Below are positions 1 through 64,000 of a stretch of 64,000 nt of DNA, piece by piece. Position 1 is the stretch's first letter. The number at the start of each line of letters is the position of its first letter. The position numbers and the translations under genes were made by a program. Below the pieces are notes generated by a model that saw only the letters and a program-made list of their open reading frames with translations, searched no databases and was not told the DNA's origin. Source of the stretch: Mesorhizobium sp. (lineage in GTDB: Bacteria; Pseudomonadota; Alphaproteobacteria; Rhizobiales; Rhizobiaceae); assembly GCF_017306545.1 (NCBI RefSeq), contig NZ_JAFKID010000007.1, positions 62,001-126,000 of the forward strand. Reading direction: 5' to 3'.

Positions 1-1714
<1,714 letters not shown>

Positions 1715-1728
<14 letters not shown>

Positions 1729-2299
1729 CGCCGAACCATCGTACCGCGGCAGCCATGCCGGCAGCGCATTCCTGCGCCGGTTCGTTCTTGCCGGCGCCGC
1801 CGCTTCGGCATTGCTTGCCGCCGGCTGCACGGTGCGGCCGCTCTATTCCGACGCGCCGCTCGGCAATTCGACCGTCAGCGCCAAGGCGGAACTGGCCTCG
1901 ATCGCGGTCAAGCCGGTGAACTCGCGCTATGCCCAGCAGGTGCGCAACAACCTGATCTTCGGCCTTTACGGCGGCGCGCAGGCGCCGGCCGCACCAGCCT
2001 ATTCTCTCACGCTGGACGTCACCGAACTGATCCAGTCCGCGGCCGTGGTGCAGGTGACGACCGATACCGACCAGCCGACCGCCGGCACGGTGACGTTGAC
2101 GTCCGCCTATACGCTGACCGACGTGAAAACCGGCAAGCCGGTGGCCACCGGCAAGCGCTCGATCTCGTCGTCCTACGACAAGCCGTCGCAGGAATTCGCC
2201 GGCTACCGGGCGCAGATCGACGCCGAGAACCGCTCCGCGCGCGAACTGGCCGAATTGCTGCGGCTGGCGCTGGCGCAGGACCTGTCCAAGCCGCGCTGA
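1715..2299 (+). CDS. lptE: LPS assembly lipoprotein LptE
   Basis: 194-residue outer-membrane lipoprotein expected to plug the LptD barrel that inserts lipopolysaccharide in the outer leaflet. A hydrophobic signal segment (about residues 22-37) ends in the lipobox LAAGC with the acylated Cys at residue 38, followed by TVRPLYSD, a typical LptE start. The first 20 residues before the signal peptide are unusually long and polar, so the true start could be later, but no better in-frame ATG is present. It overlaps the leuS stop by 14 bases. In E. coli and many alphaproteobacteria holA follows lptE; here a convergent transaldolase gene follows instead. Confidence 0.85.
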
Positions 2300-2322
2300 C
2301 GGCCGGACCGCCGGCCGTCAGC
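2295..2322. terminator. Perfect 12-bp stem-loop at the lptE 3' end
   Basis: A 12-bp perfect inverted repeat (left arm 2295-2306, right arm 2311-2322) with a 4-base ACCG loop begins within the last codons of lptE. There is no T-run after it, so it may be a transcript-end stabiliser or half of a bidirectional terminator rather than a classical intrinsic terminator. Confidence 0.5.
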
Positions 2323-2344
2323 CCTGATCGATTCGCATAAGAAG

Positions 2345-2363
2345 GCGAGGCCTGGAGCCTCGC
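2345..2363 (-). terminator. Stem-loop downstream of the transaldolase gene
   Basis: GCGAGGC (2345-2351) pairs with GCCTCGC (2357-2363) across a 5-base loop. Read on the minus strand it lies 13 bases after the transaldolase stop and is followed by CTTCTTA, a weak T-rich tail. Confidence 0.5.
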
Positions 2364-2375
2364 AGCCCTTGGCAA

Positions 2376-3029
2376 TCAGCCGATGGTCTGGCCGGTCTTG
2401 GCCCAGTCGGCGAGGAACTGCTCCAGGCCCTTGTCGGTCAGCGGATGCTTGACCAGCGCCTTCAGCGTCGCCGGCGGCACCGTCGCCACGTCGGCGCCGA
2501 TCATCGCCACCTGCTTGACGTGGTTCACGGTGCGGATCGAGGCGGCCAGGATCTCGGTCTTGAAGCCGTAATTGTCGTAGATGGTGCGGATTTCCGAGAT
2601 CAGCTCGACGCCGTCGATGCCCATGTCGTCGATGCGGCCGATGAAGGGCGAGATGAAAGTGGCGCCCGCCTTGGCGGCGAGCAGCGCCTGGTTGGCCGAG
2701 AAGCACAGCGTGACGTTGACCATATGGCCGTCCGACCGCAACGCCCGGCAGGCCTTGAGGCCGTCCCAGGTCAGCGGCACCTTGATGGCGATGTTGTCGG
2801 CGATCTTGGCCAGTACCTTGGCCTGCTTCATCATGCCGTCATAGTCGGTGGCGGTCACTTCGGCCGAGACGGGGCCTTCGACGATGTCGCAGATCTGCTT
2901 GGTGACGTCGGCGATCTTGCCGCCGGATTTCATGATCAGCGACGGATTGGTGGTGACGCCGTCAACCAGGCCGAGGTCGTTCAGTTCCTTGATTTCCTTG
3001 ATGTCGGCGGTATCGACGAAAAACTTCAT
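2376..3029 (-). CDS. tal: Transaldolase of the short FSA/TalT type
   Basis: 217-residue (beta-alpha)8 aldolase of the pentose phosphate pathway, transferring a dihydroxyacetone unit from sedoheptulose-7-phosphate to glyceraldehyde-3-phosphate. The family is seen in [19 protein letters not shown] (residues 23-31) and IAIKVPL with the Schiff-base Lys83. In the motif SPFIGRIDD the position occupied by a Tyr in fructose-6-phosphate aldolase is Phe129, which in this family goes with transaldolase rather than FSA activity. The start at 3029 is chosen because AAGGAG lies 6 bases upstream; a 13-residue upstream extension in frame has no family match. Divergent from priA. Confidence 0.88.
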
Positions 3030-3119
3030 GACGATCTCCTTCGAATTGTCCGGGTGTCGGGAGGGCACGCTCGGCGTTGGGCTTTGCTCTAGACCAAAGT
3101 CGGGGCAAGGTCACGCGCG

Positions 3120-5303
3120 ATGAGCAAAGATTCGCCTTTTGACGCGGCTGCCCCCGTGCTGGTTCCCATGCCGGCGGAACGCCCCTACACCTATGCGGTT
3201 CCTTCAGGAATGCGTGTGGTGCCGGGGTCCATCGTGCGCGTGCCGCTGGGGCCGCGGCAGGTGGCCGGCATCGTCTGGGACGGCGGCGCCGATGCCGTCG
3301 ACGCCCGCAAGCTGCGCCCCATCGAACAGGTGTTCGACTGTCCGCCGATTGCCGAGCCGATGCGCCGCTTCGTCGACTGGGTGGCGCACTATACGCTGTC
3401 GGCTCCGGGCATGGTGGCGCGCATGCTGTTGCGCGCGCCGGAAGCTTTCGACCCCGAGCCGTGGACGGAAGGGATCGTGCGCACCGACGCCCTGCCCGAT
3501 CGGATGACGGCGGCGCGCGCGCGGGTGCTCGAAACCGCCGACGGCGGTCTTGCCTGGACCCGTACCGGCCTCGCGCATGCGGCCGGCGTGTCCTCGACGG
3601 TGATCGACGGGCTGAAGGCGCAGGGCGTGTTCGAGACGGTGATGATCCCGCCGCGCCCGGTGGTGGCCGCACCCGATACTGCCTATGCCAACCCGCAGCT
3701 CGCACCTGACCAGCAGGCTGCGGCCGACATGCTGCGCGCCGGGGTTTCGGCGGAGGGCTTCGGCGTCACGCTGCTCGACGGCGTCACCGGTTCGGGCAAG
3801 ACGGAGGTTTATTTCGAGGCGGTGGCGGAAGCGCTGGAGCGCGGAAAACAGGTGCTGATCCTGCTGCCGGAAATCGCGCTCACCCACGCCTTCCTCGAAC
3901 GCTTCCAGGAGCGCTTCGGCGCCAAGCCCGGCGAGTGGCATTCCGACCTGCCGCCCCGCATGCGCGAAAAGGTCTGGCGGCAGGTGGCCGAAGGCACGGT
4001 GCGGGTGGTGGCGGGCGCGCGCTCGGCACTGTTCCTGCCGTTCAAGGAACTCGGGCTGATCGTCGTCGACGAGGAGCACGATCCCGCCTACAAGCAGGAG
4101 GACCGCGTCTTCTACAACGCCCGCGACATGGCTGTGGTGCGCGGCCATCTCGGCGGCTTCCCCGTGGTGCTGTCCTCGGCCACGCCCTCGGTGGAAAGCC
4201 GCGTCAACGCCATGCAGGGGCGCTACCGCCACGCGGTCCTGTCCGGCCGTTTCGCCGAAGCCGCGCTCCCGGACCTCAAGGCGGTGGACATGCGCCGCGC
4301 CCCGCCGGCGAAGGGCAGCTTCCTGTCGCCGCTGCTCACCCAGCAGATCGGCGCGACGCTGGAAAAGGGCGAGCAGTCGCTGCTGTTCCTCAACCGGCGC
4401 GGCTATGCGCCGCTGACGCTGTGCCGGGTCTGCGGCCACCGCTTCGGCTGTCCGGTGTGCTCGGCCTGGCTGGTCGAGCACCGCTTTCGCGGCCAGCTCG
4501 TCTGCCACCATTGCGGCCACGCCGAAAAGCGCCCCGAAGCCTGTCCCGAATGCGGCACCTTCGACCATCTCGCCGCCTGCGGACCGGGAGTGGAGCGCAT
4601 CGCCGAGGAGGTGGTGGCGACTTTTCCGGAGGCGCGCACCATCGTTCTGTCCTCCGACATCGTCGGCGGCGTGCGGCGGTTGAGACTCGAACTGGAAGCC
4701 ATCGCCAAGGGCGACGCCGACATCGTCATCGGCACGCAACTCGTCGCCAAGGGCCACAACTTCCCCAACATGACGCTGGTGGGCGTCGTCGATGCCGACC
4801 TCGGCCTTGCCAACGGCGATCCGCGCGCCGCCGAGCGCACTTTTCAGTTGCTTAGCCAGGTGACAGGCCGGGCGGGGCGCACCGGCAAAAAGAGCCACGG
4901 CCTGTTGCAGACCTACCAGCCCGACCATCCGGTGATGCGGGCGATCGTCTCGGGCGACGCCGACAGTTTCTACGCCCGCGAGATCGCCGAGCGCGAGCGC
5001 GCCGGGCTGCCGCCCTTCGGCCGGCTCGCCGGCGTCATCGTCTCGGCCGCAACCCGCGCCGAGGCGGAAGGGCACGCGCGGGCGTTGCGGCGCGGGGCGC
5101 CGGAGGCCGCCGACATTTTCGTCCTCGGGCCGGCCGAGGCGCCGCTGGCGCTGGTCGCCGGCCGCCATCGGTTCCGCCTGCTGATCCAGGGCGAGCGCCG
5201 CTCCGACATGCAGGCTTTCGTCCGCGCCATGCTGGCGCAGGGGCCGAGGCCGCGCGGCTCGTTGCGCGTGCAGGTGGACATCGACCCGCAGAGCTTTTTG
5301 TAG
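3120..5303 (+). CDS. priA: Primosomal protein N', replication restart helicase PriA
   Basis: 727-residue superfamily 2 3'-to-5' DNA helicase that reloads the replisome at stalled forks. Order of features: N-terminal DNA-binding domain (about 1-110), Walker A GVTGSGKT near residue 221, Walker B VVDEEHDPAYKQED near 317, a zinc-binding insert with eight cysteines in the pattern CRVCG, CPVC, CHHCG, CPECG (about 437-485), and a helicase C domain with QVTGRAGR near 580. Full length for the family. In many rhizobia priA lies just before atpH; here four accessory genes separate it from the ATP synthase operon. Confidence 0.96.
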   Translation: MSKDSPFDAAAPVLVPMPAERPYTYAVPSGMRVVPGSIVRVPLGPRQVAGIVWDGGADAVDARKLRPIEQVFDCPPIAEPMRRFVDWVAHYTLSAPGMVARMLLRAPEAFDPEPWTEGIVRTDALPDRMTAARARVLETADGGLAWTRTGLAHAAGVSSTVIDGLKAQGVFETVMIPPRPVVAAPDTAYANPQLAPDQQAAADMLRAGVSAEGFGVTLLDGVTGSGKTEVYFEAVAEALERGKQVLILLPEIALTHAFLERFQERFGAKPGEWHSDLPPRMREKVWRQVAEGTVRVVAGARSALFLPFKELGLIVVDEEHDPAYKQEDRVFYNARDMAVVRGHLGGFPVVLSSATPSVESRVNAMQGRYRHAVLSGRFAEAALPDLKAVDMRRAPPAKGSFLSPLLTQQIGATLEKGEQSLLFLNRRGYAPLTLCRVCGHRFGCPVCSAWLVEHRFRGQLVCHHCGHAEKRPEACPECGTFDHLAACGPGVERIAEEVVATFPEARTIVLSSDIVGGVRRLRLELEAIAKGDADIVIGTQLVAKGHNFPNMTLVGVVDADLGLANGDPRAAERTFQLLSQVTGRAGRTGKKSHGLLQTYQPDHPVMRAIVSGDADSFYAREIAERERAGLPPFGRLAGVIVSAATRAEAEGHARALRRGAPEAADIFVLGPAEAPLALVAGRHRFRLLIQGERRSDMQAFVRAMLAQGPRPRGSLRVQVDIDPQSFL

Positions 5304-5320
5304 TGGCCCGGAGCGAATCG

Positions 5321-5346
5321 GAAAGTTTCCTCAGAGGGAAACTTTC
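5321..5346 (+). terminator. 10-bp stem-loop after priA
   Basis: GAAAGTTTCC (5321-5330) pairs perfectly with GGAAACTTTC (5337-5346), loop TCAGAG, followed by TCTT. It lies 18 bases after the priA stop and is a plausible weak terminator. Its core AGTTTCC recurs in the larger palindrome immediately downstream. Confidence 0.5.
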
Positions 5347-5361
5347 TCTTGCCTCCAGGAT

Positions 5362-5403
5362 GACCTCGAAATAGTTTCCGCATGGAGAAACTATTTCGAG
5401 GTC
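5362..5403. other. 17-bp perfect palindrome abutting the GST start codon
   Basis: Left arm 5362-5378 and right arm 5387-5403 are perfectly complementary over 17 bp around an 8-base loop. The right arm ends 3 bases before the ATG at 5407, so in RNA the stem would occupy the region where a ribosome binding site is expected. The only Shine-Dalgarno-like GGAG (5384-5387) sits in the loop, about 20 bases from the start. Confidence 0.75.
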
Positions 5404-5406
5404 AAA

Positions 5407-6087
5407 ATGGCGCTGACGCTCTACATCCATCCACTCGCCTCGTTCTGCCACAAGGTGCTGATCGCCTTTTACGAGAACGAAGTGCCGTTCACGGCCGAGA
5501 CGGTCGATCTCATGAACCCCGGCGAGGCGGCCGAGCATCTCGCCCGCTGGCCGGTCGGCAAGATCCCGGTGCTTTATGACGGCGAGCGCGACCGTATCGT
5601 GGCGGAAACCAGCGTCATCATCGAATATGTCGGCGAACGCTGTCCCGGCCCCGTGCCGATGCTGCCGGGCGATGCCGAGGCGCGACTGGAGGCGCGGCTA
5701 TGGGACCGCTTCTTCGACCTCTATGTCAGCCAGCCGGTGCAGAAGATCGTCACCGACCGCATCCGACCGGAGGGCAGGAACGATCCCCATGGCGTCGCCG
5801 AGGCGCGCCGGACGCTGGAGACCGCCTATGCGATGATCGAGCAGCATATGGCGGGCCGGACATGGGCTTGCGGCGAGGCTTTCACCTTGGCCGACTGCGC
5901 GGCGCTGCCCGGCCTGTTCTTCGCCGGCATCGTGCAGCCGTTTCCGGCGGGTGCCGCCAACCTACCGGCCTATTTCGAGCGGCTGCTGGCGCGGCCTTCG
6001 GTGAAGCGGACGCTGGCGGAGGCGCGACCGTTCTTCTCGATGTTTCCCTATCGGGATGCTATGCCCGAGCGGTTTCTTCGCGATTGA
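5407..6087 (+). CDS. Glutathione S-transferase family protein
   Basis: 226-residue cytosolic GST-fold protein. The N-terminal thioredoxin-like domain (about 1-80) shows LYIHPLASFCHKVLIAFYEN and the glutathione-binding cis-Pro and Ser region KIPVLYDG then AETSVIIEYV (about 56-78). The alpha-helical C-terminal domain contains FTLADCAALPGLF. The Cys14-like residue in SFCHK suggests a beta- or omega-like class, but the substrate cannot be told from sequence. It lacks a normal ribosome binding site (see the palindrome ending at 5403). It is followed 13 bases later by an ArsR-type regulator gene on the same strand. Confidence 0.88.
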   Translation: MALTLYIHPLASFCHKVLIAFYENEVPFTAETVDLMNPGEAAEHLARWPVGKIPVLYDGERDRIVAETSVIIEYVGERCPGPVPMLPGDAEARLEARLWDRFFDLYVSQPVQKIVTDRIRPEGRNDPHGVAEARRTLETAYAMIEQHMAGRTWACGEAFTLADCAALPGLFFAGIVQPFPAGAANLPAYFERLLARPSVKRTLAEARPFFSMFPYRDAMPERFLRD

Positions 6088-6100
6088 GGGCAGGAGAACG

Positions 6101-6436
6101 ATGCAGGACGCGCAGCCGCTCGACCGGCTTTTCCTGGCGCTGGCCGATGCCGGCCGGCGGGGCATGGTCGAGCAGTTGAGTCGCGGCCCGGCGACGGTGA
6201 AGGAACTGGCAGGCCCGGCGAACATGCGCCTGCCTTCGGCCCTCAAGCACCTCAAGGTTCTGGAAGACGGCGGCATGGTTTTCTCGCACAAGGTCGGCCG
6301 TACCCGCACCTACGCCATGCGCCCTGAGGCGCTGGCGCCGATGCGCGCCTGGATGCGCGAGCGCGAGGCCGCGCTCAACGCCGCCTTCGACCGATTGGCG
6401 CAGGCGATCATCGACATGCCGGAGGCAGAACCATGA
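6101..6436 (+). CDS. ArsR-family winged-helix transcriptional regulator
   Basis: 111-residue DNA-binding protein with a winged helix-turn-helix: LADAGRRGMVEQLSRGPATV then LPSALKHLKVLEDGGMV (about residues 10-60), ending in MREREAALNAAFDRLAQ. No clustered cysteines for metal binding are seen, which fits the group of ArsR-like regulators that are encoded next to SRPBCC-domain proteins. The start at 6101 is preceded by AGGAG. Its stop overlaps the next start (ATGA at 6433), so the two are translationally coupled and likely act together. Confidence 0.85.
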   Translation: MQDAQPLDRLFLALADAGRRGMVEQLSRGPATVKELAGPANMRLPSALKHLKVLEDGGMVFSHKVGRTRTYAMRPEALAPMRAWMREREAALNAAFDRLAQAIIDMPEAEP

Positions 6437-6903
6437 GCGATGTCGAACACACCACCTTCACCATCGAGCGTGCCCTGCCAGGCAGCCCGCGCCATGCCTT
6501 CCGCTTTTGGTCGGAAAAGGCGCTGAAGCGGCGCTGGACCGACTGCCACCCGGCCTGGACGGTGCTGGAAGACCGCTTCGATTTCGTCGCCGGCGGCGAG
6601 GAAGCGGTACGCTGGCGCACCGCCGAAGGCATCGAGCAGACGTTTACCGCCCGTTATCTCGATATCGTTTCCGGGCAGCGCATCATCTACGCCTTCGAGA
6701 TGAGTTCGGCCGGCCGACGGGTTTCCGCCTCGCTGGCGACCGTCGAGCTCCGTCCGGGCGGTAGCGGCACGCGCATGCTCTACACCGAGCAAATGGCTTT
6801 CCTCGCCGGCGCCGAGGCGATGAAAATGCGGATCGCCGGAACGGGAACCGGCTTCGACAGGCTGTTCGACGCCATCGCGATGGATGGCGCCGGCGTGCAT
6901 TGA
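6433..6903 (+). CDS. SRPBCC (AHSA1/START-like) domain protein
   Basis: 156-residue single-domain protein of the Bet v1-like helix-grip fold. The pattern FTIERALPGSPRHAFRFWSE, GEEAVRWRTAEGIEQTF, and a C-terminal GTGTGFDRLFDAI matches AHSA1-type proteins often paired with ArsR regulators. The ligand is unknown. It overlaps the regulator by 4 bases and nothing follows on the same strand for 98 bases. Confidence 0.8.
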   Translation: MSDVEHTTFTIERALPGSPRHAFRFWSEKALKRRWTDCHPAWTVLEDRFDFVAGGEEAVRWRTAEGIEQTFTARYLDIVSGQRIIYAFEMSSAGRRVSASLATVELRPGGSGTRMLYTEQMAFLAGAEAMKMRIAGTGTGFDRLFDAIAMDGAGVH

Positions 6904-7001
6904 ACGGGCGACCGTATCGTCCGTCGCCGCTTGACTTCGCTCTCCCGCCGCCTTCAATGCGCACATCGCAGAGGGGCGCATAACCGCAGAGGGGATCGGC
7001 G

Positions 7002-7397
7002 ATGGAGTTTTCCTTTCCCTGGCCGACGAGCCAGGGCGAATGGCTGGCGTGGTCGAGCGCCGTCGTTACCGTGCTGCTCGGCCTGCTGTTCTTCCTCGCG
7101 CCGGGCCTCGCGTTGCGGCTGGTGCGGTTGCAGGCGAAGGCGGAGAAACCGGAAGCCGTGGCGGAGGGGCGCTCGCGCGTCGCCGGCTTCTATCTCGGCG
7201 TCGGGCTCACCTGCGTCTTGCTAGCGCAGCCGCTGCTCTACATGGCGCTTGGCTTCTCCTGGGCGTTCAGCGCCTTCGGCCGGCTGCTCGGCATGATGTC
7301 GGACGGCGCCAACAAGCCCTATCATTGGGTTGCCATCGCGGTGGATCTCGTCCTGGCCGCGCTGCCGCTCGCTTTCGCTTTCGGTTTCGTGCCGTGA
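7002..7397 (+). CDS. Small integral membrane protein, function unknown
   Basis: 131-residue protein with about four hydrophobic segments: roughly residues 16-36 (SAVVTVLLGLLFFLAPGLAL), 62-80, 86-101 and 111-130. A conserved-looking central stretch is GFYLGVGLTCVLLAQPLLY followed by MMSDGANKPYHW. It resembles small rhizobial inner-membrane proteins of the DUF4345-like type, but I do not recognise a function. The start has AGAGGGG about 8 bases upstream; the sequence CGCAGAGGGG occurs twice before it (6967-6976, 6985-6994). It lies between accessory genes and the ATP synthase operon. Confidence 0.7.
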   Translation: MEFSFPWPTSQGEWLAWSSAVVTVLLGLLFFLAPGLALRLVRLQAKAEKPEAVAEGRSRVAGFYLGVGLTCVLLAQPLLYMALGFSWAFSAFGRLLGMMSDGANKPYHWVAIAVDLVLAALPLAFAFGFVP

Positions 7398-7629
7398 ACG
7401 GCCGCCTGCCGCAGCGTCATGCGGGCAGATGCGACAATAGTGCAAAAAAGCAGGGCCGCAGACGCATTGCGGTCGGCAAAGCCGTGTGCTAGACGGCAGG
7501 CGACTTTCGGCCGGGGGATGCGGAAGCCGCTCCCTTGTGCTTGAAAAAATTTAGCAAGGTCAAAGATTTAGCTAGAGTTTCCACTCGCGCCAACAATCTG
7601 CGGCCTGTCAGTTGAGAGAAAAGACGGAC

Positions 7630-8190
7630 GTGGCCAAGTCCTCCTCGCCAGTTTCAGGTGTCGCAGAGCGCTACGCCGGCTCGCTGTTCGAGCTTGCCAG
7701 CGAAGCCAAGTCGGTCGCCAAGGTCGAAGCCGACCTCGGCCGTTTCGAAGCCATGCTGGACGGCAGCGCCGACCTGCAACGGCTGATCAAGAGCCCTGTC
7801 TTCGCCGCCGAGGATCAGGCCCGCGCCATCGGCGCGCTGCTTGCCAAGGCCGGCATCTCGGGTCTTGCCGGCAATTTCATCAAGGTGGCCGCCGCCAACC
7901 GGCGCCTGTTCGCCGTGCCGTCGATGATCCAGGCGTTCCGCCGTATCGCCGCCGAGGCACGCGGCGAAGCCTCCGCCGAGGTCACGTCCGCGCACGCGCT
8001 CACCGCGGCACAGCAGACGGAACTCAAGGCCACGCTCAAGGGCGTCGCCGGCAAGGACGTCTCGATCGCCGTCTCGGTCGATCCGTCGCTGCTCGGCGGC
8101 ATGATCGTCAAGATGGGCTCGCGCCAGATCGACACGTCGCTCAAGACAAAACTCAATTCGCTCAAGCTTGCACTGAAAGAGGTCGGCTGA
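7630..8190 (+). CDS. atpH: ATP synthase F1 subunit delta
   Basis: 186-residue peripheral-stalk subunit linking F1 to the F0 b subunits (OSCP homologue). Recognised by [15 protein letters not shown] at the N-terminus and [25 protein letters not shown] at the C-terminus. The GTG at 7630 gives the usual family start ([15 protein letters not shown]); a TTG at 7612 in frame would add six residues. First gene of a five-gene F1 operon; its stop shares one base with the atpA start. The F0 genes are not in the window, as is normal in alphaproteobacteria. About 210 bases without a gene precede it and must hold the promoter, but I cannot place it with confidence. Confidence 0.93.
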
Positions 8191-9719
8191 TGGACATTCG
8201 CGCCGCAGAAATCTCCGCGATCCTGAAGGATCAGATCAAGAACTTCGGCAAGGAGGCGGAAGTCTCCGAAGTCGGCCAGGTGCTGTCGGTCGGTGACGGC
8301 ATCGCCCGTGTCTACGGCCTCGACAACGTCCAGGCCGGCGAGATGGTCGAGTTCCCCGGCGGCATCCGCGGCATGGCGCAGAACCTCGAAGCCGACAATG
8401 TCGGCGTCGTCATCTTCGGCAACGACCGCGACATCAAGGAAGGCGACACCGTCAAGCGCACCGGCGCCATCGTCGAAGTGCCGGTCGGCCCCGGCCTGCT
8501 CGGCCGCGTCGTCGACGCGCTCGGCAACCCGATCGACGGCAAGGGCCCGATCAAGGCGACCGAGCGCCGCCGCGTCGACGTCAAGGCGCCCGGCATCATC
8601 CCGCGCAAGTCCGTGCATGAGCCGATGTCGACGGGCCTCAAGGCTATCGATGCGCTGATCCCGGTCGGCCGCGGCCAGCGCGAGCTGGTCATCGGCGACC
8701 GCCAGACCGGCAAGACCGCCATCATCCTCGACACCATCCTGAACCAGAAGTCGGTGCACGAGACCGGCCCGGACAAGGAAAAGCTCTTCTGCGTCTACGT
8801 CGCCGTCGGCCAGAAGCGCTCGACCGTCGCGCAGTTCGTCAAGGTTCTGGAAGAGCGCGGCGCGCTCGAATATTCCATCGTCGTGGCGGCCACCGCGTCC
8901 GACCCGGCGCCGATGCAGTTCCTGGCGCCGTTCGCCGGCTGCACCATGGGCGAATATTTCCGCGACAACGGCCAGCATGCGCTGATCGGCTATGACGACC
9001 TGTCCAAGCAGGCCGTCGCCTACCGCCAGATGTCGCTGCTGCTGCGCCGCCCGCCGGGCCGCGAAGCCTATCCGGGCGACGTCTTCTACCTGCATTCGCG
9101 CCTGCTGGAGCGCGCCGCGAAGCTCAACGACGACAACGGCGCCGGTTCGCTGACCGCGCTGCCCGTCATCGAGACGCAGGCCAACGACGTGTCGGCCTAT
9201 ATCCCGACCAACGTGATCTCGATCACCGACGGCCAGATCTTCCTTGAGACCAACCTGTTCTTCCAGGGTATCCGCCCGGCCGTGAACGTCGGCCTGTCGG
9301 TGTCGCGCGTCGGCTCTGCCGCGCAGATCAAGGCGATGAAGCAGGTCGCCGGCTCGATCAAGGGCGAACTCGCGCAGTATCGCGAGATGGCGGCCTTCGC
9401 ACAGTTCGGTTCCGACCTCGACGCCGCCACGCAGCGCCTGCTCAACCGCGGCGCGCGCCTGACGGAGCTGCTCAAGCAGCCGCAGTTCTCGCCGCTCAAG
9501 ACGGAAGAGCAGGTCGCGGTGATCTTCGCCGGCGTCAACGGCTATCTCGACAAGCTGACGCTGCCGCAGGTCGGCAAGTTCGAGCAGGGTCTGCTGACCC
9601 ACATGCGCACTGCCGGCAAGGCGGTTCTCGACGCCATCCGCGCCGAGAAGGCGCTGTCGGACGACCTGCGCGGCAAGCTGAAGGCCGAGATCGACGCTTT
9701 CGCCAAGACCTTCGCGTAA
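8190..9719 (+). CDS. atpA: ATP synthase F1 subunit alpha
   Basis: 509-residue non-catalytic nucleotide-binding subunit of F1. Shows the N-terminal beta-barrel ([21 protein letters not shown] shortened here to [14 protein letters not shown]), Walker A GDRQTGKT at about residues 169-176, and the F-type signature near [17 protein letters not shown]. Full length. It starts on the last base of the atpH stop and is followed by atpG after 24 bases. Confidence 0.98.
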
Positions 9720-9743
9720 GGCCGGGGACGGGACGCTCAACGA

Positions 9744-12318
<2,575 letters not shown>

Positions 12319-12330
12319 TTACGGCCGTAA

Positions 12331-12434
12331 GGCAGTAGGACAGCAAGGCAATAGGGAGAGCGGACGAGGGAAGACGGCATTTGAGCAGGGGAGCTTTTCT
12401 CCTACTGTCTTACTGCCTTACTGCCCTACTCCCC
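12331..12434. repeat. Inverted clusters of CYTAYTGC-type octamers between atpD and atpC
   Basis: The atpD-atpC gap holds degenerate 8-bp repeats of the form CCTACTGC or CTTACTGC. On the right they read directly (about 12400-12434); on the left (about 12331-12356) they are in reverse complement, the best-matching 15-mers differing at one base. The two arms could fold into a long imperfect hairpin over about 45 unpaired bases. No open frame of note is present. Confidence 0.7.
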
Positions 12435-12441
12435 TGACAAC

Positions 12442-12849
12442 ATGGCTCAATCCTTCCAGTTCGAACTCGTCTCGCCGGAGCGGCTGCTGGTTTCCCAGCA
12501 GGTCGAGGCCGTCGTCATTCCCGGCGCCGAGGGCGAGATGACCGTCATGGCCAGCCACGCGCCCGTGATGACCACCATCAAGCCGGGCGTCGTCACGGTG
12601 AAGCCGGCCTCCGGCGCGGAAGAGCGCTATGTGGTGTTCGGCGGCTTCGCCGACATCCTGCCGTCCGGTTGCACGCTGCTGGCCGAATCGGCGGTGGCGG
12701 TCAAGGACATCGACCGCGCCGACATCGCCCGCCGCATCCAGGAGGCGAAGGAAGACCTCGCCGACGCCAAGAGCGACGAGCACCGCACCAAGGCCGAGCA
12801 GTTCCTGCACCAACTCACCACGCTGGAAAGCGCCCTGCTGCCGGCCTGA
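12442..12849 (+). CDS. atpC: ATP synthase F1 subunit epsilon
   Basis: 135-residue subunit with the N-terminal beta-sandwich (FELVSPERLLVSQQVEAVVIPG, GEMTVMASHAPVMTTIKPG) and a C-terminal helical hairpin from about residue 90. It completes F1 and can inhibit ATP hydrolysis in this family. Separated from atpD by the octamer repeat block and followed after 26 bases by a strong intrinsic terminator. Confidence 0.96.
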   Translation: MAQSFQFELVSPERLLVSQQVEAVVIPGAEGEMTVMASHAPVMTTIKPGVVTVKPASGAEERYVVFGGFADILPSGCTLLAESAVAVKDIDRADIARRIQEAKEDLADAKSDEHRTKAEQFLHQLTTLESALLPA

Positions 12850-12875
12850 CGATCTCGTCGATCCCACAGTTCTTG

Positions 12876-12903
12876 AAAGCCGGGCTTTGTGCCCGGCTTT
12901 TTT
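12876..12903 (+). terminator. Intrinsic terminator of the atp operon
   Basis: AAAGCCGGGC (12876-12885) pairs with GCCCGGCTTT (12891-12900) around TTTGT; together with 12901-12903 the right side forms a run of six T. Also acts between convergent transcripts, as the leftward exoZ ends at 12942. Confidence 0.9.
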
Positions 12904-12941
12904 CTGCATGGGCTCAAGCAGGAAGTGGACTGGCGGATTGG

Positions 12942-13970
12942 TCAGGACGTGCGGCTGCGCGCCTGCCATTTGGCGCCCGCATCGGGCGTCTGTTTGCGCC
13001 GCCGGCTCTTGATGAAAGCGGCGATCGGCTTTTCCAGCGTTTCGTGGGCGGCGGCGCCGAGCGCGGTGCCGGCGATCACGGCCGCCGCGAAAGCGACCGG
13101 CCCCGGCAGGGCCAGCATCGACGCCGCCTTGGCGACGACCGAGATCGCCATCGTGTGCCACAGATAGATCGAGTAGGAAGCGTCGCCGAGGTAGGCGGCG
13201 GCCGGCAGCCGGGCCACCGCGCCGCGCTTCTCGAAGGACAGGACACCCAGGACGAGGGCGGCGGCCAGCGGTCCGAGAACGAACGCATTGAAGCCGGTGT
13301 AGGTGATGCCGACGAAGGCGAAGCCCGCGACGGCCGCAGCGAGAAGCGCAAGGCCGACTGCCGGTGAGGGGACCGCGCCCTTCAGCCAGGCCTTGCCGAT
13401 GACCATGCCGGCAAGGAATTCCAGCAGCAGCGGATCGGTCCAGGTCTTAAGAACCGGCGTTTCGGGGTGGAGCAGCCATCCGGCCGCGACGAGCGCGAGG
13501 AACAGGGCAGCCAGCGCGCTGAGCCGTCGTTTTGCCGGCAGGAACAGAGCCATGGCGAAGAGGATGTAGAAAAACATCTCGTAGTTCAGCGTCCAGCCCT
13601 GCACCAGCACCGGCCAGATATCGCCGGTGCTGGGCGAGCGGCTGGCAATGAAGGCGAGCGAGGACAGCACGTACCAGGTCGTCAGGCGCAGGTTAGGAAA
13701 CAGGCCGATCAGCGCGCGGGCGATCATGATGCCGGTGGTGATCCAGTAGAGCGGCGCGATGCGCTCGATGCGGTCGCGCAGGAAGGCGGCCGGCGAGGGT
13801 GCCCGATCGGTGGCGATAACCCACATGATGAAGCCGCTGATGACGAAAAAGACGTCGACGCCGGCCGCCCCGATGGCGAAATGCATGCCGCTGCGCTCGG
13901 CCGCGTGGAAGACGACGACGCCCAGCGCCGCCACGGCGCGCAGATACTGGATGCCGTAAAGCCGTTTCAT
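12942..13970 (-). CDS. exoZ: Membrane acyltransferase, ExoZ-like (exopolysaccharide O-acetylation)
   Basis: 342-residue polytopic protein of the acyltransferase-3 family. The N-terminus MKRLYGIQYLRAVAALGVVV then FHAAERSG contains the conserved R-x10-H pair, followed by about ten hydrophobic segments and LYWITTGI typical of ExoZ/OatA-like enzymes; the C-terminus is basic. ExoZ acetylates a glucose of the succinoglycan repeat unit at the inner membrane. It is the last gene of the exoY-exoF-exoQ-exoZ unit, the order found in S. meliloti, and overlaps exoQ by 4 bases. The assignment rests on family plus gene order; the acyl group itself cannot be read from sequence. Confidence 0.82.
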   Translation of the reverse strand: MKRLYGIQYLRAVAALGVVVFHAAERSGMHFAIGAAGVDVFFVISGFIMWVIATDRAPSPAAFLRDRIERIAPLYWITTGIMIARALIGLFPNLRLTTWYVLSSLAFIASRSPSTGDIWPVLVQGWTLNYEMFFYILFAMALFLPAKRRLSALAALFLALVAAGWLLHPETPVLKTWTDPLLLEFLAGMVIGKAWLKGAVPSPAVGLALLAAAVAGFAFVGITYTGFNAFVLGPLAAALVLGVLSFEKRGAVARLPAAAYLGDASYSIYLWHTMAISVVAKAASMLALPGPVAFAAAVIAGTALGAAAHETLEKPIAAFIKSRRRKQTPDAGAKWQARSRTS

Positions 13971-15244
13971 GCGGCGTGGCCGGGGCGCGACGAATAGGCA
14001 ATGCCGCCGGCGCCATGTCGGGAGACGGTGCGTGGGGCGGCCAGCCGGCCCGCCGCGTAAAACAGCAGGAAGGAGCCGACGACATAGGGATTGATCACAT
14101 CGACCTCGACGAAAGCGCGGACGGCGAACATGGCGACCAGGCCGAACAGCACGAAGGACGCCTTGTTATGGGCGTCGCCGATCACCCTGCCGAGGTGCCC
14201 GGCGAAGGCGCGCACGATGACGGCGAGCAGGAGCAGGACGCCCGACGCGCCGAGTTCCACCGCCACTTCGATGAAAGTGTTGTGGAAATGGAAGCCGCTG
14301 CGCGAGCCGATGTAGAATTCCTCCCACAGTCGCTCGGCCTCGGAGAAGCCCTGTACCCAATAGGCCTGGTAGCCGACGCCGAAGAACGGCGTCCGGGCGG
14401 CCGCGGCCCAGCCCTGCGACCACAGATAGGTCCGGCCGGTCAACGTCGAATCCTTGCCGAAGGCGGCGAGCAGCAGGTCGAGGCCGCCGAGGCTCAAGCC
14501 GACAAAGGCGGCGGTAATGGCAAGCGCGGCGCCGACGACCATGCTCACCTTCCTCACCTGCGGCGAGAACAACAGGGCGAGCCGCAGCCAGACCTGGACG
14601 GCGAGAACCAGGACGAGCGTGATGACCGATGTCGCCGATTGCGACTTCGCCAGAAGCACGGCCGAGAAGCCGCCGCAGGCAAGCGCCAAGAGGCGCCAGA
14701 CACCGCGCTCGCCGAGGATGACGAGGGCGGCGAAGGCGAAATAGACACCGAGCGAGGAAAACAGGCCGAGCTGGTTCTTCGACGGAAAGGCGCCGACGAA
14801 ACTGTAGCTGCCGTCGAGCGGATCGTAGTTGTACTGGCCGAAGGCCAGCGAGAAGGCCAACACGAAAAGGATGCCGAGAAGGGCCCCGAGCGTCAGCGTC
14901 CGGACGCTGACGGTGCGGGCGGCGATGACGGCGCAGACGACGTGCGAGGCGAACTGCACCGAAGCGCGCGCGGTGACGCCGGGCGCGGCCGACCAGAATG
15001 TCGACAGGCAGGCAAGGGCCGCGAACGGCGCGATCCAGGTAAGGTCGCTCCAGTTGCCCAGCGCCCTGCGGTGGTCGACGAGGAGCAGCGGCAGCCACAA
15101 GGCATAGTAGGCCAGGATCGAGGGTTGGCCGAAGCGCAGCGAATAGGCGAACACGAAAATCGAGATCGAAACCGCGACGAGCCCGTAGCCGAAGTTGCGG
15201 TCCGGATTGACGAAGCGGGCTTTGGCAATCTTCATCGCTGACAT
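13967..15244 (-). CDS. exoQ: Polysaccharide polymerase ExoQ (Wzy / O-antigen ligase family)
   Basis: 425-residue inner-membrane protein with 10-12 predicted spans and a large periplasmic loop. The family signature lies in that loop: LTGRTYLWSQGWAAA, FFGVGYQAYW and SGFHFHNTFIEVAVELG (about residues 255-330), where GFHFHN resembles the conserved H-x-H-N of Wzy/WaaL proteins. Expected to polymerise octasaccharide repeat units in the periplasm with ExoP and ExoT. Start at 15244 (MSAMKI); a second ATG at 15235 is possible and neither has a strong ribosome site. It sits 40 bases after exoF and overlaps exoZ. Confidence 0.85.
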   Translation of the reverse strand: MSAMKIAKARFVNPDRNFGYGLVAVSISIFVFAYSLRFGQPSILAYYALWLPLLLVDHRRALGNWSDLTWIAPFAALACLSTFWSAAPGVTARASVQFASHVVCAVIAARTVSVRTLTLGALLGILFVLAFSLAFGQYNYDPLDGSYSFVGAFPSKNQLGLFSSLGVYFAFAALVILGERGVWRLLALACGGFSAVLLAKSQSATSVITLVLVLAVQVWLRLALLFSPQVRKVSMVVGAALAITAAFVGLSLGGLDLLLAAFGKDSTLTGRTYLWSQGWAAAARTPFFGVGYQAYWVQGFSEAERLWEEFYIGSRSGFHFHNTFIEVAVELGASGVLLLLAVIVRAFAGHLGRVIGDAHNKASFVLFGLVAMFAVRAFVEVDVINPYVVGSFLLFYAAGRLAAPRTVSRHGAGGIAYSSRPGHAA

Positions 15245-15284
15245 CCGGAGCGGCGGCCGCTCCGGTCCGTTGTTGCGGGCGCCG

Positions 15285-16541
15285 TCAGTTCGAGTTCACG
15301 GCGGCCGGCGCGACCGCCACCTTGACGACGTCGCCCGGCAGGACCGGCGTGTCCTCGTCGGCGGCGATCTCGCCGGCCTTGCCGTCGGCCCCCGTACGCA
15401 CGATCGAGAACGTCATTTTCGGCGCGTTGGCCGCATTCGCGTTGCGGGCGGCATCGGGCGCGCGCTCCAGGGCCTCAGCCGCAAGACCGGAATACATGCC
15501 CATCTTCAGGTTCATGGCGTCTAGGTCGGCCTCCGTCTGTTGCCGATCCTGGGCGATCTCTGTATCGCGGTCGTTTTGCAGGGCGATGGCGTCCTGCGTC
15601 GCCTTGGCGATGTCCTGCTTGGCGCGCAGCACCGCCGTTTCCATGTCGAGCAACTTGCCTTCCAGTTCGGCGATGGACTGTTCGAGGGTCAGCACGCGCT
15701 GGTTGACGACGAGGCCCTTGCCGGCGAGGTCGCCGAGGCCCTTCAGTTCCTGGCGCGACAGGTCGGCCTGCCTGGATTGCGTGTCGATCTTCTTTTCCAG
15801 CGACTCGATCTCGCTTTGCAGGAGCTTCTTGAGGTCGTCGAGGCTCGCGAGTTGCAGCTTGAGCCGCTTTTGCCTGGCCTGCATCAGGTTGGTCTCGTCC
15901 GTCATCAGCTTTTGCCCGGAGGGCGACTTGGCGAGTTCCGGCGGAAAGTCGATCTTGTCCTTGCCGGTGGCCTCGGCGTCCAGCCGCGCGCGCCGCGCCA
16001 GCAGGCCGGCGCGCTGCCTCGCCATCACGTCGTAATTGCCCTGCGCCATGATGAAGTCGCGGGCGCCGCCCTGGCCGGTGTCCGAGCGGCGCAGGCCGCC
16101 GGCGATGCTGAGCGCCTTCAAGACGGTCAGTTGCGGATCGTAAGGGTAGCGGCCCGGCGTCTGCACGTCGCCGGAGACGAAGATCGGGCGGAACTCGGCG
16201 AGTTCGACGGAGGCTTCCGGGCGGTCGGGCAGGCCGAGCTTCTGTTGCAGGCCCTCGCCGATGGCCGCCGCGATTTCCGCCGTCGTCTTGCCGGTCGCCG
16301 GCAATTCGCCGATGAAGGGTATCGAGAGCGTGCCGGCCGGGCCGATCAGATAGTCGCCGCTGACGGCCGACCAGTCGCGGAACGCGCCCTCCGCGCTCTG
16401 CCATTCGGCAACGCGGACATGGAGCTTGTCCATGGCGCCGAGGCGGTATTCGTCCGCCGAAGCCCGCAAGGCCATCGCCGGCAGCGAGGCCAGCAGGACG
16501 CCGAGGGCGAGCAGGGCGGCTTTCTTGGACAATCTGGTCAA
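15285..16541 (-). CDS. exoF: Exopolysaccharide export protein ExoF (Wza-like, SLBB)
   Basis: 418-residue exported protein with a signal peptide (about 1-29, ALLALGVLLASLPAMALRASA). Next come a polysaccharide export domain (YRLGAMDKLHVRVAEW at about 32-47, then YLIGPAGTLSIPFIGELPA), a soluble-ligand-binding beta-grasp segment (FVSGDVQTPGRYPYDPQLTV, about 128-147), a long coiled coil (about 205-345) and a terminal LPGDVVKVAV. This matches rhizobial ExoF, which is needed with ExoY for the first lipid-linked sugar step and for export. Length is close to that of S. meliloti ExoF. Located between exoY and exoQ. Confidence 0.88.
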   Translation of the reverse strand: MTRLSKKAALLALGVLLASLPAMALRASADEYRLGAMDKLHVRVAEWQSAEGAFRDWSAVSGDYLIGPAGTLSIPFIGELPATGKTTAEIAAAIGEGLQQKLGLPDRPEASVELAEFRPIFVSGDVQTPGRYPYDPQLTVLKALSIAGGLRRSDTGQGGARDFIMAQGNYDVMARQRAGLLARRARLDAEATGKDKIDFPPELAKSPSGQKLMTDETNLMQARQKRLKLQLASLDDLKKLLQSEIESLEKKIDTQSRQADLSRQELKGLGDLAGKGLVVNQRVLTLEQSIAELEGKLLDMETAVLRAKQDIAKATQDAIALQNDRDTEIAQDRQQTEADLDAMNLKMGMYSGLAAEALERAPDAARNANAANAPKMTFSIVRTGADGKAGEIAADEDTPVLPGDVVKVAVAPAAVNSN

Positions 16542-16617
16542 GCCGGCTTTCTCCGTTCAGGTTCGATGGCGGCGACGCGAGTGCCTGGTGCCGTGCGGGT
16601 CTTCATCGCTTTGCGGC

Positions 16618-17295
16618 CTAATAGCTGCCGCGCGAGGAAAACACCGCCGGCACGGTCCAGATCAGGATCTTCAGGTCGAAGGTGAAGGACCAGTTCTCGA
16701 CATAGTGCCTGTCGAAAGCGACGCGGGTTCCGTAGGACACGTCGTTGCGGCCGCTCACTTGCCAGAGGCCGGTCAGGCCGGGCCGCGATTGCAGGTAGAA
16801 ACTGGCGGCGGTGCCATAGAGCGTGAGTTCGTCGTCGACGACCGGCCGCGGCCCGACGAAGCTCATCTCGCCGCGCAGGATGTTGAAGATCTGCGGCAGT
16901 TCGTCGAGGCTGAGCTTGCGCAGCACCGCGCCGACGGCGGTGACGCGCGGATCGTTCTGCAATTTGCGCGTCGCCGCCCATTCCTCGCGGTCCTGGGGAT
17001 GGCTTGCCAGATGTGTGGCCAATACCTCGTCGCCGTTCTCGACCATGGTACGGAACTTGAGGCAGCGGAAGATCCGGCCGTTGCGGCCGATTCGCCGGTG
17101 CCCGTAGATCACCCGGCCGCCGTCGGAGAACTTGACCAGAAGGGCCAGCATCAGAAGGAGCGGGCTCAATACGACAAGGCCCGAAACTGCGGCCGTTATG
17201 TCGAAGAAGCGCTTGAAGATTCCGCCGATCGGCGGCGCGGCCTCGGATTCCGGATATGATCGGGAACAATCCTCGGCCAATTCGCTGTTTGTCAT
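16618..17295 (-). CDS. exoY: Undecaprenyl-phosphate galactose phosphotransferase ExoY
   Basis: 225-residue monotopic initiating sugar transferase that moves galactose-1-phosphate from UDP-galactose to undecaprenyl phosphate, the first step of succinoglycan synthesis. One N-terminal hydrophobic segment (about 33-55), then the family motifs KFRTMVENGDEVLATH, LRKLSLDELPQIFNILRGEM and FVGPRPV, and SRPGLTGLWQVSGRNDVSY, including the basic and Asp-Glu catalytic regions. First gene of the leftward exoY-F-Q-Z group. A 560-base AT-rich region separates it from exoX, whose product in rhizobia inhibits ExoY. Confidence 0.93.
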   Translation of the reverse strand: MTNSELAEDCSRSYPESEAAPPIGGIFKRFFDITAAVSGLVVLSPLLLMLALLVKFSDGGRVIYGHRRIGRNGRIFRCLKFRTMVENGDEVLATHLASHPQDREEWAATRKLQNDPRVTAVGAVLRKLSLDELPQIFNILRGEMSFVGPRPVVDDELTLYGTAASFYLQSRPGLTGLWQVSGRNDVSYGTRVAFDRHYVENWSFTFDLKILIWTVPAVFSSRGSY

Positions 17296-17713
17296 CCTTG
17301 CGGCTCCGCGATGTTGATCGTCAGATGCAAATGCTGCAACGCAACATGCTCATTGATAGGCCGGGAGATATGACGTGTGTGCGATGAAATTAGGTCATAA
17401 TATTCAGGCTAAGATCATAATTTGTGACGGGTAGTCACCGAGTTCGAATTTCGAGTTGATATTTTTATTAATACTCGAAACAGAATTTGATATACTAATC
17501 AAAGTTTTATATTTTCCATATAGAAGTTTATGTATCCGAAATGATTACAAGATAAAATTAGAAAATCATGTGATCTATTATCGAGCGTGAGCAGTATATA
17601 ATCATCGCATAGCTTATATTTTCCCCCCTTGGCAAAGATGTCGCTCTCCCGCGACGGCAGCCGGGAAATCCGGAGTGGCAGCGCCGAGTCTCGAACGAAC
17701 GGGATGCGTCGAT
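17296..17713. promoter_or_regulatory. AT-rich control region between exoY and exoX
   Basis: About 420 bases without a convincing gene. From about 17330 to 17635 the base composition falls far below the surroundings, with many TA steps and A/T runs; leftward promoter sequences for exoY must lie here but I cannot pick one. In S. meliloti the zinc-finger regulator MucR acts on exo promoters, and MucR-type proteins favour AT-rich DNA, so this is a plausible target. A 100-codon minus-strand frame at 17499-17801 is not credible. Confidence 0.5.
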
Positions 17714-17743
17714 GTTGCCTGCCATGGCAACGTTCCGTATAAT
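17714..17743 (+). promoter_or_regulatory. Candidate exoX promoter with overlapping palindrome
   Basis: TTGCCT (17715-17720), a 17-base spacer and TATAAT (17738-17743) form a good sigma-70-type promoter pointing to exoX. GTTGCC (17714-17719) and GGCAAC (17726-17731) are inverted, and the perfect palindrome TGCCATGGCA (17720-17729) lies in the spacer, so a repressor could sit between the two elements. Confidence 0.55.
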
Positions 17744-17857
17744 TCACTATACAGATCTGCTTGAAGGCGCGCCGCCGGTCGGGAAAGTCGCGAACCGCCA
17801 ATACACAGAATGCGCAACAACGGCACAGGCTTCGGCGGGAGGTAGTCTTGGGTGTGA

Positions 17858-18148
17858 ATGTTCATCGCGAACGATGCCGCCGGGCTGCGGCGGGCTGACA
17901 TGTCCTTCGTCCTGTTCCTGCGCGGCTTCATCGGCGCCTTGGCGGTGTTCGCCGTCGTCACCTATGTCGCCACGCAATCGCTTTTGACGACGCTGATCGA
18001 CACGGCGGTCTGCGCTGTGATCATCCAGGTGGGTTATTTCCTGGCGGTTCTGGTGATGGTCCGGCGTTCGCCACAACAAAGCAAGGCGGAGGCCCGCCGC
18101 CAGGAGCCTGCCACGGCGGCAAAGAAAGACCGGCAGGCCGCGCGCTGA
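17858..18148 (+). CDS. exoX: Exopolysaccharide production repressor ExoX
   Basis: 96-residue small membrane protein with two hydrophobic segments (about 20-38 and 44-67) containing FAVVTYVATQSLLTTLIDT and CAVIIQVGYFLAVLVMV, then a basic hydrophilic tail. This matches the ExoX/Psi/SyrA-type repressor family of rhizobia, which lowers exopolysaccharide synthesis post-translationally, probably by acting on ExoY. Position beside exoY agrees. The start at 17858 has GGGAGGT about 14 bases upstream; an ATG at 17900 (MSFVLFLRG) would remove 14 residues and is also possible. Its own upstream promoter allows the ExoX:ExoY ratio to vary. Confidence 0.85.
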   Translation: MFIANDAAGLRRADMSFVLFLRGFIGALAVFAVVTYVATQSLLTTLIDTAVCAVIIQVGYFLAVLVMVRRSPQQSKAEARRQEPATAAKKDRQAAR

Positions 18149-18258
18149 CACTTGCTTCCCGGAAACGGGGCAGGGGCTTTTTCAGTCGTCATCAAATCGC
18201 CTTTCGTGTCTGCGAGGCGTCCGTCCGGCGGATGGGCGAAGCGGACGGAGAGGTGTGA

Positions 18259-19263
18259 ATGCCGTCAACAGCCATGGTCTGTGTCGTCATCGCCGCCAAG
18301 GACGCGGCCGCCACCATCGGCCGGGCCGTCGGCTCCGCCCTGCGCGATGCGCGTGTCTCGGAGGTCGTGGTGGTCGATGACGGATCGGCCGACCGGACGG
18401 CCGAGGCGGCTCTCGGCGCAGACGACGGAAGCGGGCGGTTGCTGATCCTGCGGCTCGACGCCAATCGCGGGCCGTCCTTCGCGCGCAATCATGCGATCGC
18501 GCATTCGCGCGCGCCGCTGATCGCCGTTCTCGACGCCGACGATTTTTTCCTGGAAGACCGGTTCGACAGGTTGCTTGAGGGTGACGACTGGGATTTCGTC
18601 GCCGACAACATCGTCTTCATCGATGCCGCGGCTGCGGGGCAGGGGGAGCCTGCCGTGCCGGACTTTGCGGCCGAGCCGCGCTTTCTCGATCTCGCCGCCT
18701 TCGTCGAGGGCAATATTTCACGGCGCGGCGCGGCGCGAGGCGAGATCGGCTTTCTGAAACCGGTGATGCGGCGCGCCTTTCTCGATGCGCACCGCCTTCG
18801 CTACGACGAGAAGCTGCGGCTTGGCGAAGACTACGATCTTTATGCGCGGGCCCTGCTCGAAGGCGCGCGCTACAAGGTCGTGCACGGCTGCGGCTACGGT
18901 GCCGTCGTACGGGCGGAGTCGCTGAGCGGCCGGCATCGCACCGCCGACCTGAAACGACTCTACGAAGCCGACCGCGCGATTCTGGCGCTGCCGGCAGCGC
19001 TGGGCGAAGCGAAGACGGCGCTCCGGCGCCATGAGCGGCACATGCGCGCGCGCCACGAGTTGCGCCATTTCCTCGATCTCAAGGCCGAGCGGGGATTGTT
19101 GCGGGCAGGGCTGCGCGCCCTTGCGCGGCCAAGCGCCTTGCCGGCGATCGTCGGCGGCGTCGCCGCCGACAAGCTTGACGCGCTTAGGGCGGGGATCGGC
19201 CGGGCCGACGGGGAAACCGCGTTGCCGCGTTATCTGCTTGCGGCGCGCACCATTCAGAAATAG
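18259..19263 (+). CDS. exoU: Family 2 glycosyltransferase, ExoU-like
   Basis: 334-residue GT-A glycosyltransferase. VCVVIAAKDAAATIGRAVGSA at the N-terminus, VVVVDDGSADRT (about 36-47), the metal-binding IAVLDADDFF (about 90-99), and LRLGEDYDLYARALLEGARY (about 190-209) are all characteristic. It most likely adds a glucose of the succinoglycan side chain, in the place of ExoU, because exoU lies between exoX and exoV in S. meliloti. Preceded by GAGGTG. Its 3' end overlaps the convergent exoV stop by 10 bases. Confidence 0.75.
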   Translation: MPSTAMVCVVIAAKDAAATIGRAVGSALRDARVSEVVVVDDGSADRTAEAALGADDGSGRLLILRLDANRGPSFARNHAIAHSRAPLIAVLDADDFFLEDRFDRLLEGDDWDFVADNIVFIDAAAAGQGEPAVPDFAAEPRFLDLAAFVEGNISRRGAARGEIGFLKPVMRRAFLDAHRLRYDEKLRLGEDYDLYARALLEGARYKVVHGCGYGAVVRAESLSGRHRTADLKRLYEADRAILALPAALGEAKTALRRHERHMRARHELRHFLDLKAERGLLRAGLRALARPSALPAIVGGVAADKLDALRAGIGRADGETALPRYLLAARTIQK

Positions 19264-20207
19264 TCGCGGCGGATGCCGGCCAGAACGGCGTGCAACCGGG
19301 CCTTGCGTTCGGCGAGTGCGGCATCGGCGCTGAGCTGCGGTTCCGCCTTGCGGGCCTGCCGCAGGGCGAGCACCGCGGGCGTCGCCAGCGCGTGCTTGAC
19401 CGCATCGCGCAGCGCCGAACGTGGCGGCTCGGCGTGCGCCAGAACCGGGGTTTCCTCCAGGTCCGGCTGCGTTGGTACTTCGCCATCGCCGGCGACCTTG
19501 CGCTCGAAACCCATGCCCCAGAAGCGGGCTTTCTTGGTGATCGCCTCGGCACGCGAGGAGAGCGGCACGCGGCGCGGCCTATAGGTCAGGCCGAGTGAAG
19601 CCGCCCAGTCCTGCCACTTGAAGCTGTTGACGTTGCCGGAGGTGGTGACGGCGACCCATGGCACGCGCAATGCGTCCGCGAGGATGGCGGCGTGCATCGA
19701 TTCGGCCACCACCAGCCTGGCGCCAGCGATCTCCCGGATCACCGCCTTCGCCTCGCCGCAGGGATCGACATAGGCGAGGCCGGCCATCTCGCAGACGGCC
19801 GGCCAGATGCCGCCAACGGTCGATTCCCAATGCGGCACGAAGAGAGCGTCGTGGCATTTCGGCACCGCCTGGAAGTCGAGCATGTCGGCCACCATCACCG
19901 CCGGATCGACGATGCCGAGCTTGATGTCCAGTCCGAGCTTGGCGGCGGTCAGCGGCCCGCGCACGGCGCGAATGTCCCATTCGCCTCGGCCGGAAAAAGC
20001 GGGCGGCGTGCCGTAGCCGAAGCCGCTGCCGACGACGAGTTTTTTTCCGCCTGCCGGCAGCAGGTCCTTGTTCAGCACCGTGCCGACGCCGACCAAAAGC
20101 ACGTCGGGATGCACTTGCCGAAAACCGGGCAGCAGGAAATCCCACAGCCACAGGTTCAGGTCGTCGCCGAAGTTGCCGTGTTTCGACTGCCAATGGAAAG
20201 GCTGCAT
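19254..20207 (-). CDS. exoV: Succinoglycan ketolase / polysaccharide pyruvyl transferase ExoV
   Basis: 317-residue polysaccharide pyruvyl transferase family protein. The start HWQSKHGNFGDDLNLWLWDF is a hallmark of rhizobial ExoV; further motifs are VVGSGFGYG, RAVRGPLTAAKLG, VPHWES and the C-terminal LVVAESMHAAILADALRVPW (about 188-207), where the family His is kept. It adds a pyruvyl ketal from phosphoenolpyruvate to the terminal glucose of the repeat unit in the cytoplasm. Downstream of exoW by 9 bases, as in S. meliloti. Confidence 0.9.
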   Translation of the reverse strand: MQPFHWQSKHGNFGDDLNLWLWDFLLPGFRQVHPDVLLVGVGTVLNKDLLPAGGKKLVVGSGFGYGTPPAFSGRGEWDIRAVRGPLTAAKLGLDIKLGIVDPAVMVADMLDFQAVPKCHDALFVPHWESTVGGIWPAVCEMAGLAYVDPCGEAKAVIREIAGARLVVAESMHAAILADALRVPWVAVTTSGNVNSFKWQDWAASLGLTYRPRRVPLSSRAEAITKKARFWGMGFERKVAGDGEVPTQPDLEETPVLAHAEPPRSALRDAVKHALATPAVLALRQARKAEPQLSADAALAERKARLHAVLAGIRRDYF

Positions 20208-20216
20208 GGCTGGGCT

Positions 20217-21173
20217 CTACCTGGCGATCTTGGCGACGGCGAGCGCGACGGCGCTGCGCAGGATCAGCGGATCGCGCCAGGCCCATTGCGCCAAAAGACC
20301 GAACTGCGGCGCCTTGCGGCCGCGCACCAGCCGCGCCTGCCCCCATAGCGCCTGCTGCCGGGCGGTCTGCTTGTAGGAGCGGATCGAGGCTCGGTCTTCG
20401 GGGCGATGGGCCGAGCGGCTTTCCAGCCGGTCGAGCGCCACCCAGGTGTTGAACTGCTGTTGCAGGAATTGCGGCGAATCGCTGGCGACGCCGTGAAAGA
20501 TGTTGAGGCCCTCGCCGCGCACGGCGCCGACGCTCTCGCCGAGAACGGTGCGCTGCGCCGCGCTGATGCAGTCATAGAAGAAGAGCACGTCTTCGGCCGC
20601 CAGCCTCAATGCCGCCTCGAAGCGGGCGGTGCGCAGCAGGCTTTCTCCGATGACCATGCAGGACAGATGGAGAAAGCTCCAATCCCTGAGCATGACGCCT
20701 GCAAGGTTCGGCACCTCGACCAGCGGCGGATCGTCGGACAGCCGGTTGACGACGGTGCTGCCGGCAAGCTCGGCGACGCCGTAGTGATAGTAGAATTCCT
20801 CGCCACCGTGGATGGAGGCGAAGTAGCAGTCGGCGTCGAAGCGGGCGAGCGCTTCGGTTGCCGTCTTGAGATGGTCGCGCGTCCATTCGTCGTCGGAATC
20901 GAGGAAGGCGGCGCAGCCGCTGTCGGCCGGCACATGGTCGAGGCCGGTGTTGCGGGCGCCGCCGGGGCCGGCGTTGGCCTGCCTGACGACCGCGATGCGC
21001 GCTCGCTGGTCGGGCGGCAGGACGCCGATCTCCGCCTCGACCGGCAGCGGCGAGGAATCATCGACGACGATGACGTCGAAATCCTGGTGCGATTGCGTGA
21101 AGACGGAGTTCAGCGCGCGCCGCAGGACGCCGGGTTCGCGCTGATAATAAGGGATGATCACGCTGCACTTCAT
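20217..21173 (-). CDS. exoW: Family 2 glycosyltransferase, ExoW-like
   Basis: 318-residue GT-A glycosyltransferase: MKCSVIIPYYQREPGVLRRA, FDVIVVDDSSPLPVEAEIG, NAGPGGARNTGLD, AFLDSDDEW (DxD motif, about 97) and LAAEDVLFFYDCISAAQRT near 210. ExoW adds the glucose that is later pyruvylated by ExoV, and the two genes are neighbours here too. The start at 21173 is chosen over upstream codons because AAAGGA lies just before it and the family begins exactly at MKCSVIIPYY. The upstream in-frame extension to 21740 overlaps another gene on the opposite strand and is rejected. Confidence 0.85.
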   Translation of the reverse strand: MKCSVIIPYYQREPGVLRRALNSVFTQSHQDFDVIVVDDSSPLPVEAEIGVLPPDQRARIAVVRQANAGPGGARNTGLDHVPADSGCAAFLDSDDEWTRDHLKTATEALARFDADCYFASIHGGEEFYYHYGVAELAGSTVVNRLSDDPPLVEVPNLAGVMLRDWSFLHLSCMVIGESLLRTARFEAALRLAAEDVLFFYDCISAAQRTVLGESVGAVRGEGLNIFHGVASDSPQFLQQQFNTWVALDRLESRSAHRPEDRASIRSYKQTARQQALWGQARLVRGRKAPQFGLLAQWAWRDPLILRSAVALAVAKIAR

Positions 21174-21389
21174 CGTCGTCCTTTCGGCTTTCGGGATGCC
21201 CGGATGGCGACCCGCCGAAGGAAACGGGGCGTCCGCGCGCCTTTCAAGACCAGCCGTTTCGGGCTGAAATTTGTCGCTCGCTGGTCCGGAGCTTTCGCAC
21301 GGATCGTGCGGCGGCCTTTCGCGCAACTGGCCTTTTTGCCATCTTTGCCGCATATGGACTGTGTGGCGGGGGCCAAGGAGATTGTCGAA

Positions 21390-21791
21390 ATGGCCCTGTT
21401 TGGCGCTCGCGCGACGAAGCCCTTCCGAACCCGCGATCCCAGGCGCGACCGCGAGACGGATGCGGCGCGCGCCGGGCGTTTGCGGGCTTTTCTGGACGAA
21501 ATGCGCCTCGAAATCGAGCACGAGCGCGACGGTCTGCGCGGCCGCTATGAAAGCGTGACGGCGCGTGCTGCCTTCTCGCAGCAGGCGCTCGACCACGACG
21601 AGGCGGGGCCGGACATGGCCTCGTCGGTCGACGAACTCACCCGCACGATGATCGACTATACGCGGCGGCTCGACGCGCTGGAGGCGCAGGCGGCTTTCGT
21701 GAACGAACTGTGCGAGCGGGCCGCGCCGTTTCCCCAGCAAACGGAAGAGGTCGCGGCTCCGGCCGCCGTTTCGGCCCAGCCATCGGCTTAA
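21390..21791 (+). CDS. Conserved-looking hypothetical protein inside the exo cluster
   Basis: 133-residue soluble protein, not recognised. It is highly charged and predicted mostly helical: FLDEMRLEIEHERDGLRGRY, then ALDHDEAGPDMASSVDELTR and YTRRLDALEAQAAFVNELCE, suggesting a coiled coil between about residues 30 and 110, then an Ala/Pro/Gln tail. No signal peptide or membrane segment. The start has AAGGAG 9 bases upstream and codon use resembles its neighbours, so it is probably real. It is divergent from exoW and followed by exoK on the same strand after 144 bases. No counterpart is known to me in the S. meliloti exo cluster. Confidence 0.65.
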   Translation: MALFGARATKPFRTRDPRRDRETDAARAGRLRAFLDEMRLEIEHERDGLRGRYESVTARAAFSQQALDHDEAGPDMASSVDELTRTMIDYTRRLDALEAQAAFVNELCERAAPFPQQTEEVAAPAAVSAQPSA

Positions 21792-21935
21792 CGCCGATCA
21801 TAAAAAGTGACCGTGCGGGGCCCGGCGAAAGCGGCTGCGCGTCACATTCTCATCCTTCGACGGCCTTATGTGCAGCGCAACGTTTGCTTGAACGGAGCGC
21901 CGAGGGGAGGCGGCGCCGCAACGAAAGGCAGAAGG

Positions 21936-22760
21936 ATGACCATGCCTCTGAGGTTTCCGATTCGCGACTTTGCCGGGCTGGCCACGTGGCTGGCCATCGG
22001 GTTCGTGGCGGCCGCGGCCGGCGGGCCTGTCGCTGCCCAGGCGGGGACCGCGACGGGCAAGTCCTTCGTCGAGAATTTCGACAAATTCGACCCAAGCCGC
22101 TGGTACGTTTCAGACGGCTGGGCGAACGGCGACCACCAGAACTGCACCTGGTCGAAGAAGCAGGTCAGCGTTGCCGACGGCCATCTGAGGCTCGGTTTCG
22201 TCAAGGAGAAAACCAAGGATCGGAACTACGCCTGCGGCGAGGTGCAGACCTTCAAGCGCTTCGGTTACGGCACCTTCGAGGCGCGCATGAAGGCGGTGGC
22301 CGGCTCCGGTCTCAACACCGGCTTCTTCTCCTTCATCGGTCCGGTCCACAAGCAGCCGCACGACGAGATCGATTTCGAGGTGCTCGGCAAAGACCCGTCG
22401 AAAGTCCAGATCAACCGTTTCGTCGACGGCAAGAGCCTCGGCCCGGCCAAGCTGGTGGACGTTCCGGGCGGCGCCGCCAAGGATTTCCACGACTATGCCT
22501 TCGTCTGGCAGAAGGACCGCATCGCCTGGTATGTCGACGGCAAGCTCGTCGGCGAGGTGACCGATCCCGACAAGCTGCCCAGCCATCCGGCCAAGATTTA
22601 TCTGAGCATCTGGGGCAGCGACACGCTGACTCAGTGGATGGGCGCGTTTTCAGACCCCGGCCAGCCGATTGCCGCGGAGGTGGACCGCGTCGCCTTCACG
22701 GCCGAAGGCGACAAGTGCCAGTTCCCCGAATCCGTCGTCTGCAAGACGCGGTCGCAGTAA
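21936..22760 (+). CDS. exoK: Endo-beta-1,3-1,4-glycanase ExoK (GH16)
   Basis: 274-residue secreted glycoside hydrolase family 16 enzyme. A signal peptide (about 1-35, WLAIGFVAAAAGGPVAAQAG) precedes the jelly-roll domain; the catalytic signature is HDEIDFEVLG at about 140-149, with the two Glu and the Asp of the E-I-D-x-E motif. Aromatic substrate-cleft residues (FDPSRWYVSDGWANGDHQNC) are present. ExoK cleaves nascent succinoglycan to lower molecular weight in S. meliloti. The start at 21936 follows AAGGCAGAAGG and is preferred to 21807, which would bury the signal peptide. exoL starts 10 bases after the stop. Confidence 0.92.
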   Translation: MTMPLRFPIRDFAGLATWLAIGFVAAAAGGPVAAQAGTATGKSFVENFDKFDPSRWYVSDGWANGDHQNCTWSKKQVSVADGHLRLGFVKEKTKDRNYACGEVQTFKRFGYGTFEARMKAVAGSGLNTGFFSFIGPVHKQPHDEIDFEVLGKDPSKVQINRFVDGKSLGPAKLVDVPGGAAKDFHDYAFVWQKDRIAWYVDGKLVGEVTDPDKLPSHPAKIYLSIWGSDTLTQWMGAFSDPGQPIAAEVDRVAFTAEGDKCQFPESVVCKTRSQ

Positions 22761-22770
22761 GGGCCGGCCG

Positions 22771-23943
22771 ATGCTGCGCATCCTCTATCTGGTCCACAAC
22801 CTGGCCGATCCGGCCGCGCACCGCCGCGTGACGATGCTGGAAGCGGGTGGCGCCTCGGTGACGATGGCCGGCTTCCGGCGTGGTGCTGCGCCGCAGCGTG
22901 GCGACGGCGAGCCGACGATCGAACTCGGTCGAACCGAGGACGGCCGGTTCACCCAGCGGCTGGCTTCGGTGGCGTCGGCCGCCGTCTCGCTGGCAGGCAA
23001 GCTTCGGCATGTTTCCCGGCCCGACGTCATCATCGGCCGCAACCTCGAAATGCTGGCGCTCGCCAACCGGGCGCGGGCGATCTTCGGCGGTGCTGTTCCG
23101 CTCGTCTACGAGTGCCTCGACATTCACCGCCTGCTGCTCGACGCCGGGCCGGTCGGCAAGGCGATGCGGGCAGCCGAGCGGCGGTTCGGCCGTGATGCGG
23201 CGCTGCTGATCACCAGTTCGCCGGCTTTCGTACACGCATATTTTTCCCGGTTCGGGCAGTCGGCCGCGCCGATCATGCTGCTACCGAACAAGGTGCTGGA
23301 GCTGGATGCTTTGCCGGCTTCCAATCCGCAAGCCGGGCCGGATGCCGACGAGCCTTGGCGGATCGGCTGGTTCGGCGCGTTGCGCTGCGCCAAGTCGCTG
23401 GACCTGCTGGCGGCCTTCACGCGGCAGGCTGAAGGGCGTTTCGAGGTCGTGCTGCGCGGTCGTCCCGCCTATCGCGAATTCGCCGATTTCAACGGCTTCG
23501 TCGCGGCCGAACCGCATATCCATTTCGCCGGCCCCTATCGCAATCCGGACGATCTCGCCGCCATCTACGGTGCGGTGCATTTCTGCTGGGCGATCGACTT
23601 CTTCGAGGAGGGGCTGAATTCGGCCTGGCTGCTGCCCAATCGGCTCTACGAAGGTTGCCGCTACGGTGCGGTCCCAATCGCCATGCAAGGGACCGAGACG
23701 GCGCGCTTCCTTTCCGAACGGCGGATCGGCGTGCTGCTCGAAGACGCTTCCGTGGATGCGCTGGTAACGGCGCTGTCCGCGATGAACCGGGACAACTTTG
23801 AGGCCCTGCGCCGGCGGGTCGTCGGGCACGACAAAGCCGAATGGGTCGCCGGCATCGGCGACTGCCGCGCGCTGGTCGAGCGCCTGCAAGCGCTGGCCGG
23901 CTCGCGGACCGGCGGCGACATCCTGCTGGAGGCCGCGGCATGA
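22771..23943 (+). CDS. exoL: Glycosyltransferase, ExoL-like
   Basis: 390-residue GT-B-type glycosyltransferase. N-terminal MLRILYLVHNLADPAAHRRV, the middle WRIGWFGALRCAKSLDLLAAF, and the sugar-binding C-domain LLPNRLYEGCRYGAVPIAMQG are consistent with ExoL, which adds the third sugar (glucose) of the succinoglycan repeat unit. The gene lies between exoK and exoA as in S. meliloti. The start at 22771 gives the canonical N-terminus; the ribosome site is weak (AAGGGCCGG). Its stop overlaps the exoA start (ATGA at 23940). Confidence 0.85.
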   Translation: MLRILYLVHNLADPAAHRRVTMLEAGGASVTMAGFRRGAAPQRGDGEPTIELGRTEDGRFTQRLASVASAAVSLAGKLRHVSRPDVIIGRNLEMLALANRARAIFGGAVPLVYECLDIHRLLLDAGPVGKAMRAAERRFGRDAALLITSSPAFVHAYFSRFGQSAAPIMLLPNKVLELDALPASNPQAGPDADEPWRIGWFGALRCAKSLDLLAAFTRQAEGRFEVVLRGRPAYREFADFNGFVAAEPHIHFAGPYRNPDDLAAIYGAVHFCWAIDFFEEGLNSAWLLPNRLYEGCRYGAVPIAMQGTETARFLSERRIGVLLEDASVDALVTALSAMNRDNFEALRRRVVGHDKAEWVAGIGDCRALVERLQALAGSRTGGDILLEAAA

Positions 23944-24977
23944 CCAGCCAAACCGACGCCGAACCTTTGCACGCTGAAACCGCGCGCGCCGCGCCGGCCG
24001 GACGCTGCATGGCGGTCATCCCGTGCCTGAACGAGGCCGCCCATATCGGCGATCTCATCGCGCAGTTGATCGGCCCGGCGGACCGGCTGGACATGCTGAT
24101 CGTCGTCGCCGACGGCGGCAGCACGGACGGCACCCGGCGCATTGTCGAGGAAATCGCGGCGCTGGAACCGCGCGTCGCCCTGCTCGACAATCCTCGCAGA
24201 TTGCAGGCCGCCGCCGTCAATCTCGCCGTTGCGCGGTACGGCGATGCGTTCGCCCGCTTCATCCGTATCGACGCGCATGGCGGCTATCCGGCCGACTATT
24301 GCGAAAGGCTGATCGAGGAAGCCGACGCGACGGGTGCGGATTCAGTGGTCGTGTCCATGCTCACGCAAGGGGTCGGCCCCTTTCAGCGGGCGACAGCGAC
24401 GGCGCAAAATTCCAAGCTCGGCAATGGCGGTTCGCCGCATCGCGAGGGCGCCAGGGGCCATTGGACCGATCACGGCCATCACGCGCTGATGAGCGTGGCG
24501 GCGTTCCGCGCCGTCGGCGGCTACGACGAATCCTTCAGTCACAACGAGGACGCCGAGCTCGACTTTCGGCTCCGGGCCGCCGGCTATCGCATCTGGATGA
24601 CCGACAAGACGGTCATGATCTATTATCCACGCGCGTCGGTCGGCAGCCTGTTCCGGCAATATCTCGGCTACGGCCGCGGCCGGGCGAAAAACATCCTCAA
24701 GCATCACGCCATGCCGAAGCTCAGGCAGATGGTGCCGCTGATGGTGCTGCCGGTGGTGGCCGGCGCGCTGCTCGCCGTCTTCAGCCTTTCGGCGCTGATC
24801 CCGATGGGCCTGTGGGTGGCGACGTGCCTCGGCTACGGCGTCTGGCTGGCGCTGGCCGAGCGCAACCCCTACGGCCCGCTCGCCGGCGTCTCGGCGATGG
24901 TCATGCACTTCGCCTGGTCGGCCGGCTTCTGGATGCAGCTTGCCCTTTCCTGGAAACGGAGGGCGGAAGCGCCATGA
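23940..24977 (+). CDS. exoA: Membrane-anchored glycosyltransferase ExoA
   Basis: 345-residue family 2 glycosyltransferase with C-terminal membrane spans. CMAVIPCLNEAAHIGDLIAQ, VVADGGSTDGTRRI, FIRIDAHGGYP (DxD variant), HNEDAELDFRLRAAGYRIWM and the Q-x-x-R-W-like RQYLGYGRGR are seen in order; spans lie at about 275-295, 298-315 and 322-340. ExoA adds the second sugar (beta-1,3-glucose) onto the galactosyl lipid. It overlaps exoL and exoM by 4 bases each (ATGA junctions), implying coupled translation. Confidence 0.88.
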   Translation: MTSQTDAEPLHAETARAAPAGRCMAVIPCLNEAAHIGDLIAQLIGPADRLDMLIVVADGGSTDGTRRIVEEIAALEPRVALLDNPRRLQAAAVNLAVARYGDAFARFIRIDAHGGYPADYCERLIEEADATGADSVVVSMLTQGVGPFQRATATAQNSKLGNGGSPHREGARGHWTDHGHHALMSVAAFRAVGGYDESFSHNEDAELDFRLRAAGYRIWMTDKTVMIYYPRASVGSLFRQYLGYGRGRAKNILKHHAMPKLRQMVPLMVLPVVAGALLAVFSLSALIPMGLWVATCLGYGVWLALAERNPYGPLAGVSAMVMHFAWSAGFWMQLALSWKRRAEAP

Positions 24978-25960
24978 CCGTGCGCATCGATATCGGCATT
25001 TGTACCTTCCGCCGCCCGCAGGTCGAGCAGACGCTGCGCTCCCTTGGCTGCCTGCATGTGCCGGCAGGCGTGGCGCTGCGCGTCATCGTCGCCGACAACG
25101 ACGCCGCGCCGAGCGCGCGCGCGCTGATCTATGCGTTGGCCACCGGCCTGCCGTTCGAGATCTGCTATGTTCATTGCCCGGCATTCAACATCTCAATCGC
25201 CCGCAACGCCTGCCTGGAGGCGGCCGGCGGCGATTTCCTGATCTTCATGGACGACGACCAGGAGGTCGTGTCGGGCGACTGGCTGACGGAGTTCCTGTCG
25301 GTGGCCAACGCCACGCGCGCCGACGCCGTGCTCGGGCCAGTGCTTGCCGTTTATGACGAAGACGCGCCGCGCTGGATGCGCGACGGCGATTTCCATTCGA
25401 CCCGTCCGGTCGTCGCCGACGGCAAGATCCGCACCGGCTATTGCGGCAACACGCTGCTGCGCCTGTCGTCCGCCGTCGTCGCTGGTCGGCGGTTCAGCCT
25501 GGCGCTCGGCCGCAGCGGCGGCGAGGACACCGATTATTTCACCAGGCTCCATCGGGCCGGCGGGCGCATCGCCTATGCGCCGGGCGCGGCTGCGCGAGAG
25601 CCGGTGCCTGCGTCGCGCGCCAGCTTCACCTGGCTGGTGAAACGACGCTTCCGCAGCGGCCAGACGCATGGCCGCCTGGTGGGCGAGGGGACGACGCGGT
25701 TGGCCCTCGCCCGCGCCTGCCTGCTGGCGGCGGCCAAGGCCGGCTATTGTTTCGGCAGCGCCGGGGTCAGCGCATTTTCCGCGGTCCGCCGCAACCATTC
25801 TGCCCTGCGCGGCGTTCTGCATGCCGGCGCGGTCGCCGGCCTGCTGGGCGTCGGTGAAATCCGGCAATATGGCGAGGCCGCTCCGCTGGATACCCCGATG
25901 GATGACCGTGTGAAAAGCCCGATGGACGGCCGAGTGGAAGGCGAGCGCCATGCAGCCTGA
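24974..25960 (+). CDS. exoM: Family 2 glycosyltransferase, ExoM-like
   Basis: 328-residue GT-A glycosyltransferase: IDIGICTFRRPQVEQTLRSL, VIVADNDAAPSARALIYAL, HCPAFNISIARNACLEAAGG, IFMDDDQEVVSGDWL (about 86-100) and SGGEDTDYFTRLHRAGGRI. These are close to the features of ExoM, which adds the fourth sugar, a beta-1,4-glucose. The C-terminus carries two near-copies of P-M-D-x-R-V (about 306-321), a small internal duplication not needed for catalysis. ATGA overlap with exoA and an 11-base overlap with exoO. Confidence 0.83.
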   Translation: MTVRIDIGICTFRRPQVEQTLRSLGCLHVPAGVALRVIVADNDAAPSARALIYALATGLPFEICYVHCPAFNISIARNACLEAAGGDFLIFMDDDQEVVSGDWLTEFLSVANATRADAVLGPVLAVYDEDAPRWMRDGDFHSTRPVVADGKIRTGYCGNTLLRLSSAVVAGRRFSLALGRSGGEDTDYFTRLHRAGGRIAYAPGAAAREPVPASRASFTWLVKRRFRSGQTHGRLVGEGTTRLALARACLLAAAKAGYCFGSAGVSAFSAVRRNHSALRGVLHAGAVAGLLGVGEIRQYGEAAPLDTPMDDRVKSPMDGRVEGERHAA

Positions 25961-26885
25961 CGTTTCCGTCCTCATCGCCGCCTTCAACGCCGAAGGGTCG
26001 ATCCGCCGTGCCATCGACAGCGCGCTGGCGCAGCGCGGCGTCGCGGTCGAGGTGGTGGTCGCCGACGACTGCTCGAGCGACCGCACGGTGGAGGTCGCCG
26101 CCAGCTATCCGAAGGACCGTGTGCGCGTGGTCGAGCTGGACGAAAACCGCGGGCCGGGCGGCGCGCGCAATGTCGGGCTGGCGGTGGCGTCCGGCCGCTG
26201 GGTGGCGGTGCTGGACGCCGACGACACGATGCACCCAGAACGGCTGGCGCGCATGATCGGCCGGGCCGAGGCGGCGGGCGCCGAGATCGCCGTCGACAAT
26301 CTCGAAGTCGTGCGCGAGAACGGCGGCGGCGAACCGATGTTCGCGCCGGAGCATCTTGAGGCGCTGCCGCGCCTGTCGCTGGCGGAGCTGATCGGCACCA
26401 GCTTGCTGTTCGAAAGCACCTTCTCCTACGGCTACATGAAGCCGATGTTCGAGCGGCGTTTCCTCGACGCGGCCGGGCTGGGCTACGACGAGACGCTGCG
26501 CATCGGCGAGGATTACATCTTCCTCGCTTCGGCGCTGGCGCGCGGCGGACGCTGCGTGGTCGAGCCGGGCACCTTCTACCGCTACCACCTCCGTGCGGGT
26601 TCGATCTCGCGCGTGCTCGACCTTTCCCATGTCGAGGCGATGCTGCGCGCAGACGCAACCTTCCTGCGCCTCCACGATCTCGATCCGGAGGCGCTGGCGG
26701 CGCAGGCGCGCCGCACCCGCAGCCTGTGTCAAGGCGCGTCCTTTCTTGCACTGGTCCGCCATCTCAAGCAGCGCGCGCCGCTGAAGGCGGCGGGCGTTGC
26801 GCTGCGCGACCCGGCGGCGCTGCGCCATCTCAGGATGCCGATCGCGGCCAGGCTGCGGCGGTTGTCGACGGCGGGAGCCGATTGA
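25950..26885 (+). CDS. exoO: Family 2 glycosyltransferase, ExoO-like
   Basis: 311-residue GT-A glycosyltransferase. Motifs: [70 protein letters not shown] (DxD, about 88-101) and [18 protein letters not shown] near residue 187. ExoO adds the fifth sugar (beta-1,6-glucose) in S. meliloti; order exoM-exoO-exoN is kept here. It begins inside the last codons of exoM, and its product resembles the one coded by exoU above, so the two may be ancient paralogues. Confidence 0.82.
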
Positions 26886-26926
26886 AGATTCGAGTTTGGC
26901 GGGGGTGCCAACCGAACAGGGATGTG

Positions 26927-27823
26927 ATGAAAAAAGTCAGAAAAGCAGTGATACCTGTCGCCGGCCTCGGCACGCGCTTCCTGCCCGCCACCAAGGCGAT
27001 GCCCAAGGAGATGCTGACGATCGTCGATCGTCCCGTCGTGCAATACGCCGTCGATGAGGCGTTGGAGGCGGGCATCGAGCACATCGTCTTCGTCACCGGC
27101 CGCAACAAGCACATCATCGAGGACTATTTCGACATCCAGCCGGAACTGCTCGACACGCTCGCCCGCTCGGGCAAGACGGACCAGCTTTCCACGCTCGACC
27201 GCATGCAGCCGCAGGCGGGCGCCATCTCGTTCACCCGCCAACAGGCGCCGCACGGCCTCGGCCATGCCGTCTGGTGCGCCCGCGACGTCATCGGCGACGA
27301 GCCGTTTGCGCTGCTTCTGCCCGACATGGTGTCGTTCGGCGAACGCGGCTGTCTCTCGGGGGTGATCGATCTCTATGAGCGGACCGGCGGCAATGTCGTG
27401 GCGGTGGAACAGTGCGATCCGCTCGATACCGGCCGCTACGGCATCGTCGGCAAGGGGCCGGGTGTCGGCAAGGGCTTTTCCATCACCAGCATGGTCGAGA
27501 AGCCGGAACCGTCCGCAGCCCCTTCCAATTTCTACATCAACGGCCGCTATGTGCTGCAACCGGAAATCTTCGACCTGCTCGACAACCAGGAGCGCGGCGC
27601 CGGCGGCGAAATCCAGCTGACGGACGCGATGCTGCGGCTCTCGGCCGCGCAGGATTTCTTCGCCAGCCCGTTCGAGGGCCGCATGTTCGACTGCGGTTCG
27701 AAGGATGGCTTCATCCAGGCCAATGTCGCCTTCGCGCTGGCGCGTCCCGATATCCGCGACCTGGTGCTGGAGCCGATCGAGGCGATCATCGCCAGCCAGG
27801 CGCGCCGCAGCGAAGCGGCCTGA
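26927..27823 (+). CDS. exoN: UTP-glucose-1-phosphate uridylyltransferase ExoN
   Basis: 298-residue nucleotidyltransferase making UDP-glucose, the donor for most sugars of the repeat unit. The signature [17 protein letters not shown] is at residues 13-29; [28 protein letters not shown] and [12 protein letters not shown] follow as in GalU enzymes. An organism may also have a separate galU, but exo cluster position supports exoN. The start at 26927 gives [13 protein letters not shown]; the upstream site AGGGATG is weak. A stem-loop lies between this gene and exoP. Confidence 0.9.
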
Positions 27824-27837
27824 CCGAACCGACCATC

Positions 27838-27879
27838 GCCACGGCCAGGGCCGAGGGGCTGTCCCCTTGGGGCCGTGGC
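27838..27879 (+). other. Two-part stem-loop between exoN and exoP
   Basis: GCCACGGCC (27838-27846) pairs with GGCCGTGGC (27871-27879), enclosing a second stem AGGGG/CCCCT (27854-27858 with 27863-27867). There is no T-run, so it may be an intercistronic RNA-processing or stability element rather than a terminator. exoP starts 35 bases later. Confidence 0.5.
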
Positions 27880-27913
27880 CGTCATTTCCGACCGACGACC
27901 GGATCGACAAGCC

Positions 27914-30271
27914 ATGAACCATGGACGTTTTCCCTTGAGCAAGCCAGTTCCCGTACCTTCGGACGAGACGGACGGCTTCATCGACCTCGACCGGCTGCTG
28001 GCAGCCGCAAAGCGGCAGATGAAGGTGGTGGCGCTGTTCGGCGTGGCGGGCCTTGCGCTCGGCGTCGTCTATATCGTGTTCACGCCGCCGGTCTACACGG
28101 CCTCCACCAACATCCTGCTCGACGACAGCCTGACGAAGTTCGCCGAGGACAAGCCGACATCGCAACCGGCCGCCCAAGCGGAATCGATGGTGCTGAGCGA
28201 GGTGGAGATCCTGAAGTCCGCGCAGTTGGCGCGCGCCGTGGTCAAGGCGCAGAATCTCCAGGACAACGATGCCTTTCTCAATCCGCCGGTTTCTCCCATC
28301 GCCTGGGTGAAATCGACGGTCAAAAGCGTGCTCCGCGTCTTCACCAGCCAGCCGCCCTCCACCGGGTCGGTCGAGGATGCCAAGATCGGCAAGGCGATGG
28401 CGGTCCTTCAGCAGAACCTCGACGCCCAGCGGGTCGGCCGCTCATACGTCATTTCGCTGTCCTATTCCGACAACGATCCGAAGCTGGCGGGGGCGATTAC
28501 GCGCGCCTATGCCGACGCCTACCTGTCGGATCATCTCGACGCCAATTTCGACGCCACGCAGCGCGCCACCGTCTGGCTGCAAGGCCGGCTGGACGACCTG
28601 CGCCAGCGCTCGCAGGACGCGGCGCTCGAGGTCGAAACATACCGCGCCGCCCATGGCCTGACGGCGGCCAGCGGCGAACTGGTGTCGGACCAGCAGCTTT
28701 CCGACCTCAACAAGCAGCTCATTCTGGCGCAGGCCGACACCGCCAACGCCCTGGCGCGCTACAACCAGTTCAAGTCGATCGTCGAGAGCGGGCCGGAAAA
28801 CGCCGTCAAGAACGCCACCGTGCCGATCGAGAAGGGCAGCAGCGGCACCAACACGGCGCTGCTGACCGATCTCAGGACCCGCTATCTCGGCATGGCCAAG
28901 CGCGAGCAGGATATCTCCGCCCGCTTCGGCGAGGACCACCCGCAGGCGGTGGCGCTGCGGCGCGAAGAGGCCGACGTGGCGAAGCAGATGTTCGGGGAAC
29001 TCACCCGGCTCACCGAAAGCTATCGCAACGAATACGAAGTGGCGAAGTCGCGCGAGGCGTCGCTGCGCACCAATGTCGGCGAACTCTCCGACCAGAGTTC
29101 CAAGTCCGGCCAGTCGGGCGTCGAATTGCGCGCGCTGGAACAGAAGGCGCAGGCGCTCGCCACGCTCTACCAGTCCTTCCTCGGACGCTACGCGGAAGCC
29201 TCGCAGCAGCGCTCCTTCCCGATCGCGCAGGCACGCGTGATCTCACTGGCCGGCGACCCGACCGTCGCGTCGAGCCCGCGCAAGACCATGACGCTCGCCT
29301 TGTCGCTGGTGCTCGGCTTGTTCGCCGGGGCGGGAGCGGGCGCCTTGCGCGAATTCCGCGAGCGCTTCTTCCGCACGGCGGAAGACGTGCAGAATTCGCT
29401 CGACGTCAAGTTCCTCGGCTACCTGCCGGTCGTCGGCCCTTCGTTCCGCAGCAAGGGCGCCGCGAACGGCGCCGGCGGCGCGGGTCAGGCGCAACCGCGC
29501 GAAACCACCATCCCGCGCATCCTGCGTGTCGCCATCAATGCGCCGGCTTCGTCCTTCGCAGAGACGCTACGCAACGTGAAGCTCGCCGGAAACGTGGTGC
29601 TGCAACGCAACCCCTGCAAGGTCATCGGCTTCGTTTCGGTGTTGCCGCATGAGGGCAAGACCACGGTGGCGGCCAATTTTGCCGGCCTTTTGGCCGCGAA
29701 CGGCGCCAGGACGTTGCTGATCGACGGCGACCTCAGGAATCCCGGCCTCAGCCGCAGCCTGCCGCTGATCCCGGAAAAGGGGCTGGTGGAAGCCGTGGTC
29801 GGCGGCGAGGAGCGCTGGCAGAACACGCTGCTGGTCGACCGCAAGACGCGGCTCGCCATCCTGCCGACGGTGATCCGCGGGCGGCTGCCGCATACCGGCG
29901 AGCTGATTTCGGGGCCGGGCATGCGCGAACTGATCGAATCGGCGCGGCAGACCTTCGACTACATCGTCGTCGACCTGCCGCCGTTCGGACCGGTGGTCGA
30001 TGCCAAGGCGTTCGCGCCGATGGCCGACGGCTTCGTGCTGGTGGCCGAATGGGGCGCGACGCCGCGTGCGCTCGTGCGCTCGGCCTTGCAGGCCGAACCG
30101 CAGATCGCCGCCAAGACGCTCGGCCTCGTCCTCAACAAGACCGACATCAAGCAGCTGTCGCGCTATGGCCTGTTCGGCAGCGCCGAGCAATATCTCGACC
30201 GCTACGCCTCCTATTATGTCGAGCAGGCGCCGGCGCCCGACAGGCCGGCCGACCGGATGGAGCCGGCGTGA
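27914..30271 (+). CDS. exoP: Polysaccharide co-polymerase / BY-kinase ExoP
   Basis: 785-residue Wzz-type chain-length regulator fused to a cytoplasmic tyrosine kinase. TM1 is at about 38-56; a periplasmic domain with coiled coil follows to about 450; a proline-containing segment DPTVASSPRKTM precedes TM2 (about 457-480). The kinase part has Walker A VLPHEGKTT (about 575), Walker A' LLIDGDLRNPG (about 601) and Walker B YIVVDLPP (about 683). The C-terminal tail holds five tyrosines (RYGLFGSAEQYLDRYASYY), the likely autophosphorylation cluster. Controls high- versus low-molecular-weight succinoglycan. The ATG at 27914 gives the length expected for ExoP; a GTG at 27875 would add 13 residues. Confidence 0.93.
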   Translation: MNHGRFPLSKPVPVPSDETDGFIDLDRLLAAAKRQMKVVALFGVAGLALGVVYIVFTPPVYTASTNILLDDSLTKFAEDKPTSQPAAQAESMVLSEVEILKSAQLARAVVKAQNLQDNDAFLNPPVSPIAWVKSTVKSVLRVFTSQPPSTGSVEDAKIGKAMAVLQQNLDAQRVGRSYVISLSYSDNDPKLAGAITRAYADAYLSDHLDANFDATQRATVWLQGRLDDLRQRSQDAALEVETYRAAHGLTAASGELVSDQQLSDLNKQLILAQADTANALARYNQFKSIVESGPENAVKNATVPIEKGSSGTNTALLTDLRTRYLGMAKREQDISARFGEDHPQAVALRREEADVAKQMFGELTRLTESYRNEYEVAKSREASLRTNVGELSDQSSKSGQSGVELRALEQKAQALATLYQSFLGRYAEASQQRSFPIAQARVISLAGDPTVASSPRKTMTLALSLVLGLFAGAGAGALREFRERFFRTAEDVQNSLDVKFLGYLPVVGPSFRSKGAANGAGGAGQAQPRETTIPRILRVAINAPASSFAETLRNVKLAGNVVLQRNPCKVIGFVSVLPHEGKTTVAANFAGLLAANGARTLLIDGDLRNPGLSRSLPLIPEKGLVEAVVGGEERWQNTLLVDRKTRLAILPTVIRGRLPHTGELISGPGMRELIESARQTFDYIVVDLPPFGPVVDAKAFAPMADGFVLVAEWGATPRALVRSALQAEPQIAAKTLGLVLNKTDIKQLSRYGLFGSAEQYLDRYASYYVEQAPAPDRPADRMEPA

Positions 30272-30294
30272 TGGCGCGGCCGCTTCCTCAAGGG

Positions 30295-31071
30295 TCATGT
30301 GGTGAAATAGCGGCCCTTGTTCTGCCAGATGCGCAGCGCCGTCAGACGGCCGGTGAAGAAGGCGCCGGTGTCGATGTCGACGCGCATGCCGTCGCGCCGG
30401 GCTTCGGCGACCGGCGTGTGGCCGTGGACGACATAGCGGGTCAGGCGGTGCGCGGCCTTGAAAAAATCCTCGCGGATGAAGACCAGGTCGCGATCCGATT
30501 GCCGCTCGAGCGGCAGTTCGGGGCGGATGCCGGCGTGCACGAACAGGAAGCCCGGCGTTTCCACCATGATCGGCAGGGAGCGCAGGAAAGCGACGTGCGC
30601 GGCCGGGATCGCAGAGCGGATGACTTCGTCCACCTGGCGCTCCGATCCGTAAACGGCGCGCAGGCGCTCATGGTCGATGCCGTAGGACAGCAGGGTCTGC
30701 TCGGCGCCCATCGCCAGCCAGCCCGTCAGGCTGGTTCGTCCCTCCAGGTAGTCGAGCATGACCATCTCGTGGTTGCCGGTCAGGCAGATGCGCCGGAAGC
30801 CGGGCGGCGGCGGTGCCGCCAGATGGTCGAGCACCTGGGCCGAGGCCGGGCCGCGATCGACATAGTCGCCGATCATGACGATGAGCTTTTCGCCGGGCAG
30901 GGCCTCGGCGTCGCGCTCGATGACGCTTTCCAGCGCCAGCAGTTCGTCGAGGCAGCCATGCACGTCGCCGACCGCGTAGACGACCGCGTCGCTGAGGTCG
31001 AGCCGCAGGCGAGGGCGCTTTTCTCCCGCGCCGCGCCGGGCGACGCCCAGCAAATTGCTCCAAGCCTTCAA
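30295..31071 (-). CDS. PP2A-like metallophosphatase (Ser/Thr phosphatase or Ap4A hydrolase type)
   Basis: 258-residue binuclear metallophosphoesterase. All core motifs are present: GDVHGC (about 36), GDYVDRG (about 67), GNHE (about 98), HAGIRP near 180 and VVHGHTP near 215. Such enzymes are annotated either as serine/threonine phosphatases or as symmetric diadenosine tetraphosphatases; the sequence alone does not decide. The predicted start is TTG at 31071. It converges on exoP with a 23-base gap and is divergent from exoH, so it is embedded in the exopolysaccharide locus, where a kinase (ExoP) is the neighbouring gene. Any action on ExoP is speculation. Confidence 0.8.
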   Translation of the reverse strand: MKAWSNLLGVARRGAGEKRPRLRLDLSDAVVYAVGDVHGCLDELLALESVIERDAEALPGEKLIVMIGDYVDRGPASAQVLDHLAAPPPPGFRRICLTGNHEMVMLDYLEGRTSLTGWLAMGAEQTLLSYGIDHERLRAVYGSERQVDEVIRSAIPAAHVAFLRSLPIMVETPGFLFVHAGIRPELPLERQSDRDLVFIREDFFKAAHRLTRYVVHGHTPVAEARRDGMRVDIDTGAFFTGRLTALRIWQNKGRYFTT

Positions 31072-31151
31072 CGGGCTGCCCTTTTCGTCGTCACCAGTAT
31101 CGAGCGGCCCGCTTCGCGCGGCGGGCCGGAATGAAACCGACCGGGGAGACG

Positions 31152-32315
31152 ATGGTGTCCATCCGCAGTTTCTTCGAAGTGCCGGCGGCGTCGCTGGACC
31201 CTGTCCGCAACGCGATGTCGGACCGTATCAGGATCGCGCGCGGTCTGTGCATTGTCTTCATGACCTTTGTGCATGTGCCACTCGGCATCGGCGGCAATGT
31301 CTTCGATCGCGACGCCGGGGTTTTCGATCTCGTCTATTTCGCCCTTTCGCGCATGGCGGGGCTGAGTTCGGTGTCGTTGCTCAGCGTCGTTTCCGGCTAT
31401 TTCATCGTCTCCAGTCTGGCCAAGGTCGGGACGCAACGCCTGTTCGCGTCGAAAGTGAAGACGCTGGTGGTGCCGCTGGCGGGGTGGAACCTCCTCATGC
31501 TGGCGCTGCTTGCGCTCTACGGGCTGGCGCGCGGCAAATGGCAGGACATGCCGGACTTCACCGCGCTCGGCATGGCCGACGCGCTGTTCGCGCTGACCGG
31601 ATGGCCGCTTGACGTGCCTTTGTGGTTTCTTCGCGACCTTTTCGTCTGCTGCCTGTTTTCCCCGCTGCTCTACGGCGCGCTGAAGCGGTTCCCCGTCGTC
31701 ACGATCCTGTTGCTGATAGCCTATACGCTGTTCGGCGAGGATCTTTACCTGCTGCAACGGCCGCAGCTCATGCTGTTCTTCGCGCTCGGCATGTGGCTGC
31801 GCCTGTCGAGGACGGCCGAACCGGCCATCGACCGCGCGGCGCGCTGGCTGCTTCCGGGCCTCGCCGTCATGGTCGGCCTCTATCTGGCGCTGCGGACCGA
31901 GAACGTGCTGTTCGGCGAAATGAACGACGTGCTTCGGCTGACGCTGGACACTTTGCTGCGCGTCACCATGGCGGCCGGCTTCTGGATGCTGACCGACGCG
32001 ATCCGCCGCTCGCGCTTCGGCGCCGGCTTCCTGTGGTTCGAGCCCTACGCCTTCTTCCTGTTTTGCAGCCATGCCATCCTGTTCCACTTCGCCGCCATCC
32101 CGTTGCGCCGCGTCTTCGGCAATTTCGGCGGCGACCTGTTCGCGATCACCTTCTTCGCGCTGCCCTGTCTCGCGATGATCGGCGCGGTCGTCGGCTTGCA
32201 AGTCATCAACGGGTCGCGGCCGCTGCTTTTCCTGTTCAATGCCGGCCGTGACATCGACCCGCTGCGCAAGAGCGCGGGGCGGGAGACGCAGGCCGCCCGG
32301 TCGCGAGCGGGGTAG
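31152..32315 (+). CDS. exoH: Membrane acyltransferase ExoH (succinoglycan succinylation)
   Basis: 387-residue acyltransferase-3 family protein with about ten spans. SDRIRIARGLCIVFMTFVHV near residues 24-43 contains the R-x9-H type catalytic pair of the family; LDVPLWFLRDLFVCCLFSPL and SHAILFHFAAIP are further family features. ExoH adds succinate to succinoglycan in S. meliloti; here it lies directly before exoT. The start at 31152 is preferred because GGGGAG lies 6 bases upstream (an ATG at 31131 has none). Three bases separate it from exoT. Confidence 0.83.
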   Translation: MVSIRSFFEVPAASLDPVRNAMSDRIRIARGLCIVFMTFVHVPLGIGGNVFDRDAGVFDLVYFALSRMAGLSSVSLLSVVSGYFIVSSLAKVGTQRLFASKVKTLVVPLAGWNLLMLALLALYGLARGKWQDMPDFTALGMADALFALTGWPLDVPLWFLRDLFVCCLFSPLLYGALKRFPVVTILLLIAYTLFGEDLYLLQRPQLMLFFALGMWLRLSRTAEPAIDRAARWLLPGLAVMVGLYLALRTENVLFGEMNDVLRLTLDTLLRVTMAAGFWMLTDAIRRSRFGAGFLWFEPYAFFLFCSHAILFHFAAIPLRRVFGNFGGDLFAITFFALPCLAMIGAVVGLQVINGSRPLLFLFNAGRDIDPLRKSAGRETQAARSRAG

Positions 32316-32318
32316 CGC

Positions 32319-33815
32319 ATGGCCACCGTCACCTCTCGGCTGATCACGGGAAGCCTCTGGCTGTCGCTGGCGCGCGCCATCGTCAACGGCCTGGCTGCGC
32401 TCAGCACCTTCATCCTGGCCTGGAATCTGGCGCCGTCCGACTTCGGCGTCGTCGCGCTCGGCATGACGATCCTGATGATCGTCTCGACGGTGACGGAGCT
32501 TTCGCTGGCCGAGGCGCTGATCCGCCACGAGGCGCCGACGGACTCGCATTTCAGCGCCGCCTGGACCCTGAACGCCCTGCGCGGGCTGGTGCTGGCGCTG
32601 TTCTTCGCCGCCGCCGCCAAACCCGCCGCACTGCTGTTCGATGAGCCGCGTCTGACCGGCGTCATGCTGGCGCTGGGCCTCAGCGTTTTCCTGAGCGGCC
32701 TCACCAATCCGCGCCGCATCATGTATCAGCGCGACCTGATCTTCTGGCAGGAGTTCGTGCTCGCCGTCTCGCAGAAGCTCGCCGGCTTCATCGCCGCGGT
32801 GGCGATCGCCGTCATCTATCACAGCTACTGGGCGCTGGTGATCGGCACGCTCGTCGCCCAGGCGACCAACGTCGCGGTTTCTTATCTCGTGCTGCCGTTC
32901 AGGCCGCGCATCACCTTCCGCCACATGCGCGAGTTCTTCTCGTTCTCGGCGTGGCTGAGCGCCGGCCAGATCGTCAACACGCTGAACTGGCGCTTCGATT
33001 ACCTTCTGGTCGGCAAGATGCTCGGCAACACGGCGCTGGGCTATTATTCGGTCGGCTCGAACCTCGCCATGATGCCGACGCGCGAGGCGACGATGCCGCT
33101 GACGCAGACCATCTATCCGGGCTTCGCCAGCATCCAGAACGACCCGGCGCGGCTGGCGGCAGCCTACCAGCGGGCGCAGGCGCTGCTGACGGCGGTGGCG
33201 CTGCCGGCGGGCATCGGCGTCGCCGTCATAGCCGACCCGCTTGTGCGGCTGGCGCTCGGCGAGAAATGGGCGCCGGTCATCTTCATCATCCAGGCGCTTG
33301 CCTCGGTGTTCGCACTTCAGACGCTGGGCTCGCTGGTGCAGCCGCTCGGCATGGCGAAAGGCGAGACGCGGATGCTGTTCGTGCGCGACACGCAGATGCT
33401 TCTCGTGCGTGTGCCGATCATGATCGCCGGCCTGCTGATCGCCGGCCTTCCCGGCGTCGTCGCCGGCCGGGTGTTCACCGGGCTTTGCAGCGCCGTCGTC
33501 AACATGGTGCTGGTGCGGCGCCTGATCGACCTGCCGGTGCTGAAGCAATTGCAGGCGAATTTGCGTGCGCTGGTCAGCGTCGCGGCGATGGCCGCCGGTG
33601 TCGCTTTCGCTGCCGGCCAGCTTCCCCATACGGCCGACAGGCCGATGCTGGCGCTGCACCTGGCGACGCTGGTGGCGCTGGGCGGCTTCCTCTACTGCGC
33701 CGCGACCTTTCTTCTGTGGGAGGCGATGGGCCGCCCGCAGGGACCGGAGCGTGAAGTACAAACCATTTTGGGCAAGCTCTTGGCAAAGCTGCGTCCGGCG
33801 AGGAGGCAGGCTTGA
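32319..33815 (+). CDS. exoT: Lipid-linked repeat-unit flippase ExoT (Wzx family)
   Basis: 498-residue MATE/MOP-type flippase with 12-14 predicted spans. RLITGSLWLSLARAIVNGLA, FILAWNLAPSDFGVVALGM, FSFSAWLSAGQIVNTLNWRF and DYLLVGKMLGNTALGYYSVG are typical of lipopolysaccharide/EPS oligosaccharide flippases. It is expected to move the undecaprenyl-linked octasaccharide to the periplasmic face for ExoQ. Length matches S. meliloti ExoT closely. It follows exoH almost directly and precedes a second pyruvyl transferase by 25 bases. Confidence 0.88.
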   Translation: MATVTSRLITGSLWLSLARAIVNGLAALSTFILAWNLAPSDFGVVALGMTILMIVSTVTELSLAEALIRHEAPTDSHFSAAWTLNALRGLVLALFFAAAAKPAALLFDEPRLTGVMLALGLSVFLSGLTNPRRIMYQRDLIFWQEFVLAVSQKLAGFIAAVAIAVIYHSYWALVIGTLVAQATNVAVSYLVLPFRPRITFRHMREFFSFSAWLSAGQIVNTLNWRFDYLLVGKMLGNTALGYYSVGSNLAMMPTREATMPLTQTIYPGFASIQNDPARLAAAYQRAQALLTAVALPAGIGVAVIADPLVRLALGEKWAPVIFIIQALASVFALQTLGSLVQPLGMAKGETRMLFVRDTQMLLVRVPIMIAGLLIAGLPGVVAGRVFTGLCSAVVNMVLVRRLIDLPVLKQLQANLRALVSVAAMAAGVAFAAGQLPHTADRPMLALHLATLVALGGFLYCAATFLLWEAMGRPQGPEREVQTILGKLLAKLRPARRQA

Positions 33816-33840
33816 GCCGCAATCGAACGGAGAAAAGACG

Positions 33841-34854
33841 ATGGTGACGGAACCCCGGCTGGCGCTGATCGCCGAGCTCGAAGCCGCAATCCATGTCTGC
33901 CTCAAGGCGCATGTCCGCGAGGATGAGCCGGTCGCCATCCTCGATTTCCCGGATATCCGCAACTGCGGCGATTCCGCCATCTGGCTGGGCGAGATGGCCT
34001 ATCTCGCGAACCGTCACGGCAAGCGGCCGGCCTATGTCTCGCGCATGGACGATTTCTCGACCGACCAGCTCCGGCGCGCAGCACCGGGCGGGCCGATCTT
34101 CATCCACGGCGGCGGCAATTTCGGCGACATCTGGGGCGCGCATCAGGATTTCCGCGAGCGCGTGCTGGAGTTGTTTCCGGATCGGCCGGTCATCCAGTTC
34201 CCGCAGTCGATCCACTACCAGTCGCCCGAGCGCATCCAACAGAGCGCGCGGGCGATCGGCCGGCACCGGAACTTCACGCTTCTGGTGCGCGACGAGGAAT
34301 CGCGGGCTTTCGCCGAAAAGCATTTCGACTGCGCGGTCACGCTCTGCCCCGACATGGCTTTCGCCATCGGCGCGGTGGAGCCGGCGCCGGCCATCTTCCC
34401 GGTGCTCGCCATGCTGCGGGCGGACCAGGAAAAGGCAGGAAACGCCGAGCCCTCTGCCTGGCCCGGCCTGCCGGTCGAGGACTGGATCTCGGAATCGCCG
34501 CGCAGCGTGCGTGCCTCCAAGGCGTTCGGCGCCGCTTCCGCGCTGCTGTCGCTGAAACCGGCGGAACTCAGGCTCGCCAAGCTCGACGCCGCCGCGCACA
34601 ACCGCTTCCGGCGCGGAATCCGGCAGATTTCTCGGGGGCAGGCCATCGTCACCGACCGGCTGCACGTCCACATCTGCTCGCTGCTGATCGGCCGGCCGCA
34701 CGCCGTGCTCGACAACAGCTACGGCAAGGTGCGCCGCTTCATGGCGGCTTTCTCGGGCGGGACCGACCTGTCCTATCGGGCGGCTTCGCTGGACGACGGC
34801 ATCGCCTGGGCACAGCGGGCCGCCGATGGCGCCGCCGGAAAAGCCGCGGCCTGA
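33841..34854 (+). CDS. Second polysaccharide pyruvyl transferase family protein
   Basis: 337-residue protein of the polysaccharide pyruvyl transferase family, distinct from ExoV. AILDFPDIRNCGDSAIWLGE at about 37-56, FIHGGGNFGDIWGAHQDFRE, VIQFPQSIHYQSPE, and the C-terminal AIVTDRLHVHICSLLIGRPH (about 268-287), which holds the family His residues. It could add a second ketal or act on another sugar than ExoV. The start at 33841 follows GGAG by 8 bases; the longer upstream frame overlaps exoT. The next gene begins 15 bases later, so it forms a unit with the glycosyltransferase that follows. Confidence 0.8.
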   Translation: MVTEPRLALIAELEAAIHVCLKAHVREDEPVAILDFPDIRNCGDSAIWLGEMAYLANRHGKRPAYVSRMDDFSTDQLRRAAPGGPIFIHGGGNFGDIWGAHQDFRERVLELFPDRPVIQFPQSIHYQSPERIQQSARAIGRHRNFTLLVRDEESRAFAEKHFDCAVTLCPDMAFAIGAVEPAPAIFPVLAMLRADQEKAGNAEPSAWPGLPVEDWISESPRSVRASKAFGAASALLSLKPAELRLAKLDAAAHNRFRRGIRQISRGQAIVTDRLHVHICSLLIGRPHAVLDNSYGKVRRFMAAFSGGTDLSYRAASLDDGIAWAQRAADGAAGKAAA

Positions 34855-34869
34855 CGGGAGGACGAACCG

Positions 34870-35682
34870 ATGCTGACCTTCATCATTCCCGTCCGCCATC
34901 AGGACAACGCCCGCGACTGGGGTCTGCTCAAGGCCAATCTTTCGCAGACGGCCGCCTCCATCGCCAGCCAGGCGCATCCGGGCTGGCGCGCGCTGGTGGT
35001 CGCCAACGAGGGCGCCGACTTGCCGGCATTACCCATCGGCTTCGATGTCGTGCGCGTCACCTTCCCGCCCAACACCCTGCACGAGATGGGCGAGGCGGAC
35101 CTGGAGGCCGTTTACGACGCCTTCCGTGCCGACAAGGGCCGGCGCGTGCTGGCCGGCATGCTGGCCGCCTGCGACAGCCGCTTCTTCATGATCGTCGACG
35201 ACGACGATTTCGTCAGCGCCCGCATCGCCGGCCATGCGGCCGAAAACCCGGACGCCAACGGCTGGACCGTCGAGCGCGGCTATATCTGGGACGACGGCGG
35301 CCGGCTGCTGCTCGGCTGCGACGAGTTCAACCATCTGTGCGGCACCTCGCTGATCGTGCGCGCCGATCTCTACGGTCTGCCGCAGCGCTTCGAGGACGCC
35401 TCGCTCGACTGGATCAAGACGATGCTGGGCAGCCATGTGCGGATCGCCGACATCCTGGCCGAACGCGGCACGCCGCTCAGCCCGCTGCCGTTTCGCGGCG
35501 CCGTCTACCGCGTCGCCCATGGCGGTTCGCACAGCAAGGCGCCGAGCCTGGTGAAGAAGTATTTCCTCAGCCGGGAGGCACTGGCGCGGCCGCGCCGCCT
35601 GCTGCGTCATCTGGGCCGACTCCGGCTGGTCGGCATGGACGCCCGGCGCGAATTTTTCGGTGAACCCGCGAGACGAGGATGA
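34870..35682 (+). CDS. Glycosyltransferase, specificity unknown
   Basis: 270-residue GT-A-fold protein beginning MLTFIIPVRHQDNARDWGLL, with FFMIVDDDDFVSARIA at about 107-122 as the metal-binding acidic motif and a late GGSHSKAPSLVKKYFLSRE basic region. It looks like the glycosyltransferases found in rhizobial surface-polysaccharide loci, but I cannot name its sugar. With the preceding pyruvyl transferase it forms a two-gene module that the standard S. meliloti exo cluster does not have at this place. Good ribosome site (GGGAGGACGAACC). Confidence 0.7.
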   Translation: MLTFIIPVRHQDNARDWGLLKANLSQTAASIASQAHPGWRALVVANEGADLPALPIGFDVVRVTFPPNTLHEMGEADLEAVYDAFRADKGRRVLAGMLAACDSRFFMIVDDDDFVSARIAGHAAENPDANGWTVERGYIWDDGGRLLLGCDEFNHLCGTSLIVRADLYGLPQRFEDASLDWIKTMLGSHVRIADILAERGTPLSPLPFRGAVYRVAHGGSHSKAPSLVKKYFLSREALARPRRLLRHLGRLRLVGMDARREFFGEPARRG

Positions 35683-35929
35683 GCTGAGTTGGTGGCGGAT
35701 TCTGGATGACTACCCTATTCCCTGAAAAGGGGTAATTTTACAGTATTTTATATTGAATCATAATCTCAAAGCAAACTTCAACTATATATTGGAAGTTTCC
35801 ACATAAATGTTCATTCATTTATAATCTATTTTATATTTTAGAATATTAAATAAATTTTCCTGCGTTTGACCATGTTTAGCAATTTTCTAACCGATCGATC
35901 CTACCCTTTGTCCCAGCGGATATGGGGAC
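35683..35929. promoter_or_regulatory. AT-rich leader before the gtr-like cassette
   Basis: About 250 bases without a gene. From roughly 35730 to 35880 the DNA is very AT-rich against GC-rich flanks, much like the exoY-exoX gap. It must contain the promoter of the 35930-39554 gene group; several TATATT/TTTATA runs make a single choice unsafe. Confidence 0.5.
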
Positions 35930-36958
35930 ATGACCAGAATACAGAAGCGGCCATTCCAGCGCAGCATGGCGCTGTCGGTTGTAGTGCCTTGCTACAATGA
36001 GCAGGACGGTATCGCCGAGCTGTACAGGCGCGTCACGGCTGCCTGCCGGCAGGTGGCCGGCACCTCCTACGAGGTCGTCCTGGTCATCGACGGCGCGACC
36101 GACGGCACGCGCGAGGCGATATTCGAGCTTGCCCGCCAGGACGGGCACGTCGCCGCCATCGACCTCGCCCGTAATTACGGCCATCAGATCGCGCTCAGCG
36201 CGGGGCTTGAATTCTGCCGGGGCGACCGCATCCTGGTTCTCGATGCCGATCTTCAGGACCCGCCGGAGCTGCTCGGCGCCATGATGGCGAAGATGGACGA
36301 GGGGGCCGACGTCGTCTACGGCCAGCGGGTGAAACGGAACGGCGAAAGCATGTTCAAGCTGTTCAGCGCGGCGCTGTTCTACCGGCTGCTGCGCCGGATT
36401 GTGGATGTCGACATCGCGCCGGATTCGGGGGATTTCCGTTTGATGTCCCGGCGTGCCCTCGACCATCTGAATGCGATGCCGGAGCGTTATCGGTTCGTGC
36501 GCGGCATGGTAAGCTGGATCGGTCTGAGGCAGGTAGCCTTTCCCTATGAGAGGCACCGGCGCTTCGCCGGAACGACGCATTATCCGCTGAAGAAGATGCT
36601 GCTTCTGGCGGTCGACGCGATCACCAGCTTTTCCGTCGCGCCGCTTCGGTTCGCATCGCACCTGGGCATGGGCTTCGGTGTCCTCGGCCTGTGCGTGCTG
36701 ACCTATACGATCTTTTCGTGGGCGGTCGGCAATGTCCTTCCCGGCTGGACAAGCCTCGCCTCCATCGTGCTGATTCTCGGCAGCGTCCAACTGCTCGTCC
36801 TCGGCATATTCGGGGAATATCTCGGGCGCATGTACATGGAGACGAAGCAGCGTCCTCTCTACATCGTCAACGAAATCGTCAGCCGGGACGCGGCGTCCCC
36901 GCAGGACGTTCCCGTCCATCGCCTGCGCGAGATGGTGAGGAGGGGCCTGCGTGCTTGA
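35930..36958 (+). CDS. GtrB-like polyprenyl-phosphate glycosyltransferase
   Basis: 342-residue membrane glycosyltransferase of family 2 (DPM1/GtrB/ArnC type). The soluble part has LSVVVPCYNEQDGIAELYRR, VVLVIDGATDGTREAIFEL, NYGHQIALSAGLEFCRGD, ILVLDADLQDPPELL (about 101-115) and RFAGTTHYPLKKMLLLAVDA; two C-terminal spans follow at about 244-268 and 278-300. Such enzymes load a sugar onto undecaprenyl phosphate for later transfer in the periplasm. The next three genes overlap end to start, including a GtrA-like protein, which supports this role. Confidence 0.85.
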   Translation: MTRIQKRPFQRSMALSVVVPCYNEQDGIAELYRRVTAACRQVAGTSYEVVLVIDGATDGTREAIFELARQDGHVAAIDLARNYGHQIALSAGLEFCRGDRILVLDADLQDPPELLGAMMAKMDEGADVVYGQRVKRNGESMFKLFSAALFYRLLRRIVDVDIAPDSGDFRLMSRRALDHLNAMPERYRFVRGMVSWIGLRQVAFPYERHRRFAGTTHYPLKKMLLLAVDAITSFSVAPLRFASHLGMGFGVLGLCVLTYTIFSWAVGNVLPGWTSLASIVLILGSVQLLVLGIFGEYLGRMYMETKQRPLYIVNEIVSRDAASPQDVPVHRLREMVRRGLRA

Positions 36959-37652
36959 GGCGGAGTTCGACCGGTTCGCGTATGAATACGAAGCGCAGCA
37001 TGCCGCGAGCATCCGCTTGAGCGGAGAGACGCCCGACTACTTCGCGAAGTACAAGATCGACGACGTCGCGGCCGTTCTGCGGCGCGCCGGCATCGTGCCG
37101 CGACGCATACTCGACTTCGGCGCCGGCGTCGGCAATTCGCTAGGGCATATGCGGGCGGCGTTCCCTGATGCCGAAATCGTGCTGCTGGACCCGTCGGCGC
37201 AGTCGCTCGACATCGCCGCCAGGCGGTTCCCCGGACAGGCGAGCCTGATGCCGTTCGACGGCATGACCATTCCGTATCCCGGCGGCACCTTCGATCTGGC
37301 CTTCGCCGCCTGTGTCTTCCACCATATTCCGGACGCGCTGCACGAGTGCCTGCTGAGCGAAATCGACAGGGTGCTCGCTCCCGGCGGCAGCTTCTTCGTC
37401 TTCGAGCACAACCCGGCCAATCCGCTGACGAGGCACGCCGTTCGAAACTGCCCGTTCGACGAAAATGCAGTGCTTATCGCAGCGCGGGAGATGCGTTCCC
37501 GGATGGCGGCGGCCGGTCTTTCAAACGCCAGGATCGCTTACAGGATCTTCTTTCCGCGCCTGCTGTCATGGTTGCGGCCCTGTGAGCGGTATCTCACCGG
37601 AGTGCCCCTCGGGGCGCAATATTTCGTGCATGCGACCAAATCGCTTCCGTGA
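36951..37652 (+). CDS. Class I SAM-dependent methyltransferase
   Basis: 233-residue methyltransferase of the type 11/25 group. SAM-binding motif I is RILDFGAGVGNSLGHM (about 47-62); motif II region IVLLDPSAQSLDIAARRF; post-motif LAFAACVFHHIPDALHECLL and RVLAPGGSFFVFEHNP. The substrate is not evident; lipid-linked sugar methylation fits the neighbours. It starts with GTG inside the last codons of the GtrB-like gene (8-base overlap) and overlaps the GtrA-like gene by 23 bases. Confidence 0.8.
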   Translation: MLEAEFDRFAYEYEAQHAASIRLSGETPDYFAKYKIDDVAAVLRRAGIVPRRILDFGAGVGNSLGHMRAAFPDAEIVLLDPSAQSLDIAARRFPGQASLMPFDGMTIPYPGGTFDLAFAACVFHHIPDALHECLLSEIDRVLAPGGSFFVFEHNPANPLTRHAVRNCPFDENAVLIAAREMRSRMAAAGLSNARIAYRIFFPRLLSWLRPCERYLTGVPLGAQYFVHATKSLP

Positions 37653-38061
37653 CCCTTACCAGGCGCTGCGCTTTGGTGCCGTCGGGCTCCTGAACACGGC
37701 GCTCGGCTATGCCGTCATCCTGGCGGGGCTGGCGATGGGCTGGGGCGACGTCGCCTCGAACGCGACTGGCTATGCGGCAGGGCTGGTCACCGGCTTCCTG
37801 CTGAACCGAAGCTGGACATTCCGCAGCGGCGGCGGGCTTCGCCAGGCCTGTCGCTATATGCTGGCCTTTCTGGTCTGCTATTGCGCCAATCTCGCGGTTC
37901 TGGCGGCGGCGCGGTCGATCGGCTTCGTGGAATCGCCCTTCGCCCATCTCGCCGGCATAGGCGTCTATTCCGCGCTCTTCTATTTTTGCTCGGCCCGCTA
38001 CGTGTTCGCCGTCGAACAGCGGGACGGCCTTGCAATCCGCAGTCGCGTTTCCGATCCATGA
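37630..38061 (+). CDS. GtrA-like membrane protein
   Basis: 143-residue protein with four membrane spans (about 10-30, 34-53, 73-92, 100-120) and the family pattern RFGAVGLLNTALGYAVILAG, ATGYAAGLVTGFLLNRSWTF. GtrA proteins are thought to flip polyprenyl-phosphate-linked sugars to the periplasm. The start at 37630 (MRPNRF) gives the normal family length; a longer frame from 37465 lies in the methyltransferase gene. Overlaps the following gene by 4 bases. Confidence 0.85.
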   Translation: MRPNRFRDPYQALRFGAVGLLNTALGYAVILAGLAMGWGDVASNATGYAAGLVTGFLLNRSWTFRSGGGLRQACRYMLAFLVCYCANLAVLAAARSIGFVESPFAHLAGIGVYSALFYFCSARYVFAVEQRDGLAIRSRVSDP

Positions 38062-39554
38062 TGACAGCTCCCATCGCCTCGCTTGCCGTCGCCCCGTCGA
38101 CCGCTGCGGACAGTCGACGGATACGGCTGGCCTTCAGCCTGCTGGCAGCAATCGTGCTGGGAATGACGCTGTTTGTTCTGGCTCCGCAGATCCTGCAGGA
38201 TCCCGATAGCTGGTGGCATGTGCGAACCGGGCAGGACATGCTGGCGACCTGGACGTTTCCGACGGTCGACGCCTATTCGTACACCTTTGCCGGGCATCCG
38301 TGGATCGCAAAGGAATGGCTGGCGCAGGTGCTCTTCGCGCTCGCTTACGACGGTGCCGCCTGGAACGGCGTGGCGGTCCTTACCGCAATCGCCATCCTGT
38401 CGATGGTCTTCCTTCTCTGCTGGCATCTCAGCGAAGCGCTGAAACCCGCCGTCGCCTTCGGATCGTCGCTGGTCCTAGCCTTCCTGATCGACGGAATCTT
38501 CACGGCGCGACCGCACATTTTTACCTTGCCGATCATCGTGGTCTGGACGGCTTTCCTCTTTCGTGCCGCCCGAGCCGACCGGGCTCCTCCGTTCTGGCTT
38601 CTGGCGCTTCTGTGGCTGTGGACGAACGTTCATGCGACTTTCACCCTCGGCTTTGTCATCGCGGCGTTCGCCGGGCTGGATTTCCTCGTCCGCAATCGGC
38701 TCACGAAACCGGCGTTGCTGGCCAGGTGGTGTCTGTTCGGCGCGCTGTGCCCGGTGGTCAGCCTGCTCAACCCCTATGGCGTGAAGGCCATATTGGCGAC
38801 GTTCACTGTGGCCTATGGCAACGAGGCCGTGCCCTATATCACGGAATGGCAGCCTTTCAGCGCCGCCGGAGATCCGCTCCACGAGGCCGCGCTTCTTGCA
38901 ATGGCCTTCGGGCTGCTGGCCTCGGGTGTGCGTATCGGCTGGCCGAGGGCGCTTTTCGTTCTGTTTGCGTTGCATCTGTATCTTACCCATCAACGCTTCA
39001 GCTATGTCTTCTTCCTGCTCGTCCCGCTCGTGCTTGCCCCAGACATCGCCGAGCAGTTTCCGGGGCTGTCGGCCCAAGGATGGGTCCGGGAGAAGCGCGA
39101 CGGGCTGGAACGCCTTGTCCTCAGATGTCGCCAGTATCTGCCGGGCGCAATGGCTGCCGCGCTGATCGGCGGCTTTGTCCTCTTCGCAACCGGCAGCCGG
39201 ATCGAGCCCGGACAGAAGACATCGGCCAAGAGCGCGCTGGCCTTCGCCGCAGAACGGGGATTGTCGGGTCCGGTGCTGAATTCCTACGACTTCGGCGGCA
39301 CGCTGATCTTCCACGGCATCAAGACCTTCATCGACGGCCGCACCGACCAGCTTTTCCTTGGCGGCTTCACGCAGGCCGATGAAGACATGGGAACAAGCGC
39401 GGGCAAGCCTCTCATCGAGGCACTGCTCGGGAAATATGCGATCGACTGGGCCTTGCTGTCCTCGAACGACAAGCGCATCCCCTTCTTCGACGAACTGCCC
39501 GACTGGAAGCGCGTATACGCCGATCCCTATGCCGTGATTTACGTCCGTGACTGA
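38058..39554 (+). CDS. Polytopic membrane protein, GtrC-like candidate glycosyltransferase
   Basis: 498-residue protein with about ten hydrophobic segments and a soluble C-terminal part from about residue 395. Early motif DPDSWWHVRTGQDMLAT (about 49-65) and the following YTFAGHPWIAKEWLAQ place acidic and aromatic residues in the first periplasmic loop, the usual site of catalytic Asp/Glu in C-type glycosyltransferases. The C-terminal YDFGGTLIFHGIKTFIDGRT is also well ordered. I do not recognise the exact family; its position after gtrB- and gtrA-like genes suggests the periplasmic transferase of a three-component sugar-modification system. Confidence 0.6.
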   Translation: MMTAPIASLAVAPSTAADSRRIRLAFSLLAAIVLGMTLFVLAPQILQDPDSWWHVRTGQDMLATWTFPTVDAYSYTFAGHPWIAKEWLAQVLFALAYDGAAWNGVAVLTAIAILSMVFLLCWHLSEALKPAVAFGSSLVLAFLIDGIFTARPHIFTLPIIVVWTAFLFRAARADRAPPFWLLALLWLWTNVHATFTLGFVIAAFAGLDFLVRNRLTKPALLARWCLFGALCPVVSLLNPYGVKAILATFTVAYGNEAVPYITEWQPFSAAGDPLHEAALLAMAFGLLASGVRIGWPRALFVLFALHLYLTHQRFSYVFFLLVPLVLAPDIAEQFPGLSAQGWVREKRDGLERLVLRCRQYLPGAMAAALIGGFVLFATGSRIEPGQKTSAKSALAFAAERGLSGPVLNSYDFGGTLIFHGIKTFIDGRTDQLFLGGFTQADEDMGTSAGKPLIEALLGKYAIDWALLSSNDKRIPFFDELPDWKRVYADPYAVIYVRD

Positions 39555-39690
39555 GGGTGATCGTGTGACCGCGCATTGCAGGTCATGGCAGGGAGCGGTT
39601 CACCAGGACGCTTTCTTTCCCGAATCCGGCATACGCCACGCGCAGGCACGCCGCGGCCGCGGGGAATCCTGAAAATCGATAAGTTGGAAA

Positions 39691-39780
39691 TGGCGGAGAA
39701 GGAGGGATTTGAACCCCCGATGCCCTTGCAGGCATGCCGCATTTCGAGTGCGGTGCATTCAACCACTCTGCCACTTCTCC
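39691..39780 (-). tRNA. tRNA-Ser (CGA)
   Basis: 90 bases on the minus strand. Acceptor arms GGAGAAG and CTTCTCC pair, the discriminator is G and CCA is encoded (39691-39693). Anticodon stem CCGCA/TGCGG encloses loop CTCGAAA with anticodon CGA. A long variable arm (GCATGCCTGCAAGGGCATC region) is typical of serine tRNA, and the T-arm has GGTTCAAATCC. Confidence 0.97.
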
Positions 39781-39812
39781 GCATATGGTTGGGCCGTTGC
39801 CGGCGCGGCGAC

Positions 39813-39841
39813 TAGATAACGGCTCATAGGGCCGGATACAA
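39813..39841 (-). promoter_or_regulatory. Candidate promoter of tRNA-Ser
   Basis: On the minus strand TTGTAT (39841-39836), a 17-base spacer and TATCTA (39818-39813) lie about 33 bases before the tRNA 5' end, in good sigma-70 register. Confidence 0.45.
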
Positions 39842-39898
39842 GGCCCAATATCGGGCTTGCCGGGCTTTCTGTCCGGCGCGGCCGGGGCGCCGTTGCCT

Positions 39899-39927
39899 TG
39901 ACTCCGTCTGGCCCTTCGGCTAGGGAG
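39899..39927 (+). promoter_or_regulatory. Candidate rplU-rpmA promoter
   Basis: TTGACT (39899-39904), 17-base spacer, TAGGGA (39922-39927). Such strong -35, GC-containing -10 promoters are common for alphaproteobacterial ribosomal genes. It would give a 5' leader of about 125 bases before rplU at 40060; the rest of the 279-base gap shows nothing else I can support. Confidence 0.5.
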
Positions 39928-40059
39928 GCCGCGCAATCGGCGTGGGAGCTTTCCGCGCCGCTTGTTTTTTGAACCCGCAGACTGACAAAAAGACGGCCCG
40001 ACCGCCGCTCTCCGGAGCCCCGCGATCACCAAGGCCGACCGAACAGCGAAAGGCAAAAA

Positions 40060-40668
40060 ATGTTCGCAGTCATCAAAACGGGCGGCAAGCAGTATCGCGT
40101 TGCCGCCAACGACGTCCTGAAGATCGAGAAGCTCGAGGCCCAAGTCGGCGAGATCGTTCAGATCGGCGCCGTGCTGGCTTATGGCGAAGGCGACAAGGTC
40201 ACCTTCGGCGCCCCCTTCGTCGACGGCGCTTCCGTCGCCGCCGAGGTGGTGGAGCAGGGCAAGGCCCGCACCGTCATCGCTTTCAAGAAGCGTCGCCGGC
40301 AGAATTCGCGCCGCAAGATCGGCCATCGCCAGTTGCTGACCACCGTGCGCATTTCCGAGATCCTGACCGACGGCGCAAAGCCCTCGAAGAAGGCGGAAGG
40401 CGCGCCGAAGAAGGCCGCCAAGGAAGAGGCGGTGCCCGCCGCCGCAGCGCCGCTGTTCAAGGCGCCCAAGGGCAAGGCCGACGACCTCACCGTCATCAAG
40501 GGCATCGGCCCGGTGGCGGCCAAGGACCTCAACGAGCAGGGCATCACCACTTTCGCCCAGCTCGCCGCCCTGACCGACGCCGACGCCGACAAGATCGACG
40601 CGGCAATGCCCTTCAGCGCCGACCAGATCAAGGACTGGCGCGAGCAGGCGAAGGAACTGGCCCAGTAA
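40060..40668 (+). CDS. rplU: 50S ribosomal protein L21 with helix-hairpin-helix C-terminal extension
   Basis: 202 residues, about twice the usual size. Residues 1-103 are a normal L21 ([40 protein letters not shown]). A Lys/Ala/Pro-rich linker (about 108-135) leads to a compact domain from about 140, [20 protein letters not shown] then [20 protein letters not shown], which looks like a helix-hairpin-helix module of the type seen in nucleic-acid-binding proteins. Extended L21 forms occur in other rhizobia. The L27 gene follows after 107 bases. Confidence 0.95.
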
Positions 40669-40775
40669 TTGGAACAAGCCAAGTAATTCGCCGGACCTTT
40701 CCGGACAGGCTTGAAACGGAACGCGAACGCGTTCATAGAGATCGCAGGCGCTGAACAGCGCAAAGGAGCAGTACC

Positions 40776-41045
40776 ATGGCACACAAGAAAGCTGGCGGTT
40801 CGTCGCGCAACGGTCGCGATTCCGAATCCAAGCGCCTTGGCGTGAAGAAATTCGGCGGCGAAGCCGTGCTCGCCGGCAACATCCTCATTCGTCAACGTGG
40901 CACCAAGTGGCACGCCGGCACCAACGTCGGCATGGGCAAGGACCATACGCTTTTCGCCCTCGACGCCGGCTCGGTATCGTTTGCCAAGAAAGCCAACGGC
41001 CGAACCTACGTGTCGGTAAACCCGATGACCAAAGCCGCGGAGTAG
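40776..41045 (+). CDS. rpmA: 50S ribosomal protein L27
   Basis: 89-residue ribosomal protein near the peptidyl transferase centre. [20 protein letters not shown] and the conserved [20 protein letters not shown] are diagnostic. Preceded by AAAGGAG 9 bases upstream. The N-terminus is the direct MAHKK type without a cleaved leader. Followed by a terminator at 41115. Confidence 0.98.
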
Positions 41046-41114
41046 CCGGTTCCGCACTAAAACACCGGCGCCCATCTCGGGAACCGGTGTCTGGCCAGAC
41101 CAGAAAAGGATCAG

Positions 41115-41145
41115 GGGAGATGGGCGACCGTCTCCCTTTTTCTTT
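41115..41145 (+). terminator. Intrinsic terminator after rplU-rpmA
   Basis: GGGAGA (41115-41120) pairs with TCTCCC (41131-41136), followed by TTTTTCTTT. It ends 16 bases before the next start codon, so the downstream GNAT gene may depend partly on readthrough. Confidence 0.7.
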
Positions 41146-41161
41146 GCCTGGAGGACTGACC

Positions 41162-41749
41162 ATGGTTGCCGAAGCGGAAGCACTGTTCGACGAGAGCTAT
41201 TCGATCGCGTGCCCGGCGCTGACCACCGAACGCCTGGTGATGCGGCCGCCGCACGAGGCCGATATCGCGCAACTCGTCGAACTCGCCGACAACCGCCACG
41301 TCGCCGAAATGCTGGCGCGCATGCCGCATCCTTACGGCGAGGCCGAGGCCCGCACCTTCCTCGCCATGGCCGCGGCACCGCGCTCAGGCGCGGTCTACGC
41401 GCTGACATTGAAGGAGGGCGGCGCCTTCGTCGGCAGCGCGGGGCTGAACGCGACGGACCGCGGGCTGGAACTCGGCTACTGGGTGGGCGAGCCCTATTGG
41501 CGGCAGGGTTATGCGACGGAGGCGGCGCACGCGCTGGTCGATCTCGCCTTCATCAGCACGACAGTCCAGGTGCTGCATTGCTCGACCCGTGTCATCAACC
41601 CGGCCTCGCGGCGCGTCATCCACAAGTGCGGCTTCCAGTATGCCGGCCAGGGTATGGTGAACTCGATCGTCGCCGGCCAGGTGCCGGTCGAGCGCTACCG
41701 GCTGGATCGGCGGACCTGGGCGAGTCTGCGGAGTTGGGCACGGTCCTGA
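41162..41749 (+). CDS. GNAT-family N-acetyltransferase (RimJ/RimL-like)
   Basis: 195-residue acetyltransferase with the order ALTTERLVMRPPHEADIAQL, GGAFVGSAGLN, LGYWVGEPYWRQGYATEAAH (acetyl-CoA binding R-x-x-G-x-G/A region, about 107-126) and INPASRRVIHKCGF. This is the Acetyltransf_3 type that includes ribosomal-protein and small-molecule acetylases. The ATG at 41162 has GGAGG 7 bases upstream. Substrate unknown; placed after rpmA in many rhizobia. Confidence 0.87.
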   Translation: MVAEAEALFDESYSIACPALTTERLVMRPPHEADIAQLVELADNRHVAEMLARMPHPYGEAEARTFLAMAAAPRSGAVYALTLKEGGAFVGSAGLNATDRGLELGYWVGEPYWRQGYATEAAHALVDLAFISTTVQVLHCSTRVINPASRRVIHKCGFQYAGQGMVNSIVAGQVPVERYRLDRRTWASLRSWARS

Positions 41750-41775
41750 TGCGGGACGGATCGCGCCGTAGCCGG

Positions 41776-42645
41776 TCAGGTCAATTCGACCCACACCGGC
41801 CGATGGTCCGATCCGAGCGCTTGCGCGTCCACCCACAGGCGCTTCAGGTTGCCGGCCAGCGATGCGCTGGTGAAGACGTAGTCGATGCGCTTGTGGCGAC
41901 CAGCGTCGTGCGGCCGTTTGGGATCGACCCAGGTGACGAGGTCGTCGCCGGACACCGCCAAACGCGCGGCGGCATCGACGGCGAGGTCGGCAGACAGCGG
42001 CATGCCGAATTCGTGGTCGGGCAGGCCGGCAAGCTCGGTATATTCGGGCGAGCCGGGCAGCATGTTGAAGTCGCCCATCAGTATGAAGGCTTCCGGTGCC
42101 GGCGGCTCCGGCAGGCCGACTTCCGACAGGCCGGTCAGGCCGCCGCCTTCCCGCGCATGGTTGAACAGGCGCTCGCGCAGGAAACGGATCTGCCGGGCGC
42201 GTTCCATGGGACTGCGATGGTCGAGATGGGTGGAATAGAAGCGGACGAAGCCGAGCGGCGTCTCGATCAGCGCTTCCAGCGCGCCGCGCTGGAAGTTGAG
42301 CGCGTCGAGCGAGCGGCTGCGCGGCAGGAGAAGGTTGCGCGAAAGCTGGATCGGCGTCTTGGACAAAATCATGTTGCCGAGCTGGAACATCGTCATGACG
42401 GCGCGGCCGTCCTTGACGTGCGAACCGACATTGGCCTCGAAATTGGAGCCGTAGACGCCAAAATAGGCGGGCAGCAGGGCGGTCAGTTCCGCCACCATGT
42501 CGCGTCCGCCGTTCTGCGGATTGTTGCGCGACACTTCCTGCAAGGCGATGACGTCGGCGCCGCGCACGGCGTCCGCGATGCGCTTCGCGTCGTAACGGCC
42601 GTCGAGACCGACGCCGTACTGGATGTTGTAGCTCACCACCTTCAT
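41776..42645 (-). CDS. Endonuclease/exonuclease/phosphatase family hydrolase
   Basis: 289-residue metal-dependent hydrolase of the EEP (DNase I-like) superfamily. MKVVSYNIQYGVGLDG gives the first Asn, ADVIALQEVSRN the metal-binding Glu (about 37), LMGDFNMLPGSPEY the Asp/Asn pair, RIDYVFTS the middle Asp and SDHRPVWVEL the terminal His. Members cut DNA, RNA or phospho-lipids and -inositols; no targeting signal is visible and the substrate is unknown. Divergent from obgE. Confidence 0.85.
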   Translation of the reverse strand: MKVVSYNIQYGVGLDGRYDAKRIADAVRGADVIALQEVSRNNPQNGGRDMVAELTALLPAYFGVYGSNFEANVGSHVKDGRAVMTMFQLGNMILSKTPIQLSRNLLLPRSRSLDALNFQRGALEALIETPLGFVRFYSTHLDHRSPMERARQIRFLRERLFNHAREGGGLTGLSEVGLPEPPAPEAFILMGDFNMLPGSPEYTELAGLPDHEFGMPLSADLAVDAAARLAVSGDDLVTWVDPKRPHDAGRHKRIDYVFTSASLAGNLKRLWVDAQALGSDHRPVWVELT

Positions 42646-42748
42646 TGCGGCATCCCTTCGGCAATCCGCCCGATTCGACCGTGACGGCCTCGCGCTTGCG
42701 TCCGTCTTGCTCTATGAGCAGACCGCCCGTTCCATAACAACACGATAA

Positions 42749-43789
<1,041 letters not shown>

Positions 43790-43794
43790 CTGCC

Positions 43795-44949
43795 ATGCAC
43801 GCACCGACTGCTGTCCGTCTCAGCCTCAAATCCTATCGCCGCATCACGGTGAAGATCGGCTCGGCGCTGCTGGTGGATCGCGCGACCGGCCTCAAGCGCG
43901 ACTGGCTGGAGGCGCTTGCCGCCGACGTCGGCAGGCTGGCGGCCGGCGGCGCCGAGATCCTCGTCGTCTCGTCGGGCGCCATCGCGCTTGGCCGCACCAT
44001 TCTCGGCCTCAGCCGCAAGGCTTTGAAACTGGAGGAAAGCCAGGCCGCCGCCGCCGTCGGGCAGATCGCATTGGCCGGCGCATGGTCGGACGCGCTTGGC
44101 CGCAACGGGCTGAAATCCGGGCAGATCCTGCTGACGCTAGGCGATACGGAAGAGCGCCGCCGCTATCTCAATGCGCGCGCCACCGTCTCCACCCTGCTGA
44201 AAATGAAGGCCGTGCCGGTCATCAACGAGAACGACACGGTGGCGACGTCTGAAATCCGCTACGGCGACAACGACCGGCTGGCCGCGCGCGTCGCCACCAT
44301 GATGGGCGCCGACCTGCTCGTCCTTCTCTCCGACATCGACGGACTCTATACCGCACCACCGGCGCGCGATCCGAACGCCGCGTTCCTGCCGCTGGTCGAG
44401 CGCATCACGCCCGAGATCGAGGCGATGGCCGGCGGAGCGGCGTCCGAACTGTCGCGCGGCGGCATGCGCACGAAGATCGACGCCGGCAAGATCGCGACGG
44501 CGGCGGGCACGGCCATGATTATCACGGCCGGGCAGCGCATGAGCCCGCTTTCGGCCATCGAGCGCGGCGAGCGCTTTACACTCTTCAAGCCGAGCAGCCA
44601 TCCGGTGAAGGGCTACAAGACCTGGATCGCCGGCCAGCTTGAACCGGCCGGCCACCTCACGGTCGACGAAGGCGCAGCCAAGGCGCTCAATTCGGGCAAG
44701 TCGCTGCTGCCGGCCGGCGTGAAACGGGTCAGCGGCAATTTCTCGCGCGGCGATACGGTGGCGATCCTGGCGCCGGACGGCCGCGAGATCGCGCGCGGGC
44801 TGGTTGCCTACGACGCCGTCGACGCGCTAAGGATCGCCGGATTGAAATCGGCCGAGATCGACAATGTGCTCGGCTACCACGGGCGCTCGGCGATGATCCA
44901 CCGCGACGATCTCGTGGTGGGCGACGCCGACCAAGCCGACGGAGGATGA
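43795..44949 (+). CDS. proB: Glutamate 5-kinase
   Basis: 384-residue first enzyme of proline synthesis. Amino-acid kinase domain ([67 protein letters not shown]), then a C-terminal PUA domain (about 280-380, [20 protein letters not shown]). The ATG at 43795 is 5 bases after the obgE stop; an in-frame GTG at 43777 overlapping obgE is possible but adds no conserved residues. Three bases before proA. Confidence 0.96.
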
Positions 44950-44952
44950 ACC

Positions 44953-46236
44953 GTGCTGAAGCCGCATGAATCCGCCGACGACACGGTCTCGTTGATGGCC
45001 GCTCTCGGCCGCCGTGCGCGTGCCGCCGCCCGGCCGCTGGCGGTCGCCTCGGCCGCGACAAAGGACAAAGCGCTTACCGCCATGGCCGACGCCTTGCTGC
45101 GCAACGAGGCGCAAATCCTCGAAGCCAACGCCGTCGACCTGAAGAACGGCGAGGAAGCGGGCCTTTCCGCCTCTTTCATGGACCGACTGAAGCTGACGCC
45201 GGAGCGCATCGCGGCAATCGCGCAAGGTGTCCGCGAGATCGCCGCACTTGCCGATCCGGTCGGCACCGTGATCGCCGCATGGGACCGGCCGAACGGCCTG
45301 CACATCGAGCGCGTCCGCACGCCGCTCGGCGTCGTCGGCGTCATCTATGAAAGCCGGCCCAACGTCACCGCCGACGCGGGCGCTCTGTGCCTGAAAGCCG
45401 GCAACGCTGTGATCCTGCGCGGCGGCTCGGATTCCATCAATTCCTCCGCCGCCATCCACGCCTGCCTGGTGGAAGGGTTGAAGGCGGCGGGGCTGCCCGA
45501 GCACGCCGTCCAGCTCGTGCCGACCACCGATCGCGCCGCCGTCGGCGAGATGCTGAAGGGGCTGTCCGGCAATCTCGACGTCATCATCCCGCGCGGCGGC
45601 AAGAGCCTCGTCGCGCGTGTGCAGAACGAGGCCCGCGTGCCGGTCTTCGCCCATCTGGAAGGCATCGTGCATCTCTACATCGACCGCTCCGCCGACCTCG
45701 ACATGGCGAAAAAGATCGCCGTCAACGCCAAGATGCGCCGCACCGGCATCTGCGGCGCGGCGGAAACGCTGCTGGTGGATCGTGCCGTCGCCGGCACCCA
45801 TCTGGTGCCGATCCTCACCGCGTTGCGCGACGCCGGCTGCGCTCTCCGCGTCGACACCGAAGTCCTGGAGGCGTTCCGCGACGCCGCACCGGCGACAGAC
45901 GCCGACTGGACGACCGAATATCTCGACGCGGTCATTTCGGTGAAGCTGGTGGACGGTGTCAGCGAGGCCATCGACCACATCGAGACCTTTTCTTCGCATC
46001 ACACCGAAGCGATCGTGGCGGAGGATGCGGCAGCCGTCGAAAAATTCTTCAACGAGATCGATTCCGCCATCCTGCTCCACAACGCCTCGACGCAGTTCGC
46101 CGACGGCGGCGAGTTCGGCATGGGCGCCGAGATTGGCATCGCCACCGGCAAGATGCACGCACGCGGCCCGGTCGGCGTGGAACAGCTCACTTCGTTCAAG
46201 TATCGCGTGCGCGGTGCCGGCCAGGTACGCGGCTGA
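44953..46236 (+). CDS. proA: Gamma-glutamyl phosphate reductase
   Basis: 427-residue NADPH-dependent second enzyme of proline synthesis, forming glutamate-5-semialdehyde. [31 protein letters not shown], and the catalytic Cys in [15 protein letters not shown] (about 262-276) identify it; the end [15 protein letters not shown] is standard. Starts with GTG. The next gene in the operon is a toxin-antitoxin pair rather than nadD directly. Confidence 0.97.
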
Positions 46237-46251
46237 CTTGCTGTGACACGC

Positions 46252-46285
46252 GATTGTGTTAGATTGTGCACATGAGCACACAATC
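46252..46285 (+). promoter_or_regulatory. Putative autoregulatory operator of the toxin-antitoxin pair
   Basis: GATTGTG occurs at 46252-46258 and again at 46262-46268 (10-base period), and its inverse CACAATC at 46279-46285, so the repeats straddle the antitoxin start codon at 46272. RHH antitoxins usually bind such one-turn-spaced repeats at their own promoter. TTAGAT at 46259-46264 could be the -10. Confidence 0.5.
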
Positions 46286-46535
46286 CGAAACCGTGACCGT
46301 CCGCATCAGCCCCGAAACCAAATCGCGGCTCGAAACGCTTGCCCGACAAATGCGCCGGACGAAGTCGTTCCTCGCCGGAGAGGCGATCGCGGACTACGTC
46401 GATCGCGAATCGAAGATCATCGAAGGAATTCTTCAGGGCCTGGAGGATATGGAAGCCGGGCATGTCGTTCCGCACGACGAGGCCATGGCCCGTTTGCGCA
46501 AAACAATCAGGGATGCCAAGAGGCGAAATGCGTGA
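46272..46535 (+). CDS. Ribbon-helix-helix antitoxin (CopG/ParD/RelB-like)
   Basis: 87-residue protein. The N-terminal SETVTVRISPETKSRLETLA and RRTKSFLAGEAIADYVDRES (about 5-50) form a beta-strand plus two helices typical of RHH DNA-binding antitoxins; the acidic C-terminal half would wrap the toxin. The ATG at 46272 is preferred to a GTG at 46266. It overlaps the toxin gene by 8 bases. The pair sits between proA and nadD, which are neighbours or near neighbours in other rhizobia. Confidence 0.85.
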   Translation: MSTQSETVTVRISPETKSRLETLARQMRRTKSFLAGEAIADYVDRESKIIEGILQGLEDMEAGHVVPHDEAMARLRKTIRDAKRRNA

Positions 46536-46824
46536 TGTCGTCTGGTCCGTTCGGGCTTTGGACGACCTCGCCTTGGCGCTCGATCACATCGCGGAAGATA
46601 GCGAATCCAATTCCGATCTGGTCGCCGATAGAATTGACGCGGCCGCAAGATCGCTCGGTCACATGCCAATCGGCCGGCCTGGCCGCGTTCACGGCATGTA
46701 TGAGAAATCTGTCGGACGAACACCATACATAATTGCGTACGCGCTATCCGACCGCACGGTAACAATTCTTCGTGTCATCCACGGCGCGCGCGACTGGCGC
46801 GAGGGCGAGTGGCCGGCCGAATGA
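46528..46824 (+). CDS. ParE/RelE-family toxin
   Basis: 98-residue protein of the RelE/ParE fold: RDVVWSVRALDDLALALDHI at the N-terminus, GRPGRVHGMYEKSVGRTPYI in the middle, and TVTILRVIHGARDW at the end, the strand that carries the usual conserved R-x-H residues. Target (gyrase as in ParE, or ribosome-bound mRNA as in RelE) cannot be told. It overlaps the antitoxin by 8 bases and the nadD start by 4 (ATGA), so toxin and NAD synthesis are translationally linked. Confidence 0.85.
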   Translation: MRDVVWSVRALDDLALALDHIAEDSESNSDLVADRIDAAARSLGHMPIGRPGRVHGMYEKSVGRTPYIIAYALSDRTVTILRVIHGARDWREGEWPAE

Positions 46825-47444
46825 TCGCTCCCGACGTCCATTCCCGCTATCTGCGCATGCCCTATGTCGAGAAAGGCATGCAGGTCGGGCTGTTCGGGGG
46901 CTCGTTCAATCCGCCGCATGCCGGCCACAGGCTGGTCGCCGAGATCGCGCTGAGGCGCCTGCAACTCGACCAGCTCTGGTGGATGGTGACACCCGGCAAT
47001 CCGCTGAAATCGACGCGCGAACTGGCGCCGCTGGCCGAGCGCATCCGGCTGTCGGAGTCGATCGCAAAGGACCCCCGCGTCAGGGTGACGGCCTTCGAGG
47101 CCGCCTTCAAGGTGCGCTACACCGCCGACACGCTGGCGCTGGTGCGGGCGAAGAATCCCGGTGTCGATTTCGTCTGGATCATGGGTGCGGATTCGCTGCG
47201 CGACTTCCACCGCTGGCAGCGCTGGCGGCAGATCATGCTGACCTTCCCGATCGCGGTCATCGATCGGCCCGGCGCGACGCTGTCGTTCCTGTCTTCGGTC
47301 GCGGCCAAGACCTTCGGTTATGCCCGCGTCGATGAACGCGCGGCGCCGCGTCTGGCGCATATGCGGGCGCCGGCCTGGACTTTCATCCACGGCCCGCGCT
47401 CGTCGCTGTCCTCGACGGCGCTGCGGCTGGCCGCGAAGGAATAA
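46821..47444 (+). CDS. nadD: Nicotinate-nucleotide adenylyltransferase
   Basis: 207-residue NAD-synthesis enzyme converting nicotinate mononucleotide to deamido-NAD. VGLFGGSFNPPHAGHRLVAE has the H-x-G-H catalytic motif, VWIMGADSLRDFHRWQRWRQ follows, and SSLSSTALR is the C-terminal ISSTxxR-like signature. The start at 46821 overlaps the toxin stop; an ATG at 46860 (MPYVEKGM) would also keep all motifs. The gene is essential in most bacteria. Confidence 0.93.
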   Translation: MIAPDVHSRYLRMPYVEKGMQVGLFGGSFNPPHAGHRLVAEIALRRLQLDQLWWMVTPGNPLKSTRELAPLAERIRLSESIAKDPRVRVTAFEAAFKVRYTADTLALVRAKNPGVDFVWIMGADSLRDFHRWQRWRQIMLTFPIAVIDRPGATLSFLSSVAAKTFGYARVDERAAPRLAHMRAPAWTFIHGPRSSLSSTALRLAAKE

Positions 47445-47516
47445 GGAACCGGTTCGCGGCAAGATGATTCGGCGGGCCGGCGGCATGACGAAGGTCTTGA
47501 ACGACGGCAGGTTGTA

Positions 47517-47660
47517 AGAGCCCTTTTGAAAATTCCGTCAGGCGGGGCTGCAAACGGCGCCCGGCTGCGCTCCGATGCTCACGTACCTGATGTACGCTCC
47601 GCTCCGGTGCTCGCCGGCCACCGTTTTCGTCGCCGCCTGACGGTTTTTCAAAAGGGCTCT
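47517..47660. repeat. 144-bp palindromic repeat element
   Basis: The ends are inverted repeats: 47517-47545 against 47633-47660 match at 28 positions with one extra base on the left. The interior continues the pairing (AAACGGCGCCCGGC against GCCGGCCACCGTTTTCG), and the centre holds CGTAC-CTGAT-GTACG. It is a long hairpin or MITE/REP-like element with no coding content, filling the nadD to MFS gap together with non-coding flanks (47445-47811). Confidence 0.8.
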
Positions 47661-47811
47661 AAGAAATCCACGGCGCTTTTCTTCGTTGCAGGACGGCGGA
47701 ATCCGCCTTGTGCGGCAGGTCTTCCGGGACGGAGACATGCGTGGGCGCCGCGTCGCTGGCGATGTCGCTTTTGCGGCGGCGTTTTTGCCTGGGCGCGGGC
47801 AATGTCGGTTC

Positions 47812-49104
47812 ATGACGATCATGCGGGACAGACAGGCTGCCGACGACCAGCGCCATGGCGACCAGCCGGCGCCGCTGGTGGCCATCGCCTCGGTCATCCT
47901 GTCGATGGCGCTGGTGGCCATCGGCAACGGGCTGATGTTCGCCTACATTCCGGTGCGCCTCGGCGTCGAGGGCGTCGATCCGACCTGGGCGGGACTGATC
48001 GTCACCGGGCTTTCGGCCGGCGGCATCGCCGGTTGCGTGCTGACCGGGCCACTGGTGCGGCGCGTCGGCCATGCGCGCGCCTTCATGGTGCTGTCGGCGC
48101 TGATCGCGCTGTCGAACACGGCGATCGGCGCCGGCGCCTATCCGCTTTTGTGGATCGCGGCGCGGGCGCTATACGGCTTCGCCATCTGCGGCCTGTTCGT
48201 CGTGGCGCAGAGCTGGCTCAACGACGCGGTCGAGAACGCCATTCGCGGCCGGGTCCTGGCGGCTTTCTACATCGCCTATATCGCCGGCCTCGGCGTCGGC
48301 TATTTTCTGCTGGCGCTGGTCGATATCCACACCGCCGCCGTGCCGTTGATCGGCGTCGCCTTCACGGCGGTGTCGATCCTGCCCGTCGGCCTGACGCGCC
48401 TCGCCCAGCCGCCGGCGCCTGTCGCCGCCTCGGTGGCGCTCGGCCGGGCCTGGCGCACCTCGCCGGTCGGTTTGGCCGGCATGCTGGCGGTGGGCGGGCT
48501 TTCCATGTCGCTGGCCGGCTTCGCGCCCATCCACGCCACGGCCAAGGGCTACAGCCAGGAGGACGTGGCGCTGCTGATGGCCTCGATGCCGCTCGGCACG
48601 CTCATCCTGCAATTTCCGCTCGGCTGGCTGTCGGACCGCACCGACCGCCGCAAGGTGCTGATCGGTGCGACGCTGCTTGCGGCGGCGGCGGGCCTTTTCG
48701 CGCTCGGTTTCGACGGCGGGGCGCTCGGCGCCCTGATCGTCATCTACCTGTTGTGGGACGGCGCGACCGAAACGGTCTATTCGCTGGCCAGCGCTCATGC
48801 CGCCGACCGCGCCGACAAAAGCGAGATGGTGGCGCTGTCGTCGTCGCTCCTGTTTGCGTGGTCGTTGTCGGGTTTCGTCGTGCCGGCGCTCATCACCGCC
48901 CTGTCGGCGTTCTACGGCACGCAGGTCTTCATCTATGTCAGCGTGGCGATCGCGATCGCCTATGCGCTGTTCGTCATCTGGCGCATCGTCCGGGTACGCC
49001 CGGCGCCGGCGGCGGAAACCGGCAGCTTCGCACCGATGACAGCGCAGGCGCCGCTGCCGGTGGAGCTTGCCTTCACCGGCGAGGACGAGCCGCGCCGCCC
49101 CTGA
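47812..49104 (+). CDS. MFS transporter (YcaD-like)
   Basis: 430-residue integral membrane protein with 12 predicted spans. Typical MFS elements: the loop 2-3 basic motif VLTGPLVRRVGHARAFMVLS, a second one LQFPLGWLSDRTDRRKVLIG between the halves, and YGFAICGLFVVAQSWLNDAV as in the YcaD/UMF-like group. Substrate unknown. The start at 47812 (MTIMRDRQ) is chosen because upstream in-frame codons are not hydrophobic or conserved-looking; a cytoplasmic C-tail of about 35 residues is Pro/Ala-rich. Confidence 0.85.
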   Translation: MTIMRDRQAADDQRHGDQPAPLVAIASVILSMALVAIGNGLMFAYIPVRLGVEGVDPTWAGLIVTGLSAGGIAGCVLTGPLVRRVGHARAFMVLSALIALSNTAIGAGAYPLLWIAARALYGFAICGLFVVAQSWLNDAVENAIRGRVLAAFYIAYIAGLGVGYFLLALVDIHTAAVPLIGVAFTAVSILPVGLTRLAQPPAPVAASVALGRAWRTSPVGLAGMLAVGGLSMSLAGFAPIHATAKGYSQEDVALLMASMPLGTLILQFPLGWLSDRTDRRKVLIGATLLAAAAGLFALGFDGGALGALIVIYLLWDGATETVYSLASAHAADRADKSEMVALSSSLLFAWSLSGFVVPALITALSAFYGTQVFIYVSVAIAIAYALFVIWRIVRVRPAPAAETGSFAPMTAQAPLPVELAFTGEDEPRRP

Positions 49105-49200
49105 AAATCCGCTTGCGCGGCGCCTGCCGGCGGTGTTCGCGGCCTCCGTCTTGAAACTGCAACGGAACTCTGCCTATTTAAGTGGCGTCACCTGATTTGC

Positions 49201-49650
49201 ATGGGTGATTTGGTTGTTCTTGCTGCGAAAGGAAAGACACTGAGAACAGCACTTCGGAAGAAGGCCGACAGCGTGCCTTCGCCGGCCGGGATCAGCGGTT
49301 TCGACGCTTCGTCCCGCGCCCTCGAAACAGTCCTTGCCAGTCTGGAAGACTCCAAGGCCGAAAACATCGTCCCCATCGACATCCAGGGAAAGTCATCGCT
49401 CGGCGACCACATGGTCATCGCGTCGGGCCGTTCCCACCGCCATGTGGCGGCCGTTGCCGATCATCTCCTCAAGGCGCTCAAGGATGCCGGCCTCGGCAAT
49501 GCGCGCGTCGAGGGGTTGCCCGGCGCCGACTGGGTGCTGATCGATTCGGGCGACGTCATCGTCCATGTCTTCCGGCCCGAGGTCCGCGACTTCTACAATC
49601 TGGAAAAGATGTGGCAGGCGCCCGATCTCGAGGAGGAGACGCTGCACTAG
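49201..49650 (+). CDS. rsfS: Ribosome silencing factor RsfS
   Basis: 149-residue protein that binds L14 and blocks subunit joining under starvation. The RsfS core is VLASLEDSKAENIVPIDIQG, GDHMVIASGRSHRHVAAVAD, GADWVLIDSGDVIVHVFRPE and FYNLEKMW. About 30 N-terminal residues precede the core; the ATG at 49201 has no evident ribosome site, so a later non-ATG start is possible. rlmH follows after 17 bases. Confidence 0.9.
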   Translation: MGDLVVLAAKGKTLRTALRKKADSVPSPAGISGFDASSRALETVLASLEDSKAENIVPIDIQGKSSLGDHMVIASGRSHRHVAAVADHLLKALKDAGLGNARVEGLPGADWVLIDSGDVIVHVFRPEVRDFYNLEKMWQAPDLEEETLH

Positions 49651-49667
49651 CGTCTTTTCCAGGCGGA

Positions 49668-50150
49668 ATGAAAATCTTCGTCCATGCCGTGGGCCGCATG
49701 AAGAACGGCCCCGAAAGGGAACTCGCGGACCGCTATTTCGAGCGTTTCGGCAAGAGCGGGCCGGCCGTCGGGCTGGATTTTTCCGGTATCGTCGAGACGT
49801 CGGAAAGCCGTGCCCAGACGGCCAGCGAGCGCAAGCGCGAGGAGGGCCGGGCATTGCAGACGCATCTGCATGCCGGCACCGCGCTGATGCTGCTGGACGA
49901 GCGCGGCCGCAGTTTCACCTCCGAAGAACTGGCCGGCCGCATCGGCCTCATGCGCGACGACGGCCGCAAGGCGCTGGTCGTCGCCATCGGCGGCGCCGAC
50001 GGCCATGACCAGTCGCTGCGCGACCAGGCCGAACTGGTGGTGTCGTTCGGCGCGCTGACCTGGCCGCACCAGTTGGTACGCGTCATGCTGGGCGAGCAGC
50101 TTTACCGGGCGGCGACCATCCTGTCTGGCCATCCCTATCATCGATCCTGA
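49668..50150 (+). CDS. rlmH: 23S rRNA (pseudouridine1915-N3)-methyltransferase
   Basis: 160-residue SPOUT methyltransferase acting on 23S rRNA helix 69. MKIFVHAVGRMKNGPEREL, LMLLDERGRSFTSEELAGRI, VVAIGGADGHDQSLRDQAEL and LTWPHQLVRVMLGEQLYRAA with terminal GHPYHRS match the family. The start at 49668 gives the standard N-terminus. Confidence 0.95.
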   Translation: MKIFVHAVGRMKNGPERELADRYFERFGKSGPAVGLDFSGIVETSESRAQTASERKREEGRALQTHLHAGTALMLLDERGRSFTSEELAGRIGLMRDDGRKALVVAIGGADGHDQSLRDQAELVVSFGALTWPHQLVRVMLGEQLYRAATILSGHPYHRS

Positions 50151-50273
50151 TCGCGCCCCGGCTTGCCTTCGGCGGATTTTCGCCCCATTGGCGTGCAGTT
50201 TCAGCCGCTGCAACAGGCGCATCGAACATGGTTGATGGTTCGTTAACGAAGGCCCGCATACAGTCGCCGCCAC

Positions 50274-51587
50274 ATGTCTGAACGGCCTGTTTCCTGCCCC
50301 GGAAGGTTCCGCCGCCGCTGTCGCGCAGCGACGGCGCTGCTTGGCCTGGCCTGTGCCGGGTTCGCCGGTGCGGCGCGAGCGGAGCAGGCGGCGCCCGATC
50401 CCGACCGCAGCCGGGCCGAATACGAGCAGGTTTCGCACGAGATCACGCTTTCGGCGGAGCGCATGGCCAAGCTCGCCGCGGACGTGGCGACGGTCAAGAA
50501 GGACCATGCCTCGGTGACGGCGGCGTTGATCCAGTCGGCCAAGACCGAACAGAAGCTCGGCCAGGACATCGAGGACATCGGCGGCAAGCTGGAAGGGCTG
50601 AAGGATCAGGAAAAGACGATCCGCAAGTCGCTCGCCGGGCGCCGCGACGTGCTGGCGGAGGTGCTGGGCGCGCTCCAGCGCATGGGGCTGAACCCGCCGC
50701 CGGCGATCCTGGTCAAGCCGGAGGACGCGCTGTCTTCGGTGCGCAGCGCCATCCTGCTCGGCGCCGTGGTACCGGAATTGCGCCAGCAGACGGACGTGCT
50801 GGTCGCCGAACTCAAGGAATTGACGCGGGTCAGCGCCTCGATCGAGGCCGAGCGGGCGCGATTGACGGCGGCGGTGGCCGACCAGACCGCGGAGAAGGAA
50901 CGGCTGACGCTGCTGCTCCAGGTCAAGCGCAAGGTGCAGGCCGACACCGAACAGGCGCTGGCCGACGAGCAGCAGAGATCCAAGGCGCTCGCCGACAAGG
51001 CCGCCAGCCTGAAAGATCTCATCGCCTCGTTGCAGAACGAGGCCGAGAAGCGCGATGCGGAGGCGAAGGCCGAGGCCAAGGCTGCGGCCAAGGACGATGC
51101 GGTCGCGTCGCTGTCCCTGCCGGAAGCGAATCAGCTTGTGCAGCCGGTGCCGTTCTCGGCGCTGCAAGGGCAGGTGGCGCTGCCCGTCATCGGCACGATC
51201 AAACGCCGCTTCGGCACCGACGACGGGGTCGGCGGCGTGATGCAGGGCGACATGGTTGCGACACAATCGGGCGCCATCGTCACCGCGCCGGCGGATGGGA
51301 ATGTGCTTTATGCGGGGCCGTTTCGCTCGTATGGCCAACTCTTGATCCTCAACGCCGGCGGCGGCTATCATGTCGTGCTGGCGGGAATGAGCAGATTGAA
51401 CGTCGCGTCGGGGCAGTCCGTGCTCGCGGGAGAGCCGATCGGCGCGATGGGCGAGGCCAGGGTGGCGAGCACCGCGGCAACGTCGAATGGAAATGCCGTA
51501 CCGGAACTCTACGTGGAGTTCCGCAAGGATGGAAAACCCGTCGATCCGACCCCGTGGTGGGCGGACCGTCTCTCTGGAAGGACGTAA
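50274..51587 (+). CDS. EnvC-like murein hydrolase activator (degenerate LytM)
   Basis: 437-residue exported protein. Signal peptide about 1-36 (ALLGLACAGFAGAARAEQ), a long coiled coil (about 45-275), then a LytM/M23 domain from about 310 (GTIKRRFGTDDGVGGVMQGD, YGQLLILNAGGGYHVVLAGM, PELYVEFRKDGKPVDPTPWW). The zinc ligands are not intact: the first His of the H-x3-D motif is absent and only one His remains in YHVVLAG. As for E. coli EnvC this predicts an activator of amidases at the division site rather than a peptidase. ctpA follows at once. Confidence 0.88.
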   Translation: MSERPVSCPGRFRRRCRAATALLGLACAGFAGAARAEQAAPDPDRSRAEYEQVSHEITLSAERMAKLAADVATVKKDHASVTAALIQSAKTEQKLGQDIEDIGGKLEGLKDQEKTIRKSLAGRRDVLAEVLGALQRMGLNPPPAILVKPEDALSSVRSAILLGAVVPELRQQTDVLVAELKELTRVSASIEAERARLTAAVADQTAEKERLTLLLQVKRKVQADTEQALADEQQRSKALADKAASLKDLIASLQNEAEKRDAEAKAEAKAAAKDDAVASLSLPEANQLVQPVPFSALQGQVALPVIGTIKRRFGTDDGVGGVMQGDMVATQSGAIVTAPADGNVLYAGPFRSYGQLLILNAGGGYHVVLAGMSRLNVASGQSVLAGEPIGAMGEARVASTAATSNGNAVPELYVEFRKDGKPVDPTPWWADRLSGRT

Positions 51588-51589
51588 AT

Positions 51590-52912
51590 ATGCGGAAACT
51601 GTCGCTCTTGCTTGCCGGCGCCCTGATGGGCGCATCGGCCATGAGCCTCGTCTATGGTGCGCCCGGTTCGACGGCAAACGCGGCCGGCTCCGAAACCTAC
51701 AAGCAGCTAGCCATTTTCGGCGACATCTTCGAGCGCGTGCGGGCGCAATACGTCACGCCGCCCGACGACAAGTCGCTGATCGAGAACGCCATCAACGGCA
51801 TGCTCACCTCGCTTGATCCGCACTCCTCCTACATGAACGCCGAGGAGGCGCAGGACATGCGCGTGCAGACCAAGGGCGAGTTCGGCGGCCTCGGCATCGA
51901 GGTGACGATGGAGAACAATCTCGTCAAGGTCATCACCCCCATCGACGACACGCCCGCCGCCAAAGCCGGCGTGCTGGCCGGCGACTACATCGCCAAGATC
52001 GACGGCACGGAAGTCAACGGTATGACGCTGAACGACGCCGTGGACAAGATGCGCGGCAAGGTCGGCGACCCGATCAAGCTCACCATCCTGCGCCAGGGCG
52101 CCGACAAGCCGATCGAACTGTCGGTGGTGCGCGACATCATCAAGGTCAAGGCGGTCAAGTACCGGGTCGAGAACGACATCGGCTACATGAAGATCACCTC
52201 CTTCACCGAAAAGACCTATGACGACCTGGAAGACGCCATCGACCACATCAAGAAGCAGGTGCCGAAGGACAAGCTGAAGGGCTATGTGCTCGACCTGCGC
52301 CTCAATCCGGGCGGCCTGCTCGACCAGGCGGTCAGCGTCTCCGACGCCTTCCTCGACAAGGGCGAGATCGTCTCGACGCGCGGCCGCGACCCGAAGGACG
52401 TGACGCGCTTCGATGCCCGCCCCGGCGACGACATCAACGGCAAGCCGTTGGTGGTGCTCATCAACGGCGGCTCGGCCAGCGCCTCGGAGATCGTCGCCGG
52501 CGCCTTGCAGGACCTGAAGCGGGCGACCGTCGTCGGCACCCAGTCCTTCGGCAAGGGCTCGGTGCAGACCATCATCCCGCTCGGCGAGAACGGCGCGTTG
52601 CGCCTGACGACGGCGCTCTACTATACGCCGTCCGGCAAATCGATCCAGGGCAAGGGCATCACGCCCGACATCAAGGTCGACCAGCCGCTGCCGCCGGACC
52701 TCCAGGGTCGCGACGTGACGCGGGGCGAGTCCGACCTGAAGGGTCATATCAAGGGCGTCGACGAGAGCGACAAGGGCTCGGGCTCGGCCGCCTACGTGCC
52801 GCCGGACCCGAAGGACGATTTGCAGTTGATCTATGCCGAGCAGTTGCTGCGCGGCGAGAAGACCGATCCGTCCTTCCCGCCCAACCCCGACAAGGCGGTC
52901 ATGAACCAGTAG
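51590..52912 (+). CDS. ctpA: Carboxyl-terminal processing protease CtpA (S41)
   Basis: 440-residue periplasmic serine protease. Signal peptide about 1-30 (KLSLLLAGALMGASAMSLVY), PDZ domain about 85-165 (GEFGGLGIEV, AAKAGVLAGDYIAKIDGTEV), catalytic Ser in GGSASASEIVAGAL (about 293-306) and Lys in FGKGSVQTI (about 320). It cleaves periplasmic proteins and, in relatives, controls peptidoglycan endopeptidases, which fits its neighbours envC and the YibQ-like gene. Good ribosome site GGAAGGACG. Confidence 0.96.
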   Translation: MRKLSLLLAGALMGASAMSLVYGAPGSTANAAGSETYKQLAIFGDIFERVRAQYVTPPDDKSLIENAINGMLTSLDPHSSYMNAEEAQDMRVQTKGEFGGLGIEVTMENNLVKVITPIDDTPAAKAGVLAGDYIAKIDGTEVNGMTLNDAVDKMRGKVGDPIKLTILRQGADKPIELSVVRDIIKVKAVKYRVENDIGYMKITSFTEKTYDDLEDAIDHIKKQVPKDKLKGYVLDLRLNPGGLLDQAVSVSDAFLDKGEIVSTRGRDPKDVTRFDARPGDDINGKPLVVLINGGSASASEIVAGALQDLKRATVVGTQSFGKGSVQTIIPLGENGALRLTTALYYTPSGKSIQGKGITPDIKVDQPLPPDLQGRDVTRGESDLKGHIKGVDESDKGSGSAAYVPPDPKDDLQLIYAEQLLRGEKTDPSFPPNPDKAVMNQ

Positions 52913-53032
52913 TCCGCTTCCGGGCCGCGGCCGGCCAAAACTCTGGCCGAGCCGGACAAGCAATGCCATCCTGCCGGGACCGCAAGGTTCCGGCAGTTTG
53001 ATTCGGGGAGAGCGACGGGCAGGGGATGCGGC

Positions 53033-54199
53033 TTGGCTGATTTCATCAAGGATATCGAGCGGCCGCTCGGGCAGGGGCAAAAGCCGCGCGGCAGGCAGGG
53101 GCCGCGCCTCGGTGCCGGCCAGGTGGCCGCCGCCCTTGCCGTGCTGGCCGTCGTCGGCGTTTCGTCCATGATCGCCCTGCGTGACCGGCCGTTCCGCAAT
53201 CCGGCCACGGTGGCGGTGACGAAGCCGGAACCGGCTGCCGTGGCTGCTGCGCCGGTCCAGCAGCAGGTGCCGCCGCCGCCAGCCGTGCCGGCGCCGAAGA
53301 AGGACGGGCCGCAGATCATCCACGTCCAGCCGACCGAGACCGGCGGCCCGGCCGGCATCGTCGTGCGCGATCCCTCGGCGCTGACGCAGAACCTCGCCGT
53401 CGCCCATGTGCCCGACCAGGCGCTGGTCGAGAAAGGCGATGGCGGCCTGCTGCCGGTGCGCGCCGCCGACGGGCGGCGGCCTTTCGACGTCTATGCCCGG
53501 CCGTGGTCGGGCGCGCGCGGCGCCAGGGTGGCGATCGTCATCGGCGGGCTTGCCGTGTCGCAGACCGGCACCCAGGAAGCGATCGCGCGACTGCCGGGCG
53601 AGGTGACGCTGGCCTTCGCGCCGCAGGGCAATTCCATCGGCCGCTGGATGCAGGAAGCGCGCCGCACCGGCCACGAGATCATGATGCAGGTGCCGCTGGA
53701 GCCGTTCGACTTTCCCAACGTCAATCCCGGCCGCAACACGCTGACGGTCGACGCCTCGCCGGACGAAAACCTGAAGCGGCTGCGCTGGGCGCTGGCCCGC
53801 ACCACCAACTATACCGGCGTGATGAACTATATGGGCGCGCGGTTTTCCGCCGATCAGACGGCGATGGCGCCGGTAATGGCCGAGCTCGCCAAGCGCGGCC
53901 TCGGCTATCTCGACGACGGTTCGTCGGCGCGCAGCCTCGCCCCGCAACTGGCGACGGCCGACCGCGTGCCGCTGGCGGTGGGAGACACCGTCATCGACGA
54001 CGTGCAGGATCGCGGCGCCATCCTGAAGAAACTCGACCAGCTCGAATCAACGGCGCGTGCCAAGGGCTTTGCGCTCGGCACCGGCTCGGCCTTCGGCGTC
54101 ACCGTGGACGCGGTGGCATCCTGGGTCGCCGAGGCGAAGAAGCGCGGCATCGAGATCGTGCCCTTCTCGGCCGTCGCCGCCGATCCCGAGAAGCAGTAA
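53033..54199 (+). CDS. Divergent polysaccharide deacetylase, YibQ-like
   Basis: 388-residue envelope protein. One N-terminal membrane anchor (about 28-47, [20 protein letters not shown]), a Pro/Ala-rich linker (60-90), then a divergent polysaccharide-deacetylase barrel from about 155: [73 protein letters not shown] and [10 protein letters not shown]. Starts with TTG after AGGGG. In E. coli yibQ also follows envC, supporting a cell-wall role. Confidence 0.88.
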
Positions 54200-54236
54200 G
54201 CATCCGTCGCCTCGCGGCAAACGTGAAAGAGCCTCC

Positions 54237-54764
54237 ATGTCCGGCAAGACGAAAAAGCCTGTCGATCCCGAAAGCCTGCCCTACCGGCCCTGCGTCGGCG
54301 TCATGGTGCTGAACGCCAAAGGGTGGGTCTGGGTGGGGCGGCGCATCGCCGAGCCCGACAGCGAGTTTTCCGGCACCACGCAGCTCTGGCAGATGCCGCA
54401 GGGCGGCATCGACAAGGGCGAGGAGCCGCTGGTTGCCGCGCGGCGTGAAATCTTCGAGGAAACCGGTATGGAGCGCCTGACGCTGCTGGCCGAGGCGCCC
54501 GAGTGGATCGACTACGACCTGCCGTGCGAGCTGGTCGGCATCGCCTTCAAGGGCAAATATCGCGGCCAGACGCAGAAATGGTTCGCCTTCCGCTTCGACG
54601 GCGAGGAAAGCGAAATCCGCATCAATCCGCCGCCCGCCGGTCACACCGCCGAATTCGACCAATGGGCCTGGCGGCCGATGGCCGACCTGCCCGCCCTGAT
54701 CGTGCCGTTCAAACGCGCCGTCTACGAACAGGTCGTGGCCGCCTTCCGGCATCTGGCGGGGTGA
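54237..54764 (+). CDS. rppH: RNA pyrophosphohydrolase RppH (Nudix)
   Basis: 175-residue Nudix hydrolase that removes pyrophosphate from RNA 5' ends and starts mRNA decay. Nudix box: [20 protein letters not shown] followed by TGM. Also seen are [20 protein letters not shown] and a QMPQG segment just before the box, as in RppH rather than other Nudix types. It directly follows the YibQ-like gene (37 bases). Confidence 0.94.
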
Positions 54765-54916
54765 CGGCTGCCGCGTTTCCGTGCGGGGCAGATCGCAAAC
54801 GTCGCCTTTCCTTGACCGGCCCGGCCTGAAAGCGGAGGCTTTCGGGAGGATCGTGCGCGGCATCCATGCTATCTCTTGAAAGGCGTTGCCGGTGAGGCGA
54901 CGGCAGGGAGAACGAC

Positions 54917-56050
54917 GTGGACGGGTTTTTCGAACAACCGGGCGAAACGCGCGGACCGGGCCTCGCGGCGGCCGGCGCGACGCTGACGATCGATCTCGGC
55001 GCGGTGCGCGAGAATTATCGGCGGCTGAAAGCGCGGCTCGGCGGCGCGCGTTGCGCCGGCGTCGTCAAGGCCGACGGCTATGGCCTCGGCGCGGCCGTCA
55101 TCGCGAGCGCCTTGCGGAAGGAAGGCTGCGACAGTTTCTTCGTCGCCCATGTCGGCGAGGGGCTGGATCTGCGCGAGGCATTGGGGCCGGGACCGGCCAT
55201 CTACGTGTTGAACGGCTTGCCGCCGGGCGCCGAGGCGGATGCGGTCGCCGCCGGGCTGATCGCCGTCGCCAACAGTGCCGAACAACTTTCGGCCTGGCGT
55301 GCGACGGCGCGGCGGCTCGGGCGGAAACTGCCGGTCGCCGTGCAGGTGGACAGCGGCATGGCGCGGCTCGGCATGGCGCCGGCCGAGGTCGAGACTGTCG
55401 CGGCCGATCCCGATGCGCTTGCCGGTCTCGACCTTACGCTGGTGATGAGCCATCTTGCCTGCGCCGACGAACCGGACCATGCGGCCAACCGCGTCCAGCT
55501 CGCCGAATTCGAGCGACTGCGCCGGCTGCTGCCCGCAGCCCCGGCATCGCTGGCCAATTCCTCCGGCATATTCCTCGGGTCTGAATGGCATTTCGACCTC
55601 GCCCGGCCGGGGGCTGCGCTCTACGGCATCAACCCGACGCCCGATTCCGACAATCCGATGCGGCCGGTGGTGCGGCTGGAAGCCAAGGTCATTCAGACAC
55701 GCACGATCGGCGAAGGTGCGGGCATCGGCTACGGCCATACGGCGATTGCCGACGGTCCGCTTCGCGTGGCGACGATTTCGCTCGGCTATGCCGACGGCTG
55801 GCGCCGCCGCGCCGCCGCCTTCGCCCATTTCAACGACGTGCGCCTGCCCTTCATCGGCCGCGTGTCGATGGATTCGATCATCCTCGACGTGTCCGACCTG
55901 CCCGAAGGCAGCCTGAAGGCCGGCGACATGGTCGAGATGATCGGGCCGTCGCAGACTCTGGACGAGGTCGCCCGCTATTCCGGCACCATCGCCTACGAGG
56001 TGCTGACCAGCCTCGGCCGTCGCTTCAACCGCCGCTATATCGGCGGCTGA
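54917..56050 (+). CDS. alr: Alanine racemase
   Basis: 377-residue PLP enzyme interconverting L- and D-alanine. The PLP lysine is Lys51 in GVVKADGYGLGA; the second catalytic Tyr is in GAGIGYGHTA (about 274). Other motifs: VQVDSGMARLGMAP and RVSMDSIILDVSDLP. GTG start preceded by GGGAG. The dadA gene downstream on the same strand suggests a catabolic (DadX-like) role besides D-alanine supply for peptidoglycan. Two rnk-like genes and a regulatory leader lie between. Confidence 0.95.
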   Translation: MDGFFEQPGETRGPGLAAAGATLTIDLGAVRENYRRLKARLGGARCAGVVKADGYGLGAAVIASALRKEGCDSFFVAHVGEGLDLREALGPGPAIYVLNGLPPGAEADAVAAGLIAVANSAEQLSAWRATARRLGRKLPVAVQVDSGMARLGMAPAEVETVAADPDALAGLDLTLVMSHLACADEPDHAANRVQLAEFERLRRLLPAAPASLANSSGIFLGSEWHFDLARPGAALYGINPTPDSDNPMRPVVRLEAKVIQTRTIGEGAGIGYGHTAIADGPLRVATISLGYADGWRRRAAAFAHFNDVRLPFIGRVSMDSIILDVSDLPEGSLKAGDMVEMIGPSQTLDEVARYSGTIAYEVLTSLGRRFNRRYIGG

Positions 56051-56066
56051 GGAAAAGGCGCCGGGC

Positions 56067-56103
56067 TGTCAAACTTGACAAACGGCCTCCCGTCACCCAC
56101 GTT
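56067..56103 (+). promoter_or_regulatory. Candidate promoter/operator upstream of the leader ORF
   Basis: TGTCAA (56067-56072) and TTGACA (56075-56080) form a 6-2-6 inverted repeat; TTGACA is also a consensus -35. A -10 at 17 bases (CACGTT, 56098-56103) is poor. If used, transcription would begin at or very near the ATG at 56110, giving a leaderless message. Confidence 0.35.
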
Positions 56104-56109
56104 CGGACC

Positions 56110-56166
56110 ATGAACAGACACGCCAACAGAACCTTTTTCAGGATCTGCCCCATCGCGGGAGCGTAG
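56110..56166 (+). CDS. Putative 18-residue leader peptide
   Basis: Short frame coding MNRHANRTFFRICPIAGA, too small for ordinary gene finding. All three Arg codons are AGA or AGG, rare in this GC-rich genome where CGC dominates, and two Phe codons adjoin one of them. The TAG stop (56164-56166) shares its last base with the left arm of a strong terminator-like hairpin. This layout suggests an attenuation leader for the rnk-like genes starting at 56327, but it could also be a chance frame in front of the alr terminator. No clear ribosome site is present. Confidence 0.45.
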   Translation: MNRHANRTFFRICPIAGA

Positions 56167-56215
56167 CCCCGGCGCGGCCGTGCGCGGCTGCGTGAACCGG
56201 GGCATTTCTTCTTTT
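56166..56215 (+). terminator. Terminator/attenuator hairpin downstream of the leader ORF
   Basis: GCCCCGG (56166-56172) pairs with CCGGGGC (56197-56203); inside, CGCGGCCG (56173-56180) pairs with CGGCTGCG (56185-56192) with one G-T wobble, around loop TGCG, leaving a TGAA bulge. The tail is ATTTCTTCTTTT. It ends about 110 bases before the rnk-like gene. Confidence 0.75.
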
Positions 56216-56326
56216 CACCCATGACCAACCGGTCCGCATGAGCGGATCGAGTTCGATGTCGCAAGCCGACCGGCCGGTGGGCAATGCGTCATTTTTCCCA
56301 CGTCACAACGAAACAAGGAGTTCGAC

Positions 56327-56743
56327 ATGCAACATGCCATCAAGGAACGCCCGCCGCCGAAGATCGTCGTCAGCGAAGCCGACTACAACCGCTTGACCGG
56401 CCTGGCTGAAGCGGCGCTGGAGCGCCTGCCCGATGCCGCCGGCAGCCTGCTTGCGGGAATGGACCGCGCCGTCATCACGAAGCCCGGCAAGCTGCCGGCC
56501 GACGTGGTGCGGATGGGCTCGCTGGTGACGCTGGAAGGCCATGAAGGGCCGCAGCGCATCGTGCTCGTCTATCCGGCCGAGGCCGACATCGCCGCCGGGC
56601 GCATCTCCGTGCTGACGCCGCTGGGCGCCGCACTGATCGGCACGCGGGCCGGACAGGCGATCGCCTGGTCGACGCGCGACGGCCGCCGGCTGGCGGCAAA
56701 GGTTGCCGCCGTCGAGATGCTGGCCGACGAGCGCGTGCCATGA
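56327..56743 (+). CDS. rnk: Rnk-like regulator of nucleoside diphosphate kinase (GreA/GreB C-domain)
   Basis: 138-residue protein: a short N-terminal coiled part (PPPKIVVSEADYNRLTGLAE) then the GreA/GreB C-terminal-like fold (VRMGSLVTLEGHEGPQRIVL, AGRISVLTPLGAALIGTRAG, GRRLAAKVAAVEM). Rnk proteins bind RNA polymerase and influence nucleotide metabolism. Strong ribosome site AAGGAG 6 bases before the ATG. Its stop overlaps the start of a second similar gene (ATGA at 56740). Confidence 0.85.
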   Translation: MQHAIKERPPPKIVVSEADYNRLTGLAEAALERLPDAAGSLLAGMDRAVITKPGKLPADVVRMGSLVTLEGHEGPQRIVLVYPAEADIAAGRISVLTPLGAALIGTRAGQAIAWSTRDGRRLAAKVAAVEMLADERVP

Positions 56744-57306
56744 GCACGGCCGGCTGCTGCCTCACCGCCAAGGATTATTCCATTCTCGAGGTGATGCTGG
56801 AGCGGCGGCGCGGCTTCGGCGATCCGATCGTGCCGCTGCTGGAGCGCAAGCTTGCCGAGGCGCGCGTGGTGCTGGTGGACAGCGTCGATGCCGACGTCGC
56901 CACGCTCAACAGCCGCGTGCTGTTCCGCGTCGGCGGCCAGCCGGCCGAGACGCGCACGCTCATCCAGCAGGACGTGCGCGGCATGGTCGGCCTCGGCCTG
57001 CCGCTGACGACGCCGCTCGGCCTTGCCCTGCTCGGCCTAGCCGAAGGCGAGGGTGCGGCGTTCGAGCGGCGCGGCGGCGGAACGGACACGGTCGTGCTCG
57101 ACAGGGTGCTCTATCAGCCGGAGGCTGCGCGGCAGGCAAAGCAGGTGCCGGAGAGGACACCTATGGAGGCGCCGGAACGCCGGCGCCCGGCGCTTGTTCT
57201 GGTCCACAGCGCGGGTGACGATTGGCAACCCCATACTGCCCCCCTTGGCGGCCATGGCAAAATCCTGCACAGAGGGGGCGACGATGACGGCCCGTCGGCC
57301 GCCTGA
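56740..57306 (+). CDS. Second GreA/GreB C-domain (Rnk-like) protein with C-terminal tail
   Basis: 188-residue protein. Residues 8-125 resemble the preceding Rnk-like protein: [40 protein letters not shown] and [21 protein letters not shown] tail of about 60 residues (from PEAARQAKQ) is polar and low in complexity, and has no recognisable domain; the last part may be poorly conserved. Overlap with rnk suggests coupled translation and perhaps a heteromeric pair. Confidence 0.7.
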
Positions 57307-57328
57307 CGGGGTTCCTAGGGGTAAAAGC

Positions 57329-58582
57329 ATGAAAGTTCTGGTGCTGGGCAGCGGCGTCATCGGCGTCACGTCCGCGTGGTATCTGGCCGAGGCCGGCCAT
57401 GAGGTGACGGTGCTCGACCGCCAGCCGGGGCCGGCGCTGGAAACCAGCTTCGCCAATGCCGGCGAGGTGTCGCCCGGCTATTCTTCGCCCTGGGCCGGTC
57501 CCGGCGTGCCGGTCAAGGCGGTGAAGTGGCTTTTGATGAAATACGGCCCGCTCATCATCAAGCCGGCGCTCGACCCGCATATGTGGAGCTGGGTCTTCAA
57601 GATGCTGCGCAACTGCACGGCCGAGCGCTATGCGGTGAACAAGGCACGCATGGTGCCGATCGCCGAATACAGCCGCGATACGCTGAAGGCGCTGAGGGCC
57701 TCTACCAACATCGCCTATGACGACCGCGCCAAAGGCACGTTGCAGCTCTTCCGCAAGCAGGTTCAGCTCGACGGCATCGGCGGCGACATCGAGGTGCTCA
57801 AGGAATACGGCGTTCCCTTCAACGTTCTCGATCAGGACGGCTGCATCGCCGCCGAACCGGGGCTCGCGTCGGTGCGCGAGAAATTCGTCGGCGGGCTGCA
57901 ACTGCCGGGCGACGAGACGGGCGACTGCCAGATGTTCACCACGCGGCTGTCGGAGATCGCGGCGGCGGCCGGCGTCAAGTTCGAGTTCGACGTTACGATA
58001 AAGGCGATCAACACCGATAAGGGGCGCGTCACCGGCGTTTCCACCAGTGCCGGCGAGAAAACGGCGGACGCCTATGTCATGGCCATGGGCAGCTATTCGC
58101 CGATCTGGATGCGCAAGCTCGGCCAGTCGATCCCGGTCTATCCGATCAAGGGCTATTCGATCACCGTGCCAATCGTGAACGCCAAGGCCGCGCCCGAATC
58201 GACGGTGATGGACGAAACCTACAAGATCGCCATCACCCGGCTCGGCGACCGCATTCGCGTCGGCGGCACGGCGGCGATCGCCGGCTACGACCTGTCCTTG
58301 CAGAAGGGGCGGCGCGAGACGCTGGAGCACTCGGTCGGCGATCTGTTCCCCGGCGCCGGCGACCTCGACGCCGCGACCTTCTGGACGGGGCTGCGGCCGA
58401 TGACGCCGGATGGGCCGCCGATCATCGGCGCCTCGAAATATTCCAATCTCTATCTCAACACCGGCCACGGCACGCTGGGCTGGACCATGGCGTGCGGGTC
58501 GGGCCGCGTGCTGGCCGACATCGTCTCCGGCCGCAAGCCGGACATCGACGCCAGCGCGCTGTCTGTCCGCCGCTACAACTGA
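57329..58582 (+). CDS. dadA: D-amino acid dehydrogenase small subunit DadA
   Basis: 417-residue FAD-dependent dehydrogenase oxidising D-alanine to pyruvate and ammonia at the inner face of the membrane. Rossmann FAD motif [20 protein letters not shown] (1-20), [32 protein letters not shown] and the C-terminal [20 protein letters not shown] with [16 protein letters not shown] are diagnostic. The start at 57329 follows TAGGGG. Together with alr upstream it can convert L-alanine to pyruvate. Confidence 0.95.
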
Positions 58583-58600
58583 GTGCTCGGGGATTGTCCG

Positions 58601-59482
58601 CTACAGGAATAGCGCCCGTTCCTTTTCGACGGCCCTGGCGATGAAATCCGCTACCGCCTGAACGCGGCGCAGCGGCCGCACGCTTTCGTGGTAGACCAGC
58701 CAGTAGGCGCGGCGGATCGGTTGTACCGCCTCCACCGGCACGAGGTCAGGCATGGAACGGGCGATGAAGGTGTGCAGGATGCCGATGCCGGCGCCTGCCC
58801 GCACCGCCTCGGCCTGGCCGAGCGCCGATGAGATGGCGAAGGCCGAGCTCCAGTCGGCACTGAATTCGGCGGCGTAGTCGAGCGAGGGGCTGACGATCAG
58901 GTCCGGCACGTAGCCGATCAGGGTGTGTTGCGCCAGTTCCGCCGCCGTCTTCGGCAGGCCGTGGCGTTCGGCATAGGCCTGGCTGGCGAACAGGCCGAGC
59001 GAATAATCCACCAGCTTGCCGGCGACGAGGCGACCCTCGCTTGGCCGCTCGACGGTGATGGCAATGTCGGCCTCGCGGCGCGACAGCGAGAAGGAACGCG
59101 GCACCGGAACGAGCTGGATGGTCAGTTCGCGGTGCTGGGCGGTCAGTTCGCCGAGCCGGCGGGCGAGGAAGGCGACGCCGAAACCGTCCGGCGCGCCGAT
59201 GCGCACCGGCCCGGAAATCTCTTCGCCTTCGCCGGCCACCGCCGCACGCGCGGCGATCATGTCGGCTTCCATGCGCTCGGCGATTTCCATGAAGCGTACG
59301 CCGGCCGGCGTCAGTTCCGAGCCGGTGGTGAGGCGCCGGAACAGTTTTGTCCGAAGCGCCGTCTCCAGCGCCGCCAGGCGGCGCGAGACGGTGGCATGGT
59401 TGAGCTCCAGCCGCTTGGCCGCGCCAAGAATCTGCCCGGCGCGGGCGACGGCGAGGAAAATGCGGACGTCGTCCCAGTTCAT
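58601..59482 (-). CDS. LysR-family transcriptional regulator
   Basis: 293-residue regulator. N-terminal winged HTH: MNWDDVRIFLAVARAGQILG, AKRLELNHATVSRRLAALET; then a periplasmic-binding-like effector domain (ISGPVRIGAPDGFGVAFLAR, LVDYSLGLFASQAYAERHGL, AVRAGAGIGILHTFIAR). The start at 59482 has GGGAGG just upstream; a longer frame to 59563 runs into a repeat. It is divergent from mmsA, its likely target, and convergent with dadA (18-base gap). Confidence 0.9.
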   Translation of the reverse strand: MNWDDVRIFLAVARAGQILGAAKRLELNHATVSRRLAALETALRTKLFRRLTTGSELTPAGVRFMEIAERMEADMIAARAAVAGEGEEISGPVRIGAPDGFGVAFLARRLGELTAQHRELTIQLVPVPRSFSLSRREADIAITVERPSEGRLVAGKLVDYSLGLFASQAYAERHGLPKTAAELAQHTLIGYVPDLIVSPSLDYAAEFSADWSSAFAISSALGQAEAVRAGAGIGILHTFIARSMPDLVPVEAVQPIRRAYWLVYHESVRPLRRVQAVADFIARAVEKERALFL

Positions 59483-59495
59483 GTCGCCTCCCTTT

Positions 59496-59628
59496 CCTCG
59501 CCCCGCTTGCGGGGAGAGGATGTCTGCGAAGCAGACAGGTGAGGGGCGGCGCAAGCCTTGCAAGTGTGGCGCTGCCCCTCATCCGGCCCTTCGGGCCACC
59601 TTCTCCCCGTAAACGGGGCGAAGGGGAT
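59496..59628. repeat. Inverted pair of RIME-like palindromic repeats
   Basis: Left unit (about 59496-59549) contains CCCCGC-TTGC-GGGG and GTCTGC-GAA-GCAGAC and ends GGTGAGGGGC; right unit (about 59573-59628) begins GCCCCTCATCCGGCCC and holds CTCCCCGTAAACGGGG. They are inverted copies of one element type that recurs at about 61463 and 63277. They sit between the lysR gene and mmsA, leaving about 135 bases for the mmsA promoter. Confidence 0.75.
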
Positions 59629-59765
59629 GTTGCATCATATGCGCAAAATCGTGTCCTTGAAAGAACGGTGCATTATTTCTCGCACAACGGTTGCGTTTCG
59701 GCTCGCGTTGCCTTCCGCCGCGTGAAGGCGGACAATGGCACAATCGAATTCCAGGGAGCGATAGC

Positions 59766-61259
59766 ATGGATCACTACGGACATTTCATCGGCGGCAAGGC
59801 TGTCAAGAGCACCTCGGGCCGCGAGCAGGACGTCTTCCAGCCGCTCGACGGCACGGTGCGCGCCAAGGTGGCGCTGGGTTCCAAGGCCGAGCTCGACGCG
59901 GCGGTGGCGAACGCCAAGGCGGCGCAGCCGGCCTGGGCGGCGACCAACCCGCAGCGCCGCGCGCGCGTCTTCATGAAGTTCCTCGAACTGGTGGCGCGCG
60001 ACAACGACGCGCTGGCCGAACTGCTCGCCCGCGAGCACGGCAAGACCATTCCCGACGCCAAGGGCGACATTTTGCGCGGCGTCGAGGTCGTCGAATTCGC
60101 GCTCGGCATCCCGCACCTGATGAAGGGCGAGTTCACCGAAGGCGCCGGGCCCGGCATCGACCTCTACTCGATCCGCCAGCCGCTCGGCGTGGTCGCCGGC
60201 ATCACCCCGTTCAACTTCCCGGCCATGATCCCGATGTGGAAGTTCGCGCCGGCCATCGCCTGCGGAAACGCCTTCATCCTGAAACCGTCGGAGCGCGATC
60301 CGGGCGTGCCGATGAAGCTCGCCGAACTGATGCTGGAAGCCGGCCTGCCGGCGGGCATCCTCAACGTCGTCAACGGCGACAAGGAAGTGGTCGATGCCAT
60401 CCTCGACCATCATGACATCGCCGCCGTCGGCTTTGTCGGCTCGTCCTCGATCGCCCAGTACATCTATGCGCGCGGCTGCGCCAACGGCAAGCGCGTGCAG
60501 TGCTTCGGCGGCGCCAAGAACCACATGATCATCATGCCCGACGCCGACATGGACCAGGCGGTCGATGCCCTCATCGGCGCCGGCTATGGCGCGGCCGGCG
60601 AGCGCTGCATGGCCGTCTCGGTCGCCGTGCCGGTCGGCAAGGCGACCGCCGACAAGCTGGTGGAAAAGCTCATCCCGCGTGTCGAAAGCCTGAAGATCGG
60701 CCCGTCCACCGACCCGAGCGCCGATTACGGCCCGCTGGTGACCAGGCAGGCACTGGATCGCGTGCGCGGCTATGTCGATCTCGGCATTGAGGAAGGCGCC
60801 AAGCTCGTCGTCGACGGCCGCGGCTTCAAGATGCAGGGCTATGAGAACGGTTTCTACCTCGGCGGCTGCCTGTTCGACGACGTGACGCCGGACATGCGCA
60901 TCTACAAGGAAGAGATCTTCGGCCCGGTGCTTTCGGTGGTGCGCGCGCACGACTTCGAGGAGGCGGTGCGCCTGCCCTCCGAGCATGAATACGGCAACGG
61001 CGTCGCCATCTTCACCCGCGACGGCGACGCGGCGCGCGAATTCGCCGCCCGCGTCAACGTCGGCATGGTCGGCGTCAACGTGCCGATCCCGGTGCCGGTG
61101 TCCTACTACACCTTCGGCGGCTGGAAGAAGTCCGGCTTCGGCGACCTCAACCAGTACGGCCCGGATTCGGTGCGGTTCTACACCAAGACCAAGACCGTCA
61201 CCCAGCGCTGGCCGTCGGGCGTCAAGGAAGGTGCCGAGTTCGCCTTCCCGACGTCCTGA
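59766..61259 (+). CDS. mmsA: Methylmalonate-semialdehyde dehydrogenase (CoA-acylating)
   Basis: 497-residue aldehyde dehydrogenase of valine (and inositol, beta-alanine) catabolism, giving propionyl- or acetyl-CoA. MDHYGHFIGGKAVKSTSGRE, GVVAGITPFNFPAMIPMWKF, GFVGSSSIAQYIY and the catalytic Cys in AAGERCMAVSVAVP (near residue 281) identify it. The C-terminus ends EFAFPTS, whereas the family normally ends in a -MPTMK-like form; that form is found in a duplicated remnant 68 bases downstream. The divergent LysR gene is the likely regulator. Confidence 0.94.
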   Translation: MDHYGHFIGGKAVKSTSGREQDVFQPLDGTVRAKVALGSKAELDAAVANAKAAQPAWAATNPQRRARVFMKFLELVARDNDALAELLAREHGKTIPDAKGDILRGVEVVEFALGIPHLMKGEFTEGAGPGIDLYSIRQPLGVVAGITPFNFPAMIPMWKFAPAIACGNAFILKPSERDPGVPMKLAELMLEAGLPAGILNVVNGDKEVVDAILDHHDIAAVGFVGSSSIAQYIYARGCANGKRVQCFGGAKNHMIIMPDADMDQAVDALIGAGYGAAGERCMAVSVAVPVGKATADKLVEKLIPRVESLKIGPSTDPSADYGPLVTRQALDRVRGYVDLGIEEGAKLVVDGRGFKMQGYENGFYLGGCLFDDVTPDMRIYKEEIFGPVLSVVRAHDFEEAVRLPSEHEYGNGVAIFTRDGDAAREFAARVNVGMVGVNVPIPVPVSYYTFGGWKKSGFGDLNQYGPDSVRFYTKTKTVTQRWPSGVKEGAEFAFPTS

Positions 61260-61321
61260 GCGGAACGCCCGACGTGTGCTTGCTTGCGCGTCCTCGCCTC
61301 CGGCTGCGGACGCGCGGGGGA

Positions 61322-61366
61322 GGCGTCAAGGAAGGCGTCGAGTTCGCTATGCCGACGATGAAGTAA
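61322..61366 (+). pseudogene. Duplicated remnant of the mmsA 3' end
   Basis: 61322-61357 matches the mmsA end 61218-61253 at 31 of 36 positions and continues to a stop, encoding VKEGVEFAMPTMK. This is the expected family C-terminus, so the remnant is probably the original end and the current mmsA end is the rearranged one. About 68 bases, including an inverted repeat GCGCGTCC/GGACGCGC, separate the copies. Confidence 0.7.
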
Positions 61367-61391
61367 AATTCGATATCGGCAATCGAATGCG

Positions 61392-61424
61392 AAGGCCGCG
61401 GAGGTTTCCGCGGCCTTTGTTTTT
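61392..61424 (+). terminator. Intrinsic terminator of mmsA
   Basis: AAGGCCGCGGA (61392-61402) pairs with TCCGCGGCCTT (61407-61417), 4-base loop, then TGTTTTT. Confidence 0.9.
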
Positions 61425-61462
61425 GGACTATGCCCAGAGTCCTAATTTCGTCCGTTAACGCG

Positions 61463-61577
61463 GCCCCTCACCTGCCTGCCGGCATCCTCTCCCCGTAAAC
61501 GGGGAGAGGAGAGAGGTTGCAACGCTGGCGATCCCCTCTCCCTGTCTTTACGGGAGAGGGTAAGGATGAGGGGCAGC
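61463..61577. repeat. RIME-like palindromic repeat
   Basis: GCCCCTCACCTGCC at the left, a hairpin CCTCTCCCC-GTAAA-CGGGGAGAGG, then CCCCTCTCCC to GGGAGAGGGTAAGGATGAGGGGC as the inverted right end. Same family as at 59496-59628. Lies between the mmsA terminator and the end of the DoxX gene. Confidence 0.75.
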
Positions 61578-61607
61578 GTCGACGCTCAAACTCTGGCACT
61601 GTCGACA

Positions 61608-62009
61608 TTACTTCCAGATCAACCCCGCCTTCATCGCCAGCTTCTCGCCCGGTCCGTGCACGGCGGCAAACAGCAGGCCGGCGAGGAAGGTGAAGTGATC
61701 GACGAAGAAGCCGAATTCCGCTTGGCTGCCCTGCCAGTGCGACGGGCCGTGGAAGGCGAAGGCGAGGAAGATCACGTAGACGGCGGCGAGCAGCGCCGCC
61801 TCCGAAAAGAAGGCGCCGGTGAGGAACGCCAGCACCAGCAGCACTTCGAAGATCGCCGCCACCCACGCGAGAAACAGCGGGAACGGGAAGCCGGCGGCGG
61901 CGATGTAGTCCGCCGTCATCTGCATGCCGGCGAACTTGAAGCCTGCGGCCATGGCGAAAACGGCGGCGAAGATCAGCCGGGCGACGAGAATGGCGATGGT
62001 TTTGCCCAT
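61608..62009 (-). CDS. DoxX family membrane protein
   Basis: 133-residue inner-membrane protein with four spans (about 5-25, 45-65, 70-90, 105-122). The pattern ILVARLIFAAVFAMAAGFKF and FLAWVAAIFEVLLVLAFLTG is that of DoxX/SURF4-like proteins; function in bacteria is poorly defined and may involve redox or thiosulfate metabolism. The start ATGGGCAAAACC at 62009 is preceded on its strand by AAAAAAGAGAGAAAAA, a purine-rich but not canonical site. A fragment of a related gene lies just upstream. Confidence 0.82.
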   Translation of the reverse strand: MGKTIAILVARLIFAAVFAMAAGFKFAGMQMTADYIAAAGFPFPLFLAWVAAIFEVLLVLAFLTGAFFSEAALLAAVYVIFLAFAFHGPSHWQGSQAEFGFFVDHFTFLAGLLFAAVHGPGEKLAMKAGLIWK

Positions 62010-62058
62010 GGGATTTTTCTCTCTCTTTTTTCATGCCGCGAAGGCGGGCTATTCCGTT

Positions 62059-62148
62059 TCAGGGCGAAGTTTTGAGGCGCAGCATGAAAAGCACGAACAA
62101 TCCTGAAAGCGCGTAGCCGGTCCGTGTCTTCGCGGTCTCGCTCATCAT
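62059..62148 (-). pseudogene. Truncated DoxX-like N-terminus (29 codons)
   Basis: Minus-strand frame with strong ribosome site AGGAG 4 bases before ATG ATG. It encodes MMSETAKTRTGYALSGLFVL and nine more residues before TGA. TGYALSGLFVLFML looks like the first membrane helix of DoxX-like proteins, after which similarity is lost, suggesting a decayed gene. It could alternatively be a genuine single-span small protein. The rest of the 62010-62266 gap shows nothing I can support. Confidence 0.5.
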
Positions 62149-62266
62149 GTCTCTCCTGGCCTGCAATCGTCGGCGATGCGGCAAGGACGGCTCACGGCGG
62201 ACAGTTCCGACATGGCGTGGAAGTTTTCCTGGGAAATGGAGCGGCGTAGGTCGTGAGCCGTGCGGC

Positions 62267-62932
62267 TTACCGCATCGCGGCGGCCTGCGCGTGCAGCCGC
62301 AGAAGCGACATCAGCCGGTCGGCCTCGCGCTCGGCCTGCTCCTCGTCGCGCTCGAGGATAGCGCCGATCAGGGCGACATGGTTGGCGGCGGATTCGGCCA
62401 GCCCCGTGCCGCTCTGGAAGCGATACCAGAAACGCCGGCTGTGGGTCTGCAAGGGGGCCGCCACGCGGGCTGCGAACTGGTTGTCGGCCGCGCGCGCCAG
62501 CACTTCGTCAAGCGATTTGTCGGCCTCCAGGAAGCCGAGGACGTCGTCGGCGAGCACTGCGTCGTGCATGGCGATCGCCGTCGTCTGGAACTGGGCTGCC
62601 GCATCGGCGGTCAGAAACCGGGCGGCCGAGCGGGCGAGCACCGCCTCGACGCCGCGGCGTGCGTCGATGACGCGCAGCCAGTCGGCGGCATAGAGCGGCG
62701 CCACGACGATGCCGGCGCGGGGACGGACCTCCAGCAACCCTTCCCAGGTCAGCCGCTGGATCGCCTCGCGCACCGGCGTGCGGCCGAGCGACAGACGCTC
62801 GACCAATACGCGCTCCGTGACTACGGCGCCGGGCGCCAGTTCCAGCGTGACAATCATCCTTTCCAGGGCGCGGTAGGCCCTGGCGCTCGCCAGTTCCGCC
62901 GACTGGTCGCTTCGTCCCGCCAATGCATCCAC
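62267..62932 (-). CDS. GntR-family transcriptional regulator (FadR/FCD subfamily)
   Basis: 221-residue repressor-type regulator. N-terminal winged HTH: ARAYRALERMIVTLELAPGA, RVLVERLSLGRTPVREAIQR, LTWEGLLEVRPRAGIVVAPL; the C-terminal FCD domain (about 85-215) is all-helical with metal/ligand-binding polar residues (VLADDVLGFLEADKSLDEVL, NHVALIGAILERDEEQAERE). GTG start at 62932 with AGGAG 8 bases upstream. Divergent from the FAD oxidoreductase at 63252, with two shared TGATATATCA operators, so it probably controls both. Confidence 0.9.
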   Translation of the reverse strand: MDALAGRSDQSAELASARAYRALERMIVTLELAPGAVVTERVLVERLSLGRTPVREAIQRLTWEGLLEVRPRAGIVVAPLYAADWLRVIDARRGVEAVLARSAARFLTADAAAQFQTTAIAMHDAVLADDVLGFLEADKSLDEVLARAADNQFAARVAAPLQTHSRRFWYRFQSGTGLAESAANHVALIGAILERDEEQAEREADRLMSLLRLHAQAAAMR

Positions 62933-62954
62933 GGTGAATCTCCTGTACCGGCTT

Positions 62955-62966
62955 TTGATATATCAA
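62955..62966. promoter_or_regulatory. GntR operator 1 (TTGATATATCAA)
   Basis: Perfect 12-bp palindrome, 23 bases upstream of the regulator's GTG start, positioned to block its own promoter or early elongation. Confidence 0.7.
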
Positions 62967-62979
62967 GCCGCGCGGGTCG

Positions 62980-63008
62980 TTGACAAACAAATCCGGCAAG
63001 ATATATAC
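62980..63008 (+). promoter_or_regulatory. Promoter of the FAD oxidoreductase gene
   Basis: TTGACA (62980-62985), exactly 17 bases, ATATAC (63003-63008). Transcription would start near 63015, inside GntR operator 2, leaving a leader of about 240 bases before the GTG at 63252 in which I see no other gene. Confidence 0.65.
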
Positions 63009-63009
63009 G

Positions 63010-63019
63010 TGATATATCA
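63010..63019. promoter_or_regulatory. GntR operator 2 (TGATATATCA)
   Basis: Perfect 10-bp palindrome identical to the core of operator 1. Centre-to-centre distance is 54 bp, about five helical turns, allowing both sites to be bound on one face. It covers the expected start point of the rightward promoter. Confidence 0.7.
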
Positions 63020-63251
63020 GACTGTCGTCTCCACGTTCTCATCTGCCCGGTGCACAACATCAAGCTGGCGTGAATGGCTGTCATCGGCGCCTGTGGTCGC
63101 ATGTGCATGACGTGCCGGTCACTTGCCGGTGAAATCCGGCCCCAGGCGGTGCGAAGGGGATGGCTCCCAGCCTGCCGGGAGGGGATGCCGATCGCTTTCC
63201 GCTGCGGCCGCGCCGTGGCGCCGGAGGACGGGCAGGGCCGGAGTATCGGAA

Positions 63252-64000
63252 GTGTCGGAAATCCAGGAAGGGGAGAGCGGCCCCTCATCCGCCCTTCGGA
63301 GGCCGTCTCCTCGCGAACGGGGAGACGGCAATACCGTTGCGATCGTCGGTGCCGGCATCGTCGGCATCTGCGCGGCAACCAATCTGGCCGAAGCGGGATA
63401 TGCCGTCACCGTCTACGATCGCAGCGGCATCTGCGAGGAAACCTCGTCCGGCAATGCGGCGGCTCTCGCCTTTCCCGATCCGCTGCCGCTGGCACACAAG
63501 GGCATGCTGAAGAAGCTGCCGGGCTGGATGATGGACCCGCTCGGCCCGCTTTCCATTCCGCCCGCCTATCTTCCCAAATTGGCGCCCTGGCTGATCCGCT
63601 TCCTGCGTGCCGGCGACCCCCGCAAGTTCGACGCCAGCCTGACGGCACAGGCGGCGATGATGCGGCTGGCCGAAAGCGAGTGGGCCGGGCTTGCCGAACG
63701 GGCCGGCGCGGCCGGCATGGTCAGCCACGAAGGCGCGATCGATCTTTACGAAGGCGAGGCGGAGTTCAAGACGTCGCTGCCCGGCTGGGCGGCGCGCGAC
63801 CGTTTCGGCATTCCTTACGAGCATGTCTCGGGGGCGCGGCTGGCGGAGTTGCAGCCGGGCCTGTCGCCGCGTTTCACCCACGGCACGTTCATGCCGAGCT
63901 GGAAGACGGTTGCCGATCCGAAGCTCTTCGGCAAGGCGATCTGGACCTATGCAGAGACGCTCGGTGCAAAATTCGAAAAGCGGACGGTGGCCGATACGAG
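63252..64000 (+). CDS. FAD-dependent oxidoreductase, DadA/DAO-like (3' end outside window)
   Basis: The frame is open from GTG 63252 to the window end (249 codons). FAD-binding Rossmann motif VAIVGAGIVGICAATNLAEA begins near residue 29; then TSSGNAAALAFPDPLPLAHK and EHVSGARLAELQPGLSPRFT, resembling D-amino acid dehydrogenases. The start has GGAG 8 bases upstream. Before the Rossmann motif are about 27 residues, most of them (SGPSSALRRPSPRERGDG) coded by a palindromic repeat read in frame, which is odd for this family. A paralogue, dadA, lies 5 kb upstream. The divergent GntR gene is the likely regulator; the substrate is probably a D- or imino acid, but this is inference. Confidence 0.8.
   Translation, partial: MSEIQEGESGPSSALRRPSPRERGDGNTVAIVGAGIVGICAATNLAEAGYAVTVYDRSGICEETSSGNAAALAFPDPLPLAHKGMLKKLPGWMMDPLGPLSIPPAYLPKLAPWLIRFLRAGDPRKFDASLTAQAAMMRLAESEWAGLAERAGAAGMVSHEGAIDLYEGEAEFKTSLPGWAARDRFGIPYEHVSGARLAELQPGLSPRFTHGTFMPSWKTVADPKLFGKAIWTYAETLGAKFEKRTVADT
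63277..63329. repeat. RIME-like repeat inside the oxidoreductase N-terminus
   Basis: GCGGCCCCTCATCCGCCC then TCCTCGCGAACGGGGAGACGGC matches the element type at 59573-59628. It contributes 17-18 codons in frame between the GTG start and the FAD-binding motif. Confidence 0.7.

Follow-up and report, generated by a model that had tools for sequence, protein, structure and literature searches.

What controls the two rnk-like genes that follow alr in this Mesorhizobium locus? Between alr and these genes, in the window (the whole stretch of 64,000 nt analysed here), lies a frame of only 18 codons whose stop codon runs into a strong hairpin. An earlier note, made from the letters alone, had proposed that this frame encodes a leader peptide whose translation may set readthrough into rnk, with the plain alternative that the hairpin simply terminates alr. 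The gene order is alr (54917-56050), the leader ORF, rnk1 (56327-56743), rnk2 (56740-57306) and a D-amino acid dehydrogenase gene (dadA, 57329-58582), and alr ends about 115 nt ahead of the hairpin. Everything that had been noticed (the frame, its AGA/AGG codons, an FF pair, TTGACA within a repeat, the hairpin, its T-rich tail and the overlapping rnk-like genes) is present in the window, where the features are as follows.

56075..56080, + strand: -35 box TTGACA; TTGA stands at the same distance from the leader ATG in 89 of 183 upstream regions
56098..56103, + strand: -10 element CACGTT (xAxxxT), 17 nt after the -35 box and 6 nt before the ATG; missed by a generic scan
56110..56166, + strand: leader ORF, MNRHANRTFFRICPIAGA and stop; in five of six clade groups pN/pS is 0.21-0.49 in frame; all 67 cores tested share the frame of the ATG
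56140..56160, + strand: core R-I-C-P-I-A-G (AGG ATC TGC CCC ATC GCG GGA), constrained in peptide and codons
56166..56203, + strand: stable GC hairpin, -29.3 kcal/mol; family mean z -2.70 at this offset
56204..56216, + strand: T-rich tail after the hairpin; with it, a probable intrinsic terminator in this genome
56327..56743, + strand: rnk1, nucleoside diphosphate kinase regulator (RNA polymerase-binding Rnk family), NF004396 132.2 bits
56740..57306, + strand: rnk2, distant Rnk-like protein overlapping rnk1 by ATGA, NF004396 54.8 bits

The leader ORF runs from an ATG at 56110 to a TAG at 56164-56166, and its three Arg codons are AGA, AGA and AGG. Thirty nucleotides separate TTGAC from the ATG, and TTGACA sits inside TGTCAAacTTGACA (56067-56080), a perfect inverted repeat with two 6-nt arms that spans the -35 box and which, by eye, differs in the relatives read and is not conserved there. 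The first base of the 38-nt hairpin is the last base of the stop codon, and ATTTCTTCTTTT follows it; the region 56060-56240 folds with a z-score of -2.11. A generic promoter and terminator scan of the window reported no sigma-70 promoter and did not report the leader hairpin as a terminator.

The product of rnk1 exceeds the NCBIfam cut-off of 109 bits for NF004396 and carries Pfam Rnk_N and GreA_GreB; the Rnk family profile matches PDB 3bmb and 2pn0. That of rnk2 falls below the same cut-off (E 8.5e-15), has no Pfam match and shows no significant BLASTP similarity to rnk1. The C-termini of rnk2-type proteins (window 57280-57306; L010, L024, L039, L043) consist of an acidic stretch plus GPSAA or GPTAA, the -AA end of which we take to be reminiscent of a protease degron. 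The rnk pair between alr and dadA occupies 54917-58582; alr, rnk and dadA also occur together in the same-genus loci L004 and L010, and rnk has other neighbours in L024, L039, L042, L043 and S. meliloti L231.

Judged by sequence comparison, the window leader belongs to a family: similar short leader ORFs lie ahead of rnk homologues in many Alphaproteobacteria. When the 721-bp region was compared by BLAST with 41 genomes (its own and 40 relatives), matches to rnk were accompanied by separate strong matches to the leader end and hairpin start, some of them at second loci of the same genome. Short ORFs at these matches end (F/L)FR(V/I)CPIAG(A/S)-stop, so that the ...FFRICPIAGA-type frame with its hairpin, for which a search of relatives had been suggested, was indeed found. 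A degenerate ungapped pattern for the leader end was detected in 12 of the 297 genomes searched from the order; the reversed control had 0 matches among the rows listed. Run over 385 genomes of the class, the sequence-only model R1 placed its best foreign matches, of E 5.6e-10 and 7.1e-8, at two sites immediately ahead of rnk genes; a third match had E 0.0065, and all three sites encode diverged peptides (MCKTVRHFLMYFRVCPIAGI, MSTSRAPIFRIHPIAES and MSFSGPFSRVPRRNHPIAEA, each ending at a stop). The weak matches of R1 numbered 13 (E 2e-4 to 0.01), and among the 6 inspected only L055 precedes rnk.

A blind sample was assembled from 385 genomes by fetching rnk loci by Rnk protein alone; its 41 stretches (L060-L100) were trimmed to 39 loci by removing the window's own locus and one duplicate (L087 = L100). 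Under loose criteria (TTGA, TTGC or TTGT at -3 to +1 of the 30-nt spacing, ATG, 12-40 aa, no peptide motif required), 31 of the 39 carry a leader as compared to 2 in the reverse-complement control; under strict criteria (TTGA, 30 ± 1 nt to ATG) the figures are 18 and 0. Eight of the 39 have no leader for the first rnk gene even loosely (L070, L071, L073, L085, L090, L092, L097 and L099). Across 183 unique rnk upstream regions, a pool biased because it includes loci first found through the leader itself, a strict leader is present in 110 as compared to 4 reverse complements; these leader counts are taken without correction for relatedness. Second genes of tandems make up 35 of the 73 regions that have no strict leader.

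Among 80 named loci (L101-L180), 63 have a leader ORF (TTGA/C/T, 30 ± 1, 10-45 aa; a count without a control), and of the 17 that remain, 9 carry a variant that shares the peptide end and has a GTG start or a few nucleotides of extra spacing. Named carriers are Bosea, Aminobacter, Reyranella, Xanthobacter, Ensifer, Phyllobacterium, Labrys and species filed under Brucella. Plasmid records with the leader come from Sinorhizobium meliloti pSymB (L231, MPVLAIHFRCSFRVCPIAGT and stop), Rhizobium etli, Sphingobium and a Mesorhizobium plasmid; the plasmid BLAST matched the rnk gene, not the leader, in 15 records listed of 28. By script, the Methylorubrum extorquens and Paracoccus versutus plasmid records gave no leader. 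Read by eye, L232 (P. versutus pTAV3) has before the rnk at 983 a TCGAC, 30 nt, an ATG, an extended frame into a GC hairpin and a TTTC tail; this may be the same element with its -35 altered.

The broader model R2 gave 61 rows in 53 of the 297 genomes of the order. At E<=3.2e-5, 38 of 40 rows were examined and all 38 belong to rnk or, in L211, to rnk2; strand and distance to rnk were checked for L193-L216, and L181-L192, which are sites of degenerate-pattern matches with leaders already listed, were checked only for an rnk in the stretch. Weaker rows comprised 14 that were fetched (L217-L230), of which 8 precede rnk, 1 precedes an rnk2-like gene and 5 precede neither, and 7 further rows outside this set. 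In L211 (G250:C25), on the reverse strand and about 700 nt after the first leader, an rnk2 that does not overlap rnk1 has a leader of its own (MGVSVRLLNHAGSLIAGI and stop), and a 16-bp hairpin of -39.3 kcal/mol comes right after it.

The leader promoter is sigma-70-like by its -35/17/-10/6/ATG geometry. In the 183 regions, the triplet exactly 30 nt downstream of TTGA is ATG in 89, ATC in 10 and one of nine other triplets in 1 or 2 each, and other TTGA-ATG spacings, from -14 to +14, occur 0 to 17 times; in L178 an ATC lies directly before an ATG. The unique leaders first compared all have TTGAC, 30 nt and ATG, and 21 sequences picked by this spacing make up alignment A1; in L008 the -35 lies one nucleotide further off. 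Positions on which no selection was made are also conserved in 83 unique leaders with TTGA at 30 nt, both around the -35 (C-36 90%, C-31 83%, A-30 75%) and in the -10 region (C-13 89%, A-11 90%, T-7 69%), frequencies again uncorrected for relatedness. Since the -35/17/-10/6 spacing places the predicted transcript start on the A of the AUG, it strongly implies that the mRNA is leaderless.

The C-terminus is what the peptides share. With no ORF required, the core R-x-x-P-I-(A/T)-(G/E/D) was in frame with the ATG, with no in-frame stop, in 67 of 67 cases, at seven different distances (11-17 codons). The pattern R..P[IVL][AT][GED] is matched by 71 of 102 unique leaders, giving the family one trait of arrest peptides, a conserved C-terminal sequence near the presumed stall site; in 61 of the 71, one residue separates core and stop. 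In-frame pN/pS in six clade groups, uncorrected for relatedness, is 0.39, 0.21, 0.21, 0.49, 0.29 and 0.83 (n = 12, 4, 7, 12, 9 and 6), the last being Bosea, and shifted frames give 0.70-4.49. By this measure the leader is under in-frame purifying selection in five of six clades. Loss of the peptide in relatives, a dN/dS near 1 or frameshifts, which the earlier note had named as evidence against it, were looked for and, Bosea apart, did not appear. The features that had drawn attention to the window fared unequally: the frame, the TTGA spacing and the stop-abutting hairpin are conserved, whereas the rare Arg codons (R3 and R7), the FF pair and the inverted repeat are not.

Other clades have leaders with (R/H)-A-G-x-L-x-A-G ends, some with an in-frame extension into the hairpin. 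Ordinary leaders have the hairpin start 5 or 6 nt past the G/E/D codon in 50 of 57 cases; in extended leaders (12 with 26 or more residues, three of them without (A/T/S/F)G codons), the CCCC arm lies 5 or 6 nt past the last (A/T/S/F)G codons in 8 of 9 measured. Because of this shared core-hairpin geometry we tie the two types together, and regard the extended leaders, with less certainty, as the same element.

The hairpin was evaluated over a fixed 43-nt segment from stop+2, in leaders ending [IVLM][AVT][GED] plus at most one residue. Mean z is -2.70 there, with 68% below -2 (n = 82), and nine other offsets give means of -0.83 to +0.40 (n 70-82). A hairpin is predicted for 101 of the 102 unique leaders, most commonly starting at +2 and +3 (48 together). 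Single folds reveal many pair types at inner hairpin positions, which suggests compensation. The region upstream of the stop showed neither a conserved hairpin (mean z -0.82 to +0.40) nor a conserved antiterminator. An alternative hairpin conserved within the leader, pairing the Arg codon with the Pro codon or GCGGG with CCCC, was considered and rejected: RNAalifold, run on 21 sequences, returned weak pairings, 11 in all, of which 1 showed two-sided changes, and upstream-of-stop z-scores were unremarkable. Taken together, conservation of peptide and RNA far beyond the rhizobia, with the hairpin locked to the stop codon, bears out the idea of a leader peptide before rnk.

We propose that leader and hairpin form a ribosome-gated attenuator, which we name rnkL, and assign this reading a probability of roughly 0.55; the element would probably act as a translation-controlled on/off gate for rnk. 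Transcription would begin at the first base of the leader start codon, AUG, and ribosomes would translate the resulting leaderless mRNA at once. A strong hairpin, which in this genome looks like an intrinsic terminator, could fold directly after the stop codon, and because the two abut, a ribosome at the stop would have to cover its 5' arm. By catching up with RNA polymerase, a ribosome would prevent the hairpin and let rnk be transcribed, and one lingering on the conserved R-x-x-P-I-A-G-x C-terminus would likewise cover the arm; if the ribosome were late, absent or quickly released, the hairpin would form and rnk would stay low. In extended leaders the ribosome would have to melt the hairpin. 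The conserved C-terminus suggests that the stay of the ribosome at the leader end is programmed. In the E. coli pyrBI attenuator it is the ribosome position itself that blocks the hairpin, with no antiterminator, and the ribosome would block the rnkL hairpin in like manner; unlike pyrBI, rnkL has a shorter ORF, predicted to be leaderless, a conserved C-terminal peptide and a different target.

The signal sensed may be the lag of the ribosome behind RNA polymerase, or a ligand of the nascent chain. Rnk is reported to bind RNA polymerase (PMC4598747), and we infer that polymerase speed would make sense as a signal given this property of the rnk product. Terminator behaviour reported for E. coli is compatible with such a gate: a terminator several bp downstream of a gene was almost fully repressed, and those lying less than 100 bp into a coding region can work efficiently (PMC4824070), so that by default one located at +57 of a leaderless transcript should work, and it should fail under a close ribosome. 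Counting against rnkL are poor T-tails in many clades, the codon constraint on the core, the search for a conserved antiterminator, which turned up none, the generic scan that picked up neither promoter nor terminator in the window, the eight blind loci that have no leader and the pN/pS of 0.83 in Bosea.

The T-tails also bear on a different role for the hairpin. Translation of the leader could control rnk with no intrinsic terminator, the hairpin instead setting mRNA stability, access of Rho or downstream translation. Four or more T in the next 8 nt follow only 27 of 101 hairpins (mean 2.49, expected 1.59) and 22 of the 59 cleanest (mean 2.69, expected 1.63), and with so few good tails canonical intrinsic termination is doubtful in many clades. 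In single folds read by eye, core codons of the Reyranella-type loci L055, L125 and L176 can also pair near the rnk start codon, which would be a possible second level of control in these loci. Such pairing was not seen in the other loci folded, and good T-rich tails do occur in the window, in several alr-type and extended leaders and in some clades only. We consider control by a hairpin of this kind unlikely.

Ribosome gating would act in cis. In S. meliloti the short trpL ORF lies on a leaderless mRNA which also serves as an attenuator (PMC10117765); its products rnTrpL and peTrpL are reported to act in trans (PMC7298713, PMC10117765), and by analogy the main product of rnkL could be a small leaderless RNA and/or a peptide. 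The predicted layout of rnkL is the same, a short ORF on a leaderless mRNA followed by a hairpin; unlike trpL, rnkL has no Trp codons, an unrelated peptide and an RNA polymerase-binding factor as its target. A trans-acting product has no known target here, and the close association with rnk points to cis control, making this reading improbable.

Could the ORF be incidental, and the conserved CCNATCGCGGRA and hairpin bind a protein or ligand as RNA? Third positions in the core are indeed constrained: Gly is GGA in 43 of 45, Arg is NGG in 68 of 71 and Ala is GCG or GCA in 62 of 62, as compared to backgrounds of 0.08, 0.30 and 0.40 in 79 downstream rnk genes, with binomial p-values that ignore relatedness. 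Because codons are constrained as well as residues, peptide and RNA probably both matter, and the codon constraint points to an extra RNA-level role that the gated attenuator does not need. An RNA-only element leaves unexplained why all 67 cores stay in frame with no in-frame stop and why in-frame pN/pS is 0.21-0.49 in five of six groups; synonymous AGG/CGG and GTN also occur within the core, as do ATA and GGC in L045. We judge it very improbable.

Classical attenuation sensing the charging of Arg or Cys, towards which the AGA/AGG codons of the window and the Cys that 33 of 71 leaders have as their third core residue might point, can be rejected. The rare Arg codons had been put forward as a possible sensor, a role left unsupported because a single Arg is conserved in the 71 leaders, as CGG (51) or AGG (17). 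Cys is exchanged for His (16), Ala (6), Gln (5), Tyr (4), Phe (2) and rarer residues, these leaders contain no run of regulatory codons, and the target gene is not biosynthetic. That the hairpin is merely the alr terminator beside a chance ORF, as its place about 115 nt after alr might suggest, fails as the sole explanation because the same ORF and hairpin precede rnk in loci that have no alr, and because the ORF far exceeds its controls (strict, 110 vs 4 in 183 regions and 18 vs 0 in 39 loci), though the hairpin may also stop alr transcripts.

Attenuators upstream of greA/rnk genes were described by Naville and Gautheret in 2010, whose Figure 6 models cover Pseudomonas, Enterobacteria, bacilli and Yersinia with an RNA antiterminator, and who found no feature common to the greA and rnk leaders (PMC2965389). 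The element described here is likewise an attenuator candidate upstream of a gene of this family; unlike those leaders, it belongs to Alphaproteobacteria, has an ORF predicted to be leaderless and no antiterminator that we found, and the passage of that paper on these leaders names no leader peptide. RAPP-like arrest peptides (SecM, ApdP and others) are reported to combine conserved C-terminal residues with a variable N-terminus (PMC10987492). The rnkL peptides are built in the same way and some contain R-A-G, which in those listed is not followed by P; they differ in having the core R-x-x-P-I-(A/T)-(G/E/D), with no RAPP/RAGP-like motif, in their length of 16-34 residues and in lying upstream of rnk, not sec/yidC.

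Rfam 15 has no match at the window leader or in 14 other loci. L039 has a cobalamin riboswitch (130.6 bits) at 1750-1965 (+), on the strand that does not carry its rnk leader. Supplementary tables apart, no description of the element came up in searches of the open-licence literature, nor in passages of PMC3616915, PMC4117421 and PMC4842269 or in PMC5082802; it may well be entered in a sORF or TSS table already published. Ribosome-profiling and start-site maps of S. meliloti have been published (PMC10117765, PMC3616915), and the PLSDB tables of four carrier records, which are incomplete, list no gene at the leader.

More tentatively, and with the odds against it, R-x-x-P-I-A-G-x-stop may define a new class of regulatory nascent peptides on leaderless mRNAs, a class-wide sensor of ribosome-RNA polymerase distance (or of a ligand that stalls the ribosome at the stop codon) feeding back on Rnk, itself a binder of that polymerase. 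A conserved switch of rnk across Alphaproteobacteria, probably gated by translation, would tell when cells want Rnk and would provide a direct handle on Rnk in S. meliloti; rnkL would in addition bring in a widespread family of leader peptides encoded on leaderless mRNAs, marked by an uncharacterised C-terminal signature.
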